Positions 1 to 64,000 of a stretch of 64,000 nucleotides of DNA are shown one piece after another. The DNA comes from Methylobacterium organophilum (GTDB lineage: Bacteria; Pseudomonadota; Alphaproteobacteria; Rhizobiales; Beijerinckiaceae): the NCBI RefSeq assembly GCF_022179465.1, contig NZ_BPQV01000009.1:124001-188000 (forward strand), written 5' to 3'. Position 1 is the stretch's first letter; every line of letters starts with the position of its first letter. Below the pieces are notes generated by a model. It worked only from the letters and a program-made list of their open reading frames with translations. It was not told the origin of the DNA and ran no database searches. A program made the position numbers and the translations under genes.

Positions 1-265
1 CGACGATCAGCATCACCGCGGTCAGCGTGTCGGCCTTGAAGGCCCAGTCGACCACGAGGTCGCCGGCGGAGAACCACTGCGCCACCTGCACCCGCTCGGC
101 ATGCCCCTCTCCGGTCACCAGGAAGAAGGCGCCCCAGGCGATCAGGCAGGCGAAGGCCAGGCAGCCCGTCGTCACGTACTCGCTGATCCGGGCGCCGATG
201 ACGCGGCCGAACAGGCCGGCGACGAGGGCGCCGATCAGGGGGAAGAAGACGATCGCGTGGTACAT
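1..265 (-). CDS. nuoL: NADH-quinone oxidoreductase subunit L, N-terminal part (cut by window edge)
   Basis: The first 88 residues of the large antiporter-like membrane subunit of complex I are visible, beginning MYHAIVFFPLIGALVAGLFG; the rest lies beyond the left edge. NuoL sits at the far end of the membrane arm and takes part in proton pumping. Two hydrophobic helices can be seen in this piece, as expected for the NuoL N-terminus. It follows nuoK after 55 nt in the same direction, which matches the usual nuoJ-K-L order. The start ATG at 265 gives the normal family N-terminus. Identity rests mainly on context and the N-terminal pattern. Confidence 0.9.
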   Translation of the reverse strand, partial: MYHAIVFFPLIGALVAGLFGRVIGARISEYVTTGCLAFACLIAWGAFFLVTGEGHAERVQVAQWFSAGDLVVDWAFKADTLTAVMLIV

Positions 266-320
266 GTCGGGCAGAAGCCTCGCAGAAGGCGGAAGGAAAG
301 GGCGGCGGCGCTCGGCGCGG

Positions 321-626
321 TCACCCCTTCATCATGCTCACGTCCTCGACGGCGATAGAGCCGCGGTTGCGGAAGAACACCACCAAGATGGCGAGCCCGA
401 TGGCGGCCTCGGCGGCGGCGACGGTCAGCACGAACAGAGCGAAGACCTGCCCGGTGATGTCGCCGAGATGGGTCGAGAAGGCCACGAGGTTGATGTTCAC
501 GGCGAGCAGGATCAGCTCGACCGACATCAGGATCACGATGACGTTCTTGCGGTTGATGAAGATCCCGAGCACCCCGAGGGTGAACAGGATCGCGGCGACC
601 GTCAGGTAGTGGCTCAGGCCGATCAT
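321..626 (-). CDS. nuoK: NADH-quinone oxidoreductase subunit K
   Basis: This is a 101-residue, three-helix membrane subunit of complex I, homologous to MrpC and mitochondrial ND4L. It helps form the first proton channel next to NuoJ. The family-typical segment [17 protein letters not shown] contains the conserved membrane glutamate at residue 37, and a second acidic residue lies in the [11 protein letters not shown] segment. Length and topology are normal. It starts 24 nt after the nuoJ stop and lies 55 nt before nuoL, so it is one cistron of the operon. Confidence 0.97.
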
Positions 627-650
627 GACGAAGACTCCTGCCTAGCCTGT

Positions 651-1271
651 TCAGACCTCGACGCCCTGGCGCGAGGGCACCTTGACGTTGGTCACGGCCA
701 TGCCCTGCGTGCGGGCGTTCTGGACGGCGATGTTCTGGCGCTTCACGCCCGGGCGGTCCCTCAGCGTCAGCACGATCGCGCCGATCATCGCCACCAGCAG
801 GACGAGGCCGGCGATCTGGAAGAAGTAGACGTAGTCCGTGTAGAGGACGCGCCCGAGCTCCTGGGCGTTGGTCAGGCCCTCGGCACCGGCGGCGCGGCCG
901 AGGGGCGCCTGCACGAGGCCGGGATCGATCGTCCAGGATCCGACGACGAGGATGAGCTCGATGGCGAAGACCGCGCCGATCAGCGCGCCGATCGGCAGGT
1001 AGCGCTGGAAGCCCTGGCGAAGCGCGGCAAAATCCACGTCGAGCATCATCACGACGAAGAGGAACAGCACCGCCACGGCGCCGACATAGACGACCACCAG
1101 GATCATCGCCAGGAACTCGGCGCCCATCAGCACGAACAGGCCGGCCGCGTTCACGAAGGCGAGGATCAGGAACAGAACGGACGTGACCGGGTTCCTCGCC
1201 GAGATGACCATGAAGGCCGAGGCGAGGGCGACGCCCGCGAAGAGGTAGAAGAAGGCGGCGGCTGCGGTCAT
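651..1271 (-). CDS. nuoJ: NADH-quinone oxidoreductase subunit J
   Basis: This 206-residue membrane subunit (ND6 homologue) has five predicted helices. The fourth-helix region VVVYVGAVAVLFLFVVMMLD is the recognisable NuoJ signature, with the conserved Tyr and Gly residues. The start at 1271 (MTAAAAFFYLFAG) was preferred over a longer frame reaching 1379, because the extra 36 residues do not resemble the family and the hydrophobic helix begins straight after this Met. It is separated from nuoI by 133 nt, the widest gap in the operon, which could hold an internal processing site or promoter. I saw no clear one. Confidence 0.96.
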   Translation of the reverse strand: MTAAAAFFYLFAGVALASAFMVISARNPVTSVLFLILAFVNAAGLFVLMGAEFLAMILVVVYVGAVAVLFLFVVMMLDVDFAALRQGFQRYLPIGALIGAVFAIELILVVGSWTIDPGLVQAPLGRAAGAEGLTNAQELGRVLYTDYVYFFQIAGLVLLVAMIGAIVLTLRDRPGVKRQNIAVQNARTQGMAVTNVKVPSRQGVEV

Positions 1272-1404
1272 GCGGTCTTCAGCGTAGCCGCCCTGCGAGA
1301 GCGGCTCCTCCTGCCTTGAGAGACTCGGTCGAACCGCGGCGGGCGGCCCGTCTATAAAACCCGGTCCTGCGGCGCACAACCGGCGCGCCGCCCGGTCCGG
1401 AGCG

Positions 1405-1893
1405 TCAGCGATACGGCGCGTCGATCGCGATGTTGCGGGCGATCTCGCGCTCCCAGCGGTCGCCGTTCGCGAGCAGCTTCTGCTTGTCGTAGAGCAGCTC
1501 TTCCCGGGTCTCGACGGAGAACTCGAAGTTCGGCCCCTCGACGATGGCGTCCACCGGGCAGGCCTCCTGGCACATGCCGCAATAGATGCACTTCACCATG
1601 TCGATGTCGTAGCGGGTGGTGCGCCGCGTGCCGTCGTTGCGGCGCGGCCCCGCCTCGATGGTGATGGCCTGGGCCGGGCAGATCGCCTCGCAGAGCTTGC
1701 AGGCGATGCAGCGTTCCTCGCCGTTGGGATAACGCCGCAGGGCGTGCTCCCCGCGGAAGCGGGGGCCGCGATGGCCCATCTCGAACGGGTAGTTGATGGT
1801 GGCCTTGGGCTTGAAGAAGTACTTCATGGCGAGGACGAACCCCGACACGAACTCCTTGAGCAGAAGGCTGCGTGCGACCTGATCGAGCTTCAC
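1405..1893 (-). CDS. nuoI: NADH-quinone oxidoreductase subunit I, two [4Fe-4S] clusters
   Basis: This is the 162-residue peripheral-arm subunit that carries clusters N6a and N6b and passes electrons towards NuoB. Both ferredoxin motifs are intact: [12 protein letters not shown] near residue 62 and [12 protein letters not shown] near residue 101, each CxxCxxCxxxCP. The N-terminal amphipathic stretch ([18 protein letters not shown]) anchors it to the membrane arm as in other bacteria. Length is normal. It lies 25 nt downstream of nuoH and is cotranscribed with it. Confidence 0.98.
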
Positions 1894-1918
1894 GGCGCGA
1901 TCTCCGATGCGGTTGCGG

Positions 1919-2941
1919 TCAGGCCCCCGGCGCGAGGCCGGTGAGCTTGAGGACGAAGGCGACGACGACGACCGAGATCAGCGAGAGGGGAAGGAACACC
2001 TTCCAGCCGAGCCGCATGAGCTGGTCGTAGCGGTAGCGGGGCACCATGGCCTTCACCATGGCGATCATGAAGAACAGGAAGCTCGCCTTGAGCGCGAACC
2101 AGATCACGCCGGGCACCCAGGTGAAGGGCGCGAAGGGAATCGGCGAGAGCCAGCCGCCCAGGAACAGCACCGTGCCGAGCGCGCACATGGTCATGATCGC
2201 CACGTACTCGCCGAGCATGAAGAGCAGGTACGGGGTCGAGGAATACTCGACCATGTAGCCGGCCACGAGCTCGGATTCCGCTTCCGGCAGGTCGAAGGGC
2301 GGCCGGTTCGTCTCGGCCAGCGCCGAGATGAAGAACACCACGAACATCGGGAACAGCCACAGCCAGTACCAGCCGAGGATGCCGAGCGAGGTGTCCTGCG
2401 CCATCACGATGCGCGACAGGTTGAGCGAGCCGGCGCAGAGCAGCACGCAGATGATCACGAAGCCGAGGGAGACCTCGTAGGAGATCATCTGCGCGGCCGA
2501 GCGCAGGGCGCCGAGGAAGGCGTATTTCGAGTTCGAAGCCCAGCCGCCCATGATGACGCCGTAGACGCCGAGCGACGAGATCGCGAAGATGTAGGTGATG
2601 CCGACATTGATGTCGGCGATGGCCCAGTTCTCCGCGAGCGGGATCACCGCCCAGGAGGAGAGCGCCAGCGTTGCGAAGACGAGGGGGGCCAGCAGGTAGA
2701 TCGCCTTGTTGGCGCCCGCCGGGATCACCGGCTCCTTGATCACGAACTTGATCAGGTCCGCGAAGGACTGGAACAGGCCGAAGGGGCCGACTACGTTCGG
2801 GCCGCGGCGCAACTGCACCGCCGCCCAGATCTTGCGGTCGGCGAGCAGGGCATAGGCGATGAAGACCAGCAGCGCCGAGAGCAGAACCAGGCTCTTGAGC
2901 GCCACCAGCAGCACGGTGCCGATCATCTCGAGGGGCGTCAT
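1919..2941 (-). CDS. nuoH: NADH-quinone oxidoreductase subunit H
   Basis: This 340-residue, eight-helix membrane subunit (ND1 homologue) forms much of the quinone chamber where the two arms of complex I meet. Diagnostic stretches include [18 protein letters not shown] near residue 41, the loop containing [20 protein letters not shown] with its conserved acidic cluster, and the [15 protein letters not shown] segment. The acidic loop is essential for quinone coupling in studied homologues and is complete here. It begins 14 nt after the nuoG stop. Confidence 0.98.
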
Positions 2942-2955
2942 GGGCGTCTAGCTCC

Positions 2956-5037
2956 TCACTCGGCCGCTTCGAGCGCCCGCCCGCGGGCGAGGTTCGAGCA
3001 TTCCGCGAGCACCCGCGAGGCGCGGGCGATCGGGTTCGACAGGTAGAAGTCGCTGATCGGCGAGACGAACCCGTCCCGGGCCGGGCTGCCGCCGAGGCCG
3101 CTCAGGGTCTCGACGGTGGCGGCGACGTCGCCGCCCTGGACCGCGTTGAGCGCGGCGAAGACCGGATATTCCGCGTAGAGCGCCCGGCGCAGGGCGGCGA
3201 GGGAATCGTAGGGCAGCGTGTGGCCGAGCCGCTCGGACAGGGCGCGCAGGATCGCCCAGTCCTCGCGGGCATCGCCCGGCGGGAAGCCGGCGCGTCCGGT
3301 CATCTGCACTCGGCCCTCCAGATTCACGAAGGTGGCGCTCTTCTCGGTGTAGGTGGCGCCGGGCAGGATCACGTCGGCGCGCATGGCGCCGAGATCGCCG
3401 TGGGTGCCCTGGTAGATCACGAAGGCGCCGGGCTCGATCGCCCGCTCGTCGGCGCCGAGGTTGAACACCACGTCGAGGGCGCCCGCCGCGCAGATGCCGG
3501 CGAAGTCGAGGCCCCCCTCCCCCGGCACGAAGCCGAGATCGAGGGCGCCGGCGCGGGCCGCGGCGGTCGGCAGCACGCCGAAGCCGTTCCAGTCCGGGGT
3601 GACCGCGCCGATCGCCTTGGCATAGGCCGCCGCCGCCGCGAGCACCGCGGCGCCGTCGGGCCGGGCGACCGCGCCGGTGCCGACGATGACGAGGGGCCGC
3701 TCGGCCTTCTCCAGCACCGCGTGGAAGCTGTGCTGACCCGCGGCGAGGTCGGCCAGGGTCTCGGGGCCGGCGCCGAGATAGGTGTGAGGATAGGTGAGGT
3801 CCACGTCCTCGCCGATCAGCCCGACCGCGAGGGGCGCCATCCGCCAGCGCTTGCGGATGCGGACATTGAGGAGCGAGGCCTCGAGGCGGGGATTGGTGCC
3901 GACGAGCAGGATCGCGTCCGCCTGCTCGATGCCGGGGATCGTCACGGGCAGGGTGTAGGCGGCCCGGCCCCAGGCAGGATCGATCGCCTCGCCGGCCTGG
4001 CGGCTGTCGCGGTTCGTCACGCCCAGCGCGGTCATGAGCTGCTTGAGCGCGAAGATCTCCTCGACGCCGGCGAGGTCGCCGACGAGCGCGCCGATGCGGC
4101 TCGGATCCGTGCCCTTCACCTTGGCGGCGATGGCCGCGAAGGCCTCGCCCCAGGAGGCGGGGCGCAGGCGGCCGTTCTCACGCAGGAAGGGCCGGTCGAG
4201 GCGCTGAAGCCGCAGGCCGTCCACGACCTGCCGCGTCTTGTCGGAGATCCACTCCTCGTTGATGTCCTCGTTCAGCCGCGGGTTGATCTGCATGACCTCG
4301 CGGCCGCGGGCATCCACCCGGATCGCGGAGCCGACCGCGTCCATCACGTCGATCGACTCGGTCTTGTGCAGTTCCCAGGGGCGCACGTTGTAGCTCTGGG
4401 GCTTGGGCACGAGGGCGCCCACGGGGCAGAGATCGGCCACGTTGCCCTGCAGCTCCGAGCCCATGGCCTGCTCGAGATAGGAGGTGATCTCCATGTCCTC
4501 GCCGCGGCCGATGGCGCCGAGATCCGGCACGCCGGCCACCTCCGCCAGGAAGCGCACGCAGCGGGTGCAGTGGATGCAGCGGTTCATCGCCGTCCGCACC
4601 AGCGGGCCGATATACTTCTCCTCGACCGCCCGCTTGTTCTCCTTGTAGCGGGTCGAGTCGACGCCGTAGGCCATCGCCTGATCCTGCAGGTCGCAATGGC
4701 CGCCCTGGTCGCAGATCGGGCAATCGAGCGGGTGGTTGATGAGCAGGAACTCCATCACCCCCTCGCGCGCCTTCTTGGTGAGCCCGGAGCGGGTCAGCAC
4801 CTCGGGCGGCTCGCCGTTCGGGCCGGGGCGGCAATCCTTCACCGCGTAGGCGCAGGAGGCCACGGGCTTCGGGGCGCCCTTCAGCTCCACCAGGCACATG
4901 CGGCAATTGCCGGCGATGGACAGCCGCTCGTGGAAGCAGAAGCGCGGGATCTCCGCACCCGCGATCTCGCAGGCCTGGAGCAGGGTGTAGTCGGCCGGGA
5001 CATCGACCTCGGTGCCGTCGACGAGGATCTTGGTCAT
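2956..5037 (-). CDS. nuoG: NADH-quinone oxidoreductase subunit G, iron-sulfur chain
   Basis: This 693-residue peripheral-arm subunit carries a 2Fe-2S ferredoxin domain at the N-terminus (CFHERLSIAGNCRMC plus the upstream region), an N4/N5-type region with CPICDQGGHCDLQD and CIHCTRCVRF, and a C-terminal molybdopterin-oxidoreductase-like domain that is structural. The additional N7 cluster motif of some bacteria is not evident. The start at 5037 (MTKILVDGTEVDVPADYTLL) is the conserved N-terminus; an in-frame extension to 5097 is unlike the family. The gap to nuoF is 34 nt. Confidence 0.97.
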   Translation of the reverse strand: MTKILVDGTEVDVPADYTLLQACEIAGAEIPRFCFHERLSIAGNCRMCLVELKGAPKPVASCAYAVKDCRPGPNGEPPEVLTRSGLTKKAREGVMEFLLINHPLDCPICDQGGHCDLQDQAMAYGVDSTRYKENKRAVEEKYIGPLVRTAMNRCIHCTRCVRFLAEVAGVPDLGAIGRGEDMEITSYLEQAMGSELQGNVADLCPVGALVPKPQSYNVRPWELHKTESIDVMDAVGSAIRVDARGREVMQINPRLNEDINEEWISDKTRQVVDGLRLQRLDRPFLRENGRLRPASWGEAFAAIAAKVKGTDPSRIGALVGDLAGVEEIFALKQLMTALGVTNRDSRQAGEAIDPAWGRAAYTLPVTIPGIEQADAILLVGTNPRLEASLLNVRIRKRWRMAPLAVGLIGEDVDLTYPHTYLGAGPETLADLAAGQHSFHAVLEKAERPLVIVGTGAVARPDGAAVLAAAAAYAKAIGAVTPDWNGFGVLPTAAARAGALDLGFVPGEGGLDFAGICAAGALDVVFNLGADERAIEPGAFVIYQGTHGDLGAMRADVILPGATYTEKSATFVNLEGRVQMTGRAGFPPGDAREDWAILRALSERLGHTLPYDSLAALRRALYAEYPVFAALNAVQGGDVAATVETLSGLGGSPARDGFVSPISDFYLSNPIARASRVLAECSNLARGRALEAAE

Positions 5038-5071
5038 CGGGTCATCTCGAAGGTGAGCTGCGGCACGGCGA

Positions 5072-6373
5072 TCACTCCGCCGCCATCGGCACCGCATCGG
5101 AATGCGGGTTGGCGCTGTAGCGGTCGATGCGCTTCTCGATCTCGGGGCGGAAATGCCGGATCAGGCCCTGGATCGGCCAGGCCGCGGCGTCGCCGAGGGC
5201 GCAGATCGTGTGGCCCTCGACCTGCTTGGTGACTTCGAGCAGCATGTCGATCTCGCGCTTCTGGGCGCGGCCCTCGGCCATGCGGGTGAGCACGCGCCAC
5301 ATCCAGCCGGTGCCCTCGCGGCAGGGGGTGCACTGCCCGCAGCTCTCGTGCTTGTAGAAGTACGAGATGCGCGCGATCGCCGAGACGATGTCGGTCGACT
5401 TGTCGAGGACGATCACCGCCGCGGTGCCCAGGCCCGAGCCGAGATTGCGCAGGGTGTCGAAATCCATCTTGGCGTCGATGATCTGCTCGGCCGGCACCAG
5501 CGGCACCGAGGAGCCGCCGGGGATCGAGCAGAGCAGGTTGTCCCAGCCGCCGCGCATGCCGCCGCAATGCTTGTCGATCAGCTCGCGGAAGGTGATTCCG
5601 AGCTCTTCCTCGACGTTGCAGGGCTTGTTGACGTGGCCCGACACGCAGAACAGCTTCGTGCCGGTGTTGTTCTTGCCGCCGAGGCCCGCGAACCAGGCGC
5701 CGCCCCGGCGCAGGATGGTGCCGGCCACCGCGATCGACTCGACGTTGTTCACCGTCGTGGGGCAGCCGTAGAGGCCCATATTGGCCGGGAACGGCGGCTT
5801 CAGCCGCGGCATCCCCTTCTTGCCCTCGAGGCTCTCAATGAGCGCCGTCTCCTCGCCGCAGATATAGGCGCCGGCGCCGTGATGGACGTAGATGTCGAAG
5901 GGATAGTCGTGGACGTTGGACTGGCCGACGAGCCGGGCCGCATAGGCCTCGTCCACCGCCCGCTGCAGAGCGAATTTTTCCGCCACGTACTCGCCGCGGA
6001 TGTAGATGTAGCAGGCATGCGCGCCCATGGCGAAGCAGGCCAGCATGCAGCCCTCGATCAGGAGATGCGGGTCGTGCCGCATGATCTCCCGGTCCTTGCA
6101 GGTGCCCGGCTCCGACTCGTCGGCATTGACGACGAGGTAATGCGGGCGCCCGTCGGACTTCTTGGGCATGAAGGACCATTTCAGGCCCGTGGGGAAGCCG
6201 GCGCCGCCGCGGCCGCGCAGGCCCGAAGCCTTCATCTCGTCGATGATCCAGTCCCGGCCCATGTCGAGCAGGAACTTGGTGCCGTCCCAGGCGCCGCGCT
6301 TCTTCGCGGCGTCGAGATCCGGCGAATGCAGGCCGTAGAGGTTGGTGAAGATGCGATCCTGATCGGAGAGCAT
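5072..6373 (-). CDS. nuoF: NADH-quinone oxidoreductase subunit F, NADH and FMN site
   Basis: This 433-residue subunit binds NADH and FMN and holds cluster N3, taking electrons from NADH into complex I. The glycine-rich flavin/nucleotide segment [14 protein letters not shown] is at about residues 54-67, [17 protein letters not shown] follows in the middle, and the cluster ligands [14 protein letters not shown] lie near residue 355. The start at 6373 ([16 protein letters not shown]) fits the family; upstream in-frame sequence reads through the end of nuoE. It starts 10 nt after the nuoE stop, consistent with equal expression of the NuoE-NuoF pair. Confidence 0.98.
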
Positions 6374-6383
6374 GCCGTCCTCC

Positions 6384-7652
6384 TCAACCCCTGGTGCCGG
6401 CGAGGCCGCGGGCCTGGCCGACCCAATCCTCGCGGTCGATCCGCCCCGGGAACGCCAGATAGGCGCCGACCCAGGCGACCTCCTGCGGGGACCAGGCGGC
6501 GACCTGGTCATAATGCCAGATGCCGAGATCGTTGAGCCGGCGCTGGTTCACCGGGCCGATCCCCTTGATCTTGGTCAGGTCGTCCGGCCGGTCGTCCCGG
6601 GCGGCGGGCAGGCCCTGCGGGCGGGTGCCGGCCGCGTCGGCACGGGCCTCCGGGTTCTCGGCCTCGGGCACGGCATCGTCCGCGCCGCTGGCGATGGGCT
6701 GGGCCGGCGGCTCGGTGCGCAGCACCTTGTCCTCGGCGACCGCGCGCTCCTCCTCGGCGATCTCCGCCTTCGGAGCCTCGCCCGCCGGAGCGGCATGGGC
6801 CTGCGAGGTCTTGGGCTCGGCGGCATCCGCCTCGTCCGAGGGCTTCACCGGCGTCTCGCCGGAGGCGGCGCGCTGAGCCGGGGCGTCGACCTTGCCCTGC
6901 TCGGTCGGCCGTCCGGCCGAGGGATGCGCGGGCTTGGCCTCGGTGGCCGCGCGCTGCTCGGTGGAGGCCGCCTCGTCGGAGGTCTCCTTGTCCTTGCCGG
7001 CCTCCTCGAAGCGCTTGCGCCAGGCGCCGATCCGGGAGCCGTCGAACAGACCCGGATCGGTCAGGGTGTTGACGGCGCCCATCGGCTCGGAGGCCTTGCG
7101 GCCGTTCTGCGGGCCGATCTTGACGGGGCGGCCCGCGGCGAGGTCGTCGAGGAGCGCGTTCAGGCTCTCCGGCGTCAGGTCCTCGTAATAGTCCTGGTTG
7201 ATCTGCACCATCGGCGCGTTGCAGCAGGCGCCGAGGCACTCGACCTCGATCCAGGAGAAATTGCCGTCGGCGGAGACATGGCCGGGCGGTCCCAGCCGCT
7301 CGTGCAGCGCCTTCTTCAGCCCCTTCGCGCCGCAGACGTCGCAGGGGACGGTGCCGCAGAGCTGGATCCAGAACCGGCCGACCGGCTCGAGGGCGAACAT
7401 CGTGTAGAAGGTCGCCACCTCCAGCACGCGGATATGCGGCATGCCGAGCTGGTCGGCGACCGCCTCGATCGCCTTCTGCGGCAGCCAGCCGCCATTCTGC
7501 TCCTGCGCCTTCCACAGGAGGGAGATCACCGCCGAGGCCTGACGCCCCTCGGGATATTTCTCGATCTGGCCGCGGGCCCACTCGGCGTTCTCGGGCGTGA
7601 ACGCGAAGCTGGTCGGCTGCTCGGCGGCAGGTGCAAGTCTGCGGTTCGCCAT
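6384..7652 (-). CDS. nuoE: NADH-quinone oxidoreductase subunit E with long linker and C-terminal HhH-like domain
   Basis: Residues 1 to about 165 are a normal thioredoxin-fold NuoE that binds the 2Fe-2S cluster N1a; ligands are visible in [11 protein letters not shown] and CLGACC. The protein is 422 residues, against roughly 160-220 for compact NuoE proteins. After the core comes a region of about 170 residues rich in Ala, Glu, Pro, Asp and Lys that looks disordered. Residues about 355-413 then form a compact domain with [20 protein letters not shown], a helix-hairpin-helix-like pattern. Extended NuoE proteins are known in Rhizobiales. The tail's role is not established. Confidence 0.95.
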
Positions 7653-7670
7653 GACGTCCGACTCGTCTCC

Positions 7671-8861
7671 TCAGCGGTCCACTTCGCCGAACACGATGTC
7701 GAGCGTGCCGAGCACGCAGGACACGTCGGCGAGCAGGTGGCCGCGGCACATCCAGTCCATCGCCTGTAGATGGGCGAAGCCGGGCGCGCGGATCTTGCAG
7801 CGATAGGGTTTGTTGGTGCCGTCCGAGACCAGGTAGACGCCGAACTCGCCCTTGGGGGCCTCGACCGCGGCGTAGACATCGCCGGCGGGCACGTGGAAGC
7901 CCTCGGTGTAGAGCTTGAAGTGGTGGATGAGCGCTTCCATCGAGCGCTTCATCTCCCGGCGCGGCGGCGGCGCGAACTTGCCGTCCGTCGAGGCGATCGG
8001 CCCCTGGCCGGCGGGCTCGCGCAGCTTGGCCACGCATTGCTTCATGATGCGCACGGACTGGCGCATCTCTTCCATCCGGATCACCTGGCGATCGTAGGTA
8101 TCGCCGTTCTTTCCGACGGGGACGTCGAACTCCATCTCCTCGTAGGCCTCGTAGGGCTGCGCCTTGCGCAGGTCCCACGGGATGCCGGAGCCGCGCACCA
8201 TCACGCCCGAGAAGCCCCAGGCGAGGGCCTCGTCCTGCGTGACGATGCCGATATCGACGTTGCGCTGCTTGAAGATGCGGTTGGCCATGACGAGGTCGTC
8301 GAGGTCGTCCACCACCTTCAGGAAGGGGTCGCAGAAGGCCTCGATGTCGTCGATCAGCGCGGGCGGCAGGTCCTGGTGGACGCCGCCGGGGCGGAAGTAA
8401 TTGGCGTGGAGGCGGGCGCCGGAGGCTCGCTCGTAGAAGATCATCAGCTTCTCGCGCTCCTCGAAGCCCCAGAGGGGCGGCGTGAGCGCGCCGACATCCA
8501 TCGCCTGCGTCGTCACGTTGAGGAGGTGGGAGAGGAGACGCCCGATCTCGCAGAACAGCGTGCGGATCAGCTGCGCCCGCCGCGGCACCGGGATGCCGGC
8601 AAGCCGCTCGACCGCGAGGCAGAAGGCATGCTCCTGGTTCATCGGCGCGACGTAGTCGAGCCGGTCGAAATACGGCGTGGCCTGCAGGTAGGTCTTGTGC
8701 TCGATCAGCTTCTCGGTGCCGCGATGGAGCAGCCCGATATGCGGATCGACCCGCTCCACCACCTCGCCGTCGAGCTCCAGAACGAGACGGAGCACGCCAT
8801 GCGCCGCCGGGTGTTGCGGCCCGAAATTGATCGAGAAGTTGCGGATGTTGTGTTCGGACAT
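7671..8861 (-). CDS. nuoD: NADH-quinone oxidoreductase subunit D
   Basis: This 396-residue 49-kDa-type subunit, related to the large subunit of NiFe hydrogenases without the metal ligands, lines the quinone pocket together with NuoB. The N-terminal hallmark [16 protein letters not shown] with the conserved HPAAHG loop is present, followed by [18 protein letters not shown]. The C-terminus ends [13 protein letters not shown], as in orthologues. NuoC and NuoD are separate proteins here, unlike the enterobacterial fusion. The start at 8861 ([14 protein letters not shown]) was chosen over a frame extending to 8924. It lies 11 nt after nuoC. Confidence 0.98.
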
Positions 8862-8872
8862 GCCCGCAGCCT

Positions 8873-9535
8873 TCAGCTCGACTTCTTCTCGTCCCCCGGA
8901 AGCACGTAATCCGTGCCTTCCCACGGGGAGAGGAAGTCGAAGTTCCGGAATTCCTGGGTGAGCTTCACCGGCTCGTAGACGACGCGCGCCGCGTCCTGGT
9001 CGTAGCGGACCTCGACGAAGCCGGTGAGCGGGAAGTCCTTGCGGAGCGGGTGCCCCTCGAACCCGTAATCGGTGAGCATCCGGCGCAGATCCGGATGACC
9101 CGAGAACAGGATCCCGTAGAGGTCGTAGGTCTCGCGCTCGAACCAGTTGGCGGCGGGAAAGACCGAGATCACGGACGGGACCGGGGTGTTCTCGTCGGTC
9201 TGCACCTTCACCCGGATGCGCAGGTTATGGCGCAGGGAGAGCAGGTGATAGACGACGTCGAAGCGCCGCTCGCGCTCGGGATAGTCGACCCCGCAGATGT
9301 CGATGAAGCTGCGGAAGGCGCAGGCCGGGTCGTCGCGCAGATAGGTGAGCGCGTAGACGATGTCGGAGCTCTGGATGCCCAGGGTCAGCTCGCCATAGGC
9401 GACCTTCCACTCGGTCACGGCCGGCCCGAGGGCGCCGGCGATGCGCTCGCCGAGCGCCTTGAGGGCTTCGTCGCCCTGCGGCACCGCGATGGTGGAGCGC
9501 AGGGTGATGCCGTTGGTGGTGATGGCGTCGGTCAT
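8873..9535 (-). CDS. nuoC: NADH-quinone oxidoreductase subunit C
   Basis: This 220-residue 30-kDa-type subunit stabilises the NuoB-NuoD core of complex I. The family signature [20 protein letters not shown] is present near residue 140, followed by [17 protein letters not shown]. The start ATG at 9535 lies 4 nt beyond the nuoB stop, so translation is probably coupled. The open frame extends further upstream inside nuoB, but that part is a shadow of nuoB. Confidence 0.97.
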
Positions 9536-9539
9536 GCGC

Positions 9540-10127
9540 TCACCGCTCGATCGTGCCGGTGCGGCGGATCTTCCGCTGCAGCAGGAGCACGCCGTAGAGC
9601 AGCGCCTCCGCGGTCGGCGGGCAGCCCGGCACGTAGATGTCCACCGGGACGACCCGGTCGCAGCCGCGCACCACCGAATAGGAGTAGTGGTAGTAGCCGC
9701 CGCCATTGGCGCAGGAGCCCATGGAGATGACGTAGCGCGGCTCCGGCATCTGATCGTAGACCTTGCGAAGGGCCGGGGCCATCTTGTTGGTCAGCGTCCC
9801 GGCCACGATCATCACGTCCGACTGGCGGGGCGAGCCGCGGGGGGCGAAGCCGAAGCGCTCGCAATCGTAGCGCGGCATCGACATCTGCATCATCTCGACG
9901 GCGCAGCAGGCGAGGCCGAAGGTCATCCACATCAGCGAGCCGGTGCGGGCCCAGTTGATGAGATCGTCCGTCGTCGTCAGCAGGAAGCCGCGGTCGGCGA
10001 GTTCGCTGTTGATCGACAGGAAGGTCGGATCGTTCGCCCCGAACGGAAGACCGGTGGCGGGATCGAGGATGCCCTTCGGCTGGGGGGCGACCTCGGGCGT
10101 CCGGGAAAGCGCGGTGTTCAGAGCCAT
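9540..10127 (-). CDS. nuoB: NADH-quinone oxidoreductase subunit B, cluster N2
   Basis: This 195-residue subunit carries cluster N2, the last iron-sulfur centre before quinone. The unusual tandem-cysteine ligand pair is in [19 protein letters not shown]; further ligands are in [19 protein letters not shown] and [14 protein letters not shown]. The N-terminal extension of about 35 residues before the conserved core is common in alphaproteobacteria. It lies 43 nt after nuoA and 4 nt before nuoC. Confidence 0.98.
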
Positions 10128-10170
10128 CCGAGCCTCGGTGAATAATGAATTATGGCGGATAACACGACCG

Positions 10171-10536
10171 TCAGTCCCATTCGAGAGCGCCTTTTCGCCA
10201 CTCGTAGACGAAGCCGACGGTGAGCACGCCGAGGAAGACCATCATCGACCAGAAGCCGAACCATCCGAGTTCCCCGAAGGTGATGGCCCAGGGGAACAGG
10301 AAGGCCACTTCGAGGTCGAAGATGATGAACAGGATCGCGACGAGGTAGAATCGTACGTCGAATTTCATGCGCGCGTCATCGAACGCGTTGAAGCCGCATT
10401 CGTAGGCCGACAACTTCTCCGGGTCGGGACTGTTGTAGGCCACCAGGAAGGGGGCGACGAGGAGCGCAACGGCGATGAACAGCGAGACGCCGATGAAGAC
10501 GATCAGGGGAAGGTAATCCGCCAGCAGGCCTGTCAT
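10171..10536 (-). CDS. nuoA: NADH-quinone oxidoreductase subunit A, first gene of the operon
   Basis: This 121-residue, three-helix membrane subunit (ND3 homologue) contains the conserved loop [20 protein letters not shown], whose Cys and acidic residues lie near the quinone site, and [15 protein letters not shown]. The start ATG at 10536 is preceded by a good ribosome-binding sequence (GAAGAGGTG, read on the minus strand). As the first cistron of the operon, its upstream region should contain the main nuo promoter. Confidence 0.97.
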
Positions 10537-10852
10537 CGCGACACCTCTTCGGCTCCCTGTGCTCTGGCCCGGTTGTCCGGTGGAGTTGGAATTTATCCAA
10601 TGCCAGGCTGCGTTGGCGGGAGGCTTAGACGAGCGGTCCGGGTGAAACAAGGGCATTGCGCGTCGCACAAATGGCTTCTTGTCACTGCCGAGCCGTCGCG
10701 GGCCGCGCGGCGCCGGATCGGCGAATTCGGGCGGCCGGGGGCCGGGATGAAGCCTCGCCGTCGCCCGTGCGGCGACTCGACTCGGAAACGCCTTGACAGG
10801 TCGGGGCGGCGCTCATACACCGCCGGCCGTCGCCCAGAAGGCGTCACGCCAC
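10537..10852. other. Intergenic region between nuoA and tRNA-Asp
   Basis: This stretch separates the leftward nuo operon from the rightward tRNA pair, so it should hold divergent promoters. On the minus strand an AT-richer patch (TTGGATAAATTCC, around 10590) is the only candidate core promoter for nuoA, and it does not match a consensus well. A TTGACA-like hexamer at about 10793 (CTTGACAGG) on the plus strand lies about 60 nt before the first tRNA and is a plausible tRNA promoter -35 element. I see no protein gene here. Confidence 0.5.
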
Positions 10853-10929
10853 GCGGGCGTAGCTCAGTTGGTTAGAGTGCCGGCCTGTCACGCCGGAGGT
10901 CGCGGGTTCGAGCCCCGTCGCCCGCGCCA
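10853..10929 (+). tRNA. tRNA-Asp (anticodon GTC), copy 1
   Basis: A complete 77-nt cloverleaf with encoded CCA. The acceptor stem is GCGGGCG pairing with CGCCCGC (10853-10859 with 10919-10925), the discriminator is G at 10926 and CCA is at 10927-10929. The D arm is GCTCAGTTGGTTAGAGT, the anticodon loop CTGTCAC has GTC at 10887-10889, and the T arm contains GGGTTCGAGCCCC. GTC reads GAC and GAU aspartate codons. It is identical to the second copy 104 nt downstream. Confidence 0.98.
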
Positions 10930-11033
10930 CGTTCCTTGTACAATCCATCGTCGATGCCGCGGGCCCGACTCGCCGCGACGATACTGTACCATACGGAACC
11001 ATCCGGCGGGACATTATAGGGGACATACGCCAC

Positions 11034-11110
11034 GCGGGCGTAGCTCAGTTGGTTAGAGTGCCGGCCTGTCACGCCGGAGGTCGCGGGTTCGAGCCCCGTC
11101 GCCCGCGCCA
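11034..11110 (+). tRNA. tRNA-Asp (anticodon GTC), copy 2
   Basis: This is an exact copy of the upstream tRNA-Asp, again 77 nt with encoded CCA. The identity extends beyond the gene: seven bases upstream (ACGCCAC) and two downstream are also shared, giving 86-bp direct repeats at 10846-10931 and 11027-11112. The 104-nt spacer shows no other gene. The two copies are probably processed from one transcript. Confidence 0.98.
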
Positions 11111-11239
11111 CGCATACCACGCATTCCCCAGCACCATACGGCCACGCTTGTTGCGGCGCGTCAGATCGCGCCTTCGGCCCGGTGAACCTCCCCGGCGCGC
11201 GGTGTTGGATCTCCATCGTCTCCAGATGGATCCCCTCGC

Positions 11240-11548
11240 ATGCGAATCCCGATTCTTGCCGGCCTGACCGGCCTCGCGCTGCTCGTCTCGGGCGGCGCCA
11301 TCGCCCAGAGCAGCACCACCGGTGGCCCCACGGGCAGCAACCTCAGCAATCCCAGCCGTGCCGGGGGCGCGGGACCGCAACCCCTGAATTCCGCCGGATC
11401 GACCACGGGCTCGGTCGGCACCGGAGCCGCGCCGGCCGGCGCGCCGGCAATCGGCTCGACGCCGGGCACCAATATCGGCGGCACCCCGACCAGCGGCCCG
11501 CCCGGCACCGGAGGCGCCGCGGGCGGCCCCTCCCTCGGCGGGCGGTAG
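11240..11548 (+). CDS. Small exported Gly/Ser/Pro/Thr-rich protein
   Basis: This encodes 102 residues. The first 22 form a clear Sec signal peptide (MRIPILAGLTGLALLVSGGA, then IAQ as cleavage site). The mature part is low complexity: Gly, Ser, Thr, Pro, Ala and Asn dominate, with no Cys, and the tail ends in GGPSLGGR. It is probably a disordered secreted or periplasmic protein. I do not recognise a family with an assigned function. A strong reading frame also exists antisense, as is common at this GC content, but the signal peptide supports this strand. Confidence 0.65.
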   Translation: MRIPILAGLTGLALLVSGGAIAQSSTTGGPTGSNLSNPSRAGGAGPQPLNSAGSTTGSVGTGAAPAGAPAIGSTPGTNIGGTPTSGPPGTGGAAGGPSLGGR

Positions 11549-11652
11549 CGCCAGGAGAGACCCTGACACGGCTGGGCCGGCAGCGCTCCTGCGCCGCCGG
11601 CCCGATTCCTGCGATGGTGCGCGATCGGGAACGGGAGACGGATGGAGGCGGG

Positions 11653-11868
11653 ATGGCGGGCTTCTTCTTTCTCTATTTCACGGCCTGCGCCGCGAATGCG
11701 CCGGATACCTGCGAGTCGCGGCGCCTCCCCCTCGACGTCCCCGATGCGCGCGCCTGCCTGCACGTGGCCCAACCCCAACTCGCCCGCTGGGTCGGAGAGC
11801 ACCCGCGCTATCGCATCACCCGCTGGCGCTGCGGCGCCCCGCCGAAGGAGGACGGGACGCGCATCTGA
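11653..11868 (+). CDS. Small hypothetical Cys-containing protein
   Basis: This encodes 71 residues, with a short hydrophobic start (MAGFFFLYFTACAANAPDTC) and a conserved-looking remainder, LARWVGEHPRYRITRWRC. Proteins of this pattern (four or five Cys, a QPQLARWVxEHPxxRIxxWRC ending) occur as uncharacterised small proteins in alphaproteobacteria, as I remember them. A GGAGG ribosome-binding site at 11644-11648 precedes the chosen ATG. An in-frame upstream ATG at 11614 would add 13 polar residues. Function unknown, possibly exported. Confidence 0.6.
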   Translation: MAGFFFLYFTACAANAPDTCESRRLPLDVPDARACLHVAQPQLARWVGEHPRYRITRWRCGAPPKEDGTRI

Positions 11869-12010
11869 CCCGAAGGCGGCGTGACCGGGGGGCCACAGGG
11901 CGCCCCCTCGCGCGAGCGCGGCCGCCGAGGGTTACCGTCATCGCCTCGCTTTCGCCTCAAGCGCCCGGAATGCGGGAGCCGGATCTCACCTCTGGCTCAG
12001 CCTCCGGCCC

Positions 12011-12511
12011 ATGTCGCGCCCCTCTTCCGTCCGTCCCGCCCTGCTCGCGGCGGCGACGCTGCTCCTGGCGGCTGTCCTCTCCGGCTGCGGCATGGGCTCC
12101 TCGGTGCTCGAAGCCGACCTGCCGGTGAGCCCCGTTATCCTCGACGAGGGCGCGGCCGCAGCGGCGATCTCCCGCTACCGGGCGCAGCATGGACTCGGTC
12201 CCGTGGTGATCGATTCCAGCCTGATCCGGGCCGCCTCGTTCCAGGCCGGTGCCAATGCCCGGGCGGGGCGCCTCAGCCACGATCGCTTCGAGAGCCGCAT
12301 GGCCGGCATCGGCCTCGGCCGCAGCTACGCCGCGGAGAATCTGAGCGCGGGCTCGGAGACCTTCGACCAGGTCTTCGCCCGCTGGAAGGCTTCGCCGGAG
12401 CACAACCGCAACATGCTGATCCCGCAGCTGCGTCGGGTCGGCATTGCCCGGGTGGATGCGCCCGGCACCCGCTACAAGCGCTTCTGGGCGCTGGTGATGG
12501 CCGGCAATTGA
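12011..12511 (+). CDS. CAP/SCP-domain lipoprotein
   Basis: This 166-residue protein has a lipoprotein signal (hydrophobic stretch ending LAAVLSGCG, Cys about 26). A CAP (SCP/PR1) domain fills the rest: AAISRYRAQHGLGPV near residue 51, then ASFQAGANARAGRLSHDRF with its His, AENLSAG, and WKASPEHNRNMLIPQLRRVG with the second conserved Glu-His pair. Bacterial CAP-domain lipoproteins are common, and few have a known substrate. It probably sits in the periplasm attached to a membrane. It is monocistronic and on the same strand as glcE, 199 nt upstream. Confidence 0.85.
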   Translation: MSRPSSVRPALLAAATLLLAAVLSGCGMGSSVLEADLPVSPVILDEGAAAAAISRYRAQHGLGPVVIDSSLIRAASFQAGANARAGRLSHDRFESRMAGIGLGRSYAAENLSAGSETFDQVFARWKASPEHNRNMLIPQLRRVGIARVDAPGTRYKRFWALVMAGN

Positions 12512-12710
12512 GGGCCGTCGCCGGGTGCCTCCCGTCTCCGGCGACACTTTATCGCCGCCTCTCCCCGGCGACGCTTGCGCCGCCAAAGCAAAATGGTTTT
12601 GAAACGCTCTGAACTCGCGGTTGCGATCGCGGGAACCGCGGACCGGTCTCCGGGCCGGTCCGATGATCGAGAACAAGGATGATGCCGCAACGGCATCCAG
12701 GGCGGAAACG

Positions 12711-13898
12711 ATGACGAGCTACGCGCCGGCGAGCGAACAGGAGGCGGCTGCCCTGGTGGCGGAGGCGGCGGGCCGGGCGGAGCAGCTCCGCCTCGTCGGC
12801 GGCGGTACCAAGGCCGCCATCGGCCGGCCGGCCCAGGACGAGGCGACCCTGTCGGCGGCCGGCCTGACCGGCGTGACCCTCTACGAGCCGGCGGAGATGG
12901 TCGTCTCGGCCCGGGCGGGCACGCCCCTCGCCGAGATCCAGAGCCTCCTCGCCGAACGCGGTCAGATGCTGCCCTTCGAGCCCATGGATCATCGGGTGCT
13001 GCTGGCGAGCACGGGCGTGCCGAGCTTCGGCGCGGTGGCCGCCGTCAACAATTCCGGCCCCCGCCGCATCAATGCCGGCGCCGCCCGCGACAGCCTGATC
13101 GGCGTGCGCTTCGTCAACGGGCGTGGGGAGGCGATCAAGTCCGGCGGCCGGGTGATGAAGAACGTCACGGGCCTCGATCTCGTGAAGCTCATGGCCGGCG
13201 CCTGGGGCACCCTCGGTCTTCTCACCGAGGTGACCTTCAAGGTGCTGCCCGTACAGGAGCGGGTGGCCACCCTGGTCTTTTCCGGCCTCAACGACGCCCG
13301 CGCGGTCGAGGCCCTGGCCACCGCCCTGGGCTCGCCCTTCGAGCTCACCGGCGCCGCCCATCTCCCGGCCGGAATCGGCGCCGGGGAGGCCCGGACCTGC
13401 CTGCGTCTGGAAGGCTTCTCGACCTCGATCGACTACCGCCTCGGCGAGCTGCGCCGCCTGCTCAAGCGCTACGGCACGGCCGATACGCTGGAGGGCGAGG
13501 CAGGCGCGGCCCTCTGGCAGGGCATCCGCGACGTGGCGCCGCTCGCCGAGCCGCGCGACGCGGCGGTCTGGCGCATCTCCACCGCGCCGACAAGGGGACC
13601 AGCCGTGACGGCGGCCATCGCTGCGCGGCGGGCGGCCCGCTGGTTCTACGATTGGGGCGGCGGGCTGATCTGGCTCGCCACCGATGCCGCGGGCGATGCC
13701 GGGGCCGAGATTGTGCGGGCCGCCGTGAAGACGCAGGGCGGCCACGCCACGCTGATCCGCGCGCCGGACGCAATTCGCGCCGCCGTACCGGTGTTCGAGC
13801 CGCAGTCCGAGCCGCTGATGCGCCTGACCGCCGGCATCAAGGCCGCGCACGATCCGGCGGGCATCTTCAACCCGGGCCGGATGTATGCCGGGGTCTGA
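12711..13898 (+). CDS. glcE: Glycolate oxidase FAD-binding subunit GlcE
   Basis: This 395-residue protein has an FAD-binding PCMH-type fold. It contains LRLVGGGTKAAIG near the N-terminus, AVAAVNNSGPRRINAGAARD and GEAIKSGGRVMKNVTGLDL, and ends HDPAGIFNPGRMY, the usual end of GlcD/GlcE flavoproteins. With GlcD and GlcF it oxidises glycolate to glyoxylate and feeds electrons to the respiratory chain. The start at 12711 (MTSYAPASEQ) fits the family; in-frame ATG codons at 12663 and 12621 are alternatives. No glcD is present in the window, and glcF is separated from glcE by a gene of opposite direction. Confidence 0.9.
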   Translation: MTSYAPASEQEAAALVAEAAGRAEQLRLVGGGTKAAIGRPAQDEATLSAAGLTGVTLYEPAEMVVSARAGTPLAEIQSLLAERGQMLPFEPMDHRVLLASTGVPSFGAVAAVNNSGPRRINAGAARDSLIGVRFVNGRGEAIKSGGRVMKNVTGLDLVKLMAGAWGTLGLLTEVTFKVLPVQERVATLVFSGLNDARAVEALATALGSPFELTGAAHLPAGIGAGEARTCLRLEGFSTSIDYRLGELRRLLKRYGTADTLEGEAGAALWQGIRDVAPLAEPRDAAVWRISTAPTRGPAVTAAIAARRAARWFYDWGGGLIWLATDAAGDAGAEIVRAAVKTQGGHATLIRAPDAIRAAVPVFEPQSEPLMRLTAGIKAAHDPAGIFNPGRMYAGV

Positions 13899-13914
13899 GG
13901 ATCCCTCTGGCGGC

Positions 13915-13943
13915 AGGCCGGCGGGCTCTCCGGGCCCCGGCCT
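13915..13943. terminator. Hairpin between convergent glcE and chemoreceptor genes
   Basis: The arms AGGCCGG (13915-13921) and CCGGCCT (13937-13943) flank a GC-rich 15-nt loop that can pair further. It lies in the 64-nt gap between two convergent genes, where a bidirectional terminator is expected. No T-run follows on either side, so the call is tentative. Confidence 0.4.
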
Positions 13944-13962
13944 CTGCGTAGGCCCCGCCGCG

Positions 13963-15390
13963 CTAGGCTGACGGCGCGGACAGCGCCCGCATCGCCGTCT
14001 CCAGCTCCTCGCTCTGCGCGCGAAGCAACGCCGAGCTGTCTCCCAGGGAATGGGACGAGGCCACCGCTTCCGTCGTCGTCGCCTGCAGGGCGTCGAGCTG
14101 GCTCACGGCCTCGGCGATCGTCCTCCTGGCGCGGGAGACGCGCTCCGCCACGCCCGACGAGACCTCCTCGTAGGCGCCGCTGATGCGACCGATATCGAAC
14201 GAGGCTCCGTGAACGGTCTCGATCTCGCCTCTCACGCGGTTCAGGGAGGCCGTCGCCTCCGCCGCGGCACGCCCCAGGCGGCCGACCTGAGCGGCGATCT
14301 CGGCGGTCGCCTGAGTGACCTGGGCGGACAAGTCCTTGACCTCGGCAGCGACGACCGAGAAGCCCCGCCCGGCCTCGCCCGCCCGTGCGGCCTCGATGGT
14401 CGCATTGAGCGCCAGCAGGTTCGTCTGGCCGGCGATCACGCCGATCAGATCGCCGATATGGCCGACATCCCGGATTTTTCCCTGCAGATCCGTGAAGGTC
14501 GTCACGGCTTCGGCGAGCGCGGCCACCGTCGTGCCCGAGATGGCGTCGATCCTCTCCGCGTGGCCCCGCGCCTCGTGGGACAGCGTGACGAGCTGCTGCA
14601 TGAGCGCCGTGGGGCCCTCGATCTCCTGCGAGACCTCGGTGCTGGCCCGGTCGACATCGGCACGGCGCGCATCGACGTTCTGCGCCACGCTCAGCACCGT
14701 CCGGGATCCGGTCTCGACGCTCGCCGTCGTCTCGGCGAGCCGGGCAGCGATGCTCCCCAGGGCCTGCATCAGCCCCTCGGACCGCGCCCGCTGATCATGC
14801 TCCACCAGGGTGATGGCCAGCCGCTCCGCGACATAGGCCATCAGTTCCAAAAGCTCGCCATCAAGGCGGGCAGGCTCATGCGAGAAGAATTCGAGGACGA
14901 TCTCGACCCGACCCTCGACGATGACGGGGAAGGCGAAGCAGCCTCGCACCCCGTTGGCCTTGGCCGTCGCGGCGCGGAGGAAACCCGGCAGCACGGTCAC
15001 ATCCTCGCAGGAGACGGGGTTGCCGTCGGCGGCCACGCGGCCGATCATGCCCTCGCCCGGGGCGAAGACGGCACGCTCCGAGGCCGCGACGAAGGATTCC
15101 GCCGCCTGGCTGCCCTGACCCGCCGCCAGGAACCAGACACCCATCGACGTCATTCGCCCGTCGCTGTCGGGCTGCCGCCGATAGGCGTGGGCGATCGGCC
15201 AGCCCGTGAAGCGCGCAACCGCCTCCAGGGATGCCCGGGTCGCCTCCGCGAGGCTCGGCGCCAGGGCGCAGTTGCGGGAGACCCCGTTGAGCAGGGCGAG
15301 AACGGAGGTCAGATCCCGGGTGATCGTCCGCGACAGAGCAGGCTTGGCTACCCGTGCCTTGCCGGTCCTGAGCCACCTGATCCTGCTCAT
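13963..15390 (-). CDS. Soluble GAF-domain methyl-accepting chemotaxis protein
   Basis: This 475-residue protein has an N-terminal GAF-type sensor at about residues 35-200 ([51 protein letters not shown]). A coiled-coil chemoreceptor signalling domain follows; its hairpin tip is [20 protein letters not shown], then [17 protein letters not shown]. No transmembrane helix is visible, so it should be a cytoplasmic receptor sensing an internal or diffusible signal through GAF. The start at 15390 ([10 protein letters not shown]) has a GGAGAT site just upstream; a longer frame to 15456 is less likely. There is no CheR-tethering pentapeptide at the C-terminus. It sits between glcE and glcF in opposite orientation. 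Confidence 0.88.
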
Positions 15391-15758
15391 GATCTCCGCC
15401 CCGCCGGCCCCCTGACGACCCGAGACCTTCGTAGAAACGACACGCACAAGCAGCAAACTCTTCGTCTCTCTTCAAAGAGCGCACATTCTATGCATCGGCT
15501 CTGTTGAAAAAATATTTCGGAGCTCGTCCGATTTCAACAGAAGTACGAGAGATTCTGCACAAATTTCAACTCAGACGCGCAGATATCCGCCAGATGGGTG
15601 CCCAAATCCTGGGCCCGGATCGGCACGGCGGTCGCGGTGCACCGGGGATGGCGGCGGGAGACGATGTCGCAGCCCGCGGGCGCGCTGCATTTCCTTGAAA
15701 CCGGTCTAAAAGAGGCGGTACCGGCGACGCCACGCCCCAGAAACGCGACGAGACAAGC
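15391..15758. other. Divergent intergenic region between chemoreceptor gene and glcF
   Basis: This gap of 368 nt carries the promoters for two divergent genes. Its middle part (about 15470-15600) is clearly AT-richer than its surroundings and contains the 9-bp inverted repeat listed separately. I see no credible protein gene in it. Confidence 0.5.
15501..15540. repeat. 9-bp inverted repeat CTGTTGAAA / TTTCAACAG
   Basis: CTGTTGAAA at 15501-15509 and its exact reverse complement at 15532-15540 are separated by 22 nt that include AATATTT. It lies about 110 nt upstream of the chemoreceptor start and about 220 nt upstream of glcF. The spacing of whole arms (31 nt centre to centre, about three helical turns) suits a dimeric DNA-binding protein, or the repeat could form an RNA hairpin. 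A third TTTCAAC occurs at about 15563-15569. Confidence 0.5.
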
Positions 15759-17102
15759 GTGCAAACCAATTTCAATCCCGCCCAGCTCGCCGATCCGGCC
15801 ATGGCGGCTTCGGAAAAGATCCTGCGGACCTGCGTGCATTGCGGCTTCTGCACCGCGACCTGCCCGACCTACCTGCTGCTCGGCGACGAGCTCGATTCCC
15901 CCCGCGGCCGCATCTACCTGATCAAGGACATGCTCGAGGGCGGCAAGGCGGCGAGCGCCGAGGTCGTGAAGCATGTCGACCGCTGCCTCTCCTGCCTGTC
16001 CTGCATGACGACCTGCCCCTCGGGGGTGCATTACATGCACCTCGTCGACCATGCCCGCACGCATATCGAGAAGACCCATCGGCGCCCCCTCAGCGACCGG
16101 CTGATGCGCAGCGTGCTCGCCTTCGTCCTGCCCTATCCGAACCGCTTCCGGCTGGCGCTGCGCGGTGCCCGGATCGGCGCGCCCTTCCGGCCGCTCCTCG
16201 CCAAGCTCCCGCGGGTCGGCAACCGGCTCTCGGCCATGCTCGACCTCGCCCCCGCCGCCCTGCCGGGCCGCAACCCGACCGACCGGCCGGGCGTCTTTCC
16301 GGCTGCAACCGCCGGGAACCGGCGCGGCCGCGTGGCGCTGCTGCGGGGCTGTGCCCAGAGCGTGCTGCGGCCGGATTTCAACGAGGCGGCGATCCGGCTC
16401 CTCACCCGCCACGGGGTCGAGGTGGTGCAGCCCAAGGGCGAGGGCTGCTGCGGCGCCCTCACCCACCACATGGGCAAGGAGGAGTCCGCCCACGCCCATG
16501 CCAAGCGCACGATCGACGCCTGGATCGCGGAGGCCGATGCCAACGGGCTCGACGCCATCCTCGTCACCGCCTCGGGCTGCGGCACGACCATCAAGGATTA
16601 CGGCTTCATGTTCCGGGACGATCCGGCTTATGCCGAGAAGGCCCGGCGGGTCTCGACCCTGGCCAAGGACGTGACGGAATATGTCGCCACTCTTGGCCTG
16701 ATGCCCGCCGTGGTCGAGGCGGATCTCACCGTCGCCTACCATTCCGCCTGCTCGATGCAGCACGGCCAGGGCATCCGCACCGAGCCAAAGGCGCTGCTCA
16801 AGGCGGCTGGCTTCACCGTGAAGGACGTGCCGGAGGGCCATATCTGCTGCGGCTCGGCCGGGACCTACAACATCCTCCAGCCGGAGATCGCCGGGCGCCT
16901 GCGCGCCCGCAAGGTCGCCAATATCGAGCGGATGCGCCCCGACGTGATCGCGACGGGCAATATCGGCTGCGCCACGCAGATCGGGAAGGGCACCGCCATC
17001 CCGATCCTGCACACCGTCGAGTTGCTCGACTGGGCGACCGGGGGCCCGAAGCCGGCGGCGCTGGCGGCCCTCGCACCGTCGTCACTCCAGGCGGCGGAAT
17101 GA
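15759..17102 (+). CDS. glcF: Glycolate oxidase iron-sulfur subunit GlcF
   Basis: This 447-residue protein has two [4Fe-4S] motifs, CVHCGFCTATCP near residue 25 and CLSCLSCMTTCP near residue 76. Two CCG domains follow: GEGCCGALTHHMG in the middle and CCGSAGTYN near residue 369. It takes electrons from the GlcD/GlcE flavins and passes them to the membrane. Translation starts at GTG (15759); the following MQTNFNPAQLADP matches the family N-terminus. The end of the gene is 53 nt before a tRNA gene. Separation from glcE is discussed as a finding. Confidence 0.95.
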   Translation: MQTNFNPAQLADPAMAASEKILRTCVHCGFCTATCPTYLLLGDELDSPRGRIYLIKDMLEGGKAASAEVVKHVDRCLSCLSCMTTCPSGVHYMHLVDHARTHIEKTHRRPLSDRLMRSVLAFVLPYPNRFRLALRGARIGAPFRPLLAKLPRVGNRLSAMLDLAPAALPGRNPTDRPGVFPAATAGNRRGRVALLRGCAQSVLRPDFNEAAIRLLTRHGVEVVQPKGEGCCGALTHHMGKEESAHAHAKRTIDAWIAEADANGLDAILVTASGCGTTIKDYGFMFRDDPAYAEKARRVSTLAKDVTEYVATLGLMPAVVEADLTVAYHSACSMQHGQGIRTEPKALLKAAGFTVKDVPEGHICCGSAGTYNILQPEIAGRLRARKVANIERMRPDVIATGNIGCATQIGKGTAIPILHTVELLDWATGGPKPAALAALAPSSLQAAE

Positions 17103-17155
17103 GACGCGCACATCGCCTTCTCAAACCGCCTGGCCCGTGATATCCGGCCCCTCGC

Positions 17156-17229
17156 GCGGGTGTAGCTCAATGGTAGAGCAGCAGCCTTCCAAGCTGAATA
17201 CGTGGGTTCGATTCCCATCACCCGCTCCA
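17156..17229 (+). tRNA. tRNA-Gly (anticodon TCC)
   Basis: A 74-nt cloverleaf with encoded CCA. The acceptor stem GCGGGTG pairs with CACCCGC, the discriminator is T at 17226 and CCA is at 17227-17229. The D arm is GCTCAATGGTAGAGC, the anticodon loop CTTCCAA gives TCC, and the T arm contains GGGTTCGATTCCC. It reads GGA and GGG glycine codons. The top pair of the anticodon stem is a G-A mismatch, which as I recall is normal in alphaproteobacterial copies. It is on the plus strand, 53 nt after glcF. Confidence 0.97.
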
Positions 17230-17409
17230 GAGCGCCTTCCCGGCTCTGGCCGTCCGATCCTGCGGACGCTATGAGGCGAAAGCCGAAGGCTCATCGCTCC
17301 CGCTCCCCCATGCCGCGCGGATCCTCGATCCGCCGCATATCCCCGTGAGGCGCGAAAGCGTTCGCGCGTGAGGAAACATGGCCTCCCGGCGGGAGGCCGG
17401 GGGAGATCC

Positions 17410-18306
17410 ATGAGCCGTTCCCTGTCGCTCGACGAGTTCCTGGCGCAGCGCGCGAAGGACCGGCGTCTCGCTCGCCTGACCCACGACGTCGTCCTTCCGG
17501 TGGCCACGGGCCTGGAATTCGGAGCGGCGGAGAATCCGGTCGCCCTGCCCGACGGCATCAGCGTCGAGTACGTGGACTACGCCAAGGACGCCTGCAGCGA
17601 CCGGCCGGGGGCGGTGGCCGTGGATTACGCCTGGACGGGCAGCGGCTCGCTCCAGGCCGTCGTCGGCCGCAGCGGCTACGATTTCGCCATCGCCGCGCAG
17701 GTCGCGCAATACGTTCCCAACCTGCTCGGCTGGTTCCGGGGCATCTACGAGGTCCTGCGGCCGGGCGGGGTCCTCAATCTCTCGCTGCCGGACCGGCGCT
17801 TCATGTTCGATCTGAAGCGGCATCCGAGCACCCTCGGCGAGGGCGTCGAGGCGCTGCTGCTCGATCTCGACCGGCCGAGCCCCCGGCAGATTTTCGACCA
17901 CACCTATGGCACGGTCGCCCTCGATCCGACCCGCGTCTGGCGGGAGGACACCGATCCCGCCGCGCTGCCGCCCTTGAGCGGCGGCCATGCGCTGGCGCTG
18001 GCGCACAAGCATGCCCGGGAGGCCTTTTCGGCGGAGGGCCGCTACGTCACCTGCCATTGCTGGGTATTCACGCCATTCTCGTTCCTCGATCTGATCGAGG
18101 GCGCGAGCCGGCTCGGCCTCTTCCCGTTCGTCGTGAGCCAGTTCTCCGCCACGGAGCCGGGCTCGTTCGAGTTCTACGTCTGCGTCAGGCGGGACGCGGA
18201 GGAGGATCCCGAGGCGCTGCTCCGGATGCAGCTCGGTGCGATCGCCTATGTGCGCGACATCGCCCGGCAGCATCAGCGCGTCGCCCGCCGCCTGGCGAGC
18301 GATTAG
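17410..18306 (+). CDS. Class I SAM-dependent methyltransferase of unknown substrate
   Basis: This 298-residue protein has a type-11-like methyltransferase core. Visible are the SAM-binding strand GLEFGAAENPVALPDG near residue 35, YDFAIAAQVAQYVPNLLGWF where the second acidic/catalytic region lies, and VLRPGGVLNLSLPDRRFMFD. The C-terminal half (SGGHALALAHKHAREAF and following) resembles methyltransferases found near polysaccharide or glycosyltransferase genes, but no such gene is adjacent. A GGGGAGAT site sits just before the ATG at 17410. A longer frame from 17368 adds unlikely residues. It ends 18 nt before the convergent moaA. Confidence 0.8.
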   Translation: MSRSLSLDEFLAQRAKDRRLARLTHDVVLPVATGLEFGAAENPVALPDGISVEYVDYAKDACSDRPGAVAVDYAWTGSGSLQAVVGRSGYDFAIAAQVAQYVPNLLGWFRGIYEVLRPGGVLNLSLPDRRFMFDLKRHPSTLGEGVEALLLDLDRPSPRQIFDHTYGTVALDPTRVWREDTDPAALPPLSGGHALALAHKHAREAFSAEGRYVTCHCWVFTPFSFLDLIEGASRLGLFPFVVSQFSATEPGSFEFYVCVRRDAEEDPEALLRMQLGAIAYVRDIARQHQRVARRLASD

Positions 18307-18324
18307 GCCCGACCGCCCCGGCGC

Positions 18325-19428
18325 TCAGCCGCCGGTGACGCTCATGTGGCGGGGCACGGCGGCGGGGCGGGCCCGCTCGATGACGAAGTCGTGCCCCTTG
18401 GGCTTGCGGGCGATCGCATCGATCACCGCCTGGGTCACGAGGGCGTCGTCGGGGGAGGCGCGCAGGGCCGCGCGCAGGTCGGCGGCGTCCTCCTGGCCGA
18501 GGCACATGTAGAGCTTGCCGGTACAGGTCAGGCGCACCCGGTTGCAGCTCTCGCAGAAATTGTGGGTCAGCGGCGTGATGAAGCCGAGCCGGCCGCCGGT
18601 CTCCTCCACGCGCACGTAGCGGGCGGGGCCGCCGGTGCGGTCGGGCAGCGGCGTCAGGGTGTAGCGGCTCGCGAGGCGCTCGCGGGCGACGGAGAGCGGC
18701 AGGAACTGGTCCGTGCGGTCGCCCTCGATCTCGCCGAGCGGCATCACCTCGATCAGGGTCATGTCCATGCCGAGGCCGTGCGCCCAGGCGATCATGTCCG
18801 CGATCTCGTGCTCGTTGACGCCCTTCAGGGCCACGGCGTTGATCTTCACCTTGATCCCGGCCCGGCGCGCCGCCTCGATGCCGGCGAGCACCGTGGCGAG
18901 GTCGCCGCGCCGGGTGATCGCCCGGAACTTGTCCGCGTCGAGGGTGTCCAGCGACACGTTGACTCGCCGCACGCCGAGTTCGGCGAGCTCGGGGGCGAAG
19001 CGGGCGAGCTGCGAGCCGTTGGTGGTAAGGGTCAGCTCGTCGAGGGCGCCGCTCGTCAGGTGCCGCGAGAGGCGCCGGAACAGATGCATGATGTCCCGCC
19101 GCACCAGCGGCTCGCCGCCGGTGATGCGCAGCTTGCGCACGCCGCGGTCAATGAAGACGCCGCAGAGCCGGTCGAGCTCCTCCAGCGTCAGCAGGTCCCG
19201 CTTGGGCAGGAACTGCATGTCCTCGGCCATGCAATAGGCGCAGCGGAAATCGCAGCGGTCCGTCACCGAGATGCGCAGATAGGTGATGGCGCGCTGGAAC
19301 GGATCGATCAGCGGCGCCGGGCGCGTGGCCGGTGCAGCGGGACCGTCGTTGCGGGGACCCCACATGGGCTGCTCGTCACGCTCTGCGGATACCGAAGGAA
19401 TGGGTTTGTCGGCTGACAGATCCAACAT
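18325..19428 (-). CDS. moaA: GTP 3',8-cyclase (molybdenum cofactor synthesis) MoaA
   Basis: This 367-residue radical SAM enzyme starts molybdopterin synthesis by rearranging GTP. The N-terminal radical SAM motif CDFRCAYCM (CxxxCxxC) and [15 protein letters not shown] are present. The C-terminal second [4Fe-4S] site is [20 protein letters not shown]. The protein ends SVTGG, and the terminal GG dipeptide needed for activity in studied MoaA proteins is retained. The N-terminus is about 45 residues longer than compact homologues, so the true start could be internal (an ATG encodes Met22). moaC and other moa genes are not nearby. Confidence 0.96.
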
Positions 19429-19549
19429 CGCCCTCCATATGAGGACTCTGGTATTTCAGGGCAAGCGCAGGGCGCGGGGATCCGATCATCGCTCCCCGCA
19501 GGGTTGTATCCACCCAATGCAGAAGCCCCCCCGATTCTAAGGTGTGACG

Positions 19550-19984
19550 ATGAGCGAGCGCTGGCCGACCGAGATCCGCCTGCTGGGGGACAAGCGCATC
19601 CTGCGCGTCGCCTTCGAGGATGGGGGGCGCTTCGACCTGCCGGCGGAGTATCTGCGCGTGTCGAGCCCCTCGGCCGAGGTGCAGGGGCATTCCCCCGCCG
19701 AGCGCCGGGTGATTGGCGGCAAGCGCGACGTGGCGATCCTCGCTGTCGAGCCCATCGGCAACTACGCCGTGAAACTCGCCTTCGACGACATGCACGACAC
19801 CGGCATCTATGGCTGGGAGTACCTGTACGATCTCGGCCGCGAGTACCGGAATCGCTGGGCGGATTACCTGCGCGAGCTCGAAGCCCTGGGCCTCGATCGG
19901 GACCGCGCCGCGAGCGCCCCGGTGAAGGGCGGCCATTCCCATGGCGGCGGCGGGTGCGGCAGCGGAAGCTGCGGCTGCCACTGA
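19550..19984 (+). CDS. DUF971-domain protein with Cys/His-rich tail
   Basis: This encodes 144 residues. Residues about 5-110 form a DUF971 (gamma-butyrobetaine hydroxylase N-terminal-like) domain: WPTEIRLLGDKRILRVAFED, LPAEYLRVSSPSAEVQGH and AVKLAFDDMHDTGIYGW. This fold is found alone, in dioxygenases, and next to iron-sulfur carrier proteins. The final 16 residues, HSHGGGGCGSGSCGCH, contain three Cys and three His in a flexible Gly/Ser setting and could bind a metal. The start was set at ATG 19550; a GTG two codons upstream is possible. It is divergent from moaA. Confidence 0.85.
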   Translation: MSERWPTEIRLLGDKRILRVAFEDGGRFDLPAEYLRVSSPSAEVQGHSPAERRVIGGKRDVAILAVEPIGNYAVKLAFDDMHDTGIYGWEYLYDLGREYRNRWADYLRELEALGLDRDRAASAPVKGGHSHGGGGCGSGSCGCH

Positions 19985-20003
19985 GAAGCAGGATCCAACG
20001 AGA

Positions 20004-20030
20004 AAGGGCCGGTGCGCTGCACCGGCCCTT
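20004..20030. terminator. Bidirectional terminator hairpin
   Basis: A perfect 12-bp stem, AAGGGCCGGTGC with GCACCGGCCCTT, closes a 3-nt loop between the convergent DUF971 and L,D-transpeptidase genes. The A-rich and T-rich ends of the arms (AGAAA before, TTCTC after) suit termination in both directions. Confidence 0.85.
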
Positions 20031-20054
20031 CTCATGTCGCGGCGCTCGGCAGCG

Positions 20055-20717
20055 TCAGCGCTGCACGATCACCCGGGTGCCGACCTTCACGCGGGTGTAG
20101 AGGTCGCTCACGTCCTCGTTGGTCATGCGGATGCAGCCCGAGGAGACGGCGGTGCCGATCGTCTCCGGCTCGTTGGAGCCGTGGATGCGGTACATGGTGC
20201 CGCCGAGATACATGGCGCGGGCGCCGAGCGGGTTCTCGATGCCGCCCTTCATGTAGCGGGGCAGGTCCGGGCGGCGGCGCAGCATCTCCGCCGGCGGGCG
20301 CCAATCCGGCCACTCGCGCTTCATGGTGATGGTCTGCGTGCCGCCCCAGGTGAAGCCCGGACGGCCGACGCCGACGCCGTAGCGCACGGCGGTGCCGTCG
20401 CCGTTGACGAGGTAGAGGCGACGCTCGGCGGTGGAGACCACGATCGTGCCCGCGCCGTAGGGACCGCTATAGGGGATGGTCTCGCGGGCGATCGCCGTCG
20501 CCTGCGGCACGGCCGCGGCGGCCGGCGCGGTCTGCTGCAGCGGATCGGCCGGCAGCGCCGCATTCGCCGTGGGCTCGGTGGCCTGCGGACGCACGCGAAC
20601 CGTCAGCACCTCGGTGAGAGGCTGCCGGGTAAGCGGATCGATCTCGTAGGCATGGGCGGGAGCCGCCAGCGCCGCGGCGCAGGCGATCCCGGAAAGGGCG
20701 ATGACAAGACGGCGCAT
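20055..20717 (-). CDS. L,D-transpeptidase (YkuD domain), exported
   Basis: This 220-residue protein has a Sec signal peptide (MRRLVIALSGIACAAALAAP, cleavage after AHA). The YkuD catalytic domain occupies about residues 95-220 with the motif HGSNEPETIGTAVSSGCIRM: the catalytic Cys lies in SSGCIR and the His about 17 residues earlier. Such enzymes make 3-3 peptidoglycan cross-links or attach proteins to peptidoglycan. The segment between signal peptide and domain is Ala/Pro/Gln-rich. The start at 20717 gives the cleanest signal peptide. Confidence 0.92.
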   Translation of the reverse strand: MRRLVIALSGIACAAALAAPAHAYEIDPLTRQPLTEVLTVRVRPQATEPTANAALPADPLQQTAPAAAAVPQATAIARETIPYSGPYGAGTIVVSTAERRLYLVNGDGTAVRYGVGVGRPGFTWGGTQTITMKREWPDWRPPAEMLRRRPDLPRYMKGGIENPLGARAMYLGGTMYRIHGSNEPETIGTAVSSGCIRMTNEDVSDLYTRVKVGTRVIVQR

Positions 20718-20988
20718 CGAAGCCTCTGAGGCGGGCGGGCTGTGGATACTGGGTGGAAAACCAGCGCACGATGCCGTGGCAGTTCTCGCCAAGAGGTAAA
20801 CTCCGCCGCCGTAAAGCCAAGCTTATTCCGCGCTGCGAAGCAGGTTCGCCCGACTTCGTGACCGCGTGGCAACACTGTGGCAGCGCCGCCGTAACTTGAA
20901 GGATTCCAGCCTTCTGCCCGGCCCTCACGGGAACGTTTGTTTTGCCCGTCTCCAAGGCCGGAGCCTGCGCGCCTTCCCGCGCGACGCG

Positions 20989-21849
20989 TCAGGCGGCGTC
21001 GAGGCCGAGATCGATGATCGGCGCGCTGTGGGTGATCCAGCCGACCGAGATCAGGTCGACGCCCGAGGCGGCGACCGGGCCGACCGTCTCCAGGTTGATG
21101 CGCCCCGAAGCCTCGGCGATGGCGCGGCCGTCGATCATCCGGACCGCCTCGCGCAGGGTTTCGGGGCTCATATTGTCGAGGAGCACGGCATCGGCGCCCA
21201 CGGAGAGGGCCTGTTCGAGCTGAGAGAGGGTGTCGACCTCCACCTCGATCTTCACGAGGTGGCCCGCGTTGCGGCGCGCCCGCTCGATCGCCGGCACGAT
21301 GCCGCCGGCCACGGCGATGTGGTTGTCCTTGATGAGCACGGCGTCGTCGAGGCCGAAGCGGTGGTTCGAGCCGCCCCCCGCCCGCACCGCATGCTTCTCC
21401 AAGGCACGCAGGCCCGGCGTGGTCTTGCGGGTGCACACGATCCGGGCATGGCCGTGGGGCCGGGCCGCCTCGACCAGGGAGGCGGTGGCGGTGGCGACCC
21501 CGGAGAGCCGGCAGAGCAGGTTCAGGGCGACGCGCTCGGCGGTAAGGATGGCCCGGGCGGGACCGGACAGGCGCAGCACTACGTCGCCGGGGGCGATGCG
21601 GGCGCCCTCGCCCCGCTCCACCTCGACCGAGACCGCGGGATCGATCAGCGCGAAGGCGATCAAGGCCGCATCCGTGCCGGCGATCACGCCGTTCTGGCGG
21701 GCGGCGATGACGCCGTCGAGCCGGGCGGAGGCGGGCACGATGGCGTCGGTGGTCACGTCGCCGGCCCGGCCGAGATCCTCCAGCAGCGCGGCCCGCACCA
21801 GAGGCTCGACCAGCAGGCGCGGCAGCGGGCTCAAGGGTTCGTCAGGCAT
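20989..21849 (-). CDS. nadC: Nicotinate-nucleotide pyrophosphorylase (carboxylating) NadC
   Basis: This 286-residue enzyme converts quinolinate and PRPP to nicotinate mononucleotide in de novo NAD synthesis. Signature segments are IVCTRKTTPGLRALEKHAV, GGGSNHRFGLDDAVLIKDNH with the catalytic and PRPP-binding residues, and DAVLLDNMSPETLREAV. The ATG overlaps the last 8 nt of nadB, pointing to coupled translation. It is the last gene of the nadA-nadB-nadC operon. Confidence 0.97.
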   Translation of the reverse strand: MPDEPLSPLPRLLVEPLVRAALLEDLGRAGDVTTDAIVPASARLDGVIAARQNGVIAGTDAALIAFALIDPAVSVEVERGEGARIAPGDVVLRLSGPARAILTAERVALNLLCRLSGVATATASLVEAARPHGHARIVCTRKTTPGLRALEKHAVRAGGGSNHRFGLDDAVLIKDNHIAVAGGIVPAIERARRNAGHLVKIEVEVDTLSQLEQALSVGADAVLLDNMSPETLREAVRMIDGRAIAEASGRINLETVGPVAASGVDLISVGWITHSAPIIDLGLDAA

Positions 21850-23383
21850 CGGCGCGCTCGCGGATCGTTTGCTCCGCGCCGGTGCCGGCGAGGATCGCGG
21901 ACAGGGTCGTCTCCGAGTGGCGCGGGGGCGCCTGTTCGGGATGGTCGGCCCGCCAATGGGCGCCGCGGCTCTCGCGGCGCTCCCGGGCGCAGGCAGCGAT
22001 CATCAGGCCGGTGAGGGCGGCCTCGCAGCCGGACGCGGCGAGCTCCGAGAGCCGGGCGACCGCCCCTTCGAGGCCCTTCGCCTCGCGCACCACGCCGACA
22101 TGGCGCTCCATGAGGGCGCGGACCTCCGCCAGGGCCGAGACGGGGGCCGCGGCCGAAGCCGAGGCGGGCCGCATCGGCGGAGCGCCGAGGGCGAGCGCGC
22201 TGCCCTCGATCGACTCGGCGATCCAGCGGCCGAAGGCCAGGGCTTCGAGGAGGGAGTTGCTGGCGAGCCGGTTGGCGCCGTGCAGGCCCGTGGAGGAGAC
22301 CTCGCCGCAGGCCCAGAGGCCCGGCACGCTGGTGCGCCCGGCCGCATCCACCTTCACGCCGCCCATGTGGTAATGCGCCGCCGGCCGCACCGGGATCGGC
22401 TGCGTCGCCGGGTCGATGCCGGCCTCGGCGCAGAGCCCCGCCACGGTGGGGAAGCGCCCCGGCATGCGCCGGCCGAGATCGCCGGTCGCGTCGAGGAAGA
22501 CCTGGGCGCCCCGGGCCTGGGCCTGGAAGATCGCCCGGGCGACCACATCGCGGGGCGCGAGATCGCCGCCGGCGATGCCCGCCATCACCCGCTCGCCGTG
22601 CTGATCGATCAGGGCGGCGCCCTCGCCGCGCAGGGCCTCGGTGGCGAGTGGCATGGGATCGGCCCCGGCCGCGATGGCGGTCGGGTGGAACTGCACGAAT
22701 TCGAGGTCCCGCAGCACCGCACCGGCCCGCGCCGCAATGAGCAGGCCGCGCCCGAGGGCGCCGCGGGGATTGGTGGTCGAGGCGTAGAGCGCGCCGACGC
22801 CGCCGGTGGCGAGCACCACCGCCGCGGCGGGCAGCCGGAAGGTGGCACCGTCACGGGCGCAGACGAGGCCGCGGACCCGACCCTCGCCGTCCTGCATCAG
22901 GGCGCGGGCCTCGGCTTCCAGCACCTCGATGGAGGGGCAGGCACGCGCCGCGGCGGCCAGGGCTTCGAGCACCATGCGGCCGGTGGAATCGCCCTTCGCC
23001 CGCACGATGCGGCGGCGGCTATGAGCAGCCTCCAGCCCCAGGGCCAGGGCGCCGTCCGCCTCCCGGTCGAAGCCGGTGCGCAGGCCGACCAGCCATTCGA
23101 CGAGGCGCGGCCCCGCCTCGGCCACGGCCAGCGCGATATCCGGCTCGCTCAGGCCCGCCCCGGCGGCGAGCGTGTCGTCGGCATGCAGGGCCGGCGCGTC
23201 GTCGGCGCCGATCGCGGCAGCGATGCCGCCCTGGGCCCAGCCCGTGGCGGTGCCGAGCCCGAGGGGCGCGGCGGTGACGAGGGTGACCGGGCGGGGGGCG
23301 AGACGCAGGGCCACGCTGAGGCCGGCCACGCCCGCGCCGACCACGATCACGCGGTCGGCCGGGCTGCGCGGAAGGACACTCAT
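21842..23383 (-). CDS. nadB: L-aspartate oxidase NadB
   Basis: This 513-residue flavoprotein oxidises L-aspartate to iminoaspartate, the first step of de novo NAD synthesis. It has the N-terminal dinucleotide fold VIVVGAGVAGLSVAL, GTATGWAQGGIAAAIG for FAD contact, RDLEFVQFHPTA, and VRPAAHYHMGGVKVD plus GLHGANRLASNSLLEALAFG, all typical of the succinate dehydrogenase/fumarate reductase flavoprotein family. The start ATG (23383) shares one base with the nadA stop (TGATG). The frame continues upstream through nadA as an artefact. Confidence 0.97.
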   Translation of the reverse strand: MSVLPRSPADRVIVVGAGVAGLSVALRLAPRPVTLVTAAPLGLGTATGWAQGGIAAAIGADDAPALHADDTLAAGAGLSEPDIALAVAEAGPRLVEWLVGLRTGFDREADGALALGLEAAHSRRRIVRAKGDSTGRMVLEALAAAARACPSIEVLEAEARALMQDGEGRVRGLVCARDGATFRLPAAAVVLATGGVGALYASTTNPRGALGRGLLIAARAGAVLRDLEFVQFHPTAIAAGADPMPLATEALRGEGAALIDQHGERVMAGIAGGDLAPRDVVARAIFQAQARGAQVFLDATGDLGRRMPGRFPTVAGLCAEAGIDPATQPIPVRPAAHYHMGGVKVDAAGRTSVPGLWACGEVSSTGLHGANRLASNSLLEALAFGRWIAESIEGSALALGAPPMRPASASAAAPVSALAEVRALMERHVGVVREAKGLEGAVARLSELAASGCEAALTGLMIAACARERRESRGAHWRADHPEQAPPRHSETTLSAILAGTGAEQTIRERADA

Positions 23384-24426
23384 CAGGCGTTCGCGACCTT
23401 GGTGACCACGGGGGTCGGCTTCACGGCGAGCATGCGCTCCACCGCCTGCCGGGCACGGTCCGCAAGCGCGGGCTCGACGGTGATCTCGTGGCTCATCGTC
23501 TCCAGCGCCCGGCGGATGTTCCTGAGCGACATCCGCTTCATATGCGGGCACAGGTTGCAGGGCTTGATGAATTCGATGTCCGGGTTCGCCACGGCGATGT
23601 TGTCCGCCATCGAGCATTCCGTCACCAGCACCACCTGCGCGGGGCGCTTCGCGGTGACGTAGTTCATCATCATCGCCGTCGAACCGGAGAAGTCCGAGGC
23701 CTCGACCACCTCCGGCGGGCATTCCGGATGTGCGATCACGGTGATGCCGGGATAGCTGTCGCGCACCTCGGCGATGTCGGCCGGGGTGAAGCGCTCGTGC
23801 ACCTCGCAATGGCCGGCCCAGGTCAGGATCTCCACCTCGGGCACGAGCTGCTGGACGTTGCGGGCCAAGAATTCGTCCGGGATCATCAGCACCCGCGGCA
23901 CGCCGAGGGAGCGCACCACGTCGACGGCATTGCCGGAGGTGCAGCACAGGTCCGATTCGGCCTTCACCGCCGCGGAGGTGTTGACGTAGGTCACCACCGG
24001 CACGCCGGGATACTTCGCCCGCAGCGCCCGCACATCCGCCGGCGTGATCGAATCGGCGAGCGAGCAGCCGGCGCCCATGTCGGGGATCAGCACCGTCTTC
24101 TCGGGGTTCAGGAGCTTGGCGGTCTCGGCCATGAAGTGCACGCCGGCGAGCACGATCACGTCCGCGTCCACGTTCACCGCCTCGCGGGCGAGCGCCAGGC
24201 TGTCGCCGACGATGTCCGAGACCGTGTGGAAGATCTCCGGCGCCTGGTAGTTATGGGCCAGGATCACGGCGTTCCGCTCCCGCTTCAGCCGCAGGATCGC
24301 TTCCACGTCCGGCGCGAGGGCGGGCCACTCGATGGCCGGAACGTGCCGGCTGACGCGATCGTAGATGTCGGCGAGCGGGAAGCCCTCGGCGCGGTCCACC
24401 GGGCGGGCGAGAGAGGAAAGAGCCAT
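23383..24426 (-). CDS. nadA: Quinolinate synthase NadA
   Basis: This 347-residue [4Fe-4S] enzyme condenses iminoaspartate with dihydroxyacetone phosphate to quinolinate. Conserved stretches are [52 protein letters not shown] with the first cluster Cys, [12 protein letters not shown] with the second, and [14 protein letters not shown] with the third. The start ATG at 24426 has an AAAGGCAGG site 5 nt upstream; a GTG two codons earlier is possible. Two matching palindromes lie immediately upstream, suggesting repression by NAD status. Confidence 0.97.
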
Positions 24427-24440
24427 CGGCACCTGCCTTT

Positions 24441-24457
24441 ATGCTCACTTTGAGCAT
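24441..24457. promoter_or_regulatory. Probable operator for nadABC, site 1 (promoter-distal)
   Basis: The sequence ATGCTCACTTTGAGCAT is a perfect 7-bp inverted repeat with a 3-nt spacer, ending 15 nt before the nadA start. Its pattern ATGCT(C/G)A-N3-TGAGCAT recurs once more in this intergenic region, 59 bp further upstream, and I did not notice it elsewhere in the window. It is a likely binding site for the regulator of NAD synthesis. Confidence 0.7.
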
Positions 24458-24499
24458 TGTGCCGACTAAAGTAGGCGTGGCTCCGGTCGTTGTCCAGAT

Positions 24500-24516
24500 A
24501 TGCTGAGACTGAGCAT
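24500..24516. promoter_or_regulatory. Probable operator for nadABC, site 2
   Basis: The sequence ATGCTGAGACTGAGCAT is the second copy of the palindrome (ATGCT-GA-gac-TGAGCAT), extended by AT on the left and AT on the right (24498-24518). The two sites are 59 bp apart centre to centre, so a regulator could bind cooperatively or loop the DNA across the nadA promoter between them. Confidence 0.7.
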
Positions 24517-24670
24517 ATCAGTTTTGCGACGCAAATCGCCGCTGCGGTGCAGCATGGCGGAATCGGGCCTTGACCCGCGCGCCCAGCTTCCAAAAGCGGA
24601 AAACTGATTACAATTACAGATTGTGAACACTCGAACCGAGTTAACCGGTTCGATCCCGCCGCGCCGTCAA

Positions 24671-25171
24671 ATGAAGGTCTCCGTTCCTTCACCCGCGGCG
24701 ACCACGATGACGACCGCTCTTCAGAGATCGCGCAGGATTTTCGCGAACATCCGAAGGATCGACTGCCTGTCCTGCAGCAGGGGCGCCTCCGCGATCGAAT
24801 TCGCGCTGATCCTGCCCGTGCTCCTGCTGATTGTGATGAACATCTTCACCTGCGCCATCTATCTCGGCGCGGCCCACAACCTGCGTCAGCTTGCGGCGGA
24901 AGCGGCCCGCGCCTCGATTGCCGGCATCAACGACGCCGAGCGCACGTCCCTCGCCCTTCAGAGCGTGAAGGCCGGCCTCGCCTCCGGCTCGCTGATCCGC
25001 CCCGGCAGCATCGACACCGCCATCGCCGACGATCCCGCCGACCCGCAACTCTATCGGGTTACGCTGACCTTCGACGCGCGCAGCCTCGGCCTCGCTTCGG
25101 TGCCGGGAATCGCCCTGGTCGCGCCCGCCGTCCTCACAAGCTCCTTCAGCGTGCGCCGCGGGGGGCTGTGA
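24671..25171 (+). CDS. TadE-like pseudopilin-type membrane protein
   Basis: This 166-residue protein contains the TadE signature RGASAIEFALILPVLLLIV near residues 37-56, a single N-terminal membrane helix preceded by a conserved Glu. The rest is a small extracytoplasmic domain. TadE-like proteins belong to Flp/Tad pilus systems, where minor pseudopilins are processed by the prepilin peptidase. No tadA, cpaB or other pilus gene is nearby. The start is uncertain (ATG 24671 or 24707, GTG 24623), and no strong ribosome-binding site precedes any of them. It overlaps the next gene by 4 nt. Confidence 0.8.
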   Translation: MKVSVPSPAATTMTTALQRSRRIFANIRRIDCLSCSRGASAIEFALILPVLLLIVMNIFTCAIYLGAAHNLRQLAAEAARASIAGINDAERTSLALQSVKAGLASGSLIRPGSIDTAIADDPADPQLYRVTLTFDARSLGLASVPGIALVAPAVLTSSFSVRRGGL

Positions 25172-26835
25172 CCATGCCCCTCCGCACGCTCTTCCCGCGA
25201 CGGTTCTTCACACAGGACCGACATGGCTCGGTCGCGGTGTTCGGCGCCCTCGGCATGACCGCGATCCTCGGGGCGGCCGCGATCGGCGTCGATCTCGGCG
25301 CTCTCTACGGGGCCAAGCGCCGGGCCCAGGGGGCCGTCGACCTGGCCGCCTCGCTGGCCGCAGCCGATCCCTCCGCCGCCCTGGGGACCGCCTGCCGCTC
25401 CCTCGCCGACAACGGCTATGCCGATTGCTCCAAGGCCGTCGTCCTGCCGGGCACCTATTCCGCGGAGAGCGGGAGCAGCGCCGCAAGCCGGTTCCAGCCG
25501 GGCGGCAAGCCGCCGAACGCGGTCCGCGTCACCCTCACGGCGGCGGCGAAGACCCTGTTCGCCCCCGTGCTCGGCCTGCCCTCCAGCTTTCCCGTCACCG
25601 CCGAAGGCACCGCGGCCACGGCGCGATTCGGGGCCTTCACCATCGGATCCGGCCTGGTCTCCCTCGACGGCGGCATCGCCAATGCCCTGCTCGGTGCCCT
25701 GCTCGGCGCCAAGCTCTCCCTGAGCGCGATGGATTACGACGCCCTGCTGAACAGCCGGGTCGACACCTTCCGCTTCCTGGATTCCCTGGCGAATTCCCTG
25801 AGTCTCCAGGCGGCGAGCTACAACGACGTCGTCTCCGCCAATGCCAGCGTCGGGCAGATCCTGACCGCGCTCTCGGCCAGCGTGCCGGATGCCAGCGCCG
25901 CCGCGGCCCTGTCCCAGGTCCGAGCCGCCGCCTCGGCCTCCGCCGGGCGGCTCAACGTCGCCCAGGTGCTCGATCTCGGCGATGCGGGCGCACTAGCGCC
26001 CGGGCGCGGCAGCCGCGGCCCCTCGGTCGGCACCTACGATCTGCTCTCGGCGGCGGTCGCCGCCGCCAACGGCACGCGCCAAGTCTCCGTCGATCTCGGC
26101 CTGACCATCCCGGGCCTGACCCGGACCCGCGTCACCGTCGCCGTCGGCGAGCGCCGTCAGAGTTCGGGCTGGGTGCAGCCGAACAGCCCCAGGGCGACGG
26201 TGCGCACGGCCCAGACCCGCGTGCTGATCGAAGCGGGCCTCACCGCTCCCCTCGGCCTCGGCACCCTGTCGCTGCCGGTCTATGCGGAAGCGGCCTATGG
26301 CCAGGCGACCTTGCGCTCCGTCTCCTGCCCCTGGACCGAATCGAGCGCCCGCTCGATGAGCCTCGACGTGCGCCCAGGGGCCGTCGACCTCGCCATCGCC
26401 AACGTTCCCGCCTCCGCCATCGACGGGTCGGGCGCCGCGCCCAATCTCAGCCAGCCCGCGGAGCTGCTGCGGCTCGCCCTGCCTCCCCTCGTCATCACCG
26501 GCCGCGCGCGCACGACGATCGGCCCCTCCAACAGCCAGACCGTGACCTTCAGCGCCGACGACATCGCCCGCAACCGCGTCCGCACCGTCTCCTCGACGGG
26601 GCTCGTCGGCTCGGCCACCGCGAGCCTGCTCGCCTCCATGTCGCTGGAGCTGAACGGCCTCGGCGTGCTCTCCCTGCCGACGCTGAAGCCCCTGACCCTG
26701 GCCGTGCTGAACACGGCGGCCCCGGCCATCGACCTCGTCCTCGACAACACCCTGCGGGCGCTCGGCATCCGCATCGGTTCGGCCGACGTCTCCGCCGACG
26801 GCGTGCGCTGCGATCAGGCGGTGCTGGTGCAGTGA
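25168..26835 (+). CDS. TadG-like protein
   Basis: This 555-residue protein begins with a TadG-type N-terminal segment, RHGSVAVFGALGMTAILGAA and then IGVDLGALYGAKRRAQGAVD, one membrane helix followed by a helix typical of Flp pilus-assembly TadG-like proteins. The remainder (about 500 residues) is rich in Ala, Ser and Leu, has few Cys, and lacks an obvious von Willebrand A domain. It starts at GTG 25168 overlapping the TadE stop (GTGA), or at ATG 25174. It is probably partner to the upstream TadE-like protein at the cell surface. Confidence 0.78.
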   Translation: MTMPLRTLFPRRFFTQDRHGSVAVFGALGMTAILGAAAIGVDLGALYGAKRRAQGAVDLAASLAAADPSAALGTACRSLADNGYADCSKAVVLPGTYSAESGSSAASRFQPGGKPPNAVRVTLTAAAKTLFAPVLGLPSSFPVTAEGTAATARFGAFTIGSGLVSLDGGIANALLGALLGAKLSLSAMDYDALLNSRVDTFRFLDSLANSLSLQAASYNDVVSANASVGQILTALSASVPDASAAAALSQVRAAASASAGRLNVAQVLDLGDAGALAPGRGSRGPSVGTYDLLSAAVAAANGTRQVSVDLGLTIPGLTRTRVTVAVGERRQSSGWVQPNSPRATVRTAQTRVLIEAGLTAPLGLGTLSLPVYAEAAYGQATLRSVSCPWTESSARSMSLDVRPGAVDLAIANVPASAIDGSGAAPNLSQPAELLRLALPPLVITGRARTTIGPSNSQTVTFSADDIARNRVRTVSSTGLVGSATASLLASMSLELNGLGVLSLPTLKPLTLAVLNTAAPAIDLVLDNTLRALGIRIGSADVSADGVRCDQAVLVQ

Positions 26836-26940
26836 GGCCGGGATCGGCTTGAAGGAGAGGCGCGAGCGCGCACTCCCGCCCGAGCGCGCATCCTTTCGCC
26901 GCACCCGAACTCTGGCTTGCCCGATCTCGGCATCGCTTGC

Positions 26941-26964
26941 TGATCCCGGGCAAGCCCGGGATCA
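26941..26964. terminator. Perfect 11-bp inverted repeat, probable bidirectional terminator
   Basis: TGATCCCGGGC (26941-26951) and GCCCGGGATCA (26954-26964) are exact complements with only AA between them. The repeat sits between the convergent tadG-like gene and the small membrane protein gene, so termination is the simplest role. It may also be one copy of a dispersed intergenic repeat. Confidence 0.6.
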
Positions 26965-27046
26965 GTCGGGGAGAGGGAAAAGCCGCTTCGATCGGACGCA
27001 AACCGGATGAAGCAGCCGTACGCCCGAGCCGGTAGCTCGGAGCGCG

Positions 27047-27322
27047 TCAGCCCGCCTTCTTCTGGAGGGCGGCCTTCACCTGCATGAGCTGGTCCCAGAC
27101 CTGGCCCGGGGAGGTGCCCATGAAGTCGAGTCCCGCGGTCACGCCCCAATAGATCGCGACAACGATCAGAGGCACCAGGATCCAGCCCAGGATCTCCTCG
27201 TAGCGGTGCCGGTTGCGCCGCCGCCGCCGGCGCTCCTCGCGCGCGGTCGGCTTCCGGGGCTTGGCCGGAGCGGGCGGCGCCGAGACCGGGGTGAGCGGCT
27301 CCTCCTGCGCGTCGCTGGTCAT
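27047..27322 (-). CDS. Small single-pass membrane protein, unknown function
   Basis: This encodes 91 residues. The first 50 are Pro/Ala/Lys/Arg-rich, with the very basic run REERRRRRRNRHRYEEILGW. One membrane helix follows (ILVPLIVVAIYWGVTAGLDF), and the tail ends in basic residues. A GAGGGGAG ribosome-binding site precedes the ATG. By charge, the basic part should stay in the cytoplasm. It lies downstream of clpA on the same strand, beyond a hairpin. I do not recognise the family. Confidence 0.7.
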   Translation of the reverse strand: MTSDAQEEPLTPVSAPPAPAKPRKPTAREERRRRRRNRHRYEEILGWILVPLIVVAIYWGVTAGLDFMGTSPGQVWDQLMQVKAALQKKAG

Positions 27323-27418
27323 GCTCCCCTCATCTCGTTTCCGTGGCGCGATCGACCGCGCCGGTGCGCGTTCCCGGCATATCCGGGGTTGCGGCGGCGA
27401 AGGCAACCCGGAAGCGAG

Positions 27419-27455
27419 AGCGGCCCGCACTTCCGTCACCGGAAGGCGGGCCGCT
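27419..27455. terminator. Hairpin downstream of clpA
   Basis: A 10-bp stem, AGCGGCCCGC (27419-27428) with GCGGGCCGCT (27446-27455), is extended after one bulged A by CTTCCG/CGGAAG around the loop TCAC. It begins about 23 nt beyond the clpA stop on the minus strand. There is no strong T-run, but stability and position support a terminator separating clpA from the next gene. Confidence 0.7.
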
Positions 27456-27478
27456 TCACATGCCCTGCCTCAAGGCGA

Positions 27479-29968
27479 TCAGACCTTGAGCGGGACCTTC
27501 GGCACGGTGTTCGGCGGCTTGCGCGTGCCGCCCGACCCGCCGGCGGGCGGGTTCGGGTCGCTCTTGGCCGCCTTCTTGGCGCGGGCGGCCGAGCGCGGCT
27601 TGGAGCGACGGCGCTTGGCCGCGTTGGTCACGTCCTTCTCCGGGCGGGGCGTGACCGGACCGGCGGGATACTCGAAGCCGAGGCTCGCCTTCTCGCCGGC
27701 CTTGGTGCCTTCCGGCTGGCGCAGCACGACGCGGACGGTGCCGCCGTTCTTGAGCTGACCGAACAGCACCTCGTCGGCCAGCGGCGTCTTGATGGTCGAC
27801 TGGATCAGACGGGCCATCGGGCGCGCGCCCATGGCGTCGTCGTAGCCATTCTCCACCAGCCAGTCGCGGGCCTCGTCCGAGAGCTCGATCGTGACGTTGC
27901 GGTCGGCGAGCTGCGCCTCGAGCTGGAGCACGAACTTGTCGACCACCTTGGCGACGACCTCCTTCGGCAGGTGGCCGAAGGAGATGATCGCGTCGAGCCG
28001 GTTGCGGAATTCCGGCGCGAACAGGCGGTTGATCGCCTCGACGTCGTCGCCGGAGCGCTTGTTCTGGGTGAAGCCGTAGGCCGACTTGGCCAGATCCGAG
28101 GCGCCCGCATTCGAGGTCATGATGATGATCACGTTGCGGAAATCGACCTGCTTGCCGTTGTGGTCGGTCAGCTTCCCGTGGTCCATCACCTGCAGGAGGA
28201 TGTTGAACAGGTCCGGATGCGCCTTCTCGATCTCGTCGAGGAGCAGCACGCAATGCGGGTGCTGGTCGATGCCGTCGGTGAGCAGGCCGCCTTGGTCGAA
28301 GCCGACATAGCCGGGCGGCGCGCCGATCAGGCGCGAGACCGTGTGGCGCTCCATGTATTCCGACATGTCGAAGCGCAGCATCTCGACGCCCAGCGACGCG
28401 GCGAGCTGCTTGGCGGCCTCCGTCTTACCGACGCCGGTCGGGCCGGCGAACAGGTAGGAGCCGATCGGCTTGTCGGGATCGCGCAGGCCAGCGCGGGCCA
28501 GCTTGATCGCCGAGGTGAGCGCCTCGATGGCGTTCGACTGGCCGTAGACCACCCGCTTCAGGTTCTCGGTGAGGTTCTGAAGCACCACCGCGTCGTCCTT
28601 CGACACGGTCTTGGGCGGAATGCGCGCCATCGTGGCGATGGTCGCCTCGATCTCCTTGATGCCGATGGTGCGCTTGCGGCGCGCCTCCGGCACCAGCATC
28701 TGCGAGGCACCGGTCTCGTCGATCACGTCGATGGCCTTGTCGGGCAGCTTGCGGTCGTTGATGTAGCGCGCCGACAGCTCGACCGCGGCCTTCACGGCCT
28801 CGTTCGTGTACTTGAGCTTGTGGAACTCCTCGAAATACGGCTTCAGGCCCTTCAGGATCTCGATCGTGTCGGGGATCGACGGCTCGTTGACGTCGATCTT
28901 CTGGAACCGGCGCACCAGGGCGCGATCCTTCTCGAAGTACTGGCGGTACTCCTTGTAGGTGGTCGAGCCGATGCAGCGCAGGGCGCCCGAGGCCAGAGCG
29001 GGCTTCAGCAGGTTCGAGGCGTCCATCGCGCCGCCCGAGGTGGCGCCCGCACCGATCACGGTGTGGATCTCGTCGATGAACATGATCGCGTTGGGATGCG
29101 CCTCGATCTCCTTCATCACCTGCTTGAGGCGCTCCTCGAAGTCGCCGCGATAGCGGGTGCCGGCGAGCAGCGTGCCCATGTCCAGGGAGAACACGGTGGC
29201 GTCGGCCAGGACCTCCGGCACCTCGTGCTGGATGATCTTGCGGGCGAGGCCCTCCGCGATCGCGGTCTTGCCGACGCCGGGATCGCCCACCAGCAGCGGA
29301 TTGTTCTTCTGGCGGCGGCAGAGCACCTGGATCGTGCGCTCCACCTCGGCGTGGCGGCCGATCAGCGGGTCGATCTTGCCGTCCCGGGCCTTCTTGTTGA
29401 GGTTGACGCAGTAGGCTTCGAGCGCGTCACCCTTCTTCTTGGTGCCGCGGGCCTCCTCGTCGCCGCCGCCGGGACGCTCGGAGCTGTCTTCCTCCGCCCC
29501 GCGCACAGGCTTCGATTCCGAGGCGCCGGGGCGCTTGGCGATGCCGTGGCTGATGTAGTTGACCGCGTCGTAGCGGGTCATGTCCTGCTCCTGCAGGAAG
29601 TAGGCGGCGTGGCTCTCGCGCTCGGCGAAGATCGCCACGAGCACGTTCGCTCCGGTCACCTCCTCCCGGCCGGAGGATTGGACGTGGATCACCGCGCGCT
29701 GGATCACGCGCTGGAAGCCCGCCGTGGGCTTGGCGTCCTGCCGCCCGTCACCGATCAGGTTGGAATGCTCGGTGTCGACATATTCGACGAGATTGCGCTT
29801 GAGCACGTCGATCTCGACGTTGCAGGCGCGCATGACCGCGGCTGCGTCCTGATCGTCGACGAGGGCGAGCAGGAGATGTTCCAGCGTCGCGTATTCGTGG
29901 CGCCGCTCGCCCGCCAGGGCGAGGGCTCTGTGAAGGGCCTGTTCCAGACTGCGGGAGAAGCTTGGCAA
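27479..29968 (-). CDS. clpA: ATP-dependent Clp protease ATP-binding subunit ClpA
   Basis: This 829-residue two-ring AAA+ unfoldase feeds substrates to ClpP. Order: N-domain (1-150); acidic/basic linker (about 150-190); D1 with Walker A GDPGVGKT near 228 and Walker [16 protein letters not shown]2 with GPTGVGKT near 510, [14 protein letters not shown] and the [13 protein letters not shown] segment. The ClpP-binding loop region of the D2 ring is retained. The C-terminal 70 residues are Lys/Arg/Pro/Ala-rich and extend beyond the E. coli protein (758 aa). The adaptor gene clpS lies 25 nt upstream, the usual arrangement. Confidence 0.98.
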
Positions 29969-29993
29969 TGCTCGGGCCTTTTCTCGCGAGAGC

Positions 29994-30380
29994 CTATTTC
30001 TTTTCCATAACGCACTGAAGCGGGTGTTGGTGCTTTCGCGCGAAATCCATCACCTGCGTTACCTTCGTCTCGGCGACCTCGTAGGTGTACACGCCGCACT
30101 CGCCGACGCCGTTCTGGTGAACGTGGAGCATGATCTGGTAGGCGTCCTCGTGGCTGCGGTTGAAGAACCGCTCGAGGACGTGAACCACGAACTCCATCGG
30201 CGTGTAGTCGTCGTTGAGGAGCAGCACGCGATACAGGCTCGGCCGCTTGGTGCGCGGCTTGGTGCGCGTGATGATCGCGGTGCCCGACCGGTCGTCGTCG
30301 CCCGAGCCTCGCGGACCCGCCGTGATCGCGGCCGCCCTGCCCTGCATCGGCATCCTGCCCTGCCTGGGGATGACTGACAT
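29994..30380 (-). CDS. clpS: ATP-dependent Clp protease adaptor ClpS
   Basis: This 128-residue adaptor delivers N-end-rule substrates to ClpA. The binding core reads [20 protein letters not shown] near residues 50-69, then [19 protein letters not shown] and [17 protein letters not shown]; the Asn-Asp and His residues that hold the N-terminal residue of substrates are present. The first 45 residues are a flexible basic/Gly-rich extension; an internal ATG (Met10 or Met12) could be the real start. It is cotranscribed with clpA. Confidence 0.96.
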
Positions 30381-30667
30381 CTGAACCGAACCGAACCCTT
30401 GACCTGGGGTGACGCGCCGGGTGACGCGCTCGCTTCGTCAAGCAATCTATAGGCCGGGAAACGACTGCGCCAGTCGGTGCGCGAACTTGTCCGTCCCCGC
30501 CTCGGACATGGCGCCCCCGATCTGTTTACGGGTTGGGCGAAAAAGCGGTTTTGCCGACGTATCGCAGCGCATTAACGGGCGCGTAACCGCCTTTGCATAC
30601 CGTCACCCAACGAGAAGGTGTGGGTCCGTCGAGCGGGACCCGGACAGGCGGGGCGGGGTCTATCGTG

Positions 30668-32134
30668 ATGCGTTGCGTTGTCGGCGGCTTGAGGACATCC
30701 CGCGCGCTGTCGGCTCTGGTGGCGGCTGTCATGGTCGTCGCCTTCAGCGCGTCCGCCGAGGCCAAGCGCGGCCGCCACCACCGGCCCTCCGCCGGCGGCT
30801 ACAACCCGCCCTACGCGGCCATGGTCGTGGACGTGAAGTCCGGCAAGGTGCTGCACGCCATCAACGAGGATTCCCCGCGCCACCCGGCCTCGATCACCAA
30901 GGTGATGACGCTCTACCTGCTGTTCGAGCAGCTCGAGCGCGGCCGCTACCAGCTCGACACGCCCCTCGAGATCTCCGCCAACGCCGCCCGCCAGGCCCCG
31001 TCCAAGCTCGGCCTGCGCCCGGGCTCGACCATCGAGGTCGAGGACGCGATCAAGGCGATCGTCACCAAATCCGCCAACGACGTGGCCTGCGCCATCGGCG
31101 AGAACATCGCCGGCTCCGAGGCGCGCTTCGCCGAGATGATGACCCGCAAGGCCCAGGCGCTCGGCATGAGCCGCACGCACTACGCCAACGCCTCCGGCCT
31201 GCCCGACCCGGACCAGATCACCACCGCGCGCGACCTCACCATCCTCGCCCGCGCGATCCAGGACCGCTTCCCGCGCTACTATCGCTATTTCCAGACGCGC
31301 TCCTTCGCCTTCCGCGGGCGCGTCATCGGCAACCACAACCACCTGCTCGGCAATGTCGAGGGCGTGGACGGCATCAAGACCGGCTACACGCGCGATTCCG
31401 GCTTCAACCTGATGACCGCGGCCAAGTCGAACGACCGCCAGATCGTGGCGATCGTGCTCGGCGGCAAGTCGGGGGCGAGCCGCGACCGGATCATGGCCGA
31501 TCTGGTGCGCACCCACCTGCCCCGTGCCTATGCCGGGGCCCGCCAGACCGGCCCCGTCGTCGAGGTGGCCGAGCGCGGCCGTCCGGCGGTGGTCGCCGAC
31601 CAGGTCTCCGCCACCCGCACCCAGGTCGCCTCGGCCGACGACGAGGAGGAGGTCGAGACCACGAGCTCCACCAACGCCGTGCGTCCGCTGGCCGCCACCA
31701 CGACCCCGGGCATGGCGCGCCGCTCCGGCGCGATCCCCGGCGCCGCCCAGGCCTATGCCGGCTCGCCCGCGCAGGCCCCCTTCCCCAGCGCCAGCGGCAA
31801 GCAGACCGCCCGCCTCCCCTCGGTCGAGGGCGCCGCCTCCCGGGTCGAGGGTCCGGCCAAGGCCGCCGATTCCAAGCCGGTGGTCCCGACCCCTTGGGTG
31901 ATCCAGCTCGGCGCCATGGACGACGAGGACAAGGCGCGCTCGATGCTCTCCGAGGCCCGCGCCAAGGCCGGCGGCGCGCTCGGCAAGGCCGCCCCCTACA
32001 CCGTGCGCGTCAGCCACGGCGGCGCCACCCTGTACCGTGCCCGTTTCTCGGGATTCGCCGAGCAGTCGAGCGCCCAGGATGCCTGCACCGCGCTGAAGAA
32101 GAGCGGCTTCAACTGCTTCGCCACCCGGAGCTGA
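30668..32134 (+). CDS. D-alanyl-D-alanine carboxypeptidase with C-terminal SPOR domain
   Basis: This 488-residue exported protein has a signal peptide (to about residue 32, ASAEA), then a class C/PBP5-type serine peptidase: SxxK motif SITK at about residue 74, SxN motif SAN at about 135, and KTG at about 237. It trims D-Ala from peptidoglycan stem peptides in the periplasm. A low-complexity Ala/Pro/Ser linker (about 295-405) leads to a SPOR domain (PWVIQLGAMDDEDKARSML to the end), which binds denuded glycan at division sites. The start at 30668 was chosen for the signal peptide. It is divergent from clpS. Confidence 0.95.
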   Translation: MRCVVGGLRTSRALSALVAAVMVVAFSASAEAKRGRHHRPSAGGYNPPYAAMVVDVKSGKVLHAINEDSPRHPASITKVMTLYLLFEQLERGRYQLDTPLEISANAARQAPSKLGLRPGSTIEVEDAIKAIVTKSANDVACAIGENIAGSEARFAEMMTRKAQALGMSRTHYANASGLPDPDQITTARDLTILARAIQDRFPRYYRYFQTRSFAFRGRVIGNHNHLLGNVEGVDGIKTGYTRDSGFNLMTAAKSNDRQIVAIVLGGKSGASRDRIMADLVRTHLPRAYAGARQTGPVVEVAERGRPAVVADQVSATRTQVASADDEEEVETTSSTNAVRPLAATTTPGMARRSGAIPGAAQAYAGSPAQAPFPSASGKQTARLPSVEGAASRVEGPAKAADSKPVVPTPWVIQLGAMDDEDKARSMLSEARAKAGGALGKAAPYTVRVSHGGATLYRARFSGFAEQSSAQDACTALKKSGFNCFATRS

Positions 32135-32260
32135 AGGCCCGAGCCGATCCGTCCCGCCGCCGGCGGAGAGAGGATGCGAGCGAGCAAGCCGTGACGGCTG
32201 GGTGCGTCCCGGACGCGCCCCAAGAAGAAACCCGAGACCTTCGACAACGCGCGTGGAGTT

Positions 32261-32962
32261 CTAGCGATGTCGGTTCGTCAGTCTGTCCCGCGCCGCGTTG
32301 ACCCGCGCCGCCCCCTCGACGCTGCCCCCCTGATCCGGGTGGAGGCGTTTCATGAGCGCCCGATGCGCCGTGCGGACCTCGTCGAGGGACGCCCCGCGCT
32401 CAAGCCCCAGGATCTGATAGGCCTCCTCCTCCGTCATCGGCCCTGGCTGAAGCGGTCGGCGCGGCCCCGGGTCCGCATCGCCCTCAGCGTGTTCACGCCA
32501 TCCGGGGCGCCGGCTGTCCAGATACGCTTCTAGGATCGCCGCGCCCTGCGGGTCGGCGGATCCGCAGGCGACGAGGAGCCCCACGAGCTCCGGGACGGCG
32601 AGCGAGGACAGGAGCCGGCCGCGCAGCGGGCCGGCGAGCACCCGCCCATCGCTGAGGCTGCCGTCCGGCGCCTGCACGAGGGCGATCATGCGCGTGCGAA
32701 GCCCCCCTCCCCGGCGCGCGCCCGGGCGAAACATCCGCGCGAAAACCGCGCCGAGCCGGCCCCGCTCCTGCAGCAGCCAGACGCCGAGGATGGCGACGAG
32801 GGCGGCGATCTCGACACGCCCGCGCAGGGCGAACAGCCCCGCCAGAACCAGGACCGCGTAGCCGGAGAGCTGCCGCGGATCGGCCCGGAAGGGCAGCGGC
32901 CGCCCGGTCCGGCCGAGCCACCACAGGCCGAGAAGGGCGAGAAGACAGAGGGCGAGGAGCAA
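32261..32962 (-). CDS. Membrane-anchored J-domain (DnaJ-like) protein
   Basis: This 233-residue protein has two N-terminal hydrophobic segments (LLALCLLALLGLWWLG; VLVLAGLFALRGRVEIAALV) and a C-terminal J domain at about residues 175-233: MTEEEAYQILGLERGASLDE, then AHRALMKRLHPDQGGS with the HPD motif. The layout resembles DjlA/TIM14-type proteins that recruit DnaK to membranes. The only in-frame start that covers the first helix is TTG at 32962, with no good ribosome-binding site, so the N-terminus is uncertain. It is convergent with the carboxypeptidase gene. Confidence 0.82.
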   Translation of the reverse strand: MLLALCLLALLGLWWLGRTGRPLPFRADPRQLSGYAVLVLAGLFALRGRVEIAALVAILGVWLLQERGRLGAVFARMFRPGARRGGGLRTRMIALVQAPDGSLSDGRVLAGPLRGRLLSSLAVPELVGLLVACGSADPQGAAILEAYLDSRRPGWREHAEGDADPGPRRPLQPGPMTEEEAYQILGLERGASLDEVRTAHRALMKRLHPDQGGSVEGAARVNAARDRLTNRHR

Positions 32963-33161
32963 GGCCGCGACTCGAGGAAGCTGTCGGTCCGGCGCGGAAC
33001 CGGCTCCGGGCCTCGGATGGGAATGGGGCGCCCTCCGCCGAAGGGGAGACCGGTTCGGCGCGGGAGGACATGGACGAACGGGATGGGCGGCGACCCTATC
33101 CGGCGGCGCCTCCCGTTGAAAGGCGTCGCTCCGAATCCGGCCGAACCCTCCGGAAGAGGTG

Positions 33162-34382
33162 TCAGAGCCGGCTCGACGCGATGTCGGCCGTGTCGACGCG
33201 GACCTTTCGGATGCGCCCGTCCCGCTCGACGAGGAGCGTCACCGCGCTATCGAGCCCCGCCGCCTCGACCGCGGCGTTCAGGTCGGCGAGGCGATGGACC
33301 GGCCGGTCGTTCACGCCCACGATGACATCGCCGATCTCGCTGGTCTGGGGATCGACCCCGCGCAGGCCGGCCCGGGCGGCGGGCGAGCCCGGCAGAACCC
33401 GCAGCACCACCACCCCATCGATGCCGAGGCGGGCCGCCGTCGCCTCCTGCCCCGCAATGATGCCGATGCCCGGGTTGCGCACCCGGCCATTGCGAATCAG
33501 GTCCGGCACCACGCGGTTCACCACGTCCACCGGCACGGCGAAGCCGATGCCCGCGCTCGCGCCGGAGGGGGAGAAGATCGCGGTGTTCACGCCGATCAGC
33601 CGCCCGGCCGAATCTAGCAGCGGGCCGCCCGAATTGCCGGGATTGATGGCCGCATCCGTCTGGATCACGCCGGAAAGCTCCCTCCCCTCCTGCGTCGGCA
33701 GGCGGCGCTGAAGGGCGGAGATCACGCCGGTCGTCAGGGTGTGGTCGAGGCCGAAGGGATTGCCGATGGCGAAGGCCGACTGGCCGACCTTGAGATCGGC
33801 CGAGGAGCCGATGGCGAGCGGCGGTGGCATCTTGGCCACGCGCCCGAGGCGCAGCACGGCGAGATCGTAGTTCGGCGCGGTGCCGACGACGCTCGCGCCG
33901 ACGACCTCGCCGTTCGACAGGCGCACGGAGATGGAGCCGCCGCCCTGCGTCGCGCCCTGCACGACGTGGTTGTTGGTGACGATGTGGCCCGCCGCGTCCC
34001 AGACGAAGCCGGTGCCGGTCTGGGTCCCGCTGCCCTGCTGCTGCTCGCTGCCCTCCTCGTCGAGATCCATCAGGCTGCGGCCCTGCGCCGCCGCCTGCGC
34101 GAAGACGTGGACGACGGACGGGGACGCCCGGGCGAAGAGTTCCACCGTGGATTGCTCGGCGCTCGACAGGTCGCCCCGCGCGGTGACCGCCCGGGGCGCG
34201 TCCGCGGCATAGAAGAAGGCCAGGATGTAGGGCTGCGCCACGAAGGCGATCAGCAGGCCGAGGGTGAGCCCGAGGGCGATCCGAACGAAGCGATCCGGCA
34301 CGGGCGAGGGATCCGGCACGAGGAAAAGACGCGTTGCTGCAGCGCAACATCCGCCGCGCCGGCTCAAGGCTAAGTGGGCCAT
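33162..34382 (-). CDS. Membrane-anchored trypsin-like serine protease (Deg/HtrA family) with PDZ domain
   Basis: This 406-residue protein has one N-terminal membrane helix (about 30-55), then a protease domain with TGFVWDAAGHIVTNNHVVQG (catalytic His about 137), YDLAVLRL (Asp about 171) and TDAAINPGNSGGPLLDSAGR (Ser about 247). One PDZ domain follows at about 300-395 (GIIAGQEATAARLG to the end). It should act in the periplasm on misfolded proteins or as a site-1 protease. With a single PDZ it is closer to DegS-like or short HtrA proteins than to DegP. The start at 34382 was chosen; an upstream frame reaches 34448. Confidence 0.92.
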   Translation of the reverse strand: MAHLALSRRGGCCAAATRLFLVPDPSPVPDRFVRIALGLTLGLLIAFVAQPYILAFFYAADAPRAVTARGDLSSAEQSTVELFARASPSVVHVFAQAAAQGRSLMDLDEEGSEQQQGSGTQTGTGFVWDAAGHIVTNNHVVQGATQGGGSISVRLSNGEVVGASVVGTAPNYDLAVLRLGRVAKMPPPLAIGSSADLKVGQSAFAIGNPFGLDHTLTTGVISALQRRLPTQEGRELSGVIQTDAAINPGNSGGPLLDSAGRLIGVNTAIFSPSGASAGIGFAVPVDVVNRVVPDLIRNGRVRNPGIGIIAGQEATAARLGIDGVVVLRVLPGSPAARAGLRGVDPQTSEIGDVIVGVNDRPVHRLADLNAAVEAAGLDSAVTLLVERDGRIRKVRVDTADIASSRL

Positions 34383-34746
34383 GTTCAGCGACTGTTCAAC
34401 GCATTCCCCGTTTTTAACCGGGGGAAGCGCGGTGGTGCGGCAGCGCACGGCCGGCGAGCTAAGGACAGGCTAACGAAATAGTCACAACTTCCAATGCAGG
34501 CTGTTTACTAACAGACGAGAAGCAGCCGTGGCGGTCGCAAGTCGCATTCACGTCGAACAGAGTGCGGCTTGTGCGAGGAAGTGCGTCAAAACGGTGTCAG
34601 GCCTGATGGTGATTGCCCGAATTGACCGCAAAGCCGCCGCAGAGATGCTTCCATCCTCCCGGAAACTCATCTCGCATTGGTTGTCGGCCATGTTTCACCC
34701 GACGACGATGCTCCGAACGGACACGGTTCATAAGGAAGAACAAGAC
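34383..34746. other. Divergent intergenic region upstream of a small conserved gene
   Basis: This gap of 364 nt lies between the protease gene (leftward) and a 71-residue gene (rightward). It is AT-richer than average from about 34450 to 34520 and contains a short inverted repeat CTGTT-N4-AACAG at 34501-34514. The rightward frame is open from 34528, but the extra 73 residues look random, so I do not annotate them. No RNA gene was recognised. Confidence 0.45.
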
Positions 34747-34962
34747 ATGGAAACCGAGGCCCTCGAACGACCCGCCGACCTGACGATCTGGCGCAACGCA
34801 CAAAACGCGTCGCCGCTCGCGGAACCGGAGCGCTTCGACACCCTGCGCGAGGCGCTCGCCGCCGCCAGGGGCGCCCTGACGGATCCGTCGAAGCAACCCT
34901 GGATCATCACGGAAGAGGGCGAGATCCTCTCTCCGAACTGGATCAAGACCTACCTGAACTGA
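34747..34962 (+). CDS. Small conserved protein of unknown function
   Basis: This encodes 71 residues: [20 protein letters not shown], then [20 protein letters not shown] and a C-terminus [20 protein letters not shown]. It is soluble, slightly acidic and without Cys. A compact domain with a predicted helix and a strand pair is likely. Short proteins with this pattern of TLREAL and PWIxTExGxIL are, as I recall, repeatedly found in Methylobacterium and relatives, often several per genome. An AAGGAAGAA ribosome-binding site lies upstream. No function can be assigned. Confidence 0.7.
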
Positions 34963-35030
34963 CCTCCTTCGCGGCGCGCCCCTCACCCAGGCGCGCCGCG
35001 AACGCTCGCGAACGCTTCAGGGCAGTCGAC

Positions 35031-35516
35031 GTGCCGGCAAGCGTGAACGAAGACCGGGCGCAGGCTTTGCGCCGCGTGGGGCGCGAGCTGCGCCGCCTCG
35101 AGGCCCTCGCCGGAAAGCGCCGCCTCCGGGTCCGGGCGATGCGGGCCCTGCGCGGCAGCCTCGGCGCCACCGCCACCTTCGGCCTCCTCCTCAAGCTGCA
35201 GCTCGCCGGCTCGGTCGCGCTCAAGATCGCCCTCGCCGCGCTCGTCGGCCTCGGCTTCGCCTGGCCGACCCTGGCCCTCCTCGTCTTCGCCCTGCTCGGG
35301 CTTCTCTGGGCGATCGTCAGCCTGTTCGACGGCAGCGGCGGCCCGCATCCGTTCGATGGCGACGGCCCCTGCGACTGCGCGCGCCGGGAGACCCGCGCCA
35401 AGCGCCTCGAAGATCTCATCGCGCAGCGGCGGGCCTGGCTCGACGCCCCGTCAGGCCCCGCCCCGAGCCTGCGCCGGGACGGGAGCCGCGGGCCGGCCCG
35501 ACTCCTCGGACTTTAG
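35031..35516 (+). CDS. Hypothetical membrane protein
   Basis: This encodes 161 residues with a GTG start at 35031. A basic, helical N-terminus ([20 protein letters not shown]) precedes two hydrophobic segments at about 45-65 and 66-100 ([20 protein letters not shown] and following). A polar tail contains [18 protein letters not shown] and probably forms a coil. The two closely spaced Cys in CDC could bind metal or form a disulfide. No family recognised. Confidence 0.55.
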
Positions 35517-35587
35517 GCCGAGAGAGCCGAAATTGTATTCATTTTCATTGCGATGCTCTTGGCAGTAGCCCCGCCCCACGGCTTTCC

Positions 35588-35593
35588 TATAAT
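35588..35593 (+). promoter_or_regulatory. Probable -10 element upstream of methylmalonyl-CoA mutase
   Basis: A perfect TATAAT hexamer lies 60 nt before the mutase ATG, in otherwise GC-rich DNA. A TTGGCA at 35559-35564 is the nearest -35-like element, but the 23-nt spacing is too long, so the promoter may rely on the -10 region alone or on an activator. Confidence 0.4.
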
Positions 35594-35653
35594 GCGCGGC
35601 AACAAAGAGGCGGCATCCGGCCGCCGACAAGACGACAGCCCGAGACGAACGCC

Positions 35654-37834
35654 ATGAGTCCCCGCGCCACGAGCTCCCGGATCCCCGATTTCAGCACGCT
35701 CGGCTTCGCCGCGGGCGGGTTCAAGGCGCCGCCGCCGCCCCTGTCCGAGCCGTGGATGACGCCCGAGGGCATCCCGGTGAAGGGCTTCTACGGGCCGGAG
35801 GACCGCGAGGGGCTCGAAGGCGTCGACTCGTTCCCGGGCCTGCCGCCCTATCTGCGCGGCCCCTATCCGGCGATGTACGTCACCCAGCCCTGGACCATCC
35901 GGCAATATGCCGGCTTCTCCACGGCCGAGGATTCGAACGCCTTCTACCGGCGCAACCTCGCGGCGGGGCAGAAGGGCCTCTCCGTCGCCTTCGATCTCGC
36001 CACCCACCGCGGCTACGATTCCGACCATCCCCGCGTCTCGGGCGATGTCGGCATGGCAGGCGTGGCGATCGATTCGATCTACGACATGCGCACGCTCTTC
36101 TCCGGCATCCCGCTGGACGAGATGACGGTGTCGATGACGATGAACGGCGCGGTGCTGCCGGTGCTCGCGCTCTACATCGTCGCGGCGGAGGAGCAGGGCG
36201 TGCTGCCGGAGAAACTGGCCGGCACGATCCAGAACGACATCCTCAAGGAGTTCATGGTCCGCAACACCTACATCTATCCCCCCAAGGGATCGATGCGGAT
36301 CATCTCGGACATCTTCGGCTACACCTCGAAGAACATGCCGAAGTTCAACTCGATCTCGATCTCCGGCTACCACATGCAGGAGGCCGGGGCGACGCAGGAT
36401 CTGGAGCTCGCCTACACGCTCGCCGATGGCGTCGAGTACATCAAGGCGGGCCTCGCCGCGGGCCTGACCATCGACCAGTTCGCCCCGCGCCTGTCCTTCT
36501 TCTGGGCGATCGGGATGAACTTCTTCATGGAGGTCGCCAAGATGCGGGCCGCGCGCCTGATCTGGGCGAAGCTCGTGAAGCAGTTCGATCCGAAGAGCGA
36601 CAAGTCCCTGCCGCTGCGCACCCACTCGCAGACGAGCGGCTGGTCGCTGACCGCGCAGGACGTGTTCAACAACGTCACCCGCACCTGCATCGAGGCGATG
36701 GCCGCGACCCAGGGCGGCACGCAGTCGCTCCACACCAACGCGCTCGACGAGGCCCTGGCCCTGCCGACGGACTTCTCCGCCCGCATCGCCCGCAACACCC
36801 AGCTCTTCCTGCAGCAGGAGAGCGGCACCACGCGGATCATCGATCCCTGGGGCGGCTCCTACTATGTCGAGCGGCTGACCCACGACATCGCCGCCCGCGC
36901 CTGGGAGCATATCCGTGAGGTCGAGGAACTCGGCGGCATGGCCAAGGCCATCGAGGCCGGCATCCCGAAGCTGCGCATCGAGGAGGCCGCGGCCCGCGCC
37001 CAGGCCCGCATCGATTCCGGCCGCCAGACCATCGTCGGCATCAACAAGTACAAGCCCGACGACGAGATGGCGATCGAGCTCCTGCGCGTGGACAATGCCG
37101 ACGTGCGCGCCCGCCAGATCGAGAAGCTGAAGCGCCTGCGCGCCGAGCGCAACCAGGCCGATGTCGACGCGGCGCTCGCCGCGCTCACCGCCGCGGCGGA
37201 CACCAACGAGAACCTGCTCGCGCTCGCCGTCAACGCGGCGCGGGCCAAGGCCACGGTCGGCGAGATCTCGGAGGCGCTGGAGAAGGCCTGGGGCCGCCAC
37301 CGCGCCGAGATCCGCTCGATCTCGGGCGTCTACAAGCGGGAGGTGGGCGGCATGTCGCCGGTGGTGGAGCAGGTGCGCGGCCTCGTCGAGGCGTTCGAGG
37401 AGAACGATGGGCGCCGCCCGCGCATCCTCGTGGCCAAGATGGGCCAGGACGGGCACGACCGCGGTCAGAAGGTGATCGCCTCCGCCTTCGCCGATCTCGG
37501 CTTCGACGTGGATATCGGGCCGCTCTTCGCGACCCCGGCCGAGGCGGCCCGCCAGGCGGTGGAGAACGACGTGCACATCGTCGGCGTCTCCTCGCTGGCC
37601 GCCGGCCACCTCACCCTCGTGCCGGAGCTGAAGGCCGCGCTGACCGAGGCGGGCCGCGGGGACGTGATGATCGTCGTCGGCGGCGTGATCCCGCCGGGGG
37701 ATTATCCGGCCCTCTACGCGGCCGGCGCCTCGGCGATCTTCCCGCCGGGCACGGTCATCGCGGAGGCCGCGGTGAAGCTCCTCGGCGAGCTGAACGAGCG
37801 CCTCGGCTATGTCGAGCGGCAGGCGGCCGAGTAG
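35654..37834 (+). CDS. mcmA: Methylmalonyl-CoA mutase, large (catalytic) subunit
   Basis: This 726-residue B12-dependent enzyme interconverts (R)-methylmalonyl-CoA and succinyl-CoA. The TIM-barrel substrate domain has [40 protein letters not shown] and the long [19 protein letters not shown] region. The C-terminal cobalamin domain (about 590-726) has [20 protein letters not shown], in which the His of DxHxxG is the lower cobalt ligand. In methylotrophs and PHB users it closes the ethylmalonyl-CoA pathway. The sequence fits methylmalonyl-CoA mutase better than ethylmalonyl-CoA mutase, which is shorter. The small subunit and meaB are not nearby. Confidence 0.95.
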
Positions 37835-37859
37835 CGGGCGGCCCTTCGGGATCCTCCGG

Positions 37860-37884
37860 AGCGCGGGCGAAACGCGCCCGCGCT
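37860..37884 (+). terminator. Hairpin after methylmalonyl-CoA mutase
   Basis: AGCGCGGGCG (37860-37869) and CGCCCGCGCT (37875-37884) form a perfect 10-bp GC stem with loop AAACG, 26 nt after the mutase stop. No T-run follows. Its position between two same-strand genes suggests at least partial termination. Confidence 0.6.
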
Positions 37885-37990
37885 GGCCGAGTGGAGGAGT
37901 ACCGAATCGCCCCGCATCAGCCGAAAAACCGCTCGCACGGTATTGCGATGCAGCGTAACCTCCGCCGCGAGTAAAGCGGGATTTACCAAG

Positions 37991-39424
37991 ATGTCTGATG
38001 CCGATCGCGAGCTGATCCTTCCGGTGATCCTGTGCGGTGGATCCGGGACGCGGCTGTGGCCGGCCTCCCGCGAGAGCATGCCGAAGCAGTTCACGCCCCT
38101 GGTCGAGGCGGAGCGTTCGACCTTCCAGGCGACGGCGCTGCGGGTGTCGGACAAGACGGTGTTCGGCCGTCCCAGCGTGATCGCGGCGAGCGAGTCCCGC
38201 TTCATCGTGGCCGAGCAGCTGGCGCAATGCGGCAGCGCGGCCGACATCCTCCTGGAGCCGGATCGGCGGGATTCCGCCGCGGCCGTGGCGGTGGCGGCGC
38301 TGCACGCGGCGCGGCGGGCGCCGGAATCGGTGGTGCTGATCCTGGCGGCCGACCACGTGATCAGCGATCCGGCCGCCTTCACCGAGGCCGCCCGCGTGGC
38401 GGCCCAGGGCGCGCGCGCCGGCTACATCATGACGCTGGGCATCGAGCCGACCCGGCCGGCCACGGATTACGGCTACATCCAGCTGGGCGAGAGCCTCGAG
38501 GGTCTGCCGGGCCAGTACCGGGTCGGGCGCTTCGTCGAGAAGCCGGACGCGGCCGGGGCCGGGCGCCTGATCGCGGAAGGCGCCCTGTGGAACTCGGGCT
38601 ACTTCCTGTTCCGGGCCGACGTGATGCTGGCCGAACTCGAGACCCATGCGCCGGCGGTGCTGGAGGCGGCCCGCGCCGCGCTCGCCGCGGCCACGACCGA
38701 CCTCGACTTCGTGCGCCTGGACGCGGCCGCCTTCGCGCAGGCGCCTAAGATCTCGATCGACTACGCGGTCATGGAACGCACGGAGCGGGCCGGCGTACTG
38801 CCGGTCTCCTTCCCGTGGTCGGATGTCGGCACCTGGGACGCGGTCTGGCAGGTGCTGGACCATGACGGCTCCGGCAATGCCGTGCGCGGGCGGGTCGAGC
38901 TGATCGGCACCCGCAACAGTCTCGTTCACAGCGAGGGCGAGGGCCTGACCACGGTGGTGGGGCTTGAGGACGTGGTGGTGGTGGCCACCCCGGACGCGGT
39001 GCTGGTGGCCTCCAAGGCCCGCTCCGGCCAGGTCAAGGATCTGGTCACGACGCTTCGCGCCCGGGGCCATGCCGAGGCCGACGCCCACCGGCGCATGTAC
39101 CGCCCCTGGGGCTGGTACCAGCGCATCGATATCGGCGAGCGCTTCCAGGTGAAGCGGATCATGGTCACGCCCGGCGGGCGCCTGTCCCTGCAGAAGCACT
39201 TCCACCGGGCCGAGCACTGGGTGGTGGTCAAGGGCACCGCCGAGGTGACGATCAACGAGCGCGTGGTGCTCGTGCACGAGAACGAGGCGGTCTACCTGCC
39301 GATCGGCTCGATGCACCGCCTCTGCAACCCCGGGAAGATCCCCCTCGAACTGATCGAGGTCCAGGTCGGCTCCTATACCGGCGAGGACGACATCATCCGC
39401 GTCGAGGACGTCTACGGGCGCTGA
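37991..39424 (+). CDS. manC: Mannose-1-phosphate guanylyltransferase / mannose-6-phosphate isomerase
   Basis: This 477-residue type II enzyme makes GDP-mannose. The nucleotidyltransferase domain (1-350) begins LPVILCGGSGTRLWPASRES with the GxGTRLWP loop, then AADHVISDP, FVEKPD and LWNSGYFLFRADVML. The C-terminal cupin domain (about 365-477) has MYRPWGWYQRIDIGERFQVK, GGRLSLQKHFHRAEHW (zinc-binding His residues) and LPIGSMHRLCNPGKIPLELI, typical of the isomerase half. GDP-mannose feeds exopolysaccharide or lipopolysaccharide synthesis. The start at 37991 fits the family. Confidence 0.95.
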   Translation: MSDADRELILPVILCGGSGTRLWPASRESMPKQFTPLVEAERSTFQATALRVSDKTVFGRPSVIAASESRFIVAEQLAQCGSAADILLEPDRRDSAAAVAVAALHAARRAPESVVLILAADHVISDPAAFTEAARVAAQGARAGYIMTLGIEPTRPATDYGYIQLGESLEGLPGQYRVGRFVEKPDAAGAGRLIAEGALWNSGYFLFRADVMLAELETHAPAVLEAARAALAAATTDLDFVRLDAAAFAQAPKISIDYAVMERTERAGVLPVSFPWSDVGTWDAVWQVLDHDGSGNAVRGRVELIGTRNSLVHSEGEGLTTVVGLEDVVVVATPDAVLVASKARSGQVKDLVTTLRARGHAEADAHRRMYRPWGWYQRIDIGERFQVKRIMVTPGGRLSLQKHFHRAEHWVVVKGTAEVTINERVVLVHENEAVYLPIGSMHRLCNPGKIPLELIEVQVGSYTGEDDIIRVEDVYGR

Positions 39425-39458
39425 GCGCCGGCTTAACCTCTATCGACGCTGGCCGCCC

Positions 39459-39740
39459 TCACGACGCGGCCAGTCTCCCCCAGATCAGGGCGACGAGGAC
39501 GAGTCCGCCGAGGCAGCGCCGCCAGGGATTGACCCCGCGCGCCACCTCGTCGAGGGCCCACCAGGCCAGGCTCAGGCTCGCGAGCCAGGAGAGGGCGAGC
39601 CGCGGCGTGCCGCCCTCCGGCGACAGCCAGGCGCCGCAGGAGGCGGCCAGGAACAGCCAGAGCGGCACGTTCGGCCATTGGCCGATCACGATGCGGCCGG
39701 TCGCCCGATCGCGGAAGAACCAGTCCAGGACGCGTCGCAC
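39459..39740 (-). CDS. Small hypothetical membrane protein
   Basis: This encodes 93 residues from a GTG start at 39740. After a short basic segment (VRRVLDWFFRDRATGRIVIG) come two or three hydrophobic helices (PLWLFLAASCGAWL; RLALSWLASLSLAWWALDEV; LGGLVLVALIWGRLAAS). The pattern RDRxTGRxVxxQWPNxPLW and ALDExxRGVNPxRR matches a family of uncharacterised small membrane proteins that I remember from several bacterial phyla. The ribosome-binding site is weak. It is the last of three minus-strand small membrane protein genes. Confidence 0.6.
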   Translation of the reverse strand: MRRVLDWFFRDRATGRIVIGQWPNVPLWLFLAASCGAWLSPEGGTPRLALSWLASLSLAWWALDEVARGVNPWRRCLGGLVLVALIWGRLAAS

Positions 39741-39760
39741 GATGCGGAGCGGGACCCGGC

Positions 39761-39949
39761 TCAGGTCGGCTCGGCGGGGCTGCCGCCCTTGCGAATCGGC
39801 TCGCAGATCTTCGGGCTGATCTTGTCGAGATGCGGACAGGCATTGGTCTGGTACCAGCTCCGCAGCTCCGGCTGGTTCGGCGCGATGAACATCGCGGTCA
39901 GGACGAAGCCCGCGGCCAGGATCACGATCAGGACGATGAGGCTGCGCAT
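39761..39949 (-). CDS. Very small exported or membrane-anchored protein
   Basis: This encodes 62 residues. An N-terminal hydrophobic helix (MRSLIVLIVILAAGFVLTAM) is followed by a short extracytoplasmic part with two Cys (38 and 49) in ACPHLDKISPKICEPIRKGG, which could form a disulfide. The chosen ATG (39949) gives the clean helix; the frame extends further upstream without sense. It is flanked by two other small membrane protein genes on the same strand, with a 20-nt gap to the next. Confidence 0.6.
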   Translation of the reverse strand: MRSLIVLIVILAAGFVLTAMFIAPNQPELRSWYQTNACPHLDKISPKICEPIRKGGSPAEPT

Positions 39950-40075
39950 GGAATGCTCCGGCGGGCGCGGAGAGAACGCACGGAGCCGCCCCCGCCGGCC
40001 AGGCACCGCGCCATCGAGAAGACGCGAGACCGTATCCGCGTTCCAGAACGCCGCGGCGAAACCCGTGGAGGCCCC

Positions 40076-40345
40076 TCAGCGCGGAGGGGCTTCGGGGGAC
40101 TTGCTCGCAGGCTCCGCAGGCGGCTCCGAGGGTACCGCGAGGGGCGCATCGAGGGGCGATTGCGGCCGCAGATGCCGGAGCGGGCCGTCGCTCCCCGGCA
40201 GGAGCCCCGAATCCTGCATCAGAATCAGGATGAGCACGGCCCCGATCATGCAGGCGACCGTCCAGAGCAGCTCGAGCTGGCGCCGTCGAACGACGATGAG
40301 AATCAGGACGCCGAGAAACGCGGCGATCAGGAGAAACACCAGCAT
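40076..40345 (-). CDS. Small two-helix membrane protein
   Basis: This encodes 89 residues: two hydrophobic helices (MLVFLLIAAFLGVLILIVVR and LLWTVACMIGAVLILILMQ) joined by the basic turn RRRQLE, then a Pro/Ser/Ala-rich soluble tail ending PEAPPR. By the positive-inside rule the basic turn faces the cytoplasm and the Pro-rich tail the periplasm. No family recognised. It is the first of three adjacent small membrane protein genes. Confidence 0.6.
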   Translation of the reverse strand: MLVFLLIAAFLGVLILIVVRRRQLELLWTVACMIGAVLILILMQDSGLLPGSDGPLRHLRPQSPLDAPLAVPSEPPAEPASKSPEAPPR

Positions 40346-40599
40346 CGGTCGACCCTGCCACCGTTACCGCTTTCACGCACCCCCGGGACCGGCTGAGCGT
40401 CGCTTTGAAGCCGCGAAAGCTTAAAGAAGGGGCCGCAAGAGCCTGCACCGCCTTGCCACACCCGCTCCGCGTCTGGTATGGCGACCGCCTTTCCGCGATG
40501 CGTGATCTGCCATCGCCGGGGCGTCCTTCGCGGCACCCCGTACCCGCGACACACTGATATCACAGGCGGCCGGGCCAGGACCGCGCCGACGGAAGACCG

Positions 40600-40725
40600 A
40601 TGAAGATTCGCAACTCGCTCAAGTCGCTGCGCGGCCGTCACCGCGACAACCAGCTCGTTCGCCGCAAAGGCCGCGTCTACGTCATCAACAAGACGCAGAA
40701 GCGCTTCAAGGCGCGCCAGGGCTGA
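40600..40725 (+). CDS. rpmJ: 50S ribosomal protein L36
   Basis: This encodes 41 residues: [20 protein letters not shown] and then [21 protein letters not shown]. This is the Cys-less, zinc-independent form of L36 common in alphaproteobacteria, encoded away from the main ribosomal operon. Length and sequence are typical. It is a stand-alone gene; a run of GC-rich inverted sequences follows the stop and may terminate it. Found by direct reading, as it is very short. Confidence 0.97.
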
Positions 40726-40788
40726 AGCCCGGCCCCGCGTCGGCGCAGCGCGTTGACGCGGCATCGCGGGGGTGAGAGCCTGCCGGCC

Positions 40789-41391
40789 ATGCCCGGCCTC
40801 GCCCTCCTCCTGCTCAGGCTCATGAATTCGGCTCGCCTCGGCTTGGTCCTGGGCGGGCTTTTCGCATTTCCGGCCCTCGCGGGCGAGGCGCCGCGCAAGC
40901 CCCCGCATCCGCCCATGAGCCTCGACGAGCTCTATGGCCGGCTGAAGGAGGCCGACGAGCCGGCGAGCGCCAAGGCCATCGCCGGCATGATCGAGCGGCG
41001 CCTCGCCCGCTCGGGCAGCGCCACCGTCGATCTGCTCAGCGAGCGTGCCCGCCAGGCCATGGCCGGCGACGACGTCCCCCTCGCCGTCGAGCTGATGGAC
41101 CGGGCCACGACCCTGGAGCCGGGCTGGGCCGAGGGCTGGAACCGCCGGGCGACCCTGTTCTTCCGCCTGTCGGACCCGCAGAGCGCCATTGCCGACCTTC
41201 AGCACGCCCTGGTGCTGGAGCCGCGCCACTTCGAGGCCTGGGCGGCCCTCGGCAAGCTGTACCTCGCCCAGGACGACAAGGCGCGCGCGCTGGAAGCCTT
41301 CCGGCGCGCGGAGGCGATCTACCCGCAATGGGACGTCCTGCAGAAGGCGATCGAGCGGCTGACGCCGGACGTCGAGGGCCGCGAGCTCTGA
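40789..41391 (+). CDS. Exported TPR-repeat protein
   Basis: This 200-residue protein has an N-terminal hydrophobic segment ending FAFPALAGEAP (probable signal peptide; an ATG at 40822 gives a neater one starting MNSARLGLVLGG). About residues 75-190 contain at least three tetratricopeptide repeats: AVELMDRATTLEPGWAEGWN, AIADLQHALVLEPRHFEAWA and ALEAFRRAEAIYPQWDVLQ. It should be a periplasmic protein-interaction module. It follows rpmJ by 63 nt. Function beyond binding is unknown. Confidence 0.85.
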   Translation: MPGLALLLLRLMNSARLGLVLGGLFAFPALAGEAPRKPPHPPMSLDELYGRLKEADEPASAKAIAGMIERRLARSGSATVDLLSERARQAMAGDDVPLAVELMDRATTLEPGWAEGWNRRATLFFRLSDPQSAIADLQHALVLEPRHFEAWAALGKLYLAQDDKARALEAFRRAEAIYPQWDVLQKAIERLTPDVEGREL

Positions 41392-41839
41392 ATCAAGGGC
41401 TCGGCGATCGCCCCGCGTCGATCCCTCGAAGCGGCTGCGGCCGCGAGGTCCCACGCCGGAGACTCCCCAGCGTCCCGACCGGAGAAGCTCTGCGCCATCC
41501 GGACGTGGTCGCGCGCCCACATCGCCGCACGAGCCCCGAAGCCCACAACCTTGAATGGGCCTTTTCGCACCTCGCGGTGCGACCCGGTCGCTTTTCGATT
41601 CCTGGGTCAGATTAAATTCGATGGTCGTCCGTGTGTTGCGACGCACCGCACAAAGCTCAAGCCTGTGCGACGGTCGATCGTGACGAAATAGTGCAGCATA
41701 TTTCGGACATTAGCGCAAAATCTCAGAGATTTGACGCCAGCCGAACCTTTTGCTGCATTGCACGTTACAGCCTTTCGAAACCGCTGTGCCGCTTCGCGGC
41801 GGAGCCGAGCCTCACGATCGGGAAGGAAAAGGAGTGTCG
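41392..41839. other. Long non-coding region upstream of a 42-residue membrane protein gene
   Basis: This gap of 448 nt has no convincing gene. It contains a 7-bp hairpin (TCGCACC-tcgc-GGTGCGA, 41565-41582) and then a noticeably AT-rich part (about 41600-41770) with the 15-bp palindrome listed separately. The AT-rich half probably holds the promoter and control region of the short gene at 41840. Confidence 0.5.
41718..41732. promoter_or_regulatory. 15-bp palindrome, candidate operator
   Basis: AAATCTCAGAGATTT is a perfect 7-bp inverted repeat around one central A, in an AT-rich patch 108 nt before the 42-residue gene. Such compact palindromes are typical of dimeric repressor sites. No matching second copy was noticed nearby. 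Confidence 0.45.
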
Positions 41840-41968
41840 ATGAATTTTTCCGAGTTCGTATCCTACGGTTGCGCGGTTGCCCTGGTGGGCATGCTCGTCA
41901 TGACCGCTCTCGGCGTCTCCGGCGTGATGTTCGACGATATCGCCGCCCAGGCGAACGCCAACCGCTGA
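41840..41968 (+). CDS. 42-residue single-pass membrane protein
   Basis: It reads MNFSEFVSYGCAVALVGMLV, MTALGVSGVMFDDIAAQ and ANANR. One hydrophobic helix spans residues 10-30, with short polar ends. A GGAG ribosome-binding site at 41831-41834 is well spaced before the ATG. I infer a real gene from that site, the defined helix and the AT-rich upstream region. No function is known; it could be a small regulatory membrane peptide or a stress protein. Confidence 0.6.
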   Translation: MNFSEFVSYGCAVALVGMLVMTALGVSGVMFDDIAAQANANR

Positions 41969-42009
41969 GGACAACGGTAGGCACAGGTCTCCAAGGCTTC
42001 TTTGCTTCC

Positions 42010-42030
42010 CTTGCGGGCCCGGCCCGCAAG
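42010..42030. terminator. Terminator hairpin between convergent genes
   Basis: CTTGCGGGCC (42010-42019) and GGCCCGCAAG (42021-42030) are exact complements around one base, giving a 9-bp stem with a 3-nt loop. It lies between the 42-residue gene and the end of the histidine kinase gene. No strong T-run. Confidence 0.6.
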
Positions 42031-42032
42031 CG

Positions 42033-45331
<3,299 letters not shown>

Positions 45332-45335
<4 letters not shown>

Positions 45336-46744
45336 CCGAGGTGCGTCTCGTGCGAGGCGTCGAAGGTCGAACGCGACGCGGAAATTGACGAATCACGCTG
45401 CGCCGAAGAGCCGGCAGCACGCGAATTCAGATTTGGCTTCGCAGTGCAGCAAGCGTCAAGCTTCTCCTCGCCACGGGTCAGGCCGATCGACCGCCCGCGC
45501 GCCTCCCAATTCAGGCGTGCGGCCTCCAGAGCCCAGATCATGCCGAGCATCATGTAGACGTGACGCCACTTCTCGACGTCGATCTGCACCGCCTGCAGGA
45601 AGAACATCAGCAGAGCCGGCCAGACGATCTGCGCATGGCTCCGGAACGGCGTGTCCCGGGCGAGCAGGCGGAAGCCGACGAAGCCCGTGGCCAGGACGAG
45701 GCCGATGAAGACGGCCCCGCCGAACCAGCCGCCATTGGCGAAACTGCCGATATAGGAATTGTGCGGCTCCAGCCGGAAGATCTGGCGCCAGTGCATCGGG
45801 CCCATGCCGAAGGGCAGCTCCAGCAGCATCTCCATGCCGCGGATCTGGTTGCCGAAGCGGCCGGTCTCGCCCTCGTCGTAGTCCTGGGTCACGGAGGCCC
45901 GGGCCTCGAACTGCTTGGCGACGCTGTCGACGGAGAGGAGCCCGACCATGGTGACGAGGCCGAGCGCCGCCGTCACCGCGGTGATGGTGAGGATGCGGCG
46001 GCGCAGGCGCGGCGACCGGCTCGTCACGAAGACCGAGGCGACCATCAGCCCGACCGCGACGACGGTGCCGCCCCAGGAGCCGCGGGAGAAGGACAGGAAG
46101 ATGCCGGCGAGCACCACGAGGGTGGCCAGCACGCACAGGAACGGGCGCCGCGCCGTGCCCGTCAGCAGGGCGTGCATCGGGTAGAGCGCGCCGAGGGTGA
46201 GGAAGGAGCCGAACACGTTCGGGTCCTGGAAGGTGCCGGAGGCGCGGCCGTATTTCGAGAACAGGTCCTCGTTCCCGATCAGGCCGAGATAGCCGAGGAT
46301 GCCGAGGCTGGCCGAGAAGACGCAGCTCGCCGTGTAGGCCCGCAGCGCGAGTTCCATGCGCCGATGGGTCTCGTCGGAGAACAGCATCGCGAAGAACAGG
46401 CAGGTGACGATGAGGTAGCCGAGCTGGATCGTCCACATCAGCGGCACCGGCTCGTCGACATAGGGCAGCAGCGCCGTCGTGATCGCGGCGAAGTAGAGGA
46501 GGAGCAGCCCGACGAGGGGCAGGATGCCGCGATGCAGCCGGATGCCGAGCATCAGCCAGAGCAGCATCGTCGGGATGGCGACGACGTCGTAGGGCGAGGT
46601 CTCGGAGAAGGCGAAGCAGGCGAAGAAGATGAAGGCCGCGAGCAGCGCCTTGGCCACGCCCTCGACGACGACCCGCACGGGCAGGCGGCTCCAGGCTCCG
46701 CGCGCGAACGGGCCGGCCTCCGGCGATGCGCTGGTGGACGACAC
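45332..46744 (-). CDS. O-antigen ligase / polysaccharide polymerase-like membrane protein
   Basis: This 470-residue protein has ten or more hydrophobic helices and a large periplasmic loop. The segment GRASGTFQDPNVFGSFLTLG is typical of the Wzy/WaaL (PF04932-like) family, followed by LSFSRGSWGGTVVAVGL and LEPHNSYIGSFANGGWFGG. Members polymerise or ligate lipid-linked polysaccharide in the periplasm. The C-terminal 55 residues after the last helix are polar and Ser-rich. The start is uncertain: GTG 46744 was chosen, and a TTG at 46855 would add 37 residues. The stop overlaps the kinase start (ATGA). Confidence 0.85.
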
Positions 46745-47197
46745 GGGATGCCCTGAACTCCGCGGGCCCGCGACGCCGGCCCCTTCCAGCGGCCATGATG
46801 GCCCCGGAAAGGTTGAGATTTGACTGCCCGGGCAGCGGCACCGCCCGGTTCTCAACGGGTCTCACGAAGGCCCCCTCGACCGAAGGAGCGGCGCCGGCGC
46901 CTTTCCTCGTCCCTCCGGGAGAGGTGGCCGCGCGGCGGACGGAGAGGGCGGAGCCGGTGTTGCCGGAATGGCGCTCGGCATGCCCACTCCACCGCGCTCA
47001 CGCGCGGTCCCCCTCGCCCAGGGGGCGAGGATAGGCGCGGCCACCGCTTCCCTTGGCTGGAGACGGCATCGCCCCCCCGTCCCTGCAAGCGCGAGCGAAA
47101 CCGCTCCCGTCCTCACGAGGCGGGGCCGAGTCGATCCGGGGCTCGCCTTTTCCGGAGGGGTCGCGCTCTGGATTGCTTCGGCTCCGCCCCCGGAGCG
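46745..47197. other. GC-rich intergenic region with repeat-like sequence
   Basis: This gap of 453 nt lies between the polymerase gene and the end of the COG0523 gene (both leftward). The part 46895-47010 reads TTTCCTCGTCCCTCCGGGAG and then AGGTGGCCGCGCGGCGGACG and GAGAGGG, a pattern that I remember as a degenerate dispersed intergenic repeat in Methylobacterium. Several short GC-rich inverted sequences occur. No gene was recognised. Confidence 0.4.
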
Positions 47198-48172
47198 TCA
47201 CGCCTTGCAGGCGAGAAACTCCTCCCGGATCGCGTCCGCGTCGAGCTTGCGGCCGATGAAGACGACCCGGGAGATGCGGGGCTCGTCGTCCTTCCAGGGC
47301 CCCTGGAGGTCGCCGTCGAGGATCTGGTGGACGCCCTGGAAGACGAAGCGCTGCGGCTCGCCGGGGAAAGCGACGATGCCCTTGCAGCGCAGGATGTCCG
47401 GCCCCTGCACCTGGGTCAGGTTCGAGATCCACGGCATGAATTTTTCCGGATCCACCGGGCCGTCGATGCGCGCGGAGACCGACTGCATGTCGTCGTCGTG
47501 ATGATGGTGGTGGCCCTCCTCGAGGAAGTCGGGCTCGATGTCGAGGATGCGCGAGAGATCGAAGGCGTTGCGGTCGAGCACCTGGTCGAGGGGCACCGCG
47601 CAGCGGCTGGTGCGGTGGAGCTTGGCATAGGGGTTGATCGCGCGGATCAGGCCCTCGACGCGGTCGAGATCGGCCGCCTCGACGAGGTCGGCCTTGTTGA
47701 GCAGGATCACGTCGGCGAAGGCGATCTGGTTCTTGGCCTCCGGGGCGTCCTTGAGGCGCTCGGCGAGCCATTTCGCGTCGGCCACGGTCACCACGGCGTC
47801 GAGGCGGGCGGCGCTGCCCACATCCTCGTCGATGAAGAAGGTCTGGGCGACGGGGGCCGGGTCGGCCAGCCCCGTGGTCTCCACGATGATCGCGTCGAAC
47901 TTGCCGCGGCGCTTCACCAGCCCGTCCATGATGCGGATCAGGTCGCCGCGCACGGTGCAGCAGACGCAGCCGTTGTTCATCTCGAACACTTCCTCGTCCG
48001 CGCCGATGACGAGGTCGTTGTCGATGCCGATCTCGCCGAACTCGTTGACGATCACCGCGTAGCGCTTGCCGTGGTTCTCGGTGAGGATCCGGTTGAGCAG
48101 CGTGGTCTTGCCCGCGCCGAGATAGCCGGTGAGCACGGTCACAGGGATCTTGTCGGTGGAGAGGTCGGCCAT
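47198..48172 (-). CDS. CobW/COG0523-family metal-chaperone GTPase
   Basis: This 324-residue protein has a P-loop GTPase domain: [20 protein letters not shown] (Walker A), [16 protein letters not shown], and the hallmark metal-binding motif [13 protein letters not shown] (CxCC) near residue 68. [13 protein letters not shown] (Walker B region) and [12 protein letters not shown] (NKxD) follow. The run GHHHHHDDD near residue 220 is an extra His-rich metal site. The C-terminal CobW domain begins about residue 245. Relatives deliver zinc or cobalt to target enzymes. The upstream in-frame extension to 48427 is not coding by pattern. It is divergent from the RND efflux operon. Confidence 0.93.
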
Positions 48173-48660
48173 GGGGGATCTTCGTGCCTGGGGACGGGGG
48201 TCGTCCCTGTCATATTGTATCAGCACGCCGCGATGAAAGTGACCGGCCGCCGGCTTTCTTCGGATGTGGCGCAGCCGCTCCCAGGGCGTGTCCCGGGGGG
48301 ACGGGAGAAGCGTCGCAATATTGGCGCACGCCGTCGCTAAAGGCTGGCCCGGCGAGGCGGGCGAGCGGAATCGGCTTGCCAAGACCGGGGCGGGGCGGAA
48401 CCGTCCGGCTCGTATTCCAGGAGGCACCGGGGGCGTGGTGGAGCGGGGGACAGCAGCGCACGGCCGCGGGCCGCGGGCGGATTCGGCATGGCCGTGGGAG
48501 CCCGTGTCCCGGCGGCCGGCGGCTCACGAAAAGCTGATGGGGCAATCCGACGCTTTCCCGCGCGCCCGTCGCGGTTTCGGTGCACAGGGAGCGCCGCTCC
48601 GCACGGACGGGCCATCCGGCACCGCCTTCCGCCCCATCCGACGCCGAGCCTGACCCGTCC
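48173..48660. other. Divergent intergenic region between COG0523 gene and RND operon
   Basis: This gap of 488 nt is the longest in the window. A short AT-rich patch (TGTCATATTGTATCAGC, about 48209-48225) lies about 40 nt upstream of the COG0523 start and is its probable promoter region. A second patch (GTCGCAATATTGGCG, about 48311) is central. The rest up to 48660 is GC-rich with no recognisable gene or repeat. Confidence 0.45.
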
Positions 48661-50004
48661 ATGGACGCCCGAAACACGACCACGCCGGACATGCGCGACC
48701 AGATCGATTCCGAGCGCGCCCATCGCCGGGGGCGCCGCTCCGCCCTGCTGCGGATCGCCCTCCTCCTGTCGCTCGTCGTCGCGGGCGTCGCCGCGATCGC
48801 CATCTGGCCGCAGCGCACGCGGGAGCTGATCGCGCAGGCGGTCGCCCTCCTCCACGACGTCAAGGAGGGCGAGACGGCGGAGAACGAGGCGGCCGAGGCC
48901 AGGCCCGCCTCGGGCCTGCGCGTGTTCAAGCCCAGCGCCGAGCAGCGCAACGCCTTCGCGATCAAGCCCGTGGAGACGATGCTGTTCCGGCCCGAGGGCT
49001 CGGCGGAGGGGCGCATCGCCCTCAACGACGACGACAACGTGCCCGTGACCTCGCCCTATGCCGGGCGCGTCAACAAGGTGCTGGTGCGGGCGGGCGACCG
49101 CGTGAAGGCCAACCAGGTCCTGCTGACCATGGAGGCCACGGACATGGTCCAGGCCCAGAACGACTACCAGGCCGCCCTCAACACCCTGCACAAGACGCAG
49201 GCCCTGCTGAAGCTCAACCAGACCATCGCCGCCCGGCAGCAGGAGCTGTTCCAGGCCCGGGCCACGGCGCTCAAGGACTATCAGTCCGCCCAGAACGACG
49301 TCATCGCCGCCCAGAGCGACCTCGGCACGGCGGAAGCCTCGCTCCAGGCGGTGAAGAACCGCCTGCGGCTCCTGGGCAAGACCGACGCCGAGATCGTGCA
49401 GTTCGAGCGGAACGGCACCCTCAGCTCCGAGACCGAGATCCGGGCGCCGATCGCCGGCACCATCGTCCAGCGCAAGGTGGGCGTCGGGCAGTACATCTCC
49501 TCCAACAGCGATCCGGTCTTCGTGATCGGCGATCTCTCCACGGTCTGGCTCATCGCCAATGTCCGCGAGAGCGAGGTGCCCCGGATCAAGATCGGCCAGG
49601 TGGTCGAGGCCCGGGTGGTCGGGCTGCCGCGCCTCACCTTCAAGGCGAAGGTCGACTACATGGCCGCGAGCCTCGACCCGGCCACGCGCCGGCTCGCGGT
49701 GCGCAGCGAGGTGGAGAATCCCGACCGCCTGCTGAAGCCCGAGATGTTCGCGAGCTTCACCATCGTCACCGGCGACGACCGGGCCTCGCCGGGCGTGCCC
49801 AGCGCCGCCGTGGTCTACGAGGGCGAGCGCGCCCATGTCTGGGTCGCCCGCCCCGATGGCGCGGTCGAGGCCCGGGACGTGAAGCTCGGGCTCACCAACG
49901 GCGACTTCGTGCAGGTCGTCGAGGGGCTGAAGCCCGGCGAATCCATCGTGACCCGCGGCGCCCTGTTCATCGACCGGGCGGCGAGCGGGGAGAAGGCGTC
50001 GTGA
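48661..50004 (+). CDS. RND efflux periplasmic adaptor subunit (CzcB/CusB-like)
   Basis: This 447-residue membrane fusion protein has one N-terminal anchor helix (ALLRIALLLSLVVAGVAAIA), a lipoyl/barrel-sandwich half motif VTSPYAGRVNKVLVRAGDRV, a long alpha-hairpin (about 155-245), the second lipoyl half IRAPIAGTIVQRKVGVGQYI, and a beta-barrel and membrane-proximal domain to the end. It links the inner-membrane pump to the outer-membrane channel. The following pump gene overlaps its stop by 4 nt (GTGA). Substrate cannot be fixed; the pattern is nearest the heavy-metal branch, but no extra metal-binding N-terminal domain is present. Confidence 0.93.
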   Translation: MDARNTTTPDMRDQIDSERAHRRGRRSALLRIALLLSLVVAGVAAIAIWPQRTRELIAQAVALLHDVKEGETAENEAAEARPASGLRVFKPSAEQRNAFAIKPVETMLFRPEGSAEGRIALNDDDNVPVTSPYAGRVNKVLVRAGDRVKANQVLLTMEATDMVQAQNDYQAALNTLHKTQALLKLNQTIAARQQELFQARATALKDYQSAQNDVIAAQSDLGTAEASLQAVKNRLRLLGKTDAEIVQFERNGTLSSETEIRAPIAGTIVQRKVGVGQYISSNSDPVFVIGDLSTVWLIANVRESEVPRIKIGQVVEARVVGLPRLTFKAKVDYMAASLDPATRRLAVRSEVENPDRLLKPEMFASFTIVTGDDRASPGVPSAAVVYEGERAHVWVARPDGAVEARDVKLGLTNGDFVQVVEGLKPGESIVTRGALFIDRAASGEKAS

Positions 50005-53000
50005 ACGCGCTGATCGCCTTCTCCCTGCGCCAGCGGGTGCTGGTGTTCCTGCTGTTCCTGATGACCCTCGGGATCGGCTATGCCAGCTACACCCAGCTCA
50101 ACATCGAGGCCTACCCCGATCCGGTGCCGCCGCTGGTCGACGTGATCACGCAGGTGCCCGGCCAGTCCGCGGACGAGATCGAGCGCTACATCACGATCCC
50201 CCTCGAGGTGCAGCTCGCGGGCATCCCCAACGCCACCGTGGTACGCACGATCTCGCTGTTCGGCCTGTCCGACGTGAAGATCCAGTTCAACTACGAGTTC
50301 ACCTATCAGGAGGCGCTCCAGCGCGTCCTCAACCGGCTGTCGCAGCTGCCCCCACTGCCCAACGGCGCCCAGCCGCAGATCTCGCCGACGAGCCCGGTGG
50401 GCGAGATCATGCGCTACAAGCTGCTCGGGCCGGCGGGCTTCAGCTCCACGGACATGAAGACCCTGCAGGACTGGGTGCTGCAGCGCCGCTTCAAGGCGAT
50501 TCCCGGCGTGGTCGACGTCACCGCCTTCGGCGGCAAGGCCAAGGAATACGAGATTTCCGTCGATCTCGCCCGGCTGCAATCCCACGGCATGACCCTGGTG
50601 CAGCTCGTCACCGCGCTGAACAACTCCTCGATCAATGTCGGCGGCCAGACGCTGAACGTCGGCGAGCAATCGGCCGTGGTGCGCGGCATCGGCCTGATCC
50701 GCGACATGGACGATATCGGCGACACCATGCTCACCCAGGTGAACGGCGTGCCAGTGCTGGTGCGCGACGTCGCCGAGGTGCGGGTGTCGAGCGCGCCGCG
50801 GCTCGGCATCGTCGGGCACGACGCGGACAGCGACGTGGTCGAGGGCATCGTCCTGATGAGCCGCGGCGGCGAGTCCCTGCCGACCCTCAAGCGCGTCGAG
50901 GCGGAGATCGACCGCATCAACGCCGGCGGCATCCTGCCCCCGGGCGTGAAGATCGAGCGGATCTACGACCGGCGCGGCCTGATCGAGACCACCACCCACA
51001 CGGTCATGCACAACCTCGTCTTCGGCGTGGTGCTGGTCTTCGTGGTGCAGTGGCTGTTCCTGGGCTCCTTGCGCAGCGCCATCATCGTGGCCGCGACCAT
51101 CCCCTTCGCCCTGGGCTTCGCCATCACGATCCTGGTGCTGCGCGGGGACTCGGCCAACCTGCTCTCCCTCGGCGCGATCGATTTCGGCCTGATCGTCGAC
51201 GCCACCGTTATCATGGTGGAGAACATCTTCCGCCACTGCGCCGAGCCCGAGCACGGCGAGGGCCAGGCGCCGCCGCCGGGGCTCAGCGGCCGCCTCGCCA
51301 CCATCGCCATCGCCGGCATGGAGGTGAACCGGGCGATCTTCTTCTCGGCCACGATCATCATCGTCGGCTTCCTGCCGCTCTTCACCCTGACCGGCGTCGA
51401 GGGCCACATCTTCGGCCCCATGGCCAAGACCTACGCCTACGCGCTGATCGGCGGCCTGCTCGCGACCTTCACCGTTTCCCCGGCCCTCTCGGCCCTGATC
51501 CTGCCGAACCACGTGGAGGAGAAGGACACGCTGATCGTGCGCCTGCTGCGCTTCGGCCACGTGCTGATCCTGCGCTTCGCCCTGCGCAACAAGCTGCTCG
51601 CCCTGCTCGGGATCTTCGCCATGCTCGGCGCCTCCGGCATCGCGGCGCGGACCCTGGGCCTCGAATTCCTGCCCAAGCTCGAGGAGGGCAACCTCTATAT
51701 CCGCGGCACCATGCCGGGCTCGATCTCGCTGGAGGCGGGGGATTCCTACGTCCAGGGCATCCGCAAGCTGGTCCAGGCGGTGCCGGAGGTCGTCACCGTG
51801 ATCTCGCAGCAGGGCCGGCCCAACGACGGCACCGACGCGACGGGCTTCTTCAACGTCGAGATCCTGGCCCCGCTGAAGCCGATCGGCGAGTGGCGCAAGG
51901 GCATCTCGAAGGAGGACATCATCGCCGACCTGCAGGCGAAGTTCGACGCGCAGTATCCCGGCATCGAGTTCAACTTCTCCCAGTACATCGAGGACAACGT
52001 CCAGGAAGCGGCCTCGGGCGTGAAGGGCGAGAACTCCGTCAAGATCTACGGCACCGACCTCAACGAGATCACCAAGACCGCCGAGGCGATCAAGCGCGTG
52101 CTCTCGACCATCCCCGGGATCGAGGACCTCGCCGTCTTCACCTCCCTCGGCCAGCCGACGGTGCGCATCGACATCGACCGGCGCAAGGCGGCCCGCTACG
52201 GCCTCGCGCCGGGCGACGTGAACACCACGGTGCAGGCGGCGATCGGCGGCCAGACCGCGGGCGACCTCTACGAATACGGCTCGGACCGGCACTTCCCGAT
52301 GCGGGTGCGCCTGGCGCCCGAATACCGGCGCTCCCTGGAGACGATCCGCAACATCACCATCGGCGCCACCGCCAGCAACGGCAGCGTCATCCAGGTGCCC
52401 CTCTCCGAGATCGCCACCGTCGAGCTCGTCTCGGGCGCGGCCTTCATCTACCGCGAGGACCAGGAGCGCTACATCCCGGTGAAGTTCTCGGTGCGCGGGC
52501 GCGACCTCGGCAGCGCCGTGATCGAGGCGCAGCGCCGGGTCGCCGAGGAGGTCGCGCTGCCCGCCGGCTACCATCTCGAATGGGTCGGCCAGTTCACCAA
52601 TCTCAAGGAGGCGGTGGCCCGCCTGAGCGTGGTGGTGCCGATCACCCTCGCCCTGATCGCCCTGCTCCTGTTCGTGAACTTCTCCTCCGTCTCCGACATG
52701 CTGCTCACCCTCTCGGTGATCCCGATGGCGATGATCGGCGGCATCTTCGCCCTGGTGCTGACGGGCACGCCGTTCTCGATCTCGGCGGCGATCGGCTTCA
52801 TCGCCCTGTTCGGCATCTCGACGATGGAGGGCGTGATCCTGCTCGCCTATTACAACCAGCTCCTCGAGGAGGGGCAGAGCCGGGCGGCGGCGGTCTGGAA
52901 CGCCGCCAACGTGCGCATGCGGCCGGTGATGATGACCTGCGTGGCTGCCTGCGTCGGCCTGCTCCCGGCGGCGGTCTCCACCGGCATCGGCTCGCAGGTG

Positions 53001-53150
53001 CAGAAGCCGCTGGCCCTCGTGGTGGTGGGCGGCATCCTGCTCGCGCCGAACCTGATCCTCGTGGTGGTGCCGGTGCTGATCGGCCTGTTCTCCCGCCGCC
53101 GCCCGAATTCCGCCGCCCAGCCCGGCGCCCATGCGAGGGCCGCCGCGTGA
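50001..53150 (+). CDS. RND efflux transporter permease (CzcA/HME-like)
   Basis: This 1049-residue inner-membrane pump has twelve helices and two large periplasmic loops. It begins ALIAFSLRQRVLVFLLFLMT. The fourth-helix region DFGLIVDATVIMVENIFRH carries the DFG...D...EN pattern of the heavy-metal-efflux RND branch, where the acidic residues relay protons. The second-half signature WVGQFTNLKEAVARLSVVVP is also CzcA-like. Compared with classic CzcA (DFGxxxDGAV), Ala-Thr replaces Gly-Ala next to the Asp, so the substrate could differ from Co/Zn/Cd. It starts at GTG 50001. Confidence 0.94.
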   Translation: MNALIAFSLRQRVLVFLLFLMTLGIGYASYTQLNIEAYPDPVPPLVDVITQVPGQSADEIERYITIPLEVQLAGIPNATVVRTISLFGLSDVKIQFNYEFTYQEALQRVLNRLSQLPPLPNGAQPQISPTSPVGEIMRYKLLGPAGFSSTDMKTLQDWVLQRRFKAIPGVVDVTAFGGKAKEYEISVDLARLQSHGMTLVQLVTALNNSSINVGGQTLNVGEQSAVVRGIGLIRDMDDIGDTMLTQVNGVPVLVRDVAEVRVSSAPRLGIVGHDADSDVVEGIVLMSRGGESLPTLKRVEAEIDRINAGGILPPGVKIERIYDRRGLIETTTHTVMHNLVFGVVLVFVVQWLFLGSLRSAIIVAATIPFALGFAITILVLRGDSANLLSLGAIDFGLIVDATVIMVENIFRHCAEPEHGEGQAPPPGLSGRLATIAIAGMEVNRAIFFSATIIIVGFLPLFTLTGVEGHIFGPMAKTYAYALIGGLLATFTVSPALSALILPNHVEEKDTLIVRLLRFGHVLILRFALRNKLLALLGIFAMLGASGIAARTLGLEFLPKLEEGNLYIRGTMPGSISLEAGDSYVQGIRKLVQAVPEVVTVISQQGRPNDGTDATGFFNVEILAPLKPIGEWRKGISKEDIIADLQAKFDAQYPGIEFNFSQYIEDNVQEAASGVKGENSVKIYGTDLNEITKTAEAIKRVLSTIPGIEDLAVFTSLGQPTVRIDIDRRKAARYGLAPGDVNTTVQAAIGGQTAGDLYEYGSDRHFPMRVRLAPEYRRSLETIRNITIGATASNGSVIQVPLSEIATVELVSGAAFIYREDQERYIPVKFSVRGRDLGSAVIEAQRRVAEEVALPAGYHLEWVGQFTNLKEAVARLSVVVPITLALIALLLFVNFSSVSDMLLTLSVIPMAMIGGIFALVLTGTPFSISAAIGFIALFGISTMEGVILLAYYNQLLEEGQSRAAAVWNAANVRMRPVMMTCVAACVGLLPAAVSTGIGSQVQKPLALVVVGGILLAPNLILVVVPVLIGLFSRRRPNSAAQPGAHARAAA

Positions 53151-53281
53151 AAGAATCCGCCGTGTTGCCCAGGCCACAGCCCCGCCGCGGCAGGCCCCGT
53201 GCGGCCGGAGCCGCGTTGACAGGCGGGCCCCTCCCCCACCTCTACGGGGCGTCGGCACGCGATCGGGGAGCGGGCGCCAGG

Positions 53282-54817
53282 ATGCTTCAGGGACGGCCGC
53301 GCAGCCTCGCCGCCGCCGCGCTCGCGCTCTTCGCCGCGCTGGCACAGGCGGGCTGCGCCGTGGGTCCCGACTTCGTGGCCCCGAGCGATCCGCAGGTCGC
53401 CGGCTACACGAAGGGCCCGCTCAAGGATCCGCGCGCGGCCGCGGGCGTGGCGACGAGCCAGGGCGGCTCGGCCGACCAGGATTTCGTGCACGGGGCCGAC
53501 ATCCCCGGCGAGTGGTGGCGCCTGTTCCGCTCCAAGGCGCTGAACCGCCTCGTCGAGGAGGCGCTCGCCAACAATCCGAGCCTCGACGCGGCCCAGGCCA
53601 CCCTGCGCATGGCCCGCGAGAACATCCTGGCGCAGAAGGGCACACTCTTCCCGACCGTCGGCTTCAACGGCCTCGCCTCGCGCCAGAAGGTGCCGGGCGG
53701 GGACCTGCAGAGTCCGCTGCAGAATCCCAACCAGCTCCTCTACAGCCTCTACACGCCGCAGGTGCAGGTCGCCTTCACGCCGGACGTGTTCGGCGGCAAC
53801 CGCCGCCAGATCGAGTCGCTGGAGGCACAGGCCGAGAACCAGCGCTTCCAGCTGGAGGCGGCCTATCTCACCCTCACCTCCAACGTGGTGCTCGCCGCGA
53901 TCCAGGAGGCCTCCCTGCGGGCGCAGATCGACGCGACCAAGCGCGTGATCCAGGCACAGACGGAGGTGCTGCAGCTCTACAACAAGCAGCTCTCCCTCGG
54001 GCAGGTCGCCGGGGCCGACGTGGTGCAGCAGCAGGCCCAGCTCTCGGTCTCGCAGCAGCTCCTGCCGCCGCTGGAGAAGCAGCTCGCCCAGCAGCGCAAC
54101 CTGCTCACCGCCCTGGTCGGCCGCTTCCCGAGCGAGGAGGTCACCCAGACCTTCACCCTCGCGAGCCTCAAGCTGCCGACCAAGCTCCCGGTCAGCCTAC
54201 CCTCCAGCCTCGTGCAGCAGCGGCCGGACGTGAAGGCGGCGGAAGCCGCGGTGCACCAGGCCAGCGCCGATCTCGGCGTCGCCGTGGCGAACCGGCTGCC
54301 CCAGTTCACCATCACCGCGAATGGCGGCTCCTCGGCCACCCGCATCGCCCAGCTCGCCACCTCGGCGGCGAGCTTCTACGGCATCGTCGGCACCATCGCG
54401 CAGCCCCTCTTCGACGCGGGCACGCTCTACCGGCGGCAGCGGGCCTCCGAGGAGGCGCTCAACGTGGCCCAGGCCCAGTACCGGGCGGTGGTCATTTCGG
54501 CCTTCCAGAACGTCGCCGACGTGCTGCGGGCGCTGCAATCGGATGCCGACGCGGTCGCGGCCGCGGGCGCGGCGGAGAAGGCGACCGGCGAGAGCGTCGG
54601 GCTGATCCGCAAGCAGTTCGAGGCCGGGGCCGTCAACAGCGCGACGCTGCTCATCGCGCAGCAGGCCTATCTCTCGGCGCTGGTGAATTCCGCCAGCGCC
54701 CGCGCCAACCAGTATGCCGACACCGCCGCCCTGTTCCAGGCGCTCGGCGGCGGCTGGTGGAACCGCATGGACGTCCGCCCCCCCCGCCCCGAGACGGACC
54801 CGGCGCGGTTCTTGTGA
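53282..54817 (+). CDS. Outer-membrane efflux channel lipoprotein (NodT/TolC family)
   Basis: This 511-residue protein has a signal sequence ending ALAQAGCAVGPDFVAP, the Cys and CxVGPDF pattern of NodT-type RND outer-membrane lipoproteins, though the residues before the Cys are not a perfect lipobox. Two OEP repeats follow, with ALNRLVEEALANNPSLDAAQ early, TPDVFGGNRRQIES in the middle, and LLPPLEKQLAQQRNLLTALV. The start at 53282 is favoured by the signal peptide; an in-frame GTG at 53147 that overlaps the pump stop would add 45 residues. Third gene of the RND operon. Confidence 0.93.
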   Translation: MLQGRPRSLAAAALALFAALAQAGCAVGPDFVAPSDPQVAGYTKGPLKDPRAAAGVATSQGGSADQDFVHGADIPGEWWRLFRSKALNRLVEEALANNPSLDAAQATLRMARENILAQKGTLFPTVGFNGLASRQKVPGGDLQSPLQNPNQLLYSLYTPQVQVAFTPDVFGGNRRQIESLEAQAENQRFQLEAAYLTLTSNVVLAAIQEASLRAQIDATKRVIQAQTEVLQLYNKQLSLGQVAGADVVQQQAQLSVSQQLLPPLEKQLAQQRNLLTALVGRFPSEEVTQTFTLASLKLPTKLPVSLPSSLVQQRPDVKAAEAAVHQASADLGVAVANRLPQFTITANGGSSATRIAQLATSAASFYGIVGTIAQPLFDAGTLYRRQRASEEALNVAQAQYRAVVISAFQNVADVLRALQSDADAVAAAGAAEKATGESVGLIRKQFEAGAVNSATLLIAQQAYLSALVNSASARANQYADTAALFQALGGGWWNRMDVRPPRPETDPARFL

Positions 54818-54865
54818 GCGGGTTGCTGGGCTGAAGACCCGGCCGGTCTTCGGTTCATCGGAGCG

Positions 54866-54920
54866 GCGGTGAGGGGGAGTCGCCGGAGGTGGCTCCTCCG
54901 GAATCGCCCCCCCTCACCGC
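54866..54920. terminator. Large bidirectional terminator overlapping the tetR stop codon
   Basis: The outer arms GCGGTGAGGGGG (54866-54877) and CCCCCTCACCGC (54909-54920) and the inner arms CCGGAGG and CCTCCGG make a long hairpin between convergent genes. The right arm includes the stop codon of the TetR gene (54914-54916). Confidence 0.75.
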
Positions 54921-55480
54921 GGCCTCAACGCCTCCGTCAGGGCCCGGACGGCATTGCCGAACCCCTCCGCGCCGGCGAGCAGACGCTCCAGCAGGAGGGC
55001 GCCCTCCAGGGTCGCCACCACCATCCGGGCCTGGGCGGGCGGGTCGAGGTCGGCGCGGAGCGTGCCGCTGGCGACGCCCTCCCCGATCACCCGCTCCAGC
55101 CAGCGGATATGCTTGTCGAAGAAGCGGGCGATGTCGCCCTTGAGCGCGGCGGGCAGCGTGTCGAGCTCCACGGCCAAAGCCGCGCAGAGGCAGCCGAGCC
55201 CCTGCTCGACGCCGAGGAGATAGAGCCGGGCATAGGCCGCGATCCGCGCCAGCCCGTCCCCGCTCTCGCTCAGGATCGTGTCGAGCGCCGCGTCGTAGCG
55301 GGCGTCGTAGGCCTCGATCAGGGCGCGGGCCAGGTCTTCCTTGGTGCGGAAATGGTGATGGATGCTCGCCTTGCGGATCCCCACCGTCTCCGCGAGGTCC
55401 GCATAGCTGAAGCCGGAATAGCCACGGCCCCGCACCAGGATCTCCGCCTGGACCAGAAGCTCGGCACGGGTGTCTCTCAT
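54914..55480 (-). CDS. TetR-family transcriptional regulator
   Basis: This encodes 188 residues. The N-terminal helix-turn-helix reads RGYSGFSYADLAETVGIRKA, then SIHHHFRTKEDLARALIEAY, a standard TetR DNA-binding domain at about residues 5-55. The C-terminal ligand domain has a Cys pair in GLGCLCAALAVELDTLP, suggesting possible thiol or aldehyde sensing. It is divergent from the metallo-hydrolase gene across a 151-nt region that contains an 18-bp palindrome, its likely operator. It would be expected to repress itself and the divergent relay genes. Confidence 0.93.
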   Translation of the reverse strand: MRDTRAELLVQAEILVRGRGYSGFSYADLAETVGIRKASIHHHFRTKEDLARALIEAYDARYDAALDTILSESGDGLARIAAYARLYLLGVEQGLGCLCAALAVELDTLPAALKGDIARFFDKHIRWLERVIGEGVASGTLRADLDPPAQARMVVATLEGALLLERLLAGAEGFGNAVRALTEALRPR

Positions 55481-55587
55481 GGGCGTCGTCGGGGTCGTCT
55501 TCGGGTCGTCGCGCGGGGGCCGGTCACGGGACGGTGACCGTTTCGGATCCCTGGAAAGCTAGGTCTCGCACTTGACGCGGCAAAAAT

Positions 55588-55605
55588 CTACCTACTAGAT
55601 GGTAG
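55588..55605. promoter_or_regulatory. 18-bp palindromic operator for the divergent TetR regulator
   Basis: CTACCTACTAGATGGTAG reads CTACC-N2-CTAG-N2-GGTAG; fourteen of eighteen positions are symmetric. It lies 27 nt before the hydrolase ATG and 108 nt before the tetR ATG. A TTGAC element at 55572-55576 is just upstream on the plus strand, so a bound repressor would cover the rightward promoter. Confidence 0.75.
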
Positions 55606-55631
55606 CAATATAAATCAGGAGGAAATGGTCG

Positions 55632-56612
55632 ATGGCTGCGGGAGCGGTCGGAAAGGGTGTCGCCGCCGCGGAGCGTCCTCCCTTCGGGCGCGCCTCCCGG
55701 CGCGAGGCCCTGTTCGGCGGCCTTTGCCTCTGCTGTCTGCCGGCCTTGGGACGGGCCGCCGAATCGTTCGCCCTCGACGAGGTGGCCCCCGGGACCTTCA
55801 TCCGCCGCGGCCCCGATGCGGAGGCGACGCCGGAGAACGACGACGCCATCGCCAATATCGGCTTCATCGTCGGCAAGGACGGGGTGCTCGTCACCGAATC
55901 CGGCGGCAGCCTCGCCGATGGGCAGTGGCTGCGGGCCGAGATCGCCAAGCGCACGGACAAGCCGATCCGCTACGTGGTGCTGACCCACGTCCATCCCGAC
56001 CATTGCTTCGGCGCGGCCGCCTTTGCCGCGGACAAGCCGACCTTCATCGGCCATGCGAGCCTGCGCGAGGCCCTCGATGCCCGCGGCGAGTTCTACCGCA
56101 AGCGGCTCGCCGAGATCCTCGGCGAGGACAAGGCCGGCACCGTGGTCTACCCAACCATGACGGTGAAGGATTCGGCCGAGATCGATCTCGGCGGGCGCCG
56201 GCTCAGCTTCCACGCCCACGGCGCCGCCCATACCAGCAGCGACCTCTCGATGCTCGACCACGAGAGCGGCCTCTTGTTTCCCGCCGACCTGCTCTTCGTC
56301 GGCCGCATCCCCTCCCTCGATGGCAGCCTGCTCGGCTGGTTCAAGGAGATCGAGGTGCTGAAGGCGATGGGCGCCACGCGTGCCGTGCCGGGCCACGGCC
56401 CCACCCTGGTCGATTTCGCGCCCGAGGCCGCCAACCTCGCGCGTTATCTCGGTGCCCTGCGCGACGAGACCCGGAAGGCGATCTCCACCGGCCTGCCGAT
56501 CGAGCAGGCGGTGGCGACGGTGGCCCAATCCGAGCGCGGGCAATGGGCGTTGTTCGACACCTATCACGGCCGCAACGTCACGCAGGCCTATAAAGAGCTT
56601 GAGTGGGAATGA
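55632..56612 (+). CDS. Exported metallo-beta-lactamase-fold hydrolase, quinoprotein relay type
   Basis: This 326-residue protein has a twin-Arg-like signal (SRREALFGGLCLCCLPALGR). The metallo-beta-lactamase fold has THVHPDHCFG (HxHxDH, residues 119-124), HAHGAAHTSSD (His 200), PADLLFVG (Asp) and AVPGHGPT (His 255), a complete two-zinc set. The arrangement with a SoxYZ-like carrier and a CxxxCW protein matches the family that I know as quinoprotein relay system zinc metallohydrolase. It is expected in the periplasm. The start has a strong AGGAGGAA site 7 nt before the ATG. Substrate unknown. Confidence 0.88.
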   Translation: MAAGAVGKGVAAAERPPFGRASRREALFGGLCLCCLPALGRAAESFALDEVAPGTFIRRGPDAEATPENDDAIANIGFIVGKDGVLVTESGGSLADGQWLRAEIAKRTDKPIRYVVLTHVHPDHCFGAAAFAADKPTFIGHASLREALDARGEFYRKRLAEILGEDKAGTVVYPTMTVKDSAEIDLGGRRLSFHAHGAAHTSSDLSMLDHESGLLFPADLLFVGRIPSLDGSLLGWFKEIEVLKAMGATRAVPGHGPTLVDFAPEAANLARYLGALRDETRKAISTGLPIEQAVATVAQSERGQWALFDTYHGRNVTQAYKELEWE

Positions 56613-56649
56613 GGCGGGGCTACATCAATTTAGAGTGGAGGTTCACGCC

Positions 56650-57465
56650 ATGAAGAACTGGATCCTCGCCCTCGGGCTGACCCTGTCGGCCGCGGCGCTG
56701 AGCACGGGCCAGGCGCGCGCCGGCGCCACCGATTCCGACGAGGAGCGCGCCGCCCGCTGGAAGGAGGTGAAGACCTCCATCTTCGGCGACCGGGCGATCG
56801 AACCCGGCGAGAACGTCGTGAAGATCGACGCCCCCGCCCGCGCCCTCGACGCCGCCCTGGTGCCGATCACCCTGACCATGCCCGAGAAGGACAAGGTCAA
56901 GGCGCTCTCCTTCGTGATCGACGACAATCCGTCGCCCTACGCCGCCCACTTCACCTTCGGCCCGGCGGCCGACCCGGGCGAGATCAAGCTCCGGGTGCGG
57001 GTGAACAACTACACGAACGTCCACGCCGTCGTGGAGACGAAGGACGGCAAGCTCTTCGAATCCGCCAAGTTCGTGAAGGCCTCGGGCGGCTGCTCCGCGC
57101 CCATGGGCATGAGCGACGAGGAGGCCATGAAGGGCATGGGCGAGATGCGCATGAAGTTCGGCGGCGAGCCGGCCCCCGGCAAGCCGGTCGAGGCGACGCT
57201 GATGGTCCGCCACCCGAACTTTTCCGGCATGCAAATGAACCAGATCACCCGCGACTACACGCCGGCGCGCTACATCAACAAGCTCGACGTCTCCTACGGC
57301 GACAAGCTGATCTTCCACCTCGACGGCGACATCTCCATCGCCTCGAACCCGGTGATCAACTTCGCCTTCCTCCCGGAGGGCAAGGGCCCGATCAAGGTCG
57401 TGGCCTCCGACAACCAGGACGGGCACTGGGAGCAGACCTTCAATGCCCCCTCGCCGAGCAACTGA
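56650..57465 (+). CDS. Quinoprotein-associated SoxYZ-like carrier protein
   Basis: This encodes 271 residues with a signal peptide (MKNWILALGLTLSAAALSTG, cleavage after ARA). Residues about 30-150 resemble SoxY and end in KASGGCSAPMG, where Cys148 corresponds to the carrier Cys of SoxY (normally in GGCGG). Residues about 175-265 resemble SoxZ, giving a natural SoxY-SoxZ fusion. Between them is a Met-rich stretch, MGMSDEEAMKGMGEMRMKF. Such proteins are known beside PQQ-dependent dehydrogenases; the cargo is not established. It lies 37 nt after the hydrolase gene. Confidence 0.9.
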   Translation: MKNWILALGLTLSAAALSTGQARAGATDSDEERAARWKEVKTSIFGDRAIEPGENVVKIDAPARALDAALVPITLTMPEKDKVKALSFVIDDNPSPYAAHFTFGPAADPGEIKLRVRVNNYTNVHAVVETKDGKLFESAKFVKASGGCSAPMGMSDEEAMKGMGEMRMKFGGEPAPGKPVEATLMVRHPNFSGMQMNQITRDYTPARYINKLDVSYGDKLIFHLDGDISIASNPVINFAFLPEGKGPIKVVASDNQDGHWEQTFNAPSPSN

Positions 57466-57478
57466 GCGGGCGGACACG

Positions 57479-58063
57479 ATGCAGGCCTGTCTTCGCCTCG
57501 CCGCCCTCGCCGGCCTCGCCCTGCTCCTCGGAGCGGCGGGGCCGGCCAATTCGCCGGTCGACGTGCCAGAGCCGGAGGGCCTCTATACCGGGCCGCAGCG
57601 CGGCTACACCCCGCCGACGCTGAAGGGCGCCAAGGTCGTCGACCTCGCCGCGCTGGAGGCGCTCCAGGCGGAGGCCAAGCCCGTGCTGATCGACGTGGCG
57701 CTGGCCGACCGCAAGCCGGAGGGCCTGCCGCCGGACCGGCCCTGGTTCCCGGCCCACCGCTCGATCCCCGGCGCGGTCTGGTTCCCGAATGCCGGCGCGG
57801 TGCCCCTGCCGCCGGAACGGGAGGCGACCTTCCTCAAGCGCGTCGAGGACCTGACCGGCGGCGACAAGGCCCGCGCCATCGTCACCTTCTGCCATCCGGA
57901 ATGCTGGGGCAGCTGGAACGCGGGCAAGCGGCTCGTGCTTGCCGGCTACACCAACGTGCACTGGTTCCCGTCGGGCATTGAGGGCTGGCAGGACGCGCAC
58001 GAGACGAGCGTGCTCAAGCCGGATCCGGCTTGGGGCGCGAGCGGGGGTGCCGCGCAGCGCTGA
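57479..58063 (+). CDS. PQQ-dependent-catabolism-associated CxxxCW protein (rhodanese-like)
   Basis: This 194-residue protein has a signal peptide (MQACLRLAALAGLALLLGAA). A rhodanese-like fold follows, with VLIDVALADRKPEG, AHRSIPGAVWFPNAG and VTFCHPECWGSWNAGKRLVL, where Cys138, Cys142 and Trp143 form the motif that names the family, then NVHWFPSGIEGWQDA. The active-site Cys of rhodaneses would correspond to Cys138. Expected in the periplasm, passing sulfur or redox equivalents to neighbours. It is 13 nt after the SoxYZ-like gene and 7 nt before the thioredoxin. Confidence 0.9.
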   Translation: MQACLRLAALAGLALLLGAAGPANSPVDVPEPEGLYTGPQRGYTPPTLKGAKVVDLAALEALQAEAKPVLIDVALADRKPEGLPPDRPWFPAHRSIPGAVWFPNAGAVPLPPEREATFLKRVEDLTGGDKARAIVTFCHPECWGSWNAGKRLVLAGYTNVHWFPSGIEGWQDAHETSVLKPDPAWGASGGAAQR

Positions 58064-58070
58064 GGGTTCC

Positions 58071-58457
58071 ATGCTCGACCGCCGATCGATTCTCTTCAGT
58101 CTCCTCGTCCTCGGAGCTGGGCTCGAAGCCGGCTTCGGAGCCGCGCTTCCCTTCGACGAAGCCGGCTTCGAAGCCGCGCAGGCCGCCGGGCGGCCGATTC
58201 TCGTCGCGATCAGCGCGCCCTGGTGCCCGATCTGCAAGGCGCAGAAGCCGATTCTCGCCCGCCTCTCCGCCGAGCCCCGCTACAAGGATCTCGCCCTGTT
58301 CGAGATCGATTTCGACAGCCAGAAACCCCTGGTCCGCCGCTTCGGCGCCACCATGCAGAGCACGCTGATCGCCTTCAAAAACGGCAAGGAGGTCGGCCGC
58401 TCCGTCGGCGAGACGCAGCCGGAGTGGATCGAATCTCTTCTGGAGAAAACCCTCTGA
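58071..58457 (+). CDS. Exported thioredoxin-like protein
   Basis: This encodes 128 residues. The N-terminus is MLDRRSILFSLLVLGAGLEA, a probable signal sequence. The thioredoxin fold has the active site APWCPICKAQKP (Cys52 and Cys55) and MQSTLIAFKNGKEVGR, with Ser-Thr in place of the usual Thr-cis-Pro region. The CPIC centre differs from CGPC and often marks a reductant for a specific partner. It probably reduces the SoxYZ-like or CxxxCW protein encoded just upstream. Confidence 0.9.
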   Translation: MLDRRSILFSLLVLGAGLEAGFGAALPFDEAGFEAAQAAGRPILVAISAPWCPICKAQKPILARLSAEPRYKDLALFEIDFDSQKPLVRRFGATMQSTLIAFKNGKEVGRSVGETQPEWIESLLEKTL

Positions 58458-58822
58458 GCCCCGTTCGCGCCGCTTTCGCCGGCAAACCGGCCTGCGTCTG
58501 AAATTTCAGCAAATTCAAGCGCATCGAACCTCTGTGACCGATTGACAGGGGCCGGGTTGTGGCAGAAAAAAGGCAGGCCCGGAGGCGGTCCGAAGTCCAG
58601 GGAGGAAACGCCCGCAAAGGGCCTGGGAACGGGTCAACCGTTACCCAAATCGGTCGCAGCGGCCCCTCCGGGTCGCCCGCCTCGTACCGGCGCATCGGCT
58701 CAAGGAATGGGCAACGGCCGGCAATCCGCTTATAGGCACCGCATCGTAACGCCGCTCCCGTCGAGCGCCGCGAATCCGTTGCGGCACTCGCCTGTCTCGA
58801 GCGGCAGGAAGGGCGTTCCGCC
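58458..58822. other. Intergenic region before panB with a promoter-like and SD-like sequence but no gene
   Basis: This gap of 365 nt contains a TTGACA at 58542-58547 followed 15 nt later by CAGAAA, and then a strong Shine-Dalgarno-like AGGGAGGAAAC (58599-58609) that is not followed by a start codon or a sensible frame. The last 150 nt should contain the panB promoter. No RNA was identified. Confidence 0.45.
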
Positions 58823-59647
58823 ATGTCGCAGCTCGTGCAATCCCGCCGCGTCAAGGCCGTCGACCTCGCGCGCCGCAAGGCCGAGGGGCGCAAGATCATC
58901 GCGCTCACCGCCTATCACGCCCACACGGCGAGCATCCTCGACGCCCATTGCGACTTCATCCTCGTCGGCGATTCGCTGGGCATGGTGATGCACGGCATGG
59001 AATCGACCCTGCCCGTCACCCTGGAGATGATGATTCTGCAGGCACAGGCGGTCATCCGCGGCACCAGCCGGGCCCTGATCGTTGTCGACATGCCCTTCGG
59101 CTCCTACGAGGCGAGCCGCGAGCAGGCCTTCATGAACGCCGCCCGCGTGCTCAAGGAGACCGGCGCCGGCGCGATCAAGATGGAGGGCGGCGCCCGCTTC
59201 GCCGAGACCGTCGAATTCCTGGTCCAGCGCGGCATCCCGGTGATGGGCCATATCGGCCTGACCCCTCAATCGGTGAACACGATGGGCGGCTTCCGCGTCC
59301 AGGGCCGCACCGCCGAGAGCGAGCGTCGCCTGATGGAAGACGCCCGCGCGATCAACGATGCGGGCGCCTTCGCCATCGTGATGGAGGGCATCGTCGAGCC
59401 GGTGGCCAAGGCCATCGCCACCTCGGAGGCCATCACCACGCCGACGATCGGCATCGGCGCCACCGCCCATTGCGATGGGCAGATCCTGGTGCTGGAGGAT
59501 ATGCTCGGCCTGTCCGACCGCTCTCCGAAATTCGTGAAGAGCTACGGCTCCCTGCGCTCCCATATCGAGGAGGCGGTACAGGCCTATGCGGAGGAGGTGC
59601 GCAGCGGGCGCTTCCCGGCCGAAGAGCACACCTACCCGCCGGCCTGA
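58823..59647 (+). CDS. panB: 3-methyl-2-oxobutanoate hydroxymethyltransferase PanB
   Basis: This 274-residue enzyme uses 5,10-methylenetetrahydrofolate to make ketopantoate for pantothenate and CoA. It has [89 protein letters not shown] and [20 protein letters not shown], all typical. The Glu, Asp and Lys residues that bind Mg2+ and substrate are present. panC is not adjacent. The ATG at 58823 is the conserved start. Confidence 0.97.
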
Positions 59648-59823
59648 ACGCCCCCTTCGCCTTGACGAAGAGCGGCCGATCGGGCATTCACGCCCGCGAG
59701 TTCGGCCGGGCTTCCCCGGCCCTTTTGCGTTTCGCGCGAAGCGGAATGCCCTCACCCTTGAAGCGCCGTGGCGGTCCTCTCGCGAGACCGGCCGGCGCTT
59801 GAGCACCGCTTCAGGAGCCACAC

Positions 59824-59991
59824 ATGGCCAAGGCCGTTACCGTCAAGATCCGTCTCGTCTCGACCGCCGACACGGGCTACTTCTACGTGACCAAGAAGAA
59901 CTCGCGCACGCAGACCGAGAAGCTGACCATGCGCAAGTACGATCCCGTCGCCCGCAAGCACGTGGATTTCAAGGAAGCCAAGATCAAGTAA
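59824..59991 (+). CDS. rpmG: 50S ribosomal protein L33
   Basis: This encodes 55 residues: [20 protein letters not shown], then [20 protein letters not shown] and a C-terminus [10 protein letters not shown]. This is the Cys-less form of L33 common in proteobacteria. An AGGAGCC site precedes the ATG. It stands alone, followed by a strong terminator. Found by direct reading because of its short length. Confidence 0.98.
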
Positions 59992-60023
59992 GCCCGTTCG
60001 AGTCGCGCGCGGCGACCGAACGT

Positions 60024-60065
60024 CAAAGAAGCCGCCCCGGGATCCGGGGCGGCTTCTTTGCTTTT
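60024..60065 (+). terminator. Intrinsic terminator after rpmG
   Basis: A perfect 17-bp stem, CAAAGAAGCCGCCCCGG with CCGGGGCGGCTTCTTTG, has a 3-nt loop GAT and is followed by CTTTT. This is the clearest rho-independent terminator in the window. It also lies just beyond the stop of the convergent dehydrogenase gene. Confidence 0.95.
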
Positions 60066-60076
60066 AGGGTCGGCAC

Positions 60077-60952
60077 TCAGAGCACCGACATGGCGCCGGC
60101 CACCGTCACCAGGGTACCGGAGGTGTAGCTGCTCTCCTCCGCCGCCAGCATGACGTAGGCGGAGGCGAGCTCCGCCGGCTGGCCGGGGCGGCCGAAGGGC
60201 ACCTGGCTGCCGAAGCTCTTCACCGACTCCTCGCGCATTCCAGAGGGGATGAACGGTGTCCAGATCGGCCCCGGCAACACCCCGTTCACGCGGATGCCCT
60301 TCTCTGCCAGGAGCTGCGCAAGGCTGAGCACGAGGTTGCTGAGGGCACCCTTGGTGGCGCTGTAGGCGAGGAGCGTCGGCATCGGGTGCTTGGAATTCAC
60401 CGAGGAGGTGAAGATCACCGAGGCGCCCGGCTTCAAATGCGGAACCGCCGCCTTGGTGACGTAGAACGCGCCGAAGACGTTGGTCCGGAAATGGTCCTCG
60501 AAGATCGTGTCCTCGATCGCCTCGATCCCGTCATTGGGCTGCTGGAAGGCGCCGTTATTTACCAGAATGTCGAGGCGGCCGAAGCGCTCCACGGTGCGGG
60601 CGACGATCTCGCGGCCATAGGCCGGATCCTTGAGGTCGCCTGGCAGCAGCAGCGCGCGCCGCCCCGCCTTCTCGACCCAGCCAGCGACCGCCTCGGCGTC
60701 CTTCTGCTCCTCGGGCAGGTAGGAGATCGCCACATCGGCACCCTCACGGGCATAGGCGATGGCCACCGCTCGGCCAATGCCGCTGTCGCCACCGGTAATG
60801 AGCGCCGCCAAGCCGGAGAGCTTGCCCGAACCGCGGTAGCTCTCCTCCCCGTGGTCAGGCTCGGGCATCATCTTGCCGGTCTTTCCGGGGAAGCTCTGCG
60901 GCTGGCCCTCGAAGGGCGGACGGGGGTATTTCTTCAACGGATCGTTCGGCAT
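60077..60952 (-). CDS. Short-chain dehydrogenase/reductase (YghA/YhxD-like)
   Basis: This 291-residue protein starts with a 45-residue Pro/Gly-rich extension (YPRPPFEGQPQSFPGKTGKM), then a Rossmann fold: ALITGGDSGIGRAVAIAYAR (TGxxxGIG), DILVNNGAFQQ, SVIFTSSVNSKHPMPTLLAY with catalytic Ser and YxxxK (YSATKGAL), and VNGVLPGPIWTPF. The extension is typical of general-stress SDR proteins such as E. coli YghA and Bacillus YhxD, whose substrates are uncertain. The start at 60952 was chosen by family; a longer frame reaches 61159. It is divergent from the decarboxylase. Confidence 0.92.
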   Translation of the reverse strand: MPNDPLKKYPRPPFEGQPQSFPGKTGKMMPEPDHGEESYRGSGKLSGLAALITGGDSGIGRAVAIAYAREGADVAISYLPEEQKDAEAVAGWVEKAGRRALLLPGDLKDPAYGREIVARTVERFGRLDILVNNGAFQQPNDGIEAIEDTIFEDHFRTNVFGAFYVTKAAVPHLKPGASVIFTSSVNSKHPMPTLLAYSATKGALSNLVLSLAQLLAEKGIRVNGVLPGPIWTPFIPSGMREESVKSFGSQVPFGRPGQPAELASAYVMLAAEESSYTSGTLVTVAGAMSVL

Positions 60953-61158
60953 GAGGCGGGTCTCGGAGCTCCCTGAGGTTCCTCCGGCAACCGGACCGAT
61001 CCCAAGCTGTTCCCGCACCTGCCTGCGCCGATCGTCGCGAGCCTCCGAGCCGTGATGCTCGCACGGGCAGGCGCGCCTCTGTATTCCACCCTCTGTCATT
61101 GAAACGTCGCGGATGCGCCGGAAAGGCTGACATCCCCTCGCGAGGAGAACCGGGCTCA

Positions 61159-63504
61159 ATGGATTTCCACCGCCGCTTCACCGTGCTGATGTGCGCTCCC
61201 GCCTTCGACCCGGATGATCTCGAAGGCGCGCGGGTCGCGCAGATCGTGGCGGCCGTCGAGCAGCGCGGCTTCGAGGTGGTGCGCGCCCGGCGCGTCGAGG
61301 ACGCGGCCATCGCCGTGCAGACGGATGCCGCGGTGGGCTGCCTCGTGGTCGACTGGGGCAAGCGCGGCCTCGATGGCAAGGCCGCGGCGCTCATCGACAT
61401 GATGCGCAAGCGCGGCCTGGAAATGCCGATCGTCATCATGGTCCGGCGCAAGCGGCTCGAGGACATCCCCGTCGAGCTGCTCGACTTCATCGACGGCTAC
61501 ATCTTCCTCGCCGAGGAGACCCCGGAGTTCATCGCCCGCAACCTCGTCTCCCGCGTCACCCAATATGCGGAGACCCTGAAGACGCCCTTCTTCGGCGCGC
61601 TCGTCGACTATGCCGAGGAGGGCAACCAGCTGTGGACCTGCCCGGGTCACAATGGCGGCATCTTCTACAACCGCTCGCCGATCGGCCGGATCTTCGTCGA
61701 GCATCTCGGCGAGGCGATCTTCCGCGACGACCTCGACAACTCGGTGCTCGATCTCGGCGACCTGCTGACCCACGAGGGCCCAGCCCTGAAGGCGCAGAAG
61801 GAGGCCGCCAAGATTTTCGGGGCGGAGAAGACCTACTTCGTCCTCAACGGCACCTCGGCCTCCAACAAGATCGCCCTCTCGGCGCTGGTGGCCGAGGACG
61901 ACCTCGTGCTGTTCGACCGCAACAACCACAAGGCGGCCCATCACGGCGCCCTGTTCCTGGGCGGCGGCATCCCGATCTTCCTGGAGACGGACCGCAACGC
62001 CTTCGGCCTGATCGGGCCGATCTACCACGAGGCCCTCGACGAGACCCGGATCCGCGAGAAGATCCGGGACAACCCGCTGGTGAAGGACAAGGAAGCCTGG
62101 CGCCGGGAGCGCCCTTTCCGCGCCGCCGTCATCGAGCAATGCACCTATGACGGCACGATCTACGACGCGCAGGAGATCGTCGAGAAGATCGGCCACCTCT
62201 GCGACTACATCCTGTTCGACGAGGCCTGGGCGGGCTTCATGAAGTTCCACCCGCTCTATGCCCGCCGCTTCGCCATGGGCCTGACCGGGCTCGACGAAAC
62301 CTCGCCGGGCATCATCGCCACCCAATCGACCCACAAGCAGCTCGCCAGCTTCAGCCAGGCCTCGCAGATCCACACCCGCGACGGGCATATCCGCGGCCAG
62401 ACCCGCCGGGTCGAGCACAAGCGGCTGAACGAGAGCTTCCTCGTCCACGCCTCCACCTCGCCGTTCTATCCGCTCTTCGCCTCCCTCGACGTGGGCGCGC
62501 AGATGATGAAGGGCCGCTCCGGCGTGGTGCTGTGGGACGATACGATCCGTCTCGGCATCGAGTGGCGCAAGAAGGTGCGCGCCATCCGCAAGGAGTTCGA
62601 GGAGAACGAAGCCGATCCCAAGCGACGCTGGTTCTTCGATCCCTTCGTGCCGGACGTGGTGACCGGCCCCGAAGGCACGGAGGTTCCCTGGGAGAGCATC
62701 GCGACCGACGCGCTGGCGAACGACGCCCGGTACTGGGAGCTGACACCCGGCGCCTCCTGGCACGGCTTCACCAAGGTGGCGCCGGGCTACGCCATCACCG
62801 ATCCCAACAAGCTCACCGTTCTCACTCCCGGCTTCGACCATAAGACCGGCGAATATGCCGAGCACGGCATCCCGGCCCCGATCGTGGCCCAATACCTGCG
62901 TGAAAACCGCATCGTCGCCGAGAAGAACGACCTGAACTCGCTGCTCTTCCTGCTCACGCCGGGCGTCGAATCCTCGAAAGCCGGCACCCTCATTTCGGGC
63001 CTCGTCGCCTTCAAGCGGCTGCACGACGACAACGTGCTGCTCGAAGAGGCGATGCCGGAATTCGTTGGCCGGCGGCCGAAGCGCTACCGGGGCGTGCGCC
63101 TGCGCGACCTCTGCGCCGACTTCCACAACTTCCACCGCGAGGCGAACACCTCCGCCCTCCAGCGCAAGCAGTTCATGCCCGAGCACCTGCCCGAGATGGT
63201 GATGGCGCCGAAGGCCGCCGCCCAGATGCTGACCCGCAACAAGGTCGATTACGTGCCGATCGCAGAAGCCGAGGGGCGCATCGCCACCACCCTGATGCTG
63301 GTCTACCCGCCGGGCATCGGCACCGTGCTGCCGGGCGAGCGGCTCGACGCGCGGGCGAAGCCCATGCTCGACTACTTCAAGATGTTCGAGGCCTCGGCGA
63401 ACCTGTTCCCCGGCTTCGAGGCGGAGATCCAGGGCGTCTACCGCGAGGTCGATCCGGACGGGCGGATCCGCTTCCACACCTATGTGCTGCGCGAGGGCGC
63501 CTGA
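61159..63504 (+). CDS. Orn/Lys/Arg decarboxylase (fold type I, PLP-dependent)
   Basis: This 781-residue protein has an N-terminal receiver-like wing domain (1-135). The core then has LWTCPGHNGGIFYNRSPIG, FVLNGTSASNKIALSALVAE, DRNNHKAAHHGAL, ILFDEAWAGFMKFHPLYARR and ATQSTHKQLASFSQASQIH, where the Lys after His is the PLP Schiff base. The C-terminal domain has GYAITDPNKLTVLTPGFD. The family covers biodegradative and biosynthetic decarboxylases; ornithine or arginine are the likely substrates, and the sequence alone does not decide between them. The following GNAT gene overlaps by one base (TGATG). Confidence 0.93.
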   Translation: MDFHRRFTVLMCAPAFDPDDLEGARVAQIVAAVEQRGFEVVRARRVEDAAIAVQTDAAVGCLVVDWGKRGLDGKAAALIDMMRKRGLEMPIVIMVRRKRLEDIPVELLDFIDGYIFLAEETPEFIARNLVSRVTQYAETLKTPFFGALVDYAEEGNQLWTCPGHNGGIFYNRSPIGRIFVEHLGEAIFRDDLDNSVLDLGDLLTHEGPALKAQKEAAKIFGAEKTYFVLNGTSASNKIALSALVAEDDLVLFDRNNHKAAHHGALFLGGGIPIFLETDRNAFGLIGPIYHEALDETRIREKIRDNPLVKDKEAWRRERPFRAAVIEQCTYDGTIYDAQEIVEKIGHLCDYILFDEAWAGFMKFHPLYARRFAMGLTGLDETSPGIIATQSTHKQLASFSQASQIHTRDGHIRGQTRRVEHKRLNESFLVHASTSPFYPLFASLDVGAQMMKGRSGVVLWDDTIRLGIEWRKKVRAIRKEFEENEADPKRRWFFDPFVPDVVTGPEGTEVPWESIATDALANDARYWELTPGASWHGFTKVAPGYAITDPNKLTVLTPGFDHKTGEYAEHGIPAPIVAQYLRENRIVAEKNDLNSLLFLLTPGVESSKAGTLISGLVAFKRLHDDNVLLEEAMPEFVGRRPKRYRGVRLRDLCADFHNFHREANTSALQRKQFMPEHLPEMVMAPKAAAQMLTRNKVDYVPIAEAEGRIATTLMLVYPPGIGTVLPGERLDARAKPMLDYFKMFEASANLFPGFEAEIQGVYREVDPDGRIRFHTYVLREGA

Positions 63505-64000
63505 TGGCGGAGGGCGCAGCGCGGTTCCTCAACGGCCAGGACATCGTGATCCGACCCTCGTCGGACGCCGATGTCCCGGCGATGATCGCGATCTACGAGT
63601 GCCACATCCGCAGGGGCGTCGGCGACACGGGCGATTTCGAGGAGGAGCGCCTGCTGCCCGACGACCTCAAGCGGCGGCGCAAGAACATGCGCAAGAAGCG
63701 CCTGCCGCACCTCGTCGCCGAGCGGGGCGGCGCGGTGGCGGGCTACGCCTATGCCGTGCCGTTCCGCAAGCGGCCGGCCTATCGCTACACCCTGAAGCAC
63801 TCGATCTACGTGCATCCCAACCACCTGCATGCGGGGATCGGGCGCCGGCTGCTGCCGGCGCTCATCGAGGCCTGCGCCGCGGGCGGATACCGGCAGATGA
63901 TCGGCTATATCGATGCCCGCAACGAGGCGAGCCTGCGCCTGCACGAGGCCTGCGGCTTCACCCGAGTCGGGTACCTGCCGGCGATCGGCTACAAATACGG
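63504..64000 (+). CDS. GNAT-family N-acetyltransferase, cut by window edge
   Basis: 165 residues are visible and the C-terminus lies beyond the window. The GNAT fold shows DIVIRPSSDADVPAMIAIYE at the start, GGAVAGYAYAVPFRKRPAYR, the acetyl-CoA-binding segment HLHAGIGRRLLPALIEACAA, and IGYIDARNEASLRLHEACGF. The overall pattern is like phosphinothricin N-acetyltransferase-type proteins, whose natural substrates are mostly unknown. Its ATG shares a base with the decarboxylase stop, so the two are probably made together, and the product amine is a candidate substrate. Confidence 0.9.
   Translation, partial: MAEGAARFLNGQDIVIRPSSDADVPAMIAIYECHIRRGVGDTGDFEEERLLPDDLKRRRKNMRKKRLPHLVAERGGAVAGYAYAVPFRKRPAYRYTLKHSIYVHPNHLHAGIGRRLLPALIEACAAGGYRQMIGYIDARNEASLRLHEACGFTRVGYLPAIGYKY

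Follow-up and report, generated by a model that had tools for sequence, protein, structure and literature searches.

Gene content of the locus

The window, the whole stretch of 64,000 nucleotides analyzed here (C9:124001-188000 of a 5.06-Mb genome in 113 contigs), contains four plus-strand ORFs spaced by 37, 13, and 7 nt in its ORF list. The first (55632 to 56612, +) encodes a SoxH-like hydrolase of the metallo-beta-lactamase (MBL) fold matching TIGR04559 (E value of 7.6e-112; 373.3 bits against a curated cutoff of 280), in which H119, H121, D123, H124, H200, D219, and H255, the conserved metal ligands, each account for at least 95% of the residues at their column (79 rows, including the window). 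It is followed by a fused SoxYZ-like carrier (56650 to 57465, +; TIGR04557, E value of 4.2e-80, 268.3 bits, curated cutoff 140), whose Cys148, within a GGCSAP arm, was kept in 93/93 aligned rows (including the window). The third product is a rhodanese-fold CXXCW protein (57479 to 58063, +; TIGR03865, E value of 1.6e-41, 141.9 bits, curated cutoff 128.05) with the motif C138-HPE-C142-W, both cysteines being present in all 59 rows compared, and the last is a thioredoxin-like protein with a CPIC motif (58071 to 58457, +), which falls under the cutoff of TIGR01068 (E value of 9.9e-14) and above that of Pfam PF00085; its C52 and C55 were kept in 15/15 rows (both counts including the window). The close spacing, the cysteine motifs, the metal ligands, and the family memberships described in the original prediction were thus all recovered. 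Export was predicted by eye, from a Tat-like SRREALFGG stretch in the hydrolase and from hydrophobic N termini in the other three proteins.

A PDB profile search matched the carrier to both SoxY and SoxZ and, together with the alignment and a predicted model, indicated Sox-type folds with a cysteine on a flexible arm. Its nearest named relatives are from Methylobacterium and Methylorubrum. In the predicted model of the CXXCW protein, Cys138 follows strand 134-137 and lies in the active-site loop of a rhodanese fold, with 5ve4 and 3tp9 both among the fold matches. Proteins of these types (5ve4 being of the persulfide dioxygenase-rhodanese fusion type) likewise pair an MBL fold with a rhodanese, although in the window the two are separate proteins and predicted to be exported. 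A persulfide dioxygenase identity of the hydrolase was unsupported by the PDB sequence search, which returned only 8d2z and 6uxu at an E value of ≤1e-5.

Upstream of the four genes lie a divergent TetR-family regulator (TetR_C_13; 54914 to 55480, −) and an RND efflux system, consisting of a membrane-fusion protein and pump identified by profile matches (48580 to 53150) and a third, outer-membrane-factor-like gene, judged by eye, ending at 54817; downstream is panB. A search of the genome contigs with the TIGR03075 and PQQ_2 profiles found no quinoprotein on the contig of the window, in agreement with the original prediction; the matches sit on contigs C2, C4, C6, C7, and C15, and XoxF-, ExaF-, and MxaF-type genes are present elsewhere in the genome. 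A PQQ dehydrogenase as gene neighbor, a trait of these relay families, is therefore absent from this locus. The families were named from that neighborhood, which is not part of the models themselves.

Two clades of carriers

A midpoint-rooted tree of 93 carriers, taken from the best 80 of 578 candidates ranked by likeness to the window plus further loci, separated clade A (39 rows) from clade B (54 rows, including the window) with a support of 100/98. Because of this ranking, tree and locus counts favor Methylobacterium, and some loci end at contig ends. Within the stretches fetched for this set (best 80 of 578 plus further loci; up to about 10 kb on each side), a quinoprotein match of at least 300 bits was found in 23/39 clade A and 0/53 clade B loci; pqq genes occurred in 12 and 1, respectively. 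Weaker quinoprotein matches in clade B came from L077 (57 bits, at the locus edge) and L079 (262 bits, 32% identity). Judging by tree position and gene neighborhood, the carrier of the window belongs to stand-alone clade B, the sister of an xoxF/pqq-adjacent clade A. Best matches also identified an additional group, which lies next to ExaF and has a GGGC[ST]AP arm.

The RND exporter that the original prediction had placed beside the relay is confined to a sub-lineage comprising the window, L078, L227, and L228 (1/53 clade B loci), making the pump a weak candidate for a functional part.

A probable dedicated regulator and its putative operator

The TetR gene, correctly anticipated as the unit's own, proved to be a recurrent feature of clade B. 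A strong divergent TetR match was found in 25/53 clade B loci, including Beijerinckiaceae and Acidomonas, and in 0/39 clade A loci (best 80 of 578 candidates plus further loci). In the window, a putative −35 element recognized by eye (TTGAC, 55572 to 55576, +) is followed on its 3' side by the palindromic box CTACCTACTAGATGGTAG at 55588 to 55605, overlapping the −10 region, and we propose it as the TetR operator. All 25 fetched TetR loci scored at least 14/18 for the box CTACCTACTARWTGGTWG, 3' of a TTGAC, the window scoring 18/18, while the 66 loci without TetR never exceeded 13, a score that shuffled sequence attained too; since the TetR loci themselves supplied the pattern, it is the controls that carry the test. 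Within 3 mismatches the box occurs once in the genome of the window, compared to 3 matches for a reversed control pattern, and no wider regulon was seen.

These data place the regulator in the relay unit, as far as gene linkage can tell. Because the box is found in all TetR loci and once in the genome, the protein looks like a dedicated local regulator that would bind this site. Its C97-L-C99 pair was invariant in 26/26 rows, but it is not unique to this protein: 2g7s, the best solved match, and a distant TetR in L079 have CVC at this place, and the pair is a trait of a wider TetR subfamily.

Co-occurrence with XoxF and ExaF

Co-occurrence with quinoproteins across genomes, the test by which the original prediction could have fallen, was found in two samples that share some genomes. 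Among 289 alphaproteobacterial genomes, the carrier (at least 189 bits) was present in 20/25 with XoxF or ExaF, in 0/45 with other PQQ alcohol dehydrogenases only, and in 1/219 without any above the cutoff; at the family cutoff, excluding matches with stops, the values are 20/25, 2/45, and 2/219. Twenty-six of these genomes exceeded the TIGR04557 cutoff and 21 were counted. Three were dropped at 145 to 157 bits in spite of a fused, stop-free protein with the GGC arm (G264 and G107, from the 45 with other dehydrogenases, and G160, from the 219), and two (G165 and G072) because the match runs over a stop. A PQQ alcohol dehydrogenase exceeded its cutoff in 70 of the 289 genomes, and in 15 of the 21 carrier genomes the two genes share a contig and are no more than about 8 kb apart, among the matches listed. 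XoxF, defined as at least 65% identity to a XoxF of the window's genome, was found in 18 genomes of this sample, 16 of them with the carrier.

In the phylum sample (367 genomes), the carrier was present in 46/69 XoxF/ExaF genomes and in 3/298 others, or by type in 31/37 XoxF and 20/40 ExaF genomes (ExaF requiring at least 64% identity, which excluded G333 at 57% and G596 at 58%). Here, 59 genomes exceeded the cutoff and 49, spanning 15 families, were counted, every match in the remaining 10 running over a stop. Fisher values for these associations come out too small owing to the relatedness of the genomes.

There are exceptions on both sides. Eight XoxF genomes had no carrier (G112 and G022 in the class sample; G489, G347, G470, G503, G522, and G582 in the phylum sample), G111, G434, and G560 had a carrier with neither XoxF nor ExaF, and G333 had only its 57%-identical dehydrogenase. 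The 50 class genomes with a PQQ alcohol dehydrogenase and no carrier comprised three of ExaF type (G146, G023, and G212), the two XoxF genomes, and 45 with neither, as judged from 55 proteins, mostly the best TIGR03075 match of each genome. XoxF and ExaF are lanthanide enzymes (PMC12997753, consulted in part). The lanthanide-site Asp alone was rejected as a predictor of the carrier: it was present in the dehydrogenase read from 21 of these 50 genomes, 16 of which belong to the 45 with neither XoxF nor ExaF, so that no simple lanthanide rule holds.

Thirty-one of the 44 carrier-containing XoxF genomes in the two samples were assigned to a clade, 25 to A and 6 to B (G000, G238, G208, G405, G411, and G334). 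In none of the 31 were both clades found, extra matches in G241 and G469 being only partly classified. The co-occurrence of clade B rests on seven genomes, these six plus G485 (ExaF present, no XoxF at an E value of ≤1e-200), and five of them are of the window's genus. As the two clades were not found together, the distribution suggests that clade B, at a distance, does the job of clade A, as though it had taken its place.

Neighbors of relatives and nature of the cargo

In L064 (Methylobacterium sp. C25, clade B), soxB (truncated at the locus edge), soxA, soxZ, soxY, soxC, a SoxH-like MBL gene, and a TsuA-like transporter lie no more than about 10 kb from the carrier, CXXCW protein, thioredoxin, and a CcdA-like gene. 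In two Hyphomicrobium loci (L119 and L128), soxC directly follows a clade A carrier, and 7/53 clade B loci have CcdA and 14/53 a thioredoxin (best 80 of 578 candidates plus further loci). SoxV and SoxW form a comparable pair in Sox systems. Relatives with Sox neighbors represent few independent cases. The original prediction had left the cargo as either formaldehyde or a sulfur species. The location of some relatives inside a sox locus, or next to CcdA or SoxC, favors sulfur, with moderate confidence, over a C1 group, for which there are indirect hints only.

The gene set resembles canonical Sox (SoxXA, SoxYZ, SoxB, SoxCD, and SoxVW; soxVW are named in the part of PMC3797975 consulted) in its SoxY and SoxZ folds, the cysteine on a flexible arm, the thioredoxin, and, in some relatives, CcdA. 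It differs in that the carrier is fused, with the cysteine inside the chain, and in having an MBL fold in place of SoxB.

A putative sulfur relay and its alternatives

We propose, with a probability of about 0.4, that the four genes encode a periplasmic Sox-like sulfane-sulfur relay serving, from a distance, PQQ alcohol dehydrogenases of the XoxF/ExaF type. A reactive form of sulfur, be it thiosulfate, persulfide, or sulfur derived from sulfide, would be caught by the CHPECW rhodanese and loaded onto Cys148 in the arm of the SoxYZ-like carrier. In the place of SoxB, the SoxH-like hydrolase would then cleave the bound group off the carrier, and the thioredoxin, fed by CcdA where encoded, would reset the cysteines. 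The benefit would be that sulfur nucleophiles are kept off PQQ. TetR would repress the operon through its one dedicated operator until released by some signal. In favor of this relay are the presence of the carrier in most XoxF/ExaF genomes of both samples, the failure to find both clades together in any of the 31 classified genomes, the sox, soxC, and CcdA neighbors, and the rhodanese fold, as well as a Sulfurimonas in which SoxH takes the place of SoxB (PMC11237559, in part). Against it stand the eight XoxF genomes and half of the ExaF genomes lacking a carrier, the seven genomes behind clade B, and the few independent Sox-neighbor cases. Within the window's genome, no second TIGR04557 match was found at an E value of ≤0.001, and SoxC, located with its own model, lies among sulfonate genes. 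From the literature consulted in part, RB-TnSeq gave little phenotype in Pseudomonas putida without lanthanides (PMC12997753), and a direct part of these SoxYZ fusions in sulfur metabolism is doubted (PMC11237559).

A maturation relay seems rather unlikely. Disulfides, such as the vicinal Cys pair, would be formed or isomerized, or PQQ and metal inserted or stabilized, in XoxF/ExaF, with the thioredoxin and the CHPECW protein as redox partners. The idea has been proposed (PMC12997753, in part), and both the specific co-occurrence with XoxF/ExaF and the thiol-redox proteins of the set would suit it. However, the vicinal pair, tried as a predictor of the carrier, was present in the dehydrogenase read from 49/50 carrier-less genomes, XoxF genomes without a carrier exist, and maturation needs neither a SoxYZ carrier nor an adjoining SoxC.

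It is unlikely that clade B is instead an independent unit of sulfur detoxification or assimilation that meets quinoproteins through shared methylotroph hosts rather than by joint work. The lack of a strong quinoprotein match in 53/53 clade B loci (best 80 of 578 candidates plus further loci), the one clade B relay in a sox locus, and the small number of genomes behind its co-occurrence would agree with such a unit, but the separation of A and B in the 31 classified genomes is what a single job would produce, and the sister clade is xoxF/pqq-adjacent.

An aldehyde relay, in which formaldehyde or another C1 group would be bound to Cys148, undergo oxidation or transfer, and be freed by the hydrolase, is improbable: it could draw on the co-occurrence with alcohol dehydrogenases, a weak similarity of the hydrolase to GloB (E value of 3.3e-5), NemR among the solved relatives of TetR, the L224 relay adjoining a protein that matches dihydroneopterin aldolase and formylfuran-phosphate synthase models, and a soxH gene shown in a figure together with xoxF5, adhI, and gfa of a Roseobacter (PMC5934484, in part), but it leaves the rhodanese, soxC, CcdA, and sox-locus neighbors unexplained, and 2g7s ranks ahead of NemR.

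A further proposal is that the stand-alone clade, under TetR control, forms a sulfur-defense module of its own, which would have replaced the xoxF-adjacent carrier and would let rare-earth alcohol oxidation run amid reactive sulfur, TetR sensing sulfur via its invariant CLC pair; this we consider doubtful.

Relation to described systems

The original prediction regarded the system as poorly described, which does not hold for its kind: the AM1 operon and the link between SoxYZ and xoxF are in print, and so is the main hypothesis. In the sections consulted, a 2026 review (PMC12997753) describes Methylorubrum extorquens AM1 operon META1p1703-1705 plus a thioredoxin-like gene, conserved with lanthanide alcohol dehydrogenases, and the P. 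putida relay genes PP_2666, PP_2677, and PP_2678, and besides maturation it offers protection of PQQ from sulfur nucleophiles. These proteins are of the same three families as those of the window, the AM1 operon sharing the thioredoxin-like gene too; it lies near xoxFGJ, whereas the contig of the window has no quinoprotein, a comparison made by description. No mention of a TetR and operator for AM1 or P. putida was found in those sections.

The consulted part of a 2024 paper (PMC11237559) ties fused SoxYZ to xoxF and suggests that methanol dehydrogenase is protected from thiosulfate. Its fusions SoxYZ-S4 and SoxYZ-S2 stand next to soxH and to xoxF or PQQ-ADH, with SoxH-like and rhodanese neighbors as in the window; those loci hold a dehydrogenase while ours does not, and the likeness is by description. 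That part contains no mention of a TetR, a thioredoxin, or a stand-alone clade for these loci. In the literature searched, consulted in part, no account was found of the two clades, of the TetR gene with its box, of a relay within a sox locus, or of the present co-occurrence counts, although one may exist in print.

Many methylotrophs have the fused SoxYZ carrier. Should its role be to clear sulfur for XoxF/ExaF dehydrogenases, sulfur chemistry would be joined to rare-earth methanol oxidation, and such clearance could be the reason that thiosulfate blocks growth of Hyphomicrobium denitrificans on methanol (cited in the consulted parts of PMC12997753 and PMC11237559). As the operon of the window stands alone, with a single putative repressor and operator, and can be manipulated apart from the dehydrogenase genes, the question of the cargo is directly testable. 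One scan with a single carrier protein as query returned no viral carriers; viral SoxYZ is mentioned in PMC11237559, and two soxYZ fusions are reported in Methylophaga (PMC6548844), both papers seen in part.

Genomic context of the relay and carrier genes

In the window, an RND efflux system (48580-54817) adjoins the gene of the relay unit's TetR regulator, and the same type of system adjoins the relay unit at three other loci (L078, L227 and L228). The two might share the TetR regulator; however, the palindromic box, its proposed operator, was found solely on the relay side of the gene. Four Methylobacterium genomes carry two units of the stand-alone clade B (loci L060/L069, L054/L077, L228/L229 and L227/L230), one of the TetR-MBL type and the other a second carrier set with thioredoxin and CcdA.

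Other settings were found among the fetched loci. In two metagenome-derived proteobacteria, the relay genes (L084:6933-10639 and L086:3106-6839) have truB on one side and the gene for ribosomal protein S15 on the other. The scan of gene products covered L086, with which L084 shares its gene clusters. Genome G434, with a relay at L224:6629-12483, yielded no XoxF or ExaF at the thresholds applied in a search for these two types, and a 369-aa protein adjoining this relay matches models for formylfuran-phosphate synthase and dihydroneopterin aldolase. An ORF of 125 to 160 aa (cluster 8) is kept near the carrier in 13 loci, L109 (10746-11231, minus strand) and 12 more. The one member scanned had no Pfam or NCBIfam match. 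The reading frame could encode a new small protein belonging to the xoxF cluster, or it could be a shadow ORF.

In two Hyphomicrobium loci, a PqqU-like TonB-dependent receptor (L119:6856-9180 and L128:812-3136), with likeness to PqqU below the model cut-off, precedes the carrier and soxC. The window's own genome encodes a SoxC-family protein (574 bits; within L134, C8:221000-240900), flanked by sulfonate-uptake (SsuA-like) genes and away from sox genes.
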